The translations under genes and the position numbers were made by a program. From Roseobacter sp. (GTDB taxonomy: Bacteria > Pseudomonadota > Alphaproteobacteria > Rhodobacterales > Rhodobacteraceae), in contig DRFG01000064.1 of NCBI GenBank assembly GCA_011050655.1, positions 1 to 37,453 on the forward strand: 37,453 nucleotides of DNA. The letters run 5' to 3'. The notes under the pieces are model-generated. The model was not told the DNA's origin, searched no databases, and worked only from the letters and a program-made list of their open reading frames with translations. This document shows, one piece after another, positions 1 through 37,453 of the stretch; the stretch's first letter is position 1, and each line of letters starts with the position of its first letter.

Positions 1-2
1 AG

Positions 3-584
3 GGCACCTTCCGCAACGACCTTGCCAATGGCAAGGGCAAGATCACCTATCCTGATGGTTCTACCTATGACGGACAATGGGTTGACGGGATCATCGAAGG
101 CGACGGTCGTGCGACCTATCCCAACGGGGTAGTCTATGAGGGCAGGTTCAAAAATGCTCGTAACGATGGCGAGGGCGTGATGACCTATGCCGACGGGTAT
201 CAGTACAATGGCACCTGGAAAGACGGTCAGCGTGACGGTACCGGCACAGCGACCTATCCAGATGGCACTGTGTATAACGGCGGGTTTAAAGACGGGTTGC
301 GCGACGGCACGGGCAAAATCACGATGGCCGATGGCTTTGTCTACGAAGGTCAATGGAGCAAGGGCCAAATCGAAGGCAAAGGCACTGCGACCTATTCCAA
401 CAGCGATGTCTATGAAGGCATGTTCCAATCCGGCAAACGCCACGGCACCGGCACGATGCGCTATGGCTCTGGAGAAGCGGTTACCGGCGAATGGGTAAAC
501 GGTGCTTTACAGCAGCAAGACAAACAACCCGACAGCGAACAGCCACAGCAGGTCAATGAGCAGCCATCGACCGCTTCGGAATAA
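3..584 (+). CDS. MORN-repeat protein, 5'-truncated by the window edge
   Basis: Frame 3 is open from the window start through the listed ORF 177..584. Tandem ~23-aa repeats of the type YEGxFKxGxxxGxGxxTYxDG. Q/P/E-rich C-terminus. Confidence 0.85.
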   Translation, partial: GTFRNDLANGKGKITYPDGSTYDGQWVDGIIEGDGRATYPNGVVYEGRFKNARNDGEGVMTYADGYQYNGTWKDGQRDGTGTATYPDGTVYNGGFKDGLRDGTGKITMADGFVYEGQWSKGQIEGKGTATYSNSDVYEGMFQSGKRHGTGTMRYGSGEAVTGEWVNGALQQQDKQPDSEQPQQVNEQPSTASE

Positions 585-761
585 AAAGCGCAGCAAGAAA
601 CCCGCCATCTGATAATCCCACCCTCCAAGCCGGGCTTGCTTTGGTGTGTTCGCGCCAGCGGGCAACGGTTCGCAAGGTGAAAACACCGGTCGTTTGACGC
701 ACGAAGATTCACTCGCAAAAAACCCTTCCCATTTATATTTGGCGAGGTATAACTTGGCACC

Positions 762-848
762 ATGACACACGCCGATCATAATTCGACCCTGCCGCGTGGC
801 TGCGCGTCGTCCTTGCGTGCCAACCTACTGCTCCTAATCCGCCTCTGA
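762..848 (+). CDS. Putative leucine leader peptide MTHADHNSTLPRGCASSLRANLLLLIRL
   Basis: Short ORF not in the supplied track. CTA CTG CTC CTA ATC CGC CTC TGA near the end, immediately upstream of leuA. The stop codon lies in the left arm of a perfect inverted repeat. Confidence 0.7.
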   Translation: MTHADHNSTLPRGCASSLRANLLLLIRL

Positions 849-877
849 GCGTGCCATCCGGTGCGCCCGCTCAGAGG
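842..877 (+). promoter_or_regulatory. Candidate leuA attenuator hairpin
   Basis: CCTCTGAGCG (842-851) and CGCTCAGAGG (868-877) form a perfect 10-bp stem with a 16-nt loop. No clear U-tract follows. Confidence 0.55.
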
Positions 878-925
878 GATGTATCGCGCACCACGGATTT
901 ACAGCAGAACGAAAGAACACAAAAA

Positions 926-2494
926 ATGACAGATATGACAAAACAAGACCGCGTCTTGATCTTTGACACGACGTTGCGCGATGGCGAACAGTCCCCAGGT
1001 GCGACGATGACCCATGCGGAAAAGATCGAAATCGCTGGGCTGTTGGACGAAATGGGTGTGGATATCATCGAAGCGGGCTTCCCCATTGCTTCAGAAGGTG
1101 ATTTCGCCGCCGTAAGCGAGATCGCTCGGTTGTCGAAAAATTCAGTGATCTGCGGCTTGGCACGTGCGCAAACCGGCGACATTGACCGGTGTTGGGAGGC
1201 GGTGAAACACGCACCCCAGCCCCGCATACACACGTTTATCGGCACCTCACCGTTGCACCGCGCCATCCCCAACCTGACGATGGACGAAATGGCCGAGCGT
1301 ATCCACGAAACAGTGACCCACGCGCGCAATCTGTGCGATAACGTGCAATGGTCGCCGATGGACGCGACCCGCACCGAATTGGACTACCTGTATCGCGTCG
1401 TCGAAATCGCTATCAAGGCAGGTGCGACCACTATCAATATTCCCGATACCGTCGGCTATACAGCACCGCGTGAAAGCGCAGAGTTGATCCGCAAACTGTT
1501 GGAGAACGTACCCGGTTCAGATGAAATCGTCTTTGCCACCCATTGCCACAACGACCTTGGCATGGCGACTGCCAACAGTCTGGCCGCCGTCGAAGCAGGA
1601 GCGCGGCAAGTCGAATGCACCATCAACGGGCTGGGTGAACGCGCTGGCAACACCGCACTCGAAGAGGTGGTGATGGCGATGAAGGTGCGCAATGACATCA
1701 TGCCGTTCCAGACCAAGGTGGACAGCACCAAGCTGATGAACATCTCGCGCCGCGTAGCTGCCGTCAGCGGGTTTGCCGTGCAATTTAACAAAGCAATCGT
1801 CGGCAAGAACGCCTTTGCCCATGAAAGCGGTATTCACCAAGACGGCATGCTGAAGAACGCCGAAACTTTCGAAATTATGCGTCCCGAAGATGTCGGCCTG
1901 ACCGAAACCAATATTGTTATGGGCAAGCACTCGGGTCGGGCCGCGCTGCGGTCTAAGCTGGAAAACCTCGGGTTCGAGCTGGGCGACAACCAGTTGAAGG
2001 ATGTCTTTGTTCGGTTCAAGGAACTGGCGGATCGCAAAAAGGAAATCTACGATGATGACCTTGTTGCATTGATGCGTATGGCTACCGACCCGGAAAGCGA
2101 CCGTATTGTCCTGAAATCAATGACCGTAGTCTGCGGTACCGAGGGGCCGCAAAGGGCGGACATGCGCCTGACCATCGATGGCGTGGAAAAATCCACCGCG
2201 CAAACCGGCGACGGCCCTGTCGATGCATCTTTTAATTGCATCAAGGCCTTGGTCGATCACACAGCGCGGTTGCAGCTTTATCAAGTGCACGCAGTAACCG
2301 AGGGCACGGATGCGCAAGCCACCGTATCAGTCCGGCTGGAAGAAGACGGGCGTATCGTGACCGGGCAATCGGCGGACACTGACACTGTAGTGGCCTCGGT
2401 TCGGGCATATATCCACGCGTTGAACCGCCTGTTGGTGCGCCGCGAAAAAGGCGGCACCGACAAGCGCGAGATCAGCTATAAAGACGTCCGCTGA
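926..2494 (+). CDS. leuA: 2-isopropylmalate synthase
   Basis: N-terminal FDTTLRDGEQSPGATM motif, THCHNDLGMATAN, GLGERAGN, HESGIHQDGML and a C-terminal regulatory-domain-like region. ATG at 926 preferred over the ORF start at 851, which lies in the hairpin. Confidence 0.95.
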   Translation: MTDMTKQDRVLIFDTTLRDGEQSPGATMTHAEKIEIAGLLDEMGVDIIEAGFPIASEGDFAAVSEIARLSKNSVICGLARAQTGDIDRCWEAVKHAPQPRIHTFIGTSPLHRAIPNLTMDEMAERIHETVTHARNLCDNVQWSPMDATRTELDYLYRVVEIAIKAGATTINIPDTVGYTAPRESAELIRKLLENVPGSDEIVFATHCHNDLGMATANSLAAVEAGARQVECTINGLGERAGNTALEEVVMAMKVRNDIMPFQTKVDSTKLMNISRRVAAVSGFAVQFNKAIVGKNAFAHESGIHQDGMLKNAETFEIMRPEDVGLTETNIVMGKHSGRAALRSKLENLGFELGDNQLKDVFVRFKELADRKKEIYDDDLVALMRMATDPESDRIVLKSMTVVCGTEGPQRADMRLTIDGVEKSTAQTGDGPVDASFNCIKALVDHTARLQLYQVHAVTEGTDAQATVSVRLEEDGRIVTGQSADTDTVVASVRAYIHALNRLLVRREKGGTDKREISYKDVR

Positions 2495-2516
2495 ACCCTA
2501 AGATTGAGTCATCAGG

Positions 2517-2552
2517 ATAGGGCGGGTGCAGCAACGTGCATCCCCGCCCTAT
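2517..2552. terminator. Bidirectional terminator-like hairpin between convergent leuA and FkbM genes
   Basis: ATAGGGCGGGTGCA / TGCATCCCCGCCCTAT, paired apart from a 2-nt bulge. The right arm overlaps the FkbM stop codon. Confidence 0.65.
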
Positions 2553-3391
2553 GCCAAGATCGCCGCGACCATGTCGGCCTCTAGTGCGGGGTCTACCTGC
2601 CCCGCTTTTATCAGACTTAAAAGGCAATAGAACCCAAGGTTCGACTGACCCAGCCCGCACGCCAAAGCCCCTAACCGGCCAATTTCCTCGGGGGCCAGAT
2701 TGGCGAATGCTGTAAGACTGCGCACAAATAGCCCGTCGCCATCCCCTACTTGATGCTTCATCCGGCGATTAAAACCGGGGCGGCGCGTGCCTCGCAGCAT
2801 GAACCGCGTCAGCACCAACAGGTTGTGGAATTCAAACTCGCGGACGCTTAGCCAGTCCAGCAGCTTTCCCAGACCAGGTTCGCCATCGTAAAGCTGTAGA
2901 AAGCGCATTTCGATCTGCACCGCCAATGCGGCTTTCATCTTGGTTTCGCCGTTGTTCAAGATCATAAGCTCCGCCCCTTGGGTGTCGATCTTGAGAAAGT
3001 CGATCCTGTCGATTTCCTTGATGTCATCCAGACGCACGGTAGGTATCTCTACCGTGCGCACCAGCTCGTGACCGCTAAAATTGAGCGTGTCGATATTTGC
3101 CTGTCGGAGCGGAAAGAATGACGACAGCCCATCCTGCCGGTAGATGTGCAGCTTGTGCGACTTGCCGTCGCCAACGGCGGCGTTCACGTAGGTCGCATTG
3201 GGGTGGTCAAGATCCAGCAGCTTTTCATAAGCTTCCAGTTGCGGTTCAAACCCGTACAAGGAACACATATCGTTATCTATAAGCGCTTGATAAGGTGCAT
3301 CGCCTCCTATGGGGTTTGCACCAATATCAACGACCCTCACCCGTCCGAATGGGCTGAATGCTTTGCGCGCAACGTCCATGAGCTGTGTCAT
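2549..3391 (-). CDS. FkbM family methyltransferase
   Basis: VVDIGANPIGGDAPYQ, LYGFEPQ, IDFLKIDTQGAELMIL motifs of FkbM-type SAM methyltransferases. Confidence 0.8.
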   Translation of the reverse strand: MTQLMDVARKAFSPFGRVRVVDIGANPIGGDAPYQALIDNDMCSLYGFEPQLEAYEKLLDLDHPNATYVNAAVGDGKSHKLHIYRQDGLSSFFPLRQANIDTLNFSGHELVRTVEIPTVRLDDIKEIDRIDFLKIDTQGAELMILNNGETKMKAALAVQIEMRFLQLYDGEPGLGKLLDWLSVREFEFHNLLVLTRFMLRGTRRPGFNRRMKHQVGDGDGLFVRSLTAFANLAPEEIGRLGALACGLGQSNLGFYCLLSLIKAGQVDPALEADMVAAILA

Positions 3392-3516
3392 TTTCTGTCT
3401 TTCCTAGATTGTGTCGCCCATTCGTACCGTTGTATTTGCGCGATTGGGGACCACGCCGAATAGCATCTTCGGCGCACCGGCAATGCCGACTTCCCGATTT
3501 GCGATCTCTACCAGTA

Positions 3517-4098
3517 TCAGTACGGGTCGCGAGGGGTTCTATCGGTCGAAAGCGATTGCTGCGACCGTTCCACGATCATGATCGTTGCATCAGCTAAATG
3601 CTGGCGTTCGATGTGATGATCACCCCGCGCAACGCGCAGCTTGTGTGCCTCAAGCATTACCTCGGCATGTGAAGACCCGCGCGGGGGAATAAAGGCGTAG
3701 CACGCTAGCTCTATCAGAAAGCCCAACGGGTCTTTGAAATAGATAGAATGCATAAAGCCGCGGTCCTTGATGCCCGAATTGCCGATGCCGCGATCCTTTA
3801 GGCGCTCGAGAGCCTGATCGAACATCGCCCGATCCACCTCGAAGGCCAGATGGTGCACGCAACCGGCATCGGTGGGGGTACGGTTATGTACAGGCGTGCG
3901 ATTCTCGTTGGTAAAGACAGTGATCAACCTCCCGTCGCCGGGATCGAAATAAAGATGCCCTTCGTTGGGGTCGTCCAGATTGGGTTGGTCAAATATAAAT
4001 GGCATCCCCAACAAACCTTCCCAGAAATCGATACTGGTCTGTCGATCTGCCCCCATAAGCGTGATGTGATGAACGCCGATAACTTGGATCTTCTGCAT
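3517..4098 (-). CDS. VOC (glyoxalase/bleomycin resistance) family protein
   Basis: GVHHITLMGADRQTSIDFWEGLLGMPF and HHLAFEVD motifs. Start taken at MQKIQVIG rather than the longer ORF start at 4155. Confidence 0.75.
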   Translation of the reverse strand: MQKIQVIGVHHITLMGADRQTSIDFWEGLLGMPFIFDQPNLDDPNEGHLYFDPGDGRLITVFTNENRTPVHNRTPTDAGCVHHLAFEVDRAMFDQALERLKDRGIGNSGIKDRGFMHSIYFKDPLGFLIELACYAFIPPRGSSHAEVMLEAHKLRVARGDHHIERQHLADATIMIVERSQQSLSTDRTPRDPY

Positions 4099-4206
4099 TT
4101 GTCTCGTCCCGCTTCCACTTTTGCTTGGGAAAGCATAGCGTGGCGGCGGCATCATGCCACCCCTTTAGTCAACCCCCCTTTCGTCTCGGGCCTCGTCGGC
4201 TTATAA

Positions 4207-5319
<1,113 letters not shown>

Positions 5320-5390
5320 TTTAGGCACAGTTAAAGCGGCCCGAGACGCGGCAGGACGGCCCTGCCCTCTAGGTAGGATATAAGTAGCGC

Positions 5391-6296
5391 ATGCCCATCG
5401 ACCGATCCTCATCGAACGATTTTAGGCGCCCTATGCGACGCTTGCTGTTGGCAGTGATCGCGTTGATTCTTTTGGGGGTCTTTCTGGTATGGCGCATCGA
5501 CAGCCCGCGCGTCGAACGGTTTCGCGCTCAAATCACTGATCGAATTGTGCCCAACATGGAGTGGGCGATGGCCCCGGTGACAGGCACGGTGAATCTCTTC
5601 CGTGACTTCCAAAGCTATCAGCGCCTTACCGTACAAAATCAAGAATTGCGGTCGGAATTGCGCAAGATGCAGACCTGGAAAGAAGCCGCTTTGCAGCTAG
5701 AGCAGGAAAATGCGCGGCTGCTGGATTTGAACAAGGTGCGGCTGGATCCGAGATTGACCTATATCACCGGGGTTGTCCTTGCCGATTCCGGTTCGCCTTT
5801 TCGCCAGTCTGTCTTGTTGAACGTCGGTGCGCGTGATGGGATCGTGGATGGGTGGGCGACGGTCGATGGCATCGGCCTTGTAGGACGCATTTCGGGCGTT
5901 GGTAAAAACACAGCACGAGTCATTCTGGTGACTGACACCTCAAGCCGTATCCCTGCGGTGATACAACCATCTGGCCAACGTGCGATTATTGCCGGCGACA
6001 ATTCAGCCGCGCCCCCAGTGGATTTTCTAGAAAACCCTGATCTAGTTCGACCGGGCGACCGGGTGATCAGTTCAGGCGATGGCGGTGTATTTCCGGCCGG
6101 AGTTCTGATCGGTCAGATTGCCGCAGACCCCGGCGGCCGTCTGCGCGTGCGGCTGGCCGCTGATTTCGAGCGTCTTGAGTTTCTCCGGGTCCTGCGCCAT
6201 CACGGCTCCGAAAAGGTAAGCCAAGATGCCTCTGTGATCCTTGAGGAAGGCCCCGCACCCATTATACCTTTGGCTTCAACATCGGTAAGCGAATGA
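5391..6296 (+). CDS. mreC: Rod shape-determining protein MreC
   Basis: N-terminal TM helix, coiled coil and MreC beta domain (TGVVLADSGSPFRQSVLLNVGARDGI...GLVGRI). Follows mreB. Confidence 0.92.
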   Translation: MPIDRSSSNDFRRPMRRLLLAVIALILLGVFLVWRIDSPRVERFRAQITDRIVPNMEWAMAPVTGTVNLFRDFQSYQRLTVQNQELRSELRKMQTWKEAALQLEQENARLLDLNKVRLDPRLTYITGVVLADSGSPFRQSVLLNVGARDGIVDGWATVDGIGLVGRISGVGKNTARVILVTDTSSRIPAVIQPSGQRAIIAGDNSAAPPVDFLENPDLVRPGDRVISSGDGGVFPAGVLIGQIAADPGGRLRVRLAADFERLEFLRVLRHHGSEKVSQDASVILEEGPAPIIPLASTSVSE

Positions 6297-6925
6297 TGGA
6301 CGAACTTTCCCCTCTGCGCCTGTGGACAATGCGCGCCGCCTTTCTGGTTTTGACCGTGGTATTGTTGTTTTTTCATCTTTTACCAATTGAAACCCAGCCG
6401 GTTGCGTTTCTGGCACCCGAGCTAACGCCACCCTTGGTCAGCATTGATCCCGCCGAGGCGCGGTTACGGTCCTTGCTTAACCAAGGTAGCGACCGTTTCT
6501 GGGTGGCACCTGATCTGCTGATCGCATTTGCTTTTGCGTGGTCTGTGCGCAAGCCTGACTATGTACCTGCCCTGTTACTTGCCACGGCGTTCTTGCTGAA
6601 CGATTTTCTGTTACAACGCCCCCCCGGGTTGTGGGCGCTGCTGGCCCTGATCGCATGCGAGAACCTTAAACTGCGCGGGCGCACATTGCGTGACAGTACA
6701 TTCGGCGCAGAATGGCTTGCCGCGTCGGTATGGCTGGTGGCGATTATGCTGTTAAACAGGATCGTGTTAACCTTGCTTATGGTGTCTCCGCCTCAATGGA
6801 CGCTTAGCTTGATCGAACTCGGCGTGACGGCTTTGTTCTATCCTGTGGTGGTTTTTGTGACCCATACATTGATGGGTGTGCGCAAATCGACGCCCGGCGA
6901 TCTGGACAGCCTCGGCGGGCGGTGA
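6293..6925 (+). CDS. mreD: MreD-like rod shape-determining membrane protein
   Basis: Hydrophobic multi-TM protein between mreC and the PBP2 gene. ATGA overlap with mreC. Confidence 0.75.
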   Translation: MMDELSPLRLWTMRAAFLVLTVVLLFFHLLPIETQPVAFLAPELTPPLVSIDPAEARLRSLLNQGSDRFWVAPDLLIAFAFAWSVRKPDYVPALLLATAFLLNDFLLQRPPGLWALLALIACENLKLRGRTLRDSTFGAEWLAASVWLVAIMLLNRIVLTLLMVSPPQWTLSLIELGVTALFYPVVVFVTHTLMGVRKSTPGDLDSLGGR

Positions 6926-6940
6926 CGAAAGGAAAGTAAG

Positions 6941-8884
6941 ATGAGACGCAGCAGAGCAGACAGCGATGCAAGTCACGCCAAGCTAAGTCGGCGGGCAGCA
7001 CTTTTGGGTGGTGTCCAACTGCTGTTCATGGGCGGCCTCGCTGCACGAATGAATTACCTTCAGGTCGATCAGGCGGACCAGTTCCGCCTGTTGGCCGAAG
7101 AAAATCGGATTAACATTCGCCTCATTCCGCCATCCAGGGGTGAAATATTTGACCGCAACGGGGTGCGGTTGGCTCAAAATGTTCCTTCCTATCGGATTGT
7201 GATTGTGCGCGAAGATGCGGATGATGTGGATGCGGTCATGGACCAGCTTGCGCAGGTCATCAAGCTTGATCCCGAAATGCGCGAACGTGCGCTCGCTGAA
7301 ATCAAGCGCTCTGCCCCCTTCCTGCCGGTAACGGTCGCTGACAATGTCAGCTGGGATGACGTCAGCCGTGTGTCGGTTAACACCCCCGCGTTGCCCGGCG
7401 TAAGCCCCGAGGTCGGGCTGACCCGCGTATATCCCCGTGGTTCAGATTTTGCCCATATCGTCGGCCGCGTCGGCCGGGTGAGCCAGGCAGACCTTGACGC
7501 GCTAGAAGATCCTGACGCGGTTTTGCGTATCCCGCGCTTTCAAATCGGAAAAATCAACGTCGAAGCGCGCCAAGAAAGCCTTTTGCGAGGCGTGGCCGGT
7601 ACCAAACAGGTCGAAGTCAACGCCACAGGGCGTGTCATGCGCGAATTGGCGCGCCGCGAAGGGCAGTCAGGGGCGGACATCCAGCTTACGGTAGATTCGA
7701 AGCTTCAGAATTATGTTCAGGCCCGCTTAGGCACCGAAAGCGCGGCTGTGGTTATTATCGACTGTGAGAACGGTGACCTGGTCACCAGCGCATCATCACC
7801 CAGCTATGACCCCAATCTGTTCGTTGGTGGCATCTCGTCGGCCGACTACAACCCGCTGTTGGAATCGAAATATCGTCCACTTGTTAACAAAACCGTCCAA
7901 GGTACCTATCCGCCCGGATCTACCTATAAAATGATGGTCGCACTGGCCGCGCTCGAAGCAGGTATCGCCGGGCCGGACGATACGACCTATTGCCCGGGTT
8001 TTCTTGAGGTCGGCGGGCGCAGGTTCCATTGCTGGAAACGGGCTGGGCACGGTTGGGTCGACCTTGAGACCTCGTTGAAGCAATCGTGTGACGTATATTA
8101 CTACGATCTGGCGCTAAAAGTGGGGATCGAGAATATCTCAGCGATGGCGAACCGATTTGGTCTGGGCATCAAGCACGACCTGCCGTTGTCGTCGGTTGCA
8201 GCAGGTCTTGCGCCGACCAAGCAATGGAAACAATCTGCCCGAGGTGCGAGTTGGGTTATTGGCGACACAGTTAACGCGTCTATCGGACAGGGTTTCACGC
8301 TTAGCTCTCCGCTTCAACTGGCACTTATGACAGCGAGGATCGCCACCAACCGCATTGTTACGCCTAGGCTGATAAAATCTATCGATGGCATAGAACAGCC
8401 AAGCGGTGCCGGCGAACCGCTGGGTGTCAGTGAAAATAATATTCGCAAAGTGCGCAAAGGTATGCAGGTCGTTGTCAACGACCGCCGCGGGACTGCCTAT
8501 CGATCAAGGATCATAGCTGATGAAATGCGAATGGCCGGGAAAACAGGCACAAGCCAGGTTCGTAACATCACTGCCGCAGAGCGGGCGCGCGGCGTAAGCC
8601 GAAATGAAGATTTGCCTTGGGAGCGCCGGGATCATGCGTTGTTCGTGGCCTTCGCACCGTACGACAAACCGCGCTATGCCTTGTCGGTACTGGTTGAGCA
8701 TGGCGGGGGCGGGTCCGCGGCAGCGGCACCGATCGCTCGCGATGTGATGTTGCAAGCGCTGTATGGGGGCGAACCACCGCTTGATGCATACCCGACTGCT
8801 GATCGCGCTCGGATCGCGACCCAGCAGGAAGAGCTTCGCAAAGTCCAACCTCAGGCGGCGATAAACGGGAACGATCAGGCATGA
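6941..8884 (+). CDS. mrdA: Penicillin-binding protein 2
   Basis: SRGEIFDRNGVRLAQN, GTYPPGSTYKMM (SxxK), KTGTSQVR (KTG). Upstream of rodA. Confidence 0.95.
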   Translation: MRRSRADSDASHAKLSRRAALLGGVQLLFMGGLAARMNYLQVDQADQFRLLAEENRINIRLIPPSRGEIFDRNGVRLAQNVPSYRIVIVREDADDVDAVMDQLAQVIKLDPEMRERALAEIKRSAPFLPVTVADNVSWDDVSRVSVNTPALPGVSPEVGLTRVYPRGSDFAHIVGRVGRVSQADLDALEDPDAVLRIPRFQIGKINVEARQESLLRGVAGTKQVEVNATGRVMRELARREGQSGADIQLTVDSKLQNYVQARLGTESAAVVIIDCENGDLVTSASSPSYDPNLFVGGISSADYNPLLESKYRPLVNKTVQGTYPPGSTYKMMVALAALEAGIAGPDDTTYCPGFLEVGGRRFHCWKRAGHGWVDLETSLKQSCDVYYYDLALKVGIENISAMANRFGLGIKHDLPLSSVAAGLAPTKQWKQSARGASWVIGDTVNASIGQGFTLSSPLQLALMTARIATNRIVTPRLIKSIDGIEQPSGAGEPLGVSENNIRKVRKGMQVVVNDRRGTAYRSRIIADEMRMAGKTGTSQVRNITAAERARGVSRNEDLPWERRDHALFVAFAPYDKPRYALSVLVEHGGGGSAAAAPIARDVMLQALYGGEPPLDAYPTADRARIATQQEELRKVQPQAAINGNDQA

Positions 8885-10020
8885 GCTATCTCGAATATAC
8901 GGTCAAACATGTCCCTACCGGACTGCGGAAAATCCTTCACCTGAACTGGCCCCTAACGGTCCTTCTGACGGCGGTATCAGGTGTCGGATTCTTGATGTTG
9001 TATTCAGTGGCGGGCGGCACGTTCACACCTTGGGCTGAGCCGCAGATGAAACGTTTTGCCCTTGGGCTCGTACTCATGATCGCTGTCGGCATGGTACCGA
9101 TCTGGCTATGGCGCAACCTTGCGGGCGTCGCCTATTTTGGCACAGTGTTTTTATTGGTCGCCGTGGACCTCTTCGGCGCAGTCGGAATGGGCGCACAGCG
9201 CTGGATCGAACTGGGGTCGTTCCGGCTGCAACCTTCTGAATTGATGAAGATCACGCTGGTGATGATGTTGGCGGCCTACTACGACTGGCTACCTGCCAAG
9301 AAGACATCGCGTCCGGTTTGGGTGCTCCTTCCCCTGTTAATGATCATTGTTCCAACCTTTCTGGTTCTAAAGCAGCCTGATCTCGGCACGGCGATCCTGC
9401 TGATGGCGGCAGGCGGCGGGCTGATGTTTCTGGCCGGTGTGCACTGGGCCTACTTCGCAGTGGTCCTCACCGCCGGGCTCGGGCTTATCACAGCTGTGTT
9501 CCAGTCGCGCGGAACCCCTTGGCAATTGCTGAAAGACTATCAGTTTCGACGCATTGATACGTTCATTGACCCAAGCACCGACCCCCTTGGGGCAGGCTAT
9601 CACATCACCCAATCCAAGATCGCCCTCGGGTCGGGAGGGTGGACAGGGCGCGGTTTCATGCAAGGGACTCAGTCGCGATTGAACTTCCTTCCCGAAAAGC
9701 ATACCGATTTCATCTTTACCACCTTGGCCGAAGAGTTTGGTTTTGTCGGTGGCTTCTCATTGCTTAGCCTATATGCCCTGATCATCTTGTTTTGCATTGC
9801 ATCCGCCCTGATTAATAAGGACCGTTTTTCATCGTTGCTGACCTTGGGTATTGCGTTGAACTTCTTTTTGTTCTTCGCGGTCAACATGTCGATGGTTATG
9901 GGGCTTGCACCTGTTGTGGGCGTCCCATTGCCCCTGGTCAGCTACGGAGGGTCTGCGATGCTGGTTCTGCTGCTTGCGTTCGGGCTAATTCAATCCGCCC
10001 ACGTCCACCGACCAAGGTAA
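8881..10020 (+). CDS. mrdB: Rod shape-determining protein RodA (SEDS family)
   Basis: QPSELMKI, KQPDLGTAILL, FLPEKHTDFIFTTLAEEFGFVGG, PLPLVSYGGSAML. ATGA overlap with mrdA. Confidence 0.95.
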   Translation: MSYLEYTVKHVPTGLRKILHLNWPLTVLLTAVSGVGFLMLYSVAGGTFTPWAEPQMKRFALGLVLMIAVGMVPIWLWRNLAGVAYFGTVFLLVAVDLFGAVGMGAQRWIELGSFRLQPSELMKITLVMMLAAYYDWLPAKKTSRPVWVLLPLLMIIVPTFLVLKQPDLGTAILLMAAGGGLMFLAGVHWAYFAVVLTAGLGLITAVFQSRGTPWQLLKDYQFRRIDTFIDPSTDPLGAGYHITQSKIALGSGGWTGRGFMQGTQSRLNFLPEKHTDFIFTTLAEEFGFVGGFSLLSLYALIILFCIASALINKDRFSSLLTLGIALNFFLFFAVNMSMVMGLAPVVGVPLPLVSYGGSAMLVLLLAFGLIQSAHVHRPR

Positions 10021-10025
10021 CATTA

Positions 10026-10958
10026 ATGACAATCAACATTCTATTTGCCGCTCGTCCTGAACGCTGGTCTGACTTTGAGGCTCCGCTGCGCAATGCCCTA
10101 GATAGCGCCGGGATAGACGCCACCCTGAGTTTGGAGCTGCCACCCCACGAGGTTGACTATATCGTCTATGCGCCCGACAGCCCACTCCAAGATTTCTCGC
10201 CCTATACGCGCGCCAAAGCAGTCCTGAACCTTTGGGCAGGAGTAGAGAAGATAACGCATAACGAAACGCTCAAGATACCGTTGACCCGCATGGTAGACCC
10301 TGGCCTGACGACAGGAATGGTCGAATGGGTGACAGGCCATGTGCTACGATATCATTTAGGCCTAGATACAGATATCCTCCGCTCGGATTCTCGCTGGGAA
10401 CCGCGAACGCCTCCGCTCGCACATGAGCGAAACGTAACGGTTTTTGGCTTGGGTGCCCTTGGCGCCGCAGTGGCTCAGGTACTGGCCTCGTTTGGGTTCG
10501 ACGTCGCGGGCTGGTCACGCAGCCGCAAAGTTCTTTCCGGCGTTACATGCCATAGCGGGCCCGACGGTTTAAAGGCAGCACTTGCGCGATCAGAAATCGG
10601 AGTATTCCTGCTGCCAGACACATCGGCAACGGCCAATATTGTTAACTCTGAAACGCTGTCTCTCATGCGAAAGGGGGCGCATATTATCAATCCTGGCAGA
10701 GGCACGTTAATCGACGATACTGCTCTTCTCGCGGCGCTGGATGAGGGGCATATCGCACATGCCACCCTCGATGTCTTTCGAATAGAGCCTCTCCCCTCCG
10801 ACCATCCATACTGGTCGCATCCCAAGGTAACCGTAACACCTCACATTGCAGCCGACACCCGCGCTTCCACCGCCGCGAAGATTATCGTCGAAAACATTAT
10901 GCGTGGTGAAACCGGGAAAGGTTTCTTGCACCTGGTCAACCGCGGCCTCGGCTATTGA
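10026..10958 (+). CDS. Glyoxylate/hydroxypyruvate reductase A-like 2-hydroxyacid dehydrogenase
   Basis: VFGLGALGAAVAQVLASFGFDVAGWSRS Rossmann motif, NPGRGTLIDDTALLAALDEGHIAHATLDVF, HPKVTVTPHIAA. About 310 aa, as in GhrA. Confidence 0.85.
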   Translation: MTINILFAARPERWSDFEAPLRNALDSAGIDATLSLELPPHEVDYIVYAPDSPLQDFSPYTRAKAVLNLWAGVEKITHNETLKIPLTRMVDPGLTTGMVEWVTGHVLRYHLGLDTDILRSDSRWEPRTPPLAHERNVTVFGLGALGAAVAQVLASFGFDVAGWSRSRKVLSGVTCHSGPDGLKAALARSEIGVFLLPDTSATANIVNSETLSLMRKGAHIINPGRGTLIDDTALLAALDEGHIAHATLDVFRIEPLPSDHPYWSHPKVTVTPHIAADTRASTAAKIIVENIMRGETGKGFLHLVNRGLGY

Positions 10959-10996
10959 CGCATCAAGCCTAGACTGAGGCGCATTGAGTTTATTTA

Positions 10997-11038
10997 GCAA
11001 AATGAAAAAGGCGCGGCCCGGCTTCAACTTCATTTTGC
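10997..11038. terminator. Bidirectional terminator-like inverted repeat
   Basis: GCAAAATGAA (10997-11006) and TTCATTTTGC (11029-11038), perfect 10-bp arms, between convergent genes. Confidence 0.5.
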
Positions 11039-11040
11039 CT

Positions 11041-11066
11041 TTTAAACTCTCGCCGAAGGCATAAAA
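11041..11066 (-). repeat. Copy 1 of a dispersed 3'-end motif
   Basis: tttaaactCTCGCCGAAGGCATAAAA. The 18-nt core (11049-11066) is identical to 26735-26752. Starts 1 nt after the M3 peptidase stop. Confidence 0.6.
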
Positions 11067-11067
11067 A

Positions 11068-13083
11068 CTAGGCTTGGTTCAGGCCTCTCCCTTTTAACAA
11101 AGCCTCAACACCAGGGAGCCGTCCCCGGAAAGCCCTGTATAAATTTTCCGGGTCAGCGCTATTACCGGCGGATAGGATGTGTCGGTCCAAGGCGTCGGCG
11201 CGCTCCGTGTCGAAGACATTGCCTGTTTCAGTAAATGCAGCGAAGGCATCAGCATCCATAACTTCTGACCACATGTAGCTGTAGTAGCCGCTAGAATATC
11301 CATCCCCTGCGAAAACATGGGCGAATTGCGGCGTCGCATGGCGCATGGTGATCGCGTCAGGCATACCAAGCTCAGCGAGGACCGAACGTTGCTTCGCCAT
11401 GAGATCGTCAGGTAATTCACCGTCATGAAATTCTATATCTACAAATGCAGAAGCAAGGTACTCGACGGTTGCGAAGCCTATATCGAAATTTGACGCCCCA
11501 AGAAGCCTATCAAGTAATTGCTGTGTCATCGCTTCACCCGTGACAGCATGTGTGGCAAAGGTCTGGAGCACCTCAGGCACTTCCAGCCAGTGTTCGAAAA
11601 GCTGACTGGGAAGTTCGACGAAATCTCGTGCCACCGACGTCCCGCTCACGGATTCATATGTCACGTCAGAGAGCATCTGGTGCAGCGCGTGACCGAATTC
11701 GTGAAATAATGTGCGCGCATCGTCGTAAGATAACAGCGCAGGCGCGGCCTTGGCAAAGTTGCAAACGTTTATAACGATAGGAGATTGAGTATGCGGAAAC
11801 TTTGCTTGTGACCGCATCGCCGAACACCATGCGCCCGACCTTTTCGATTCGCGTGCGAAATAGTCACCGATAAAGATCGCGACGTGTTTGCCGTTGCGGG
11901 TTACTTCCCAGGCACGACAATCCGCGTGATACAGCGGAACCTCCAGGCGCGTAAATTCGAGAGAGAACAAGCGGGTGGCGCAGTCAAAGGCCGCGTCAAT
12001 CATTCGGTCCAACTGGAAGTAAGGTTTCAACGCGGCTTCGTCGAGATCATGCTCTGCAACGCGCCGTTTCTGCGCATAGTATCGCCAATCCCACGGGGTG
12101 AGATCGCCGTTCACACCTTCGCCGTGCATCATCTCTGTAAGGACGACCGAGTCGCGTTCGGCCTGCGCCTTTGCTGGCCCCCAGACATCCGTTAGCAACT
12201 GACGCACGGCTGCCGGATTTTTTGCCATTTCTGTTTCCAGCTTATAGGCGGCAAAGTTCTTATAGCCCAATAGTTGGGCACGTTCTTGGCGCAAAGCGAG
12301 GATTTCTGCGGCTATCTCGCGATTATCAGTTTCACCGCCATTTGCACCGCGGGCCTGCCAAGCCAGAAAGGCCTTTTCACGCAGATCTCGGCGCGGCGAA
12401 AATTGCAAGAATGGGACGATCAAAGACCGTGACAATGTGATAACCGGCCCAGTTGATTTCTTTTCCAACCCTGCGCTGCGGGCGGCGTCAATGACGAAGT
12501 CAGGCAAACCCTTTAGGTCGTTTTCGCCAAGTGGCAGATACCATGACCTCTCATCAGCAAGCAGGTTCTGGGAAAACTGTGTGCCCAGCACGGCCAGCCG
12601 GCTTTTGATGGCTTTCATGCGACTGTCGTCCGGCCCTTCCAGTGCGGCACCGGCGCGGACAAAACCTCGGTGAGTAAGCATCAAAACGCGCAACTGTTCT
12701 GGGGAGAGATCGGATTTATCGCGATTTTCCCAAACGGTCGCCACACGCGAAAACAAGGCTTTGTTGCTTGATATAGTTGAAAAATGCGCGGCCAAACGTG
12801 GGGAAAACTCGCGTTGAAGTGCGTCGCGGGTCGGGTTGCTGTCGGCACCTGCAACCGTAAAAAACACGCCAAGCACGCGATCCAACAGGTTGCCTGCTTG
12901 TTCCAGCGCTTCAATGGTGTTGGAAAAAGTCGGATCGAAATCGCAACTTGTTATAGCATCTATTTCGTTGAGGTGACTATCGAGAGCCGCTTCCAGTGCA
13001 GTCTCGAAATCATCATCAGAAATCTGGTCGAACGGCGCAATTTGGAATGGGGTTTCCCAGTCTTGTAGCAGAGGGTTTGTCAT
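11068..13083 (-). CDS. M3 family oligopeptidase / peptidyl-dipeptidase
   Basis: TLFHEFGHALHQML zinc motif and overall M3 architecture. Likely start MTNPLLQDWETPF at 13083. Confidence 0.9.
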   Translation of the reverse strand: MTNPLLQDWETPFQIAPFDQISDDDFETALEAALDSHLNEIDAITSCDFDPTFSNTIEALEQAGNLLDRVLGVFFTVAGADSNPTRDALQREFSPRLAAHFSTISSNKALFSRVATVWENRDKSDLSPEQLRVLMLTHRGFVRAGAALEGPDDSRMKAIKSRLAVLGTQFSQNLLADERSWYLPLGENDLKGLPDFVIDAARSAGLEKKSTGPVITLSRSLIVPFLQFSPRRDLREKAFLAWQARGANGGETDNREIAAEILALRQERAQLLGYKNFAAYKLETEMAKNPAAVRQLLTDVWGPAKAQAERDSVVLTEMMHGEGVNGDLTPWDWRYYAQKRRVAEHDLDEAALKPYFQLDRMIDAAFDCATRLFSLEFTRLEVPLYHADCRAWEVTRNGKHVAIFIGDYFARESKRSGAWCSAMRSQAKFPHTQSPIVINVCNFAKAAPALLSYDDARTLFHEFGHALHQMLSDVTYESVSGTSVARDFVELPSQLFEHWLEVPEVLQTFATHAVTGEAMTQQLLDRLLGASNFDIGFATVEYLASAFVDIEFHDGELPDDLMAKQRSVLAELGMPDAITMRHATPQFAHVFAGDGYSSGYYSYMWSEVMDADAFAAFTETGNVFDTERADALDRHILSAGNSADPENLYRAFRGRLPGVEALLKGRGLNQA

Positions 13084-13285
13084 CGAGCTCTCCTTTGATC
13101 TCAAAGGTAAGTGGCCCGACAGCGGGTTACAATCACCCGTGATGTCCGAATGGGGAGTTTCTATCGGCACCTCGGCAGACCATCAGGCCTAACCCATCCG
13201 TGTTTGCGGCGCAGCGTGTTATATGACAGCGGCGGGTACATTCAGGGATCCTGATTGACCCAGGATCGTCACTTGCAATTTTAGC

Positions 13286-13348
13286 GACCTTGAACTGTGT
13301 AAGGATGTCTTTGTCTCGGCACAGACGTAACTCACACAATTCAAGGTC
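13286..13348 (-). other. Long stem-loop in the DsrE/M3 intergenic region
   Basis: GACCTTGAACTGTGT (13286-13300) / ACACAATTCAAGGTC (13334-13348): 15-bp arms with one mismatch that becomes G-U in the minus-strand RNA. Confidence 0.5.
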
Positions 13349-13362
13349 AGCCAAATCAAAGC

Positions 13363-13794
13363 TTATGGACGCACGTAAGCGTAGCCATCCTCTTGAAGTT
13401 CGATCAAGCGTACAACGCCAGAAGGAACAACCTTTGCTTCTTCCAGCAGCACGACATCATGCCCCGAATTCTTTTTCATGGCTTCCATCGTGTTTGCACA
13501 AGCGGCGAAACTAATGTTGTCCATTTCAAGTGACATTGTCGCAATACGCTGAGCCACGGGGCTTTTTTCAGAAATCAGCATATTTAGCCCGGGGCCATAG
13601 GTGACGACTTCGATGACGACGTCATCGCCTTGGCTTTTATAATAGGCCGAAACATTTGCGGCATTGTTCAACGCCATGTTCATTACCTGCGGGTCATTCT
13701 CATCCACGTGGATAGCAACCTTGTGAGTAACCCCTTCGGCCATCGCTACAATAGGTGCCAAGCTCAGCAAAATGGCCAATACGAATCGTTTCAT
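13363..13794 (-). CDS. DsrE-like periplasmic protein
   Basis: Signal peptide MKRFVLAILLSLAPIVAMAEG, then a DsrE-type domain with VAIHVDENDPQVMNMALNNAANV and a conserved Cys (FAACANTM). Confidence 0.7.
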   Translation of the reverse strand: MKRFVLAILLSLAPIVAMAEGVTHKVAIHVDENDPQVMNMALNNAANVSAYYKSQGDDVVIEVVTYGPGLNMLISEKSPVAQRIATMSLEMDNISFAACANTMEAMKKNSGHDVVLLEEAKVVPSGVVRLIELQEDGYAYVRP

Positions 13795-13853
13795 TTGTTT
13801 CTCCCTGTTAATGTGTTGTTTGATAATAGCGAGTTTTAGCGCGAGGTAACCCG

Positions 13854-14903
13854 TCACTCGATTTCGTTACCACAAATTAGACAATCTTGGCGCGGACTGA
13901 CGGAAATGACACGATTATCGCCATATAAGCCGTCATAGATCAACATTTTACCGCGCAGCGGCGCGCCAGCCCCGGTTATCAGCTTAATTGTTTCAACCGC
14001 CATCATTGCACCTATGACCCCGGGCAGGGGGCCAATAACCCCGGCCTGCGCACACGATGGCGCAAGATGCGGCGCAGGTGCCTGAGGAAAGATACATTGA
14101 TAGCAAGGGGCACCTTTCGCAGGGTGGAATATGCTTAGTTGCCCTTCCCACTGACTTAGCGCGCCAGAGACCAGAGGGATGCCTGCGGTCACGCAGGCCC
14201 GGTTCGCCAAGTAACGTGTGTCGAAATTATCGGTGCCATCCAGCACGATGTCATAATCGGCAAACAGTTCGGCGGCGATGTCTTCGGTAAGACGGCGATG
14301 GTAAGGGCGTACGGTAACAAATGGGTTTTGCGCCTCCATCTCTGTTTGAGCAGAGAACACCTTTGGCGTGCCGATGGCACTATCCTTGTGGATCACCTGC
14401 CGTTGCAGGTTGGCGTTTTCAACGGTGTCGTCGTCGATCACTCCGATCGTTCCAACCCCGGCCGCGGCGAGGTATTGCAGTACCGGAGCCCCAAGACCAC
14501 CGGCACCAATCACCAAGACACGACTGTTCTTCAATGCTTTCTGGCCAGTGCCACCGACTTCGCGCAATACGATGTGGCGGGCATAGCGATTCAGTTCAGT
14601 TTCCGAAAATAGCGGTGCGTCTGAAGGATTTTGCACAACAATTTCAGGTTTAGAGCGCAGCCTAAGCCGGTTGAGGACCCAGCTATACCCAATGACCAAC
14701 AGGACGAAGGCGGTCAACAGCGCCCAAGGCGCTGCGCTGCCTCCGGTCGCCATGCGTAGCGCATTGGTAGACGGAAGCAGCAGATTAAGCCCAATCACGG
14801 CACCAAAGAGCACACCGAGGGCCAAGTACCTGCGATCACGCGATTGGCCCGCCAAAGCCCCCACACCCCAGATCGCCACAGCAAGACCAAGTACAAGTAG
14901 CAT
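13854..14903 (-). CDS. moeB: MoeB/ThiF family adenylyltransferase with N-terminal membrane segments
   Basis: VIGAGGLGAPVLQYLAAAGVGTIGVIDDD, NLQRQVIH, LDGTDNFDTRY, zinc Cys pairs CYQC...CLIC. About 85 hydrophobic N-terminal residues precede the domain. Confidence 0.85.
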   Translation of the reverse strand: MLLVLGLAVAIWGVGALAGQSRDRRYLALGVLFGAVIGLNLLLPSTNALRMATGGSAAPWALLTAFVLLVIGYSWVLNRLRLRSKPEIVVQNPSDAPLFSETELNRYARHIVLREVGGTGQKALKNSRVLVIGAGGLGAPVLQYLAAAGVGTIGVIDDDTVENANLQRQVIHKDSAIGTPKVFSAQTEMEAQNPFVTVRPYHRRLTEDIAAELFADYDIVLDGTDNFDTRYLANRACVTAGIPLVSGALSQWEGQLSIFHPAKGAPCYQCIFPQAPAPHLAPSCAQAGVIGPLPGVIGAMMAVETIKLITGAGAPLRGKMLIYDGLYGDNRVISVSPRQDCLICGNEIE

Positions 14904-15048
14904 TAAGCTCTCGTACCTGCCGCGAGAGAATACAGTTTCAACAGATATTTACGCATATTGCCCGCCTTGTTTTGGATTTAACCAACTTCAGAACGGCAAC
15001 CTACGCATTTTTCGGCGGGCACCAAGCTAAAACGTTCAAAACCGGCGG

Positions 15049-16191
15049 TCAGAACACCCGCTGTCCTGCCGACCATGTTTCTTTCAGTATCGCCAATCCG
15101 TCCAACCGCTTGAAACGGATAATATCCGCCCGCATACCGATCTCGAGGGTCCCTCGATCCCGTAGGCCTGAATGAAGTGCTGGAGCATGTGTCACCGTGG
15201 CTATTCCCCGTGCCAGATTACCCCACAGGTCACCAAGTTGCAGTGCCGCCATCAATAACCCGGCGGGCACGTAATCGGATGACAGGATATCCAGACGATC
15301 AGCTTGCGCGAGGTCTATCGCAGCGACATTTCCTGAATGAGAACCGCCCCTGATCACGTTCGGAGCCCCCATGATGGTCGCGATTCCCATGGCATGGCAG
15401 GTTTGGGCAGCTTCAAGAGTGGTCGGGAATTCGGCCAGTTTAACTCCATGACCGTGGCTTGCATCAACTTGGGCCGCAGTCGTATCGTCGTGGCTGGCAA
15501 GTGCCGCTCCGTAACGCGCCGCCGCAGCAACTGTCGCAGTTTCATGAAGGGTACCGAACTGTTTTTGCAGGCTGTAAAGATAGTCGACATGCGCGGTAAA
15601 CTCAGCCTCGCCATAGCTGTGTTTACCGCGCATGTAGGCTTCGAATTTTGCCAAATCGCGAAATTGGCGTTGTCCCGGCGTGTGATCCATCATCGACACG
15701 ATCCCGATCCGATCCCGCGGCCCAAACTCCGCCAATTCCTCCCCAAGCGTTTCAGAACATATTTCTGCCCGCAAATGGATGTGGTGACTGATCCGCAAGG
15801 CACCGGCATCTCGCATCCAAAGTATTTCATCCGCCATGGCCCGAGCATATCTTTGATATCTATTGCCGTCAGATATGATTGATCCCACCCTGATGGCGTC
15901 GAATACTGTCGTAATACCGGCACCGGCCAGTTCACGGTCATGGGCCAATATGGCGGCGCGGTGCGGCCAGTCTACCTTGGGGCGCGGGGTCATGTGCCGC
16001 TCCAGATTATCGGTATGCAGTTCAACAAGACCGGCAGCGATATAATCCCCCTCCATGTCGTGCGCACCTTCGGGTATGGACGTACCCGTGGCGATGTCAG
16101 CGATCATCCCGTTACGCAGGCGGATCGCGCCTCTCACGACCGTTTCCTTGAGGATCAGCCGGGCGTTGGCAAAAGTAATCTCTTGGGTCAT
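15049..16191 (-). CDS. phnM: Alpha-D-ribose 1-methylphosphonate 5-triphosphate diphosphatase
   Basis: Amidohydrolase-type protein (GLVELHTDNLERHMTPRPKVDWP, LASHDDTT, SSDYVPAGLL) in the C-P lyase operon. Confidence 0.93.
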   Translation of the reverse strand: MTQEITFANARLILKETVVRGAIRLRNGMIADIATGTSIPEGAHDMEGDYIAAGLVELHTDNLERHMTPRPKVDWPHRAAILAHDRELAGAGITTVFDAIRVGSIISDGNRYQRYARAMADEILWMRDAGALRISHHIHLRAEICSETLGEELAEFGPRDRIGIVSMMDHTPGQRQFRDLAKFEAYMRGKHSYGEAEFTAHVDYLYSLQKQFGTLHETATVAAAARYGAALASHDDTTAAQVDASHGHGVKLAEFPTTLEAAQTCHAMGIATIMGAPNVIRGGSHSGNVAAIDLAQADRLDILSSDYVPAGLLMAALQLGDLWGNLARGIATVTHAPALHSGLRDRGTLEIGMRADIIRFKRLDGLAILKETWSAGQRVF

Positions 16192-16763
16192 ATGCAGATC
16201 TTCTGATTAGGAAGCTCGGGATGAAAACCCGAGCCAGAAAGGTAGCGGCCAACCTGTTCGACAGTGCCTATAAGTGGCCCGCTGTTATCGACAGAGTGGT
16301 ACGGAACACCTGTCGGCATGGCGAAATCGGCACGGTGCAATCTGCGAGCAATCTCAGCTGGATCTTCTCTGTTACGTGCTGTCAGGCGTGCGGCCAGAAC
16401 ATCTCGGTCCGCAGTAAGCAGGATCACGCAGAACCTGTCAAAAAGCGTTTGCGCTTGCGGCAGGACCGCCCGCGACAAATTTACAAGGACGTCGCGGCCT
16501 AGTGCAAGATCCGACGCTACTGCCTTCGGGATGCCATAGTGCAACCCGTGTGCGGCCCAGTTAAGGATAAACGCGCCCTCTTGCTCGGCTTTCGCGAACG
16601 CTTTTTCAGTCACGCCATCATAGACCTCTCCGCCTTTTTCGACAGGTCGCGATATCACGCGCCGCGCAATGGTAAATCTCGGATCGGCCTCTGCCAGGGC
16701 TTCCATCACGCTGTCCTTACCGACGCCCGACGGGCCAACAATAGCGATGAACCGTCCAGTCAT
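16188..16763 (-). CDS. phnN: Ribose 1,5-bisphosphate phosphokinase
   Basis: GPSGVGKDSVMEAL P-loop, guanylate kinase-like, within the phn operon. Confidence 0.92.
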   Translation of the reverse strand: MTGRFIAIVGPSGVGKDSVMEALAEADPRFTIARRVISRPVEKGGEVYDGVTEKAFAKAEQEGAFILNWAAHGLHYGIPKAVASDLALGRDVLVNLSRAVLPQAQTLFDRFCVILLTADRDVLAARLTARNREDPAEIARRLHRADFAMPTGVPYHSVDNSGPLIGTVEQVGRYLSGSGFHPELPNQKICI

Positions 16764-17452
16764 GATAACTTATCCGGTGTAAAAGCAGTTACATCGAATT
16801 CCCGGTCGCAAATCTTGTCCCGCGCGGCATGGTCGTGAAATATCCCGATGATAGCCGCGCCCCGCGCCTTGGCTTCTGCAATCATCTCCAGCACTGTAGC
16901 GCGGTTCGTCGGATCAAGGCTGGCTGTTGGTTCGTCCAGCAACAGCGCAGGATACGGATAGGCAAAGCCACGTGCGATGTTCACTCTTTGCTGTTCCCCG
17001 CCCGAGAACGTCGTGGGGCTAAGCCGCCACAATCGTTGGGGTATATTCAGTCTCAATAAAAGCGCTTTTGCCCGTTCCATGGCGAGGTCCCGGTTCGACC
17101 CCGTGACCATCAACGGCTCTGCCACCACATCAAGGGTCGACACCCGCGGCACCACGCGCAGAAACTGGCTGACATAGCCCAAGGTGGTGCGACGCAGGTG
17201 GATCAGCTCTCGGGGCGCGGCGCTGACGATATCCAGATCGCCTACCATGATCTTGCCCGACTGGGTCAGGTAATTGCCGTAAATCATCCGCATTAGGGTC
17301 GATTTACCTGCTCCCGACGCCCCGACCAACGCAACACATTCCCCCGGCGCCACCGACAGCGATGCGTCATGCATGACCGGGATCTCAGCCGCGCCTTGGT
17401 TGTGAAGCGTAAAGGATTTTGATACATTTTCGACAGTGATCATGGGGCTCAC
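16760..17452 (-). CDS. phnL: Phosphonate C-P lyase system ATP-binding protein PhnL
   Basis: Walker A GASGAGKST, signature FSGGEQQRVNIARGF, Walker B LLLDEPTASLD. Operon position. Confidence 0.93.
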   Translation of the reverse strand: MSPMITVENVSKSFTLHNQGAAEIPVMHDASLSVAPGECVALVGASGAGKSTLMRMIYGNYLTQSGKIMVGDLDIVSAAPRELIHLRRTTLGYVSQFLRVVPRVSTLDVVAEPLMVTGSNRDLAMERAKALLLRLNIPQRLWRLSPTTFSGGEQQRVNIARGFAYPYPALLLDEPTASLDPTNRATVLEMIAEAKARGAAIIGIFHDHAARDKICDREFDVTAFTPDKLS

Positions 17453-18219
17453 ACCTGTAGGACAGAGGAAACAAGAAGCTGCGTATAGGCATGCTGCGGA
17501 TCATCCAGCACCTGATCGGTCAAACCGGATTCGATGACATGACCGTCTTTCATGACCATCAGTCGATCCGCCAGCAACCGGACTACCGCAAGATCATGGG
17601 TCACGATAATTGCGCTTAACCCCATTTCTCGCACGAGACCGCGCAGCAAGTCCAACAGCCGCGCCTGCACGCTGACATCCAACCCCCCGGTGGGTTCGTC
17701 CATGAACACCAAACGCGGGCCTGTCACCAGATTGCGTGCGATCTGCAAACGCTGTTGCATCCCGCCAGAAAAGACGGTGGGCCGGTCATCGATCCGATCC
17801 GCGCTGATCTCGACTCGCCCCAACCAGTCGATAGCCTTGGCGCGGATATCGCCGTAGTGCCGGGCGTTTACCGCCATCAACCGTTCGCCTACATTACCGC
17901 CCGCGCTGACATTCATCCGTAAACCATCACGGGCATGCTGATGCACAAATGCCCAATCGGTACGTGACAACATCCGCCGCTCCGGCTCGCTCATCGTGAC
18001 GGTATTGCGTAGGCCCTCGGTGCGGGTGTCAAAACAGACGGCCCCCGCATCTGGCTGCAAATGCCCAGCCAAACAGTTCAGCAAGGTCGACTTCCCCGAC
18101 CCGCTTTCTCCCACGATACCCATCACCTCGCCGGGATACAGATCAAAGGACACATTCGCACAGCCAATCCGCGCGCCATACATCTTGGCGATATTTTCCA
18201 CTTGCAACAAAGGGGTCAT
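17449..18219 (-). CDS. phnK: Phosphonate C-P lyase system ATP-binding protein PhnK
   Basis: Walker A GESGSGKST, FSGGMQQRLQIARNLV, LVFMDEPTGGLDVSVQARLLDLLR. Start at MTPLLQVENIAK. Confidence 0.93.
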   Translation of the reverse strand: MTPLLQVENIAKMYGARIGCANVSFDLYPGEVMGIVGESGSGKSTLLNCLAGHLQPDAGAVCFDTRTEGLRNTVTMSEPERRMLSRTDWAFVHQHARDGLRMNVSAGGNVGERLMAVNARHYGDIRAKAIDWLGRVEISADRIDDRPTVFSGGMQQRLQIARNLVTGPRLVFMDEPTGGLDVSVQARLLDLLRGLVREMGLSAIIVTHDLAVVRLLADRLMVMKDGHVIESGLTDQVLDDPQHAYTQLLVSSVLQV

Positions 18220-19085
18220 GCCGCGTCCTCCGCCAGTGCCGCAGCCTGTGCGCCAACATGGCCTGCCACGCGGCGGGTGCCGCAATAGTCAGTGTCTGAA
18301 CACATGAACATTCTCCCGCCAGCATCATCCATAATCAGCTCGTCCAGATAGCTGTCTGTGGCCCCACAAAGATCACAGGCGTGATCGGCTTTCGTCGGCG
18401 CGAACGGGTAATCGTCGAAATCCAAACTGACCACCTGCGTGTAAGGTGGTACCGCATAGATCCGCTGTTCGCGTCCGGCCCCAAACAGTTGAACCCCCGC
18501 CATTTCCAGCTTGGGGTTGTCGAATTTGGGGATAGGCGACGGATCCATGACATAGCGCCCCTCGACCTTGACCGGATAGGCATATGCGGTGGCAATGGTG
18601 CCATGCTGGCTGATGTCTTCGTAAAGCTTCACATGCATAAGCCCGTATTCCTCAAGGCTGTGCATCTTGCGGGTCTCCACCTCGGATGGTTCCAAAAAGC
18701 GCAGAGGTTCAGGGATCGGCACCTGATAGACCAGTATCTGATCCTCGCGCAGCGGCAGCTCCGGAATCCGGTGACGGGTCTGGATCACGCTCGCCTCTGC
18801 CGTGGCTTCAGTCACGGCAACGCCTGCGGTCTTTTCAAAGAACCGCCTGATCGACACGGCGTTGGTCGTATCGTCCGCACCCTGGTCGATCACCTTGAAC
18901 CGATCTTCGGGCGTCAGCACGGCAGCAGACACCTGCACCCCTCCCGTCCCCCAGCCATAGGGCATCGGCATTTCACGGCTGGCAAAAGGCACCTGGTACC
19001 CAGGAATGGCCAACCCCTTCAGGATCGCACGGCGGATCATCCTTTTGGTCTGTTCGTCCAAATAAGCGAAGTTATAGTCGGTCAT
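18216..19085 (-). CDS. phnJ: C-P lyase PhnJ (radical SAM)
   Basis: ADHACDLCGATDSYLDELIMDDAGGRMFMCSDTDYCGTRR Cys motif, YAYLDEQTKRMIRRAILKGLAIPGYQVPF-like N-terminus. Confidence 0.96.
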   Translation of the reverse strand: MTDYNFAYLDEQTKRMIRRAILKGLAIPGYQVPFASREMPMPYGWGTGGVQVSAAVLTPEDRFKVIDQGADDTTNAVSIRRFFEKTAGVAVTEATAEASVIQTRHRIPELPLREDQILVYQVPIPEPLRFLEPSEVETRKMHSLEEYGLMHVKLYEDISQHGTIATAYAYPVKVEGRYVMDPSPIPKFDNPKLEMAGVQLFGAGREQRIYAVPPYTQVVSLDFDDYPFAPTKADHACDLCGATDSYLDELIMDDAGGRMFMCSDTDYCGTRRVAGHVGAQAAALAEDAA

Positions 19086-20218
19086 GACCCCACCCCTTCT
19101 TTCATTTTGCCGGAAAAACTCCCCCCGGAGGGGCCCTTACTCTCGTCTTGCCCGGCGGCTTGCACATTGCGGCGCAGCTTGCGGACCAGCTCCAATTCGG
19201 ACTGGAAATCAACGTAGTGCGGCAGCTTGATATGCTCCAAAAACCCCGTCGCCTGAATGTTATCCGCGTGATACAGCACGAATTCCTCGTCTTGCGCGGG
19301 CGCACCTAGATTGTCTTCGCCTAGTTCTTTCCAGCGCAACGCGCGGTCGACCAGCGCCATGGATATCGCCTTGCGCTCGGTCATACCGAACACCAGACCA
19401 TAGCCGCGCGTGAATTGAGGCGGCTCAGTTTTAGATCCCATAAATTGGTTAACTGTCTCGCATTCGGTCAGGGTGATTTCGCCGATATCAATGGTAAACC
19501 CCAGCTCAGGTATGTCCATTTCCACAGCGACCGTCCCGATGCGCAGCTCGGCGACAAAGGCGTGATTGCGCGCATAGCCCCGCTGCGTGGAATAGGCCAT
19601 GCTAAGCAAAAACCCCTCATCCCCCCGTGTTAGAGCCTGCAATCGCAAGGCGCGGCTGGCGGGAAGCTCAAGCGGGCTGCGGGTCAGATCATCGGGGGCC
19701 TCGGCACCTTCAGGTTCTGTTTGAATGAGCCCCTCTCGGTCGAGGAACCCCATTATATGAGGGGTTTCCCCTGTGTTAGGCTCTGTTTTTTGCACCTCAC
19801 CCACTTGTCCATCGGCGGCAAGTTGGAAATCGAGCAGGCGGTGAGTATAGTCGAATGTCGGCCCCAATACCTGTCCACCTGGCGCGTCCTTGAACGTCGC
19901 AGACACGCGGCGGTCGCAATCCATTGCTGCCGTATCCACGGGATGAGAGCCTCCGAAACGCGGCAGCGTGGTGCGATAGGCGCGGATCAGAAAGATCGCT
20001 TCGATCAGGTCGCCGCGCGATTGCTTAATTGCCAGCGCGGCAAGCTCTGGGTCATACAACGACCCTTCTGCCATGACGCGGTTCACAGCCAGCGTCATCT
20101 GTTCACGGATCTGGTCGACACTTAGTTCAGGGACGGAGATATCGCCGCGACGTTCTTCGGCTAGCCACGCATGGGCATTGTCGATGGCGCGTTCGCCTCC
20201 CTTTACAGCAACATACAT
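19082..20218 (-). CDS. phnI: C-P lyase core subunit PhnI
   Basis: MYVAVKGGERAIDNAHAWLAEERRGD, GYARNHAFVAELRIG, FVLYHADNIQATGFLEHIKLPHYVDFQSELE. Confidence 0.95.
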   Translation of the reverse strand: MYVAVKGGERAIDNAHAWLAEERRGDISVPELSVDQIREQMTLAVNRVMAEGSLYDPELAALAIKQSRGDLIEAIFLIRAYRTTLPRFGGSHPVDTAAMDCDRRVSATFKDAPGGQVLGPTFDYTHRLLDFQLAADGQVGEVQKTEPNTGETPHIMGFLDREGLIQTEPEGAEAPDDLTRSPLELPASRALRLQALTRGDEGFLLSMAYSTQRGYARNHAFVAELRIGTVAVEMDIPELGFTIDIGEITLTECETVNQFMGSKTEPPQFTRGYGLVFGMTERKAISMALVDRALRWKELGEDNLGAPAQDEEFVLYHADNIQATGFLEHIKLPHYVDFQSELELVRKLRRNVQAAGQDESKGPSGGSFSGKMKEGVGS

Positions 20219-20781
20219 CAGCCAATCCTCGTGGTGCGAGGCAGAGCAGCAAGGCGGTCTGCACAGGTAAACAAAAAATCTAACCCGCGCGGGTACAGCC
20301 CGTGATTGCGGTGAAGCGTCTGAGCATCAGGCAACGACAGCTTCGCCGCCCCCAATATCCCCGGCCCCTTTAACGTGAGGCCCGTATTTCGCAACTCGGG
20401 CAGTTCAATGATCAACGTAGCTGAACGGTCAGGGTATTCTGACGTCCCCAACGAAAATTCGTCGAGCGGCAAATCACCCCACATGCCAATGGCAAACACC
20501 GCCTGCGCGGGGGACACAAACGGTGCGCCGGTCTGGAATGTTATCCAGTCCCGTACATCCTGCGTATCGTGACTGGACCCAAGAAAGATCGGCGTATCCG
20601 GGTCACACAATGTCAGCACTGCCACCCCTGCCGCTACGCCTAAAGGGGTCGGTGGAAGTGCACCTGTTACCGTAGAGATCGTGCCAGGGCGTGCCATCGC
20701 CGTCATGATGCCGCGAAACGCGCGCGAAGCGTCAATGGGTGGGTCAATAAAGCCGCCCGCCAAAGCATCTGCCCTCATCAA
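20218..20781 (-). CDS. phnH: C-P lyase subunit PhnH
   Basis: GGFIDPPIDASRAFRGIMTAMARPG, LKGPGI. Operon position. Confidence 0.93.
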   Translation of the reverse strand: MMRADALAGGFIDPPIDASRAFRGIMTAMARPGTISTVTGALPPTPLGVAAGVAVLTLCDPDTPIFLGSSHDTQDVRDWITFQTGAPFVSPAQAVFAIGMWGDLPLDEFSLGTSEYPDRSATLIIELPELRNTGLTLKGPGILGAAKLSLPDAQTLHRNHGLYPRGLDFLFTCADRLAALPRTTRIG

Positions 20782-21242
20782 TCCTCTCCTCGTACCATCG
20801 TCAGAAACTCAACCTTGGTGGCGGCAGCCTTGCTTGCCCTTATTTTCTTTTTCGCATCCATCTCTTGCCCCAGAGGAATTAGAATTGCGGCTTCGACATC
20901 CTGAGCAAGGTCCGTCTGCATCAAGGCATCTATCAAGCCAGCTTGCAGGGCGTGGGTTTTGCTGCGCCCCTGCACGTACCCATGACCGACGGTACCGCAG
21001 CCCAGCTTGACGGAAGCACGCGTCACCGACATTTCGCCAAGGTTGAAAGCAGCGCCCACTGCGCCTGCCCTGCCGCGCACCATAACTGCGCCAATTTCTG
21101 GATTGCGCAAAAGCGTATGGTCAGGGGCGATATTCAATCCATTCCACAATCGTTCAACCGAAGCGGCGGGCGACTTTGCCAGCAGGCTTAGCCAAGCCCT
21201 CCTTGCTTCAATCATGACCGGAAAATTAGTCTCAACATCCAT
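20778..21242 (-). CDS. phnG: C-P lyase subunit PhnG
   Basis: RPETGAVMVRGRAGG-like segment RNPEIGAVMVRGRAGAVGAAFNLGEMSVTRASVKL, GHGYVQGR. First gene of the minus-strand operon. Confidence 0.93.
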   Translation of the reverse strand: MDVETNFPVMIEARRAWLSLLAKSPAASVERLWNGLNIAPDHTLLRNPEIGAVMVRGRAGAVGAAFNLGEMSVTRASVKLGCGTVGHGYVQGRSKTHALQAGLIDALMQTDLAQDVEAAILIPLGQEMDAKKKIRASKAAATKVEFLTMVRGED

Positions 21243-21257
21243 CTAGACACCTTTTGA

Positions 21258-21273
21258 AGTTGTATATACAACT
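21258..21273. promoter_or_regulatory. Candidate PhnF operator
   Basis: Perfect 16-bp palindrome AGTTGTATATACAACT in the phnF-phnG divergent intergenic region. Confidence 0.65.
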
Positions 21274-21330
21274 ATACAAATACTAACTGACAAACCGCTT
21301 CCTGCCAAGCCTGCACCGTGTGAAATATTT

Positions 21331-22050
21331 ATGACACCGCCTCGCCGTACTCCGATTTGGACCACAATTGCCCATAGTTTACGTGCTGATATTGCAGCCC
21401 GCGTGTACCGCCCGGGTGACAAACTGCCGACGGAAGGCACCCTTGCTGCCCGCTTTGGCGTAAATCGGCATACGGTTCGCCATGCAATCAGGGCGCTGGC
21501 CGAGGAAGGGCTGGTACTATCACGGCGTGGTGCCGGGGTTTTCGTCATGTCCACTCCCACGGACTATCCCATCGGGCGTCGCGTCCGATTTCATCAAAAC
21601 CTGCGCGAACAGGGTCGCATACCTAGTAAGGAACTCCTTTTGCTGGAAACCCGCGCACCCAGAGATGAAGAATTCAGCGCCCTTGCCCTGACCAACGCTA
21701 CCAAGGTTCAGGTATGCGAAGGGCTGTCTTTTGCCGATGGTCAGGTGGTGGCGATATTTCGCAGCGTTTTTTCAGCGGCACGCTTTCCAGACATTCTCGA
21801 ACATCTTGCCGAGACCCAATCAGTGACGGCGGCGTTGCGAATGGGGGGCGTCACCGATTACACACGTGCGTCGACCCGCATCAACGCCAAGTTGGCAAAC
21901 GCAACGCAGGCATTGCATCTGCGCGTGGCCGAACACGCGCCGATCCTGCGCACGATCAGCCTTAACGTCGACAGCGACGGTACTCCCCTAGAATACGGGC
22001 GGACCTGGTTTGCCGGTGACAAGGTAACTCTCACACTGAGTGATGGTTGA
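21331..22050 (+). CDS. phnF: Phosphonate metabolism GntR/HutC-family regulator PhnF
   Basis: wHTH (YRPGDKLPTEGTLAARFGVNRHTVRHAIRALAEEGLVLSRRGAGVFV) and UTRA domain, divergent from phnG. Confidence 0.92.
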   Translation: MTPPRRTPIWTTIAHSLRADIAARVYRPGDKLPTEGTLAARFGVNRHTVRHAIRALAEEGLVLSRRGAGVFVMSTPTDYPIGRRVRFHQNLREQGRIPSKELLLLETRAPRDEEFSALALTNATKVQVCEGLSFADGQVVAIFRSVFSAARFPDILEHLAETQSVTAALRMGGVTDYTRASTRINAKLANATQALHLRVAEHAPILRTISLNVDSDGTPLEYGRTWFAGDKVTLTLSDG

Positions 22051-22095
22051 CGGTTCGACGATAAATGACCCGTTCGCGCGCCCAGTGACGCGGCA

Positions 22096-23400
22096 TCACC
22101 GACCGTCGTCTTCGCCCTTTATCAATTTACGCCGGAGCCATCCGGAAAACGTATCCATCCCCATAACCATAATGATGATCAGCACGATATAATAAGTGAC
22201 CTCTTCCCAATCTTTCTGAGTGCCAATCGCTTGGGTAAGCATCAGACCGATCCCGCCGCCGGTGATTGCTCCGATGATCGTGGCCGATCGAGTATTGGAT
22301 TCTAGATAATACAAAACTTGGCTTATAAGAACCGGAGTGATCTGAGGAATGACGCCGAAACGGTAACGTTGCAGTGGCTTTGCGCCGGTCGAGGTCACGC
22401 CTTCGACCTGCTTGTCATCAACATTCTCAAGCGCTTCGGAAAACATTTTGCCAAAGGACCCGGTGTCGGTCATTAAAATCGCAAGTGCGCCGGTTAATGG
22501 GCCCGGTCCAAATGCACGGGACAACACGATTGTCCAAATCAGCCCGTCTACCCCACGCAGAAAATCGAACACCCGTCGCGAAGCAAACCTAATAGATCTT
22601 AGCGGGGTAAAATTCTTTGCCGCAAGAAAGCCAAGGGGCAGTGCGACAAGCGCGGCACCGAACGTTCCCAAAAATGCCATTAGCAAAGTTTCGTACATTG
22701 CCCAGGCCACGTCGCCATGGCGCCACATGCGATTGGTCCAGACGTCGTGAAAGATCGCAGCGGCTTCGCCATTCGCCGCCCTATTGACCAACTGCCAAAC
22801 ACCGAGCCCGTGATAGGGACTATCAAGGGTGAAAAAGAACAGCTCCCACCCATATGTGTATTTAAAAACTTCAGTCCGGTTACGCGTGATGGTCAAACGT
22901 CCGGCGTCAGTGTTCACCGTCACCCGATTTTTCGATGCGCTGATGTAATTGGGTAATTCGCCGGGGGGAAATGTCGCGTTCACCCCGCGCTTGCCCGGTG
23001 TCGCGACTATCGTTCCATAACCCGGAATGTCATAACTGACGTTCGGCCCGAAGGTGATGATATGTCCCTTGCCCAAATCTACTACGGGGCGGTCTCCTAA
23101 TGTCACCCAGCCTGGCGCGGTGCCGGACAGATATTCGCCTTTCCGTTCTCCTTCGATAGCAACCGAAAATTCGCCGGTGCGGTTATCTTGGGTCACATGT
23201 GTTTTAAAGCTATAGGCATCGGCTACCAACGTGCGGGCGTTATTGACGTTGATCCGGTCGCCAATGCCGGCAATATCGAACGAAACGAAGATATAGACGA
23301 AGTATATGATTATGATCAGCGGCACCGAGAATGATATAATTTTCTTGCGCGAAAACAGGGCCACGGTCGGGCCATGCAGGACAGTCGCAGTCGCAGTCAT
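22096..23400 (-). CDS. phnE: Phosphonate ABC transporter permease, long form
   Basis: C-terminal EALENVDDKQVEGVTSTGAKPLQRYRFGVIPQITP, RSATIIGAITGGGIG. Large extracytoplasmic insertion after TM1. Confidence 0.9.
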   Translation of the reverse strand: MTATATVLHGPTVALFSRKKIISFSVPLIIIIYFVYIFVSFDIAGIGDRINVNNARTLVADAYSFKTHVTQDNRTGEFSVAIEGERKGEYLSGTAPGWVTLGDRPVVDLGKGHIITFGPNVSYDIPGYGTIVATPGKRGVNATFPPGELPNYISASKNRVTVNTDAGRLTITRNRTEVFKYTYGWELFFFTLDSPYHGLGVWQLVNRAANGEAAAIFHDVWTNRMWRHGDVAWAMYETLLMAFLGTFGAALVALPLGFLAAKNFTPLRSIRFASRRVFDFLRGVDGLIWTIVLSRAFGPGPLTGALAILMTDTGSFGKMFSEALENVDDKQVEGVTSTGAKPLQRYRFGVIPQITPVLISQVLYYLESNTRSATIIGAITGGGIGLMLTQAIGTQKDWEEVTYYIVLIIIMVMGMDTFSGWLRRKLIKGEDDGR

Positions 23401-24281
23401 AACATTACCTTTGCACTTGGTTGACCATTTGTAAGCCGGTGGCGGAACATGCTCGAAATCTGGTCGACGGCCACAATTGTCAGAAACAGCAAAAGAAAGA
23501 TCGCCGCTGCTTCGTCGAACTTGCCCTGGCCCCAGCTTATGGTGTTGCGCAGATCGTAACCGATACCACCTGCCCCCACGAACCCAAGGATCGCAGACGC
23601 GCGAATATTGATCTCAAAGCGCAACAAGGCGTAGCTTAGATAATTCGGAGCAACCTGAGGGATCACACCCAACCACATGCGCTGGCCCCAACTGGCCCCG
23701 ACCGATTCCAAGCCTTCAACTGGTTTCAACGATGCGTTTTCGTTCACTTCCGAGAATAACTTACCCAAGGCCCCGACGGTATGCAGGGCTATGGCGATCA
23801 TCGCAGGCACAGGCCCGCCCCCCAGCAAAAAGATAAGCACCAACGCCACGACGATCTCTGGAATGGCCCGGAGTATATCAAGCACTCGGCGAACTGGAAT
23901 GATAAGCCAAGGCACCGGGGCGAGCCCACGGGTAATCACCAGCGACAACACCAACCCCAACATTGCGCCCAACAAGGTGGAGGCAGCGGCAATGTTAACT
24001 GTCTCAAGCAGTGACGGGAAATATTTCACCATATAGCCGGGCAAAAGATGTCTACGTGCAATCGCTTCGCCTATGACGTCTGCGGGAAAATCCAGGATAT
24101 TGGGTAAACCTGCCCAAAAGCCACCGGCGTTGCGTTGATCAGCCGTGTTAAAACCGCTCACGAGCATAACGATGAACACGACAAGCAGTATTAGGTTCAT
24201 CAGACGTTTGGCCCGCGCCTGCGCCAGATAGGAATCCTTGATACCCTGAACAGGACGAACGATTTTCGAACTCTCAACCAT
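23397..24281 (-). CDS. phnE: Phosphonate ABC transporter permease
   Basis: RRVLDILRAIPEIVVALVLIFLLGGGPVPAMIAIALHTVGALGKLFSEVNE, ASAILGFVGAGGIGYDL. Start at 24281 or 24299. Confidence 0.9.
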   Translation of the reverse strand: MVESSKIVRPVQGIKDSYLAQARAKRLMNLILLVVFIVMLVSGFNTADQRNAGGFWAGLPNILDFPADVIGEAIARRHLLPGYMVKYFPSLLETVNIAAASTLLGAMLGLVLSLVITRGLAPVPWLIIPVRRVLDILRAIPEIVVALVLIFLLGGGPVPAMIAIALHTVGALGKLFSEVNENASLKPVEGLESVGASWGQRMWLGVIPQVAPNYLSYALLRFEINIRASAILGFVGAGGIGYDLRNTISWGQGKFDEAAAIFLLLFLTIVAVDQISSMFRHRLTNGQPSAKVML

Positions 24282-24302
24282 GAGGTGCCCCTGCGACAAA
24301 TG

Positions 24303-24330
24303 GCTGACCCCAGACCGGACCGGGGCCAGC
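24303..24330 (-). other. Intercistronic stem-loop between phnD and phnE
   Basis: Minus-strand GCTGGCCCC-N10-GGGGTCAGC: 9-bp stem with one G-U pair. Confidence 0.5.
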
Positions 24331-24352
24331 GAAATTTCTCAAATCACGTCGA

Positions 24353-25264
24353 TTAATTCGATTTGGCTTGGCGGGCTGCCACGATTGATAGGTAAGCGTC
24401 GTGGGTGATCGGGTCGAAACCAAGACTATCACCTGCCGCCACGCCATAGGTGCACTCGGGGTCGTTTTCATACAGATTGTCTACGAGCGCTGTCATTTTA
24501 TCTTTCACATCCTGCGGCATGGTTGTGCGCAGCACCACAGGACCTTCCGGGATGGGTTTTGAACGCCAGATTTCCACCAGATCGTTCATATCTATCAGGC
24601 CGGCATCCACCGCCTTGCGCAGCGCACCCGAATTATAGCCATCTTCCCAGTTGCCTTGCCCGTCGGCCCAGGTAACGCCAGCATCAATATCACCATTATT
24701 GACTGCAACAATGGTCTGTTCGTGACCGCCAGTGAACTTAACTTCACCAAAGTACTCTCCGGATTCCATCGTAATCTCATCCGATATCCGAGGGATCTCG
24801 ATTGATGGGATCAGATACCCAGAGGTCGAGTTGGGGTCGCCAAAGCCGAACACCTTGCCTTTGACATCCTCGATCTTTGTGATGCCGCTATCTGCGCGTG
24901 CGAACCCGATAGAATGGTAACCGTAAGATCCATCAAGGTTCATTTTGACCAACACCGGCTCGACTGCTTCGGGGTCCTGAAGATAAACCGCCGCATAGGA
25001 TGACGCCCCTAACCACGCCATATCCAACGTACCGCCCAACAATCCCTGAATGACGCCGTTGTAATCGGCAGGCGCAAACAGCTTGGTTGGCACCCCCAAG
25101 GTGTCTTCGGTCATTTTGCGCAAGCACTCATTCGAATTCATCCGATCCTGAGCGTTTTCGCCGCCCAAAATTCCAATACGAAATTCGGAAATCTCGGATG
25201 CTTGTGCCAATGCGCCTGTTGCAACAGACGAAATAGCCAAGGCAGCAGCAAGTATGTTTTTCAT
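24353..25264 (-). CDS. phnD: Phosphonate ABC transporter substrate-binding protein
   Basis: Signal peptide; FRIGILGGENAQDRM, GTLDMAWLGASSYA, DPNSTSGYLIP. Confidence 0.93.
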   Translation of the reverse strand: MKNILAAALAISSVATGALAQASEISEFRIGILGGENAQDRMNSNECLRKMTEDTLGVPTKLFAPADYNGVIQGLLGGTLDMAWLGASSYAAVYLQDPEAVEPVLVKMNLDGSYGYHSIGFARADSGITKIEDVKGKVFGFGDPNSTSGYLIPSIEIPRISDEITMESGEYFGEVKFTGGHEQTIVAVNNGDIDAGVTWADGQGNWEDGYNSGALRKAVDAGLIDMNDLVEIWRSKPIPEGPVVLRTTMPQDVKDKMTALVDNLYENDPECTYGVAAGDSLGFDPITHDAYLSIVAARQAKSN

Positions 25265-25325
25265 GAATTCTCTCTCTTTTCAGAAAATCCCCTAGAGCCG
25301 GGGAAAGGGTGAAGTAGGGTGTTGT

Positions 25326-26135
25326 CTACTGCGCAGCCAGACAGGCCACGCGTTGAGGCGGTGTTTCAATCTGAGTAGATGTGGTGGTCTCGGAAAAACT
25401 CGCGTCAGCCCCATAAATGTCGCGGGCGACACCAGTGGTTAGCTGTTCTGGCGTGCCATCAAATACGATACGCCCTGCCCGCATGCCGATGACCCGGTCG
25501 CAATAGCGCCGCGCGGTATCAAGGGTATGAAGATTGGCAATAACCATGCGGCCGTCTTGCTCGTGGATGTCGCGCAATGCTTGCATGACCACTTGAGCAT
25601 TCATTGGATCAAGCGATGCAATGGGTTCATCCGCCAAGATGATCGTGGGGTCTTGCATCAACGCCCGCGCAATCGCCACGCGCTGCTGCTGCCCCCCCGA
25701 AAGAGCTTCGGCACGCTTATGCGCATGTTCGGCGACGCCAAGTCGGTCAAGAATATCAATGGCGCGAATTATATCGGCTTGAGGAAAAATATTGAACATT
25801 GTCGCCACGGTATTTTGACGATTGAGCGTGCCATGCAGAACGTTCGATACAACATCAAGGCGCGGTACCAGGTTGAACTGCTGAAAGATCATCGCACAAT
25901 GCGACTGCCAGTCTCGCCGTTGCGACCCGCGAAGCTTGGTAATGTCGCGGCCGTTCACGATGATTTCGCCGCAACTCGCTGTCGTCAGACAGTTCAACAT
26001 TCGCAATAGCGTGGACTTACCTGCGCCTGAACTGCCGATGATGCCAATCATCATAGGGCGGTCCACCGCAAAACTTGCGGCATGAACGGCGGTGTTCGCG
26101 CCAAATTTTTTGGTAACGGAATTAAGCTGAAGCAT
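25326..26135 (-). CDS. phnC: Phosphonate ABC transporter ATP-binding protein
   Basis: [43 protein letters not shown]. Next to phnD and phnE. Confidence 0.93.
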
Positions 26136-26174
26136 TCGGTTCCCCTTTTCACGGGGACCCTAGCCATGGATTAA

Positions 26175-26212
26175 TTCACATAGGTTTCATCTATGTGAAA
26201 CTTTCGCGACAG
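26175..26212 (-). promoter_or_regulatory. Candidate phnC upstream regulatory region (inverted repeat plus weak Pho-box-like repeats)
   Basis: TTCACATAG-N7-CTATGTGAA. Minus strand CTGTCGC-N4-GTTTCAC resembles 11-bp-spaced Pho half-sites. Confidence 0.4.
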
Positions 26213-26221
26213 TGCGCTGCC

Positions 26222-26671
26222 TTATTTCAAGCCCGTGGACCCGAAACCCGAGGCCCCACGCGTGCTGTCGGAAAGCTCATCAACCTCAACCAGCGCATAC
26301 CGGCGCACGTCGGCGATAACCGCCTGCGCTATGCGGTCACCGTGGCGGATGACGAAGGGGGCATCGCCTATATAGTAAAGCCCTACCATAATGATCCCAC
26401 GGTAATCTTCATCCACAGTCCCCGGCGCATTGGGAATAAGAAATCCGTGCTTAAGCGCCAACCCCGATCGAGGCCTGATCTGCATCTCGGTCCCGCGCGG
26501 CAGCTCGACCGAAAACCCGACAGACAAAAGACTGACCTGCCCTTGCAAAAACGTCATCGGCCCGTCCGGTAAAAACGCCCGCAAATCCATGCCCGCGGCC
26601 CCTGCCGTGGCATAGTTTGGCAGCGGCAACTCGGTGTTCCCAGGCGCGCGCTTAAACTTGACTTCAGCCAC
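26222..26671 (-). CDS. dut: dUTP diphosphatase
   Basis: Motifs AGMDLRAF, PRSGLALKHG, GTVDEDYRGIIMVGLYYIG, GDRIAQAVI, RGASGFGSTG. Likely GTG start (VAEVKFKR). Confidence 0.95.
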   Translation of the reverse strand: MAEVKFKRAPGNTELPLPNYATAGAAGMDLRAFLPDGPMTFLQGQVSLLSVGFSVELPRGTEMQIRPRSGLALKHGFLIPNAPGTVDEDYRGIIMVGLYYIGDAPFVIRHGDRIAQAVIADVRRYALVEVDELSDSTRGASGFGSTGLK

Positions 26672-26725
26672 TATCCATCTTTCCAAATCACAAACTACGC
26701 TTAATCGGCCGGCCATTCCAAATGG

Positions 26726-26752
26726 TTTAAAATCCTCGCCGAAGGCATAAAA
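26726..26752 (-). repeat. Copy 2 of a dispersed 3'-end motif
   Basis: tttaaaatcCTCGCCGAAGGCATAAAA. The 18-nt core is identical to 11049-11066 and lies 6 nt past the coaBC stop. Confidence 0.6.
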
Positions 26753-26758
26753 TCTCTT

Positions 26759-27952
26759 CTATTCCAAAGCCTCTGAAATGCGCAAGGCCAGCTGCTGTGC
26801 AACCTGATCCTTACCCATCCGGGGCCAGCTCTCCATGCTCTTCTGGGTGATCAGAACCACTGCGTTTTCCGTTCCCCCCATGATACCTGTGCAGGGTGAA
26901 ACATCATTGGCCATAATCCAGTCGCAGCCCTTGCTCAGACGCTTTGCTGTTGCATTGACAATGACGTCGTTGGTTTCGGCGGCAAATCCCACAACCAATT
27001 TCGGACGTCCAATTTCCATGTGGCTGACGGTTTTCAAAATATCCGGATTCTCTGTGAATTCCAGCGCAGGCAAACCACCGCGCGTTTTCTTCAACTTGCG
27101 GTCACTTGCGGTGGTCACTCGCCAATCCGCCACGGCGGCGGCAAAGACGCCCACATCAACCGGCAGGGCGGCCTCCACGGCTTGCTGCATCTGGACTGCC
27201 GTTTGGACGCGCACCACCTCAACCCCAATCGGGGGGGCAACATCGGCGGGGCCGGTCACGAAAACGACTTCAGCGCCCTGATCGCGCAAGGCGTTGGCGA
27301 TGGCCGTTCCTTGTGCCCCCGACGACCGATTGGCAATATACCGCACGGGATCTATGGGCTCATGGGTCGGCCCCGACGTCACCAATATTCGTACCCCTTT
27401 CAATCGACCGTTGCCAAGTTGCGCGTCCACGGCAGCCACGATTTCAAGTGGCTCCGCCATACGGCCCGGGCCATATTCACCACAGGCCATGTCGCCCTCG
27501 TTCGGGCCAATGACAGCAACACCGTCACCGCGTAGGGTATCAAGATTGCGTTGCGTCGCGCGGTGTTTCCACATCCGCACATTCATAGCCGGTACAATCA
27601 TGACCGGTTTATCGGTCGCCAGCAAAAGGGTAGAGGCAAGGTCATTCGCCAACCCTCCTGCCATCTTTGCCATCAGATCGGCTGTCGCCGGCGCAACAAC
27701 GACCAAATCCGCGACGCGGCTTAATTGGATATGACCCATTTCCGCCTCGTCGCCCAAATCAAACAGATCTCGATAGAGCTTTTGGCCTGCCAATGCGGCC
27801 ACGGACAAAGGTGTTACAAATTCCTCTCCGGCACGGGTCAAAACCGGGGTGACCGTGGCCCCGCCTTCGCGCAACCGGCGGATCAGATCAAGCGATTTGA
27901 AAGCGGCTATACCGCCTCCGATAATCAGCAGAATATGTTTGCCAGCCAACAT
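26759..27952 (-). CDS. coaBC: Bifunctional phosphopantothenoylcysteine decarboxylase / phosphopantothenate-cysteine ligase
   Basis: MLAGKHILLIIGGGIAAFKSLDLIRRLRE, VVAPATADLMAKMAGGLANDLAS, VTSGPTHEPIDPVRYIANRSSGAQG. Confidence 0.95.
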   Translation of the reverse strand: MLAGKHILLIIGGGIAAFKSLDLIRRLREGGATVTPVLTRAGEEFVTPLSVAALAGQKLYRDLFDLGDEAEMGHIQLSRVADLVVVAPATADLMAKMAGGLANDLASTLLLATDKPVMIVPAMNVRMWKHRATQRNLDTLRGDGVAVIGPNEGDMACGEYGPGRMAEPLEIVAAVDAQLGNGRLKGVRILVTSGPTHEPIDPVRYIANRSSGAQGTAIANALRDQGAEVVFVTGPADVAPPIGVEVVRVQTAVQMQQAVEAALPVDVGVFAAAVADWRVTTASDRKLKKTRGGLPALEFTENPDILKTVSHMEIGRPKLVVGFAAETNDVIVNATAKRLSKGCDWIMANDVSPCTGIMGGTENAVVLITQKSMESWPRMGKDQVAQQLALRISEALE

Positions 27953-28101
27953 GATCGCCCTCTTTCTCGTCACTGGATCGGACCATAGGCAGGTCGAGCT
28001 GTTTCTTCCAGCCCCATCGTACCGCTTTGCTATCCGCCTCCGGGGGCACATGGCCTACCGCTCGCGGCGGGCGCTCTGCGCAACGGTTGTTCTCCGCGCA
28101 A

Positions 28102-29454
28102 TCAGCCGACCGGTATCATCAGAGTGACGGTCTCGCCTCCCTTGGGGCACCGTTGGAAATTGATATCACCGCCAAGCCGCTCTAACGCCGCTGCCACGAT
28201 GGAAAGCCCCAGCCCGCTCCCCCCCTCCTTCGCGCCTTTCCCCCGGTAAAACCGGGCCGATATCCTAGGTATCTCTTCCGCAGGTATTCCGGGGCCCATA
28301 TCATGGACCGAGATATGGCAACGGTCGCCTTCGTCGGTAAGAGAAATATCCACCGAAGCGCCGGTTGGCGATGCGTGTATTGCGTTCTCAACCACGTTTC
28401 GGACCGCCACCGACAACAGCACAGTGTGGGTACGCATGACGCTTTCGCTATAATTGGTGAACTTAATCACAACCTGCTTTTCCGCCGCTGCGCGAGCCAA
28501 ATCCGACGCCACGGCTTGGATTGTCATCGCCACCTGCCCCTCACCTTCGTCAAAAGCATCATCGCTATCCAGCGATGCGAGCGCCAGCAACTGCCTGACC
28601 ATTCGGTCAGCGCGCCCAACCCCATGTTGGATCTGATCCAGTGCGCGCAAGCGGGTGCGCTGATCCGGAGCCATCGCGGCGACCTGCGCTTGGGTCTTTA
28701 TTGCGGCCAAGGGGGTCTTCAACTCATGCGCCGCAAATGACGTAAAGCTTTTCTCACGATCTCTCATCAAGGTCACGCGCGAGAACAGTCCGTTCAACGC
28801 GTCGCCCATCGGTTTTATCTCTCGGGGCAGCGGGGTCACTGAAACCGGGCTAAGATCTTCAGCAGGCCGTTGCGACAACGCGCCTGCCATACGTTCAAGC
28901 GGGGCCAATCCACGCTGAACACTGACCAGTATCAACGCCGCCATGATCGGCAACATGAGCAGCGCAGGCAAAGCCAGCCCTTTTGTAACATCCTCTACAA
29001 GGCGGTCGCGCACCTTATAGCTGTCGCCAACCATGATACGCATCCCCAACGCTTCATTGACGACCGAATAGACACGCCATTTTTCACCTTCGATCACAGT
29101 GGTGCTAAAGCCGGTATCCTGATCGGTGAGCTTTCCCAGCGGCGCACTGCCCGAGCTGCCTACCAATGCGCCGTTGAGCGACCAAATCTGGCAAGATAGC
29201 TTGTGCGAATAATCCGTCTGCAAGATACCATCTGCCTTGCCCGCCCCCGTCGCAGCTACGGCAAGGGTGTTCAGATCAATCCTTTGATCCGACATCAAGG
29301 ACGATACCATCTGTCCGGCTTCGGCCAGTCTGGCATCCAGAACTCTTTCGACTTTACCACGGGTAGACTGCTGCACCCATACGAAAGCCGACAACCACAC
29401 AAAAGAAGTCGCGGCCACGAGGATAATAAATAAGCGGAAGCGGATAGAATTCAT
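28102..29454 (-). CDS. Two-component sensor histidine kinase (QseC/TctE-like)
   Basis: Two TM segments, SFAAHELKTPLAAIKTQ H-box, N and G boxes (RNVVENAI, DMGPGIP, GSGLGLSIV). ATGA overlap with the response regulator. Confidence 0.9.
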   Translation of the reverse strand: MNSIRFRLFIILVAATSFVWLSAFVWVQQSTRGKVERVLDARLAEAGQMVSSLMSDQRIDLNTLAVAATGAGKADGILQTDYSHKLSCQIWSLNGALVGSSGSAPLGKLTDQDTGFSTTVIEGEKWRVYSVVNEALGMRIMVGDSYKVRDRLVEDVTKGLALPALLMLPIMAALILVSVQRGLAPLERMAGALSQRPAEDLSPVSVTPLPREIKPMGDALNGLFSRVTLMRDREKSFTSFAAHELKTPLAAIKTQAQVAAMAPDQRTRLRALDQIQHGVGRADRMVRQLLALASLDSDDAFDEGEGQVAMTIQAVASDLARAAAEKQVVIKFTNYSESVMRTHTVLLSVAVRNVVENAIHASPTGASVDISLTDEGDRCHISVHDMGPGIPAEEIPRISARFYRGKGAKEGGSGLGLSIVAAALERLGGDINFQRCPKGGETVTLMIPVG

Positions 29455-30116
29455 TGTTCCACCCCTGCCAGTCTATAACCAGCGCCCCTTACCGTCTGGA
29501 TGAAACCCGCACCAAGTTTCGCACGAAGTTTATGAATGTGGACTTCGACAGCATTGCTTTCCACGCCGTCCTGCCAGCCATAAAGACGATCCTCAAGCAT
29601 GGTTTTCGACAAGATCGCACCGGGCCTTTCAAGAAGCGCTCTTAATATGGTGAATTCGCGCGGGGAGAATTCGATAGTGCAATTGTCTTTGTGGCCGGTC
29701 ATCCGAGCAGGGTCCACGGCAAGACCGTTCCACCGGATAAAGGATTCGGCCCTACCCTCTGCGCGTCGCACAATTGCTCTTAGGCGGGCGGAGACTTCGG
29801 CGAGGTCAAACGGTTTTCCGAGGTAATCATCGGCCCCCAAGTCAAGCCCGGCAACCCGGTCTTGGGTCTGATCCAGCGCGGAAAGCAGAAGCGCAGGCGT
29901 ATTGTCACCCTGCGATCGAAGCTTGGAAAGCAGCTCGAGCCCGGTACCATCAGGCAGCATGATATCGAGCAGGATCGCAGAATATCCACCATGCGCCAAG
30001 GCCTCCCGGGCATCGGCGACCGTTGTCACCAATTCCGGCGTCAGACCCGACAACCGGAGCCCGACCGACAATCCGTCTGCCAATGTTTCATCATCTTCAA
30101 CAATCAGAATGCGCAT
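29451..30116 (-). CDS. OmpR-family response regulator (QseB/PmrA-like)
   Basis: MRILIVEDDETLADGL, LLDIMLPDGTGLELL, LDLGADDYLGKPFDLAE, winged helix with TVRGAGYRL. Confidence 0.93.
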   Translation of the reverse strand: MRILIVEDDETLADGLSVGLRLSGLTPELVTTVADAREALAHGGYSAILLDIMLPDGTGLELLSKLRSQGDNTPALLLSALDQTQDRVAGLDLGADDYLGKPFDLAEVSARLRAIVRRAEGRAESFIRWNGLAVDPARMTGHKDNCTIEFSPREFTILRALLERPGAILSKTMLEDRLYGWQDGVESNAVEVHIHKLRAKLGAGFIQTVRGAGYRLAGVEQ

Positions 30117-30158
30117 TGATAAGGGGTCCTTTATTCATATCCCCGATGGGTCACTCAC

Positions 30159-30175
30159 CTTAAGCCTCACTTAAG
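30159..30175. promoter_or_regulatory. PmrA/QseB-type box
   Basis: CTTAAG-CCTCA-CTTAAG, a perfect hexamer repeat with 5-nt spacer, between the divergent response regulator and dsbD. Confidence 0.65.
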
Positions 30176-30188
30176 GCAGTCATAGGAC

Positions 30189-32036
30189 GTGGACCTCATG
30201 ATACATAGTCAAAATCTCAAGCGGTTCGCGCTGACTTCATTGATCGCTGCCTGTCTGGCGGTTATTTCCATGTTCCTTTCTGGGACGCCCGCGCAAGCAC
30301 AGTTGCTTTTGGCGGAACGTGCAGCGCCGATGAAGATCGCCGATGCCTTCAAGCTAGAGGTAAGGGACCGCGATGATGGAACACGCGAACTGACATGGGA
30401 AATCGCGAAAGGGTATTATCTCTATCGCGATTATCTTGCGGCTGAAACGGAAGCAGGCACTGATGTGCCGCTGGTGTCTCCGTCCGGTGTGCCCAAAGAT
30501 GACCCGACGTTCGGTTCAGTCGAAGTATACTATGATCTGGTGCAGGTAGACATGGCAGCGGCCGAGGGACCTGTGACAGTGACCTATCAAGGCTGCCAAG
30601 AGGATGGCATCTGCTATCCCCCCGTTACACGCACTTTGCCAGCACTGACCGCCACGCCGCAAGCACTTGCGTCGCTCCCGGCAGATGAAGGTAGCATTGT
30701 GACCGAACCTGCAAGGGATCAAGGTTCGGGGTTCGTGCTTGCCAAGGATAGCGGGCTGATCGAAGGACTTCGGGACCGTGGTGGAGTCTTGTTCGTGTTG
30801 GCTGGCTTTTTTGCTTTTGGGCTACTGCTTGCTTTTACGCCCTGCATGTTCCCGATGTATCCAATTCTGGCAGGTCTGCTATCGGGCCAAGGCCAAAAGC
30901 TAACTGCACGGCGCGGCGTAACATTGTCTGGTGTGTACGTTCTGGCGATGGCAAGCGCCTTTGGCTTGTTAGGTGTGGCCGCAGCTTGGTCGGGGCAGAA
31001 CTTGCAGATTGTGTTGCAATCGCCCGCGGCGATATATTTGGCTGCCGCAGTGTTCGTTATTCTGGCCCTGTCGATGTTTGGGCTGTTTGAGCTACAACTT
31101 CCAGCTGCATGGACAAAACGCATATCCTCGGTTGGTACTTCATCAGGCGGAACTCTTGGCGGTGCCGCCACCCTTGGCTTTAGTTCGGCATTGATCATGG
31201 GTCCCTGTGTAACGGCACCCTTGGCCGGGGCGTTATTGTACATCGCAGGAACGGGCGACGTGGCTTTGGGCGCGGCTGCCCTGTTTGCCCTGGGGTTGGG
31301 GCAAGGTGTCCCGCTGCTGGTCATAGGTGCGCTAGGGGCGCGGGCTTTGCCCCGTGCAGGAGGATGGATGCAGGGGTTTAAGCTGGCCTTTGGCTTCATC
31401 TTTCTGGGTATGTCAATTTGGCTGATTGGGCGCGTGTCAGCGGGGCCGGAGATCCTGGTGCTGTGGTCCCTGTTGTTGATTGGTGGTGGGATATTTGCCG
31501 GGGCAATGGATCTGTTACCGGTGGATGCAGGTTCAGGAAGACGTCTGCTCAAAACTGCCGGAGTATTCTCGTTGCTAGCAGGCGCGATCATGATGTTCGG
31601 AGCGGCCTTGGGTGGCCACGACCCCCTGCGCCCGCTCGACCGACTTCAGGCTTCGGCAGGAACCGGCAAAGATTCAGAAAAACCGGTGAATTTCGTCACT
31701 GTCGTATCAAGAGCCTCCCTTGAGGCCGCATTATCGAATGGTCTGGCGAAACCATCGTTGATCTATGTCACCGCAGATTGGTGCGTAACCTGCCGCGTGA
31801 TCGAGCGTGAAATCTGGGCGGATGTGTCTGTTCAGAATGCACTGTCGCAGATGACTGTGATTGCTGCGGATGTTTCAGATTTTGGCCCCGAAGGACAGGC
31901 CATGCTAGATCAGTTGGGGGCCGTCGGGCCGCCCACCATGATCTTTCTGGACAACAAGGGGAGAGAAGCCCCCAACACGCGTATCGTCGGAGATACAACC
32001 GTCAAAGCCGTCCTCTCATCCACTGGGGTGCTGTAA
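30189..32036 (+). CDS. dsbD: Thiol:disulfide interchange protein DsbD
   Basis: nDsbD Cys motif CQEDGICYPP, multi-TM CcdA-like domain (FTPCMFPMYPILAG, GPCVTAPLAGALLY), C-terminal DWCVTCRVIE. Start 30189 (GTG) or 30198 (ATG). Confidence 0.93.
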   Translation: MDLMIHSQNLKRFALTSLIAACLAVISMFLSGTPAQAQLLLAERAAPMKIADAFKLEVRDRDDGTRELTWEIAKGYYLYRDYLAAETEAGTDVPLVSPSGVPKDDPTFGSVEVYYDLVQVDMAAAEGPVTVTYQGCQEDGICYPPVTRTLPALTATPQALASLPADEGSIVTEPARDQGSGFVLAKDSGLIEGLRDRGGVLFVLAGFFAFGLLLAFTPCMFPMYPILAGLLSGQGQKLTARRGVTLSGVYVLAMASAFGLLGVAAAWSGQNLQIVLQSPAAIYLAAAVFVILALSMFGLFELQLPAAWTKRISSVGTSSGGTLGGAATLGFSSALIMGPCVTAPLAGALLYIAGTGDVALGAAALFALGLGQGVPLLVIGALGARALPRAGGWMQGFKLAFGFIFLGMSIWLIGRVSAGPEILVLWSLLLIGGGIFAGAMDLLPVDAGSGRRLLKTAGVFSLLAGAIMMFGAALGGHDPLRPLDRLQASAGTGKDSEKPVNFVTVVSRASLEAALSNGLAKPSLIYVTADWCVTCRVIEREIWADVSVQNALSQMTVIAADVSDFGPEGQAMLDQLGAVGPPTMIFLDNKGREAPNTRIVGDTTVKAVLSSTGVL

Positions 32037-32164
32037 TGAGCAGCGTTGCCGACAGCAGGTCCGCCTACTCACGTTCCTGTAGCTTGGGCGGTGATCTTCC
32101 CCGCAATGGTGAGGCACCAAAGTACAAGATTGAAATGAACTACAACAAAGGAAAATTCATATGA
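32036..32164 (+). CDS. Candidate small ORF bridging dsbD and the DsbA-like gene
   Basis: 42 codons plus stop: MSSVADSRSAYSRSCSLGGDLPRNGEAPKYKIEMNYNKGKFI. TAATG overlap with dsbD and ATGA overlap with the next gene. Confidence 0.3.
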   Translation: MSSVADSRSAYSRSCSLGGDLPRNGEAPKYKIEMNYNKGKFI

Positions 32165-32793
32165 CACGTATTACACGCCGCGAAGCGCTTGTCGGAACCG
32201 CCGCAACAGGATTGGTTTCGATGGCCGGTTTCAGCTTTTGGCCAAGTCAATCGGCTGCTCAAGGTCAGGAACTGACAGTCGAAGACGTTTTGTTTGACCC
32301 CGCAAACCCAGTGATGGGCAACAAAGATGGTGACATCACGATCGTTGAGTTCTTTGACTATCAATGCCCCTACTGCAAAGCCAACCACCCTATCTTGACC
32401 GATGTGGTTGAAAAGGACGGAAATGTTCGGCTGGTCATGAAGGATTGGCCGATATTCGGTGCCCCGTCGATACTTGCGGCTCAGCTTGCCCTTGGTGCAT
32501 CCACCCTTGGCCAGTATAAAGCCGCCAACGATGCGTTGATGGAAACCGAAGGCCGCCTATCAAAAGAGCTTATTCACGAGACGCTTACAGCAGCCAAATT
32601 GGACGTTGCCGCGCTTGAAAAAGCCTATGAGGCATCCCGCGAAAAATGGGACGGATTGATGGCTCGCAATAGCAGCCAGGCGACGCTATTAGGGCTTCAA
32701 GGTACACCGGCCTTTATCATCGGGAAGACAATCTATCCGGGTTCGATGTCCGATGAAGCGCTGCGCGATGCTATTGAAAAAGGACGGGCCTGA
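32161..32793 (+). CDS. DsbA-family thiol-disulfide oxidoreductase
   Basis: FFDYQCPYCKANHPIL (CPYC), GTPAFIIG. Tat-like N-terminus TRREALVGTAATG. Confidence 0.9.
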   Translation: MTRITRREALVGTAATGLVSMAGFSFWPSQSAAQGQELTVEDVLFDPANPVMGNKDGDITIVEFFDYQCPYCKANHPILTDVVEKDGNVRLVMKDWPIFGAPSILAAQLALGASTLGQYKAANDALMETEGRLSKELIHETLTAAKLDVAALEKAYEASREKWDGLMARNSSQATLLGLQGTPAFIIGKTIYPGSMSDEALRDAIEKGRA

Positions 32794-32802
32794 AGCGAGG
32801 GC

Positions 32803-32819
32803 CTTAAGGTTCGCTAAAG
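32803..32819 (+). promoter_or_regulatory. Second PmrA/QseB-like box (one mismatch)
   Basis: CTTAAG-GTTCG-CTAAAG, 53 nt upstream of the L,D-transpeptidase ATG. Confidence 0.45.
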
Positions 32820-32872
32820 GTAAACACTGTTTAGCCGCGTTAAATCGGCAAGCTAAAGAAGAGGTGAGCAAA

Positions 32873-33439
32873 ATGAAAAACCTATTGACGCGTCGGGGCG
32901 CTCTTATGTCCGGCATTGCTATGGCGGGGTCACTTGCGGCCCCTGCGATTCTGCAGGCTCAGGCCGCACCGACAACCAACCGGCGCAACATCTCCAGTTT
33001 CTCCACCCAAAACTGGCAGGATCATTTCGACAACCTTGGTGTGGCCACCATCGTCGCCGATACAGGGTCAAGAGCGCTGCATTACTGGAACAGCACCGGT
33101 GAGGATTACCGGGTATATCCCACCTCGATCCCAATTTCGGAAGATCTGACAAAACGGGGCTACACAAAGATCGTACGCAAGAAAGTCGGGCCCGACTGGA
33201 CACCGACGGCGTCTATGATGAAGCGATTTCCCGAATATCACTACATGCCACCCGGTCCGGATAATCCTTTGGGTACCCACGCTATGTACCTCGGCTGGCC
33301 CGCCTATATCATTCACGGTACCCATGACACCCGCAAAATTGGGCGGCCTTCTTCTGACGGCTGCATAGGGCTTTATAATGAAATGATTGCGCAGCTGTTT
33401 CAGATTTCGCCAGTGGGCACTCAGGTACGGATCATCTGA
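32873..33439 (+). CDS. L,D-transpeptidase (YkuD domain)
   Basis: IHGTHDTRKIGRPSSDGCIGLYN catalytic His and SxGC motif; signal-like N-terminus MKNLLTRRGALMSGIAMAG. Confidence 0.88.
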   Translation: MKNLLTRRGALMSGIAMAGSLAAPAILQAQAAPTTNRRNISSFSTQNWQDHFDNLGVATIVADTGSRALHYWNSTGEDYRVYPTSIPISEDLTKRGYTKIVRKKVGPDWTPTASMMKRFPEYHYMPPGPDNPLGTHAMYLGWPAYIIHGTHDTRKIGRPSSDGCIGLYNEMIAQLFQISPVGTQVRII

Positions 33440-33449
33440 ACGAAACGGC

Positions 33450-33488
33450 AACCGTCTTGCTGCAATCGGAATACGCAGCAAGACGGTT
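33450..33488 (+). terminator. Terminator-like hairpin downstream of the L,D-transpeptidase gene
   Basis: AACCGTCTTGCTGC-N11-GCAGCAAGACGGTT, perfect 14-bp stem followed by TTATC. Confidence 0.7.
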
Positions 33489-33571
33489 TATCGCCTAATT
33501 AGGCATCGCGCCGGGAACAAATTCGCTTAACTGAATGTTGTACTATTATTCAGCCAAGTGAGGATACGGGA

Positions 33572-34333
33572 ATGGTCGCCAACGGTTACAGGGTCGCGCT
33601 AGCTTTTGCAGGTCTGATATTTGCATCAGCGGCACAGGCTGACATCGCTATCTACGGCCCCGGTGGCCCAACCCCTGCTTTCAAAGAGGCTGCCAAAGCT
33701 TTTGAAAAACAATCCGGTATCGGTGTAGCTGTCACGGGTGGGCCGTCTTCGAAATGGATGGAAGACGCCAAAACCCAAGCGGACGCTATATATAGCGGCT
33801 CTCAGAACATGATGGACGATTTTATCGTCGCGCATGGCACTTTATTAACTGATACGGTCGAATCTTTATATCTGCGCCCATCCGCCATTCTTGTACGCAA
33901 GGGGAATCCCAAGGGGATCAAGGGCATCTCTGACCTTGTGGACCGGGAACTTGGGCTGATGGTGGTTGATGGTGCCGGTCAAGTTGGCATGTGGGAAGAT
34001 GTCGTGGGACGTCTCGCTGATGTGACAGCTATGCAATCGTTCCGCGCGAATATTGATAACTTGGCGCCCAACAGCGGCGCCGCACGCAACACTTGGAAAG
34101 AAGACCCAAGCCTAGATGCTTGGTTGATCTGGAACCATTGGCAAATCGACAACCCCGATATTGCCGATATGGTCCCGACTGAACCCGAGCTTACAATTTA
34201 CCGAGATACAGCCATCGCCCGAACCGAAAAAGGGCGGGACAATGATGAGGTGACTCAATTCATTGAATTTATCAAAAGCGACGAGGGAGCTAAGATATTT
34301 GGTGCACATGGCTGGCAACATAGCTTTAACTAA
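33572..34333 (+). CDS. AcfC-like periplasmic substrate-binding protein
   Basis: Signal peptide, then a type-2 binding-protein fold pattern IAIYGPGGPTPAFKEAAKAFEKQSGI, GPSSKWMEDAKTQADAIYSGSQNMMDDF. Confidence 0.7.
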   Translation: MVANGYRVALAFAGLIFASAAQADIAIYGPGGPTPAFKEAAKAFEKQSGIGVAVTGGPSSKWMEDAKTQADAIYSGSQNMMDDFIVAHGTLLTDTVESLYLRPSAILVRKGNPKGIKGISDLVDRELGLMVVDGAGQVGMWEDVVGRLADVTAMQSFRANIDNLAPNSGAARNTWKEDPSLDAWLIWNHWQIDNPDIADMVPTEPELTIYRDTAIARTEKGRDNDEVTQFIEFIKSDEGAKIFGAHGWQHSFN

Positions 34334-34335
34334 CC

Positions 34336-34367
34336 CCTGCAGCGCGGATGTGACACCGCCGTGCAGG
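34336..34367 (+). terminator. Hairpin after the AcfC-like gene
   Basis: CCTGCA...TGCAGG arms with an inner GCGG/CCGC stem, starting 3 nt after the stop. No strong U-tract. Confidence 0.35.
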
Positions 34368-34378
34368 ATAAGGATGGG

Positions 34379-34507
34379 ATGGCGAAAATGATAACCACAC
34401 TCTTGGCAACTGCTGTTCTTTGCGGCGCAACAACGTTTATGCTTTTACGAGCATCACGCGGCTCCGCGCTCATAAAACCAACGTCAAGAGGCGCTGCCGT
34501 AAGGTAG
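34379..34507 (+). CDS. Candidate small membrane protein
   Basis: MAKMITTLLATAVLCGATTFMLLRASRGSALIKPTSRGAAVR, one predicted hydrophobic helix; purine-rich stretch before the ATG. Confidence 0.25.
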   Translation: MAKMITTLLATAVLCGATTFMLLRASRGSALIKPTSRGAAVR

Positions 34508-34603
34508 CCGTCCCATAAACGGCGACGCTTACTGTGGCTGCCACACTTGTAACGGACAGCAGCACGAATAGCGGGGTCCTATGCTTTAGAGGAATAGCCT
34601 GAC

Positions 34604-36046
34604 ATGGCGACAATCACGCTACTCCAGTTGAACGACCTTCACGGCTATTTGACCCCACACCCAGAGCTAATCTGGAGTGCGACCGGGCCAGAGTTCCCAG
34701 AGCTTGGCGGGCTTGCACGTATCAAAACCCTGTTTGACCGTGTCCGGGCGGAAAACCCTGGTGCTGTGATCGCGTTGGACAACGGCGATACGTTCCATGG
34801 TACCCACCTTGCTGTGTCGAGCAAAGGAGAGGCGCTGATTGCCCCTGTCAACGCTCTGGAATTGTCTGCAATGACCGCGCATTGGGAATTCGCATGGGGT
34901 CCTGACCACGTTCATAAGCTTTCGGCACAATTGGCCCATCCGTTATTGGCAGCTAATTGCTATTCAGAGGCCGACGGGTCGCGGCCTTTCCCGCCGAGTT
35001 TGGAAATATCAGTGGCGGGTACTACCATAGGCATAATTGGCATTGCAGCGACTATTATAGACAAAACTATGCCTGCGCATTTTTCCAAAGGAGTTCGATT
35101 TACCGATGGCGTGCAAGAAGCACGCGAACAATGCGCGCAATTACGCGAAAACGGGGCCGAGCTGATCGTTCTGCTTTCTCACCTAGGCCTACCCCAAGAT
35201 ATCGAATTGGCCAAGCAAGTCCCGGGAATCAACGTTATTCTAAGCGGTCATACCCATAACCGGTTGACGAAACCTGAAATGGTCGGAGACACCGTAGTGA
35301 TACAATCTGGTTGTCATGGGGCGTTCATTGGCAGACTGGATATCAATATTGAGCACGGCGAGATTGTTCAAAGTCGACATGCATTGATACCGATAGACGA
35401 CAGTATTCCCGAGGATCATCAGATGGCTATTTTGGTCAATGAAGCCCTCGCAAAAGACCGCGGCCTTTCAAAGGTGATAGGCGAAACGCCTTTTAACCTA
35501 CATCGAAATACCTGCCTTGACGCACCCATGGATGATGTTTTGCTTGCGGCTGTAGCCAAGGCGGGCAGCACCGATATCGCATTTTCAAACGGTTGGCGTT
35601 ACGGGGTGCCGATACCACGCGGCAATGTAACGCTTGAAGACCTGTGGAATATCGTACCGGTAAATCCTCTTGTTTCGACAGTCACGATGACTGGCAATGA
35701 GATTTTAATGATGATGGAAGAAAGTATTGAAAGTACATTTTCCTGCGATCCATTTGGACAGATGGGTGGGTACCTGAAAAGGTTCAGGGGGATGACATTC
35801 CACGTGAAGCTCGAAAATCCGCCTTCGCGAAGGGTTGTCGGTGCTTTCGTCGGCTCTGACGAGCTAGTGCGCGAGCAAAGCTACCTTGTGTCATTTATCA
35901 CATCTCAGGGCGTGCCGAAAAAATACGGCAAATGCAGGAAAGATCTAGACATCCACGCGATTGACGCACTGAAAAACTGGTTCGAGAAACCGCAATGGGA
36001 GGATGCGCAAATCGTCCCGGGGTCGGGACGTATTTTGATTGTCTAG
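34604..36046 (+). CDS. Metallophosphoesterase / 5'-nucleotidase family protein, SoxB-like
   Basis: LLQLNDLHGYL, LDNGDTFHGTH, LLSHLGLPQDIELAKQVPGINVILSGHTHN, then a 5'-nucleotidase C-terminal domain. Confidence 0.82.
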   Translation: MATITLLQLNDLHGYLTPHPELIWSATGPEFPELGGLARIKTLFDRVRAENPGAVIALDNGDTFHGTHLAVSSKGEALIAPVNALELSAMTAHWEFAWGPDHVHKLSAQLAHPLLAANCYSEADGSRPFPPSLEISVAGTTIGIIGIAATIIDKTMPAHFSKGVRFTDGVQEAREQCAQLRENGAELIVLLSHLGLPQDIELAKQVPGINVILSGHTHNRLTKPEMVGDTVVIQSGCHGAFIGRLDINIEHGEIVQSRHALIPIDDSIPEDHQMAILVNEALAKDRGLSKVIGETPFNLHRNTCLDAPMDDVLLAAVAKAGSTDIAFSNGWRYGVPIPRGNVTLEDLWNIVPVNPLVSTVTMTGNEILMMMEESIESTFSCDPFGQMGGYLKRFRGMTFHVKLENPPSRRVVGAFVGSDELVREQSYLVSFITSQGVPKKYGKCRKDLDIHAIDALKNWFEKPQWEDAQIVPGSGRILIV

Positions 36047-36070
36047 CGCGGCGCTTCGAAAAACAGCAGA

Positions 36071-37438
36071 TTAGGGCAATGCAACTGCGCTCGAGTTATC
36101 CTCGTGGGCCGGGATCGCAGATTTCAATCGAACATAAAACGTTGATCCAGTTCCTAGTACGCTATCGTAATAGATACTTCCGCCATGCGCCTCTACAATT
36201 CGCTTTGAAACGGAAAGCCCTAAGCCGGTTCCTTGAAACCGACGCTGGTCACTAGAATCGATCTGCCCGAACTCTTCGAATACCTTGTCTTCGCTGTTCT
36301 CAGGGATGCCTATGCCCTGATCCTTGACAGAAAGCACAACGTCGTCGCCATCACGCTCCAGCATTACATGAATGTTTCCGTCTGAATTGGAAAACTTGGC
36401 GGCATTGGAGAGCAAATTAGTAACGACTTGGTCCAATCGTTTCTTATCACCTTTGACGTAGAATTGGTGGGGGTTAATATCGCTTGTGACCACCACTCCA
36501 GCGCTTTGGGCATAAGCGTGAAATGAATTCACCGCATCATTCACCACATTTCCCAGATCGGTCTTGGTCAAATCGAGGGAAAATTTTCCGGCGTCCGACG
36601 ATTGTAGCAACAGCAGATCGACCACGAGATCGTTCAACCGATTGCTATTCCTTCCGGCCATTTCCAACAGACGGGTCATTTTCTCGGGAATCTCACCGGA
36701 GTTACCAGAATTTATTATGTCCAGAGCACCCTTTATCGAAGTGAGCGGGGTTCGTAGTTCATGGCTAACAGTGGCAAGAAAACGCGTCTTGGCTTCGCTC
36801 GCAGCTAAGGCATGCTTATGTTCAATTTCCAACGCACACCTGCTTTTTAGAAGGGCTGAATACCCGGTCAGAAAACTGCGTGCGAGCTCTAGAATGAACC
36901 CAACTACGAATAGTACCGTAAATAGATTGAGCCAAATTTCCGATGTTATCGGCGGCCGAACAATCCACACATCGCGGATAGGAATATACAGGATAGCGAG
37001 AACATAGATAAAAAGCCTAAGCCCTAAAACGGGAAGAAACTGGTGATTGTTCATGGCGGCAAAAATGGATGCCGAGACCAACAGGAATAGCGGAAGAAAG
37101 TGATTACCTCCAACTCCTTGCTGAATAGCTATAGCCACACAGAAAAGGGAAATTGTCGCCGCGCTTAAGGCCGTTGCGGAAGTTACATGAAAGGTAGCAT
37201 TGCGGATGTTGATCGAATGATCGCGCGCCGTCCGCAAAATATAACGCAAAAGCAGGACGTCATATATTTCACATGCGATTATGGCGACAAAGAACGACAT
37301 TGCAATTGTAGGATCGTAATAAAACCCGGCCAGAAATACCGATAGCGAGTAAATTATGGTTCGCTGCAGCGACAATTTCTGCCCCACACGGGCATAGTCT
37401 TTCAGACGTTTAATGCGCGATTGGACACCGTTCGACAA
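36071..37438 (-). CDS. Membrane sensor histidine kinase (start uncertain, may run off the window)
   Basis: Several TM helices, FLATVSHELRTPLTSIKGALDII, HATPase motifs NLLSNAAKFS, DQGIGIP, GTGLGLSVSKRIVEAHGG. The listed start codon is TTG and the frame continues upstream to the edge. Confidence 0.85.
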   Translation of the reverse strand: MSNGVQSRIKRLKDYARVGQKLSLQRTIIYSLSVFLAGFYYDPTIAMSFFVAIIACEIYDVLLLRYILRTARDHSINIRNATFHVTSATALSAATISLFCVAIAIQQGVGGNHFLPLFLLVSASIFAAMNNHQFLPVLGLRLFIYVLAILYIPIRDVWIVRPPITSEIWLNLFTVLFVVGFILELARSFLTGYSALLKSRCALEIEHKHALAASEAKTRFLATVSHELRTPLTSIKGALDIINSGNSGEIPEKMTRLLEMAGRNSNRLNDLVVDLLLLQSSDAGKFSLDLTKTDLGNVVNDAVNSFHAYAQSAGVVVTSDINPHQFYVKGDKKRLDQVVTNLLSNAAKFSNSDGNIHVMLERDGDDVVLSVKDQGIGIPENSEDKVFEEFGQIDSSDQRRFQGTGLGLSVSKRIVEAHGGSIYYDSVLGTGSTFYVRLKSAIPAHEDNSSAVALP

Positions 37439-37453
37439 CTTAATGTCATTCCC

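Follow-up and report, generated by a model that had tools for sequence, protein, structure and literature searches.

The window (the whole 37,453-nucleotide stretch analysed here) carries leuA, the gene for 2-isopropylmalate synthase, the first enzyme of leucine synthesis; its ATG lies at position 926. A gene for a MORN-repeat protein occupies positions 1-584 and ends about 180 nt before the leader of leuA. The interval between the two genes and its surroundings hold the following features.

726-731, + strand: −35-like element TTCCCA (family consensus around TTTTCATTT), placed by its sequence and a T-rich conserved block
748-753, + strand: −10 element TATAAC, ending 9 nt ahead of the leader ATG, placed by its match to TATAAT
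762-848, + strand: leader peptide ORF of 28 aa, MTHADHNSTLPRGCASSLRANLLLLIRL, with orthologous leaders in 104 Rhodobacteraceae genomes
825-836, + strand: run of four Leu codons, CTA CTG CTC CTA, the candidate sensor, marked by Leu conservation across the 104 leaders
828-841, + strand: 5′ strand of helix C, CTGCTCCTAATCCG, overlapping the Leu codons, from the free fold and covariation
842-851, + strand: 5′ arm of helix A, CCTCTGAGCG, holding the leader stop (846-848), from pairing and covariation
860-866, + strand: 5′ strand of helix B, GGTGCGC, in the loop of helix A, pairing with 886-892
868-877, + strand: 3′ arm of helix A, CGCTCAGAGG, from pairing and covariation
886-892, + strand: 3′ strand of helix B, GCGCACC, pairing with 860-866
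894-907, + strand: 3′ strand of helix C, CGGATTTACAGCAG, directly 5′ of the leuA Shine-Dalgarno (SD) region, from the free fold and covariation
910-916, + strand: likely leuA ribosome-binding site (CGAAAGA, a weak SD), placed by position
926-2494, + strand: leuA, the gene that would be regulated, above cut-off for NCBIfam NF002087 and TIGR00973, with Pfams HMGL-like and LeuA_dimer

An earlier note on this DNA had proposed a leucine attenuator here, from a 28-codon leader ORF at 762-848 ending NLLLLIRL* whose stop codon falls in the left arm of a perfect 10-bp inverted repeat (842-851/868-877); these coordinates and sequences are exact. The stem, which it put about 50 nt before leuA, ends 48 nt ahead of the ATG, and the U-run that it reported absent after the hairpin is indeed absent; nor is there a terminator-like site at the stem. 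The note missed the pairings B and C and the promoter that sets the predicted start of transcription at the leader AUG. The free fold of RNA 820-925 contains stem A plus a second stem, C, which joins the Leu codons to the segment preceding leuA, at −35.6 kcal/mol versus −23.1 +/- 3.0 for 200 shuffled sequences (z −4.1; 0/200 as good). This fold z-score together with the conservation described below rules out a chance ORF next to a chance hairpin. The element is a single copy in its genome, the only other match there being the same palindrome read on the reverse strand. Neither the window nor any of 20 related loci had a match to an Rfam family at gathering score. A match to Trp_leader lies below threshold elsewhere in this genome (contig 178, 1659-1765; 30.8 bits, cut-off 41) and is possibly a trp attenuator of the same organism.

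We located LeuA in 195 of 199 Rhodobacteraceae genomes and read 112 upstream regions, with hardly any genus represented twice. The element, a leader with its stop in the stem, directly precedes leuA in 104 of these, with stem and spacing conserved. Searching with the leader peptide only was uninformative past three relatives, since the loci inspected beyond them were spurious. The leader codons at 822-848 are AAC CTA CTG CTC CTA ATC CGC CTC TGA, and Leu occurs at positions −7, −6, −5 and −4 from the stop in 85, 100, 85 and 104 of the 104 leaders. CTT and CTA make up 59% of the Leu codons of the run, versus 9% of those in leuA; the run thus consists of the synonyms that leuA avoids, conserved as codons. 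Conservation of the Leu codons and the stem across Rhodobacterales, along with compensatory changes in the stem, had been proposed as the check on the attenuator, and within Rhodobacteraceae all were found.

Promoter signals were compared among the 69 leaders that have one possible ATG. A T-rich conserved block lies at −36 to −29 from the ATG, the best match to TATAAT ends at −9 to −7 in 64 of the 69, and a pyrimidine (C or T) occupies position −1 in every one. From the −10 position and the pyrimidine at −1, we predict that transcription begins on the AUG or right beside it, which would make the mRNA leaderless. We regard a second promoter candidate in the window, TTGGCA-17-CATAAT at 754-782, as an accident of this genome, since most others have CATATC at this place and lack a matching −35 element. 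That hexamer covers leader codons 6-7 (777-782; CATAAT in the window itself); it is CATATC, encoding His-Ile, in 31 of the 69 leaders and close to it in most others. We sought a pairing partner for the conserved CATATC and found none.

The three helices differ in how far their covariation extends. Helix A is paired in 98.8% of cells (78 sequences), with double changes at three pairs; across the class, double changes occur at six of its 10 pairs and its covariation score was reached by none of 500 shuffles. These compensatory changes, seen at both family and class level, include the stop codon itself, where changes from TGA to TAG or TAA are matched in the opposite arm. Helix B, which forms either a pseudoknot with A or else an alternative hairpin, gives a partner-permutation z of 7.4 in Rhodobacteraceae and no signal (z −0.5) in 49 other alphaproteobacterial sequences, so we dropped it as a class-wide feature. 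Helix C consists of 11 pairs (828-841 with 894-907) around a 3x3 internal loop. Its z is 11.9 in Rhodobacteraceae (0/5000 permutations) and 5.3 in the 49 other sequences (0/5000), and five of eight aligned pairs have changed on both sides in an alignment that was not fitted to the structure. Partner permutation ignores relatedness, and the control was other segment pairs from the same genomes: five such pairs gave z values of 0.03, 0.43, 0.88, 1.37 and 2.48, low enough that relatedness alone does not explain the covariation of helix C.

The remaining eight of the 112 upstream regions might have been read as losses, but R1, a covariance model built from Rhodobacteraceae sequences, found the element in all of them, 431-457 nt before leuA and directly ahead of a gene that forms a pair with leuA. 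This gene is small and encodes a cupin-domain protein (Pfam Cupin_2 in the one copy examined); leuA starts within about 15 nt of its stop. In these cupin-first operons the cupin SD itself forms the 3′ strand of helix C; this strand ends 4 to 10 nt ahead of the ATG. In the leuA-first Rhodobacteraceae the same strand lies at about −32 to −19 of leuA, upstream of the SD.

What helix C closes was examined by computing accessibility, without pseudoknots, for native sequences and for sequences in which the Leu segment was swapped for that of another genome. In leuA-first genomes the swap raised the unpaired fraction of −30 to −18 from 0.36 to 0.47, about 10 replicate standard deviations. It gave no specific effect on −16 to −5, where the SD is unpaired at 0.63 natively and 0.61 swapped, and sequestration of the SD itself was rejected for these genomes. 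We likewise found no specific partner of the Leu run within −20 to +40 of leuA (z 0.9). Helix C here closes the region 5′ of the SD rather than the SD, so that it would have to hinder initiation from this neighbouring position. For the cupin-first operons, we assumed in the model that a stalled ribosome covers the Leu run, and this masking raised computed SD accessibility from 0.32 to 0.61; native versus swapped values, 0.32 and 0.43 (sd 0.065), differ in a way that is suggestive only. In the other alphaproteobacterial families, the native Leu segment modestly lowers SD accessibility (0.463 versus 0.498 swapped; replicate sd 0.014).

We conclude that the element is probably a leucine-sensing, ribosome-mediated attenuator acting mainly on the initiation of leuA translation. 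Conserved Leu codons, the stem and its compensatory changes support the earlier proposal of leucine attenuation by a Leu-rich leader. That proposal left Rho-linked and translational outputs open; the comparative evidence favours the translational one, since the pairing partner of the Leu codons adjoins the leuA SD or, in cupin-first operons, is the cupin SD. The direction and level of control, like leaderless transcription, are what we infer from the arrangement. Transcription would start at the leader AUG, and the leader ends in the run of uncommon Leu codons, its stop set in the 5′ arm of hairpin A, whose loop can pair downstream (B); the Leu run can pair with RNA just 5′ of the leuA ribosome-binding site (C). 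When leucine is plentiful, translation of the leader would be quick and the ribosomes would leave; A, B and C would then fold compactly at the start region, or across the SD in cupin-first operons, and initiation would fall. When Leu-tRNA is short, a ribosome would wait at the Leu codons, covering the base of A together with the 5′ strand of C; the start region would open and LeuA synthesis would rise, so that leucine shortage is the ON state. The Leu codons would thereby serve as sensor and closing strand at once, making a terminator unnecessary. Since a ribosome at the stop codon would cover almost the bases that a stalled one covers, it is in occupancy that the two states must differ.

The main rival is that the position of the leader ribosome instead decides termination of transcription before leuA, through Rho or a terminator lacking a U-run. 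Classical leu attenuators do act on transcription, and control at that level would regulate the cupin-leuA pair of the eight genomes as a unit; the cupin stop lies close enough to leuA, though, that translational coupling can also explain the pair. We consider termination unlikely: neither helix A nor helix C is followed by a U-run, the compact fold leaves Rho little unpaired RNA, and the partner of the Leu run moves with the ribosome-binding site of the first gene, be it leuA or the cupin gene.

Beyond the family, weaker versions of the element stand ahead of leuA across Alphaproteobacteria. Elsewhere in the class, model R1 gave 12 weak matches, of which 10 immediately precede leuA genes of 59-63% identity. 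Of 75 leuA upstream regions read across the class, at least 49 have a hairpin whose 5′ arm contains the leader stop; the count is a lower bound, since a motif was used to find the Leu segment and diverged copies may have escaped it. The Leu run in these families is often only CTT CGA CTT, two Leu codons around the Arg codon CGA, which suggests a different or weaker sensing signal. A search of 299 genomes from the phylum with the class model, R2, gave matches in 55 alphaproteobacteria and weak ones in four other genomes (E 0.001-0.007); E-values of both models are rough, and sampling was one genome per genus or family. We inspected 40 R2 matches and found a LeuA relative downstream in 34, every one alphaproteobacterial. 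Three of the 34, in three genomes of one alphaproteobacterial family, precede a type-2 LeuA that shares about 60% identity with the mycobacterial enzyme and stands in place of the usual alphaproteobacterial LeuA. Two genomes with a leuA copy of the element have second, weak R2 matches adjoining no LeuA relative.

The folded element might also be a reinitiation device, bringing the leader stop beside the leuA start and raising expression with no sensing of leucine. Helix C does bring the leader's end close to the leuA start region, and reinitiation following leader peptides has been proposed from comparative evidence (PMC4833913). This reading explains neither the run of uncommon Leu codons nor why the strong matches that were checked occur only with leuA, and we regard it as very improbable. 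The sequence evidence for a leucine-controlled switch is drawn from more than 150 genomes, and the computation supports the existence of the element, its conservation, its codon bias and its pairings; it is not a product of chance.

This kind of element has been known since 2005, from Actinobacteria only, as the LEU element (Seliverstov et al. 2005, PMC1262725), which stands before leuA and has a leader with a Leu run, a pseudoknot, and a base stem formed by the Leu codons with the leuA SD. The alphaproteobacterial variant appears to be new; we found no earlier report of it in the open-access literature, although subscription journals may hold one. The likenesses are extensive. Both elements lie upstream of leuA with a Leu-run leader (here directly in 104 of 112 genomes and with a cupin gene between in eight), a hairpin whose loop pairs downstream, and a base stem made by the Leu codons; both have the strand order C5′-A5′-B5′-A3′-B3′-C3′, lack a terminator, and place the −10 box 7-8 nt before the leader start. 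The two helices in pseudoknot order 3′ of the Leu run, A and B, covary in Rhodobacteraceae, a pattern that does not distinguish joint formation. The differences are that the leader stop falls in the 5′ arm of A here and in the loop in Actinobacteria, that leaders here are about 28 codons long, that the LeuA is of another type and the phylum another, and that helix C ends upstream of the SD in leuA-first genomes; in cupin-first ones its 3′ strand is the SD itself.

We examined 80 actinobacterial loci for the same features. Helix A was found in all, and B and C covary more weakly, at z 4.5 and 3.9, values only a little higher than the largest control z, 2.5, which comes from the other data set. 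In most of these loci the −10 motif ends 7-8 nt ahead of a candidate leader start. The leader stop is missing from its usual place in the loop in two actinobacterial LEU-like elements. Model R1 run on 42 actinobacterial loci gave 10 weak hits, eight of them on the LEU element, and near-identical CTCCTTAGC.GCC motifs occur in Rhodobacteraceae and in LEU elements, a likeness that shared constraints could also yield. Common descent of the two sets of elements is plausible on these comparisons. Tentatively, and with rather less than even confidence, we suggest that a single translational leucine switch, in which Leu codons close the downstream ribosome-binding site, is shared through descent or transfer between Alphaproteobacteria and Actinobacteria before two distantly related LeuA enzymes, and would be a phylum-crossing RNA missing from Rfam.

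The 2005 authors favoured a protein partner for the LEU element, citing S. coelicolor mutants: leuA leader mutations reported, as cited in PMC1262725, to be inconsistent with classical attenuation. If a trans-acting protein likewise read the structured RNA here, translation of the leader would be incidental, and the conserved three-helix architecture would fit. Orthologues of the candidate protein, ML1624, are reported absent outside Actinobacteria (PMC1262725), yet the arrangement exists here, and the Leu codons are conserved as codons, with rare synonyms in use; together these favour the ribosome and make a protein reader quite improbable. The present data bear on the question, standing since 2005, of whether the LEU element is worked by ribosome or by protein, and the cupin-first operons offer a natural experiment in which the pairing follows the ribosome-binding site of the first gene. 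They would also give a specific account of how leucine controls leuA across a large bacterial class, for which we found no such element described in the open-access literature or Rfam.

The classical leu operon leader (leuL, Rfam RF00512) encodes a leader peptide rich in Leu codons before leuA. The element here resembles it in having a Leu-rich leader before leuA, with ribosome position as the presumed signal, and differs in having no terminator/antiterminator pair and no match to Rfam; the Rho-independent terminator with U-run that marks a classical attenuator is not found at the stem. The leuA leader of S. lividans, LeuL1 (MRFGLLLLSCRGEGL), is reported to be leaderless and to have no terminator (PMC8079986). 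It shares these traits with the element here, where leaderlessness is predicted, and its LLLLSC recurs in many Rhodobacteraceae leaders as LLLLSCL; it is actinobacterial and presumably an instance of the LEU element. A ribosome-protected ORF likewise lies ahead of leuA in M. abscessus (PMC4974804). The mycobacterial polycysteine attenuators attributed to Canestrari et al. 2020 are leaderless short ORFs that sense one amino acid, as the leader here would, although that amino acid is cysteine. The element shares with ribosome-mediated amino-acid attenuators in general its leader codons for the amino acid that the pathway produces, conserved as codons.
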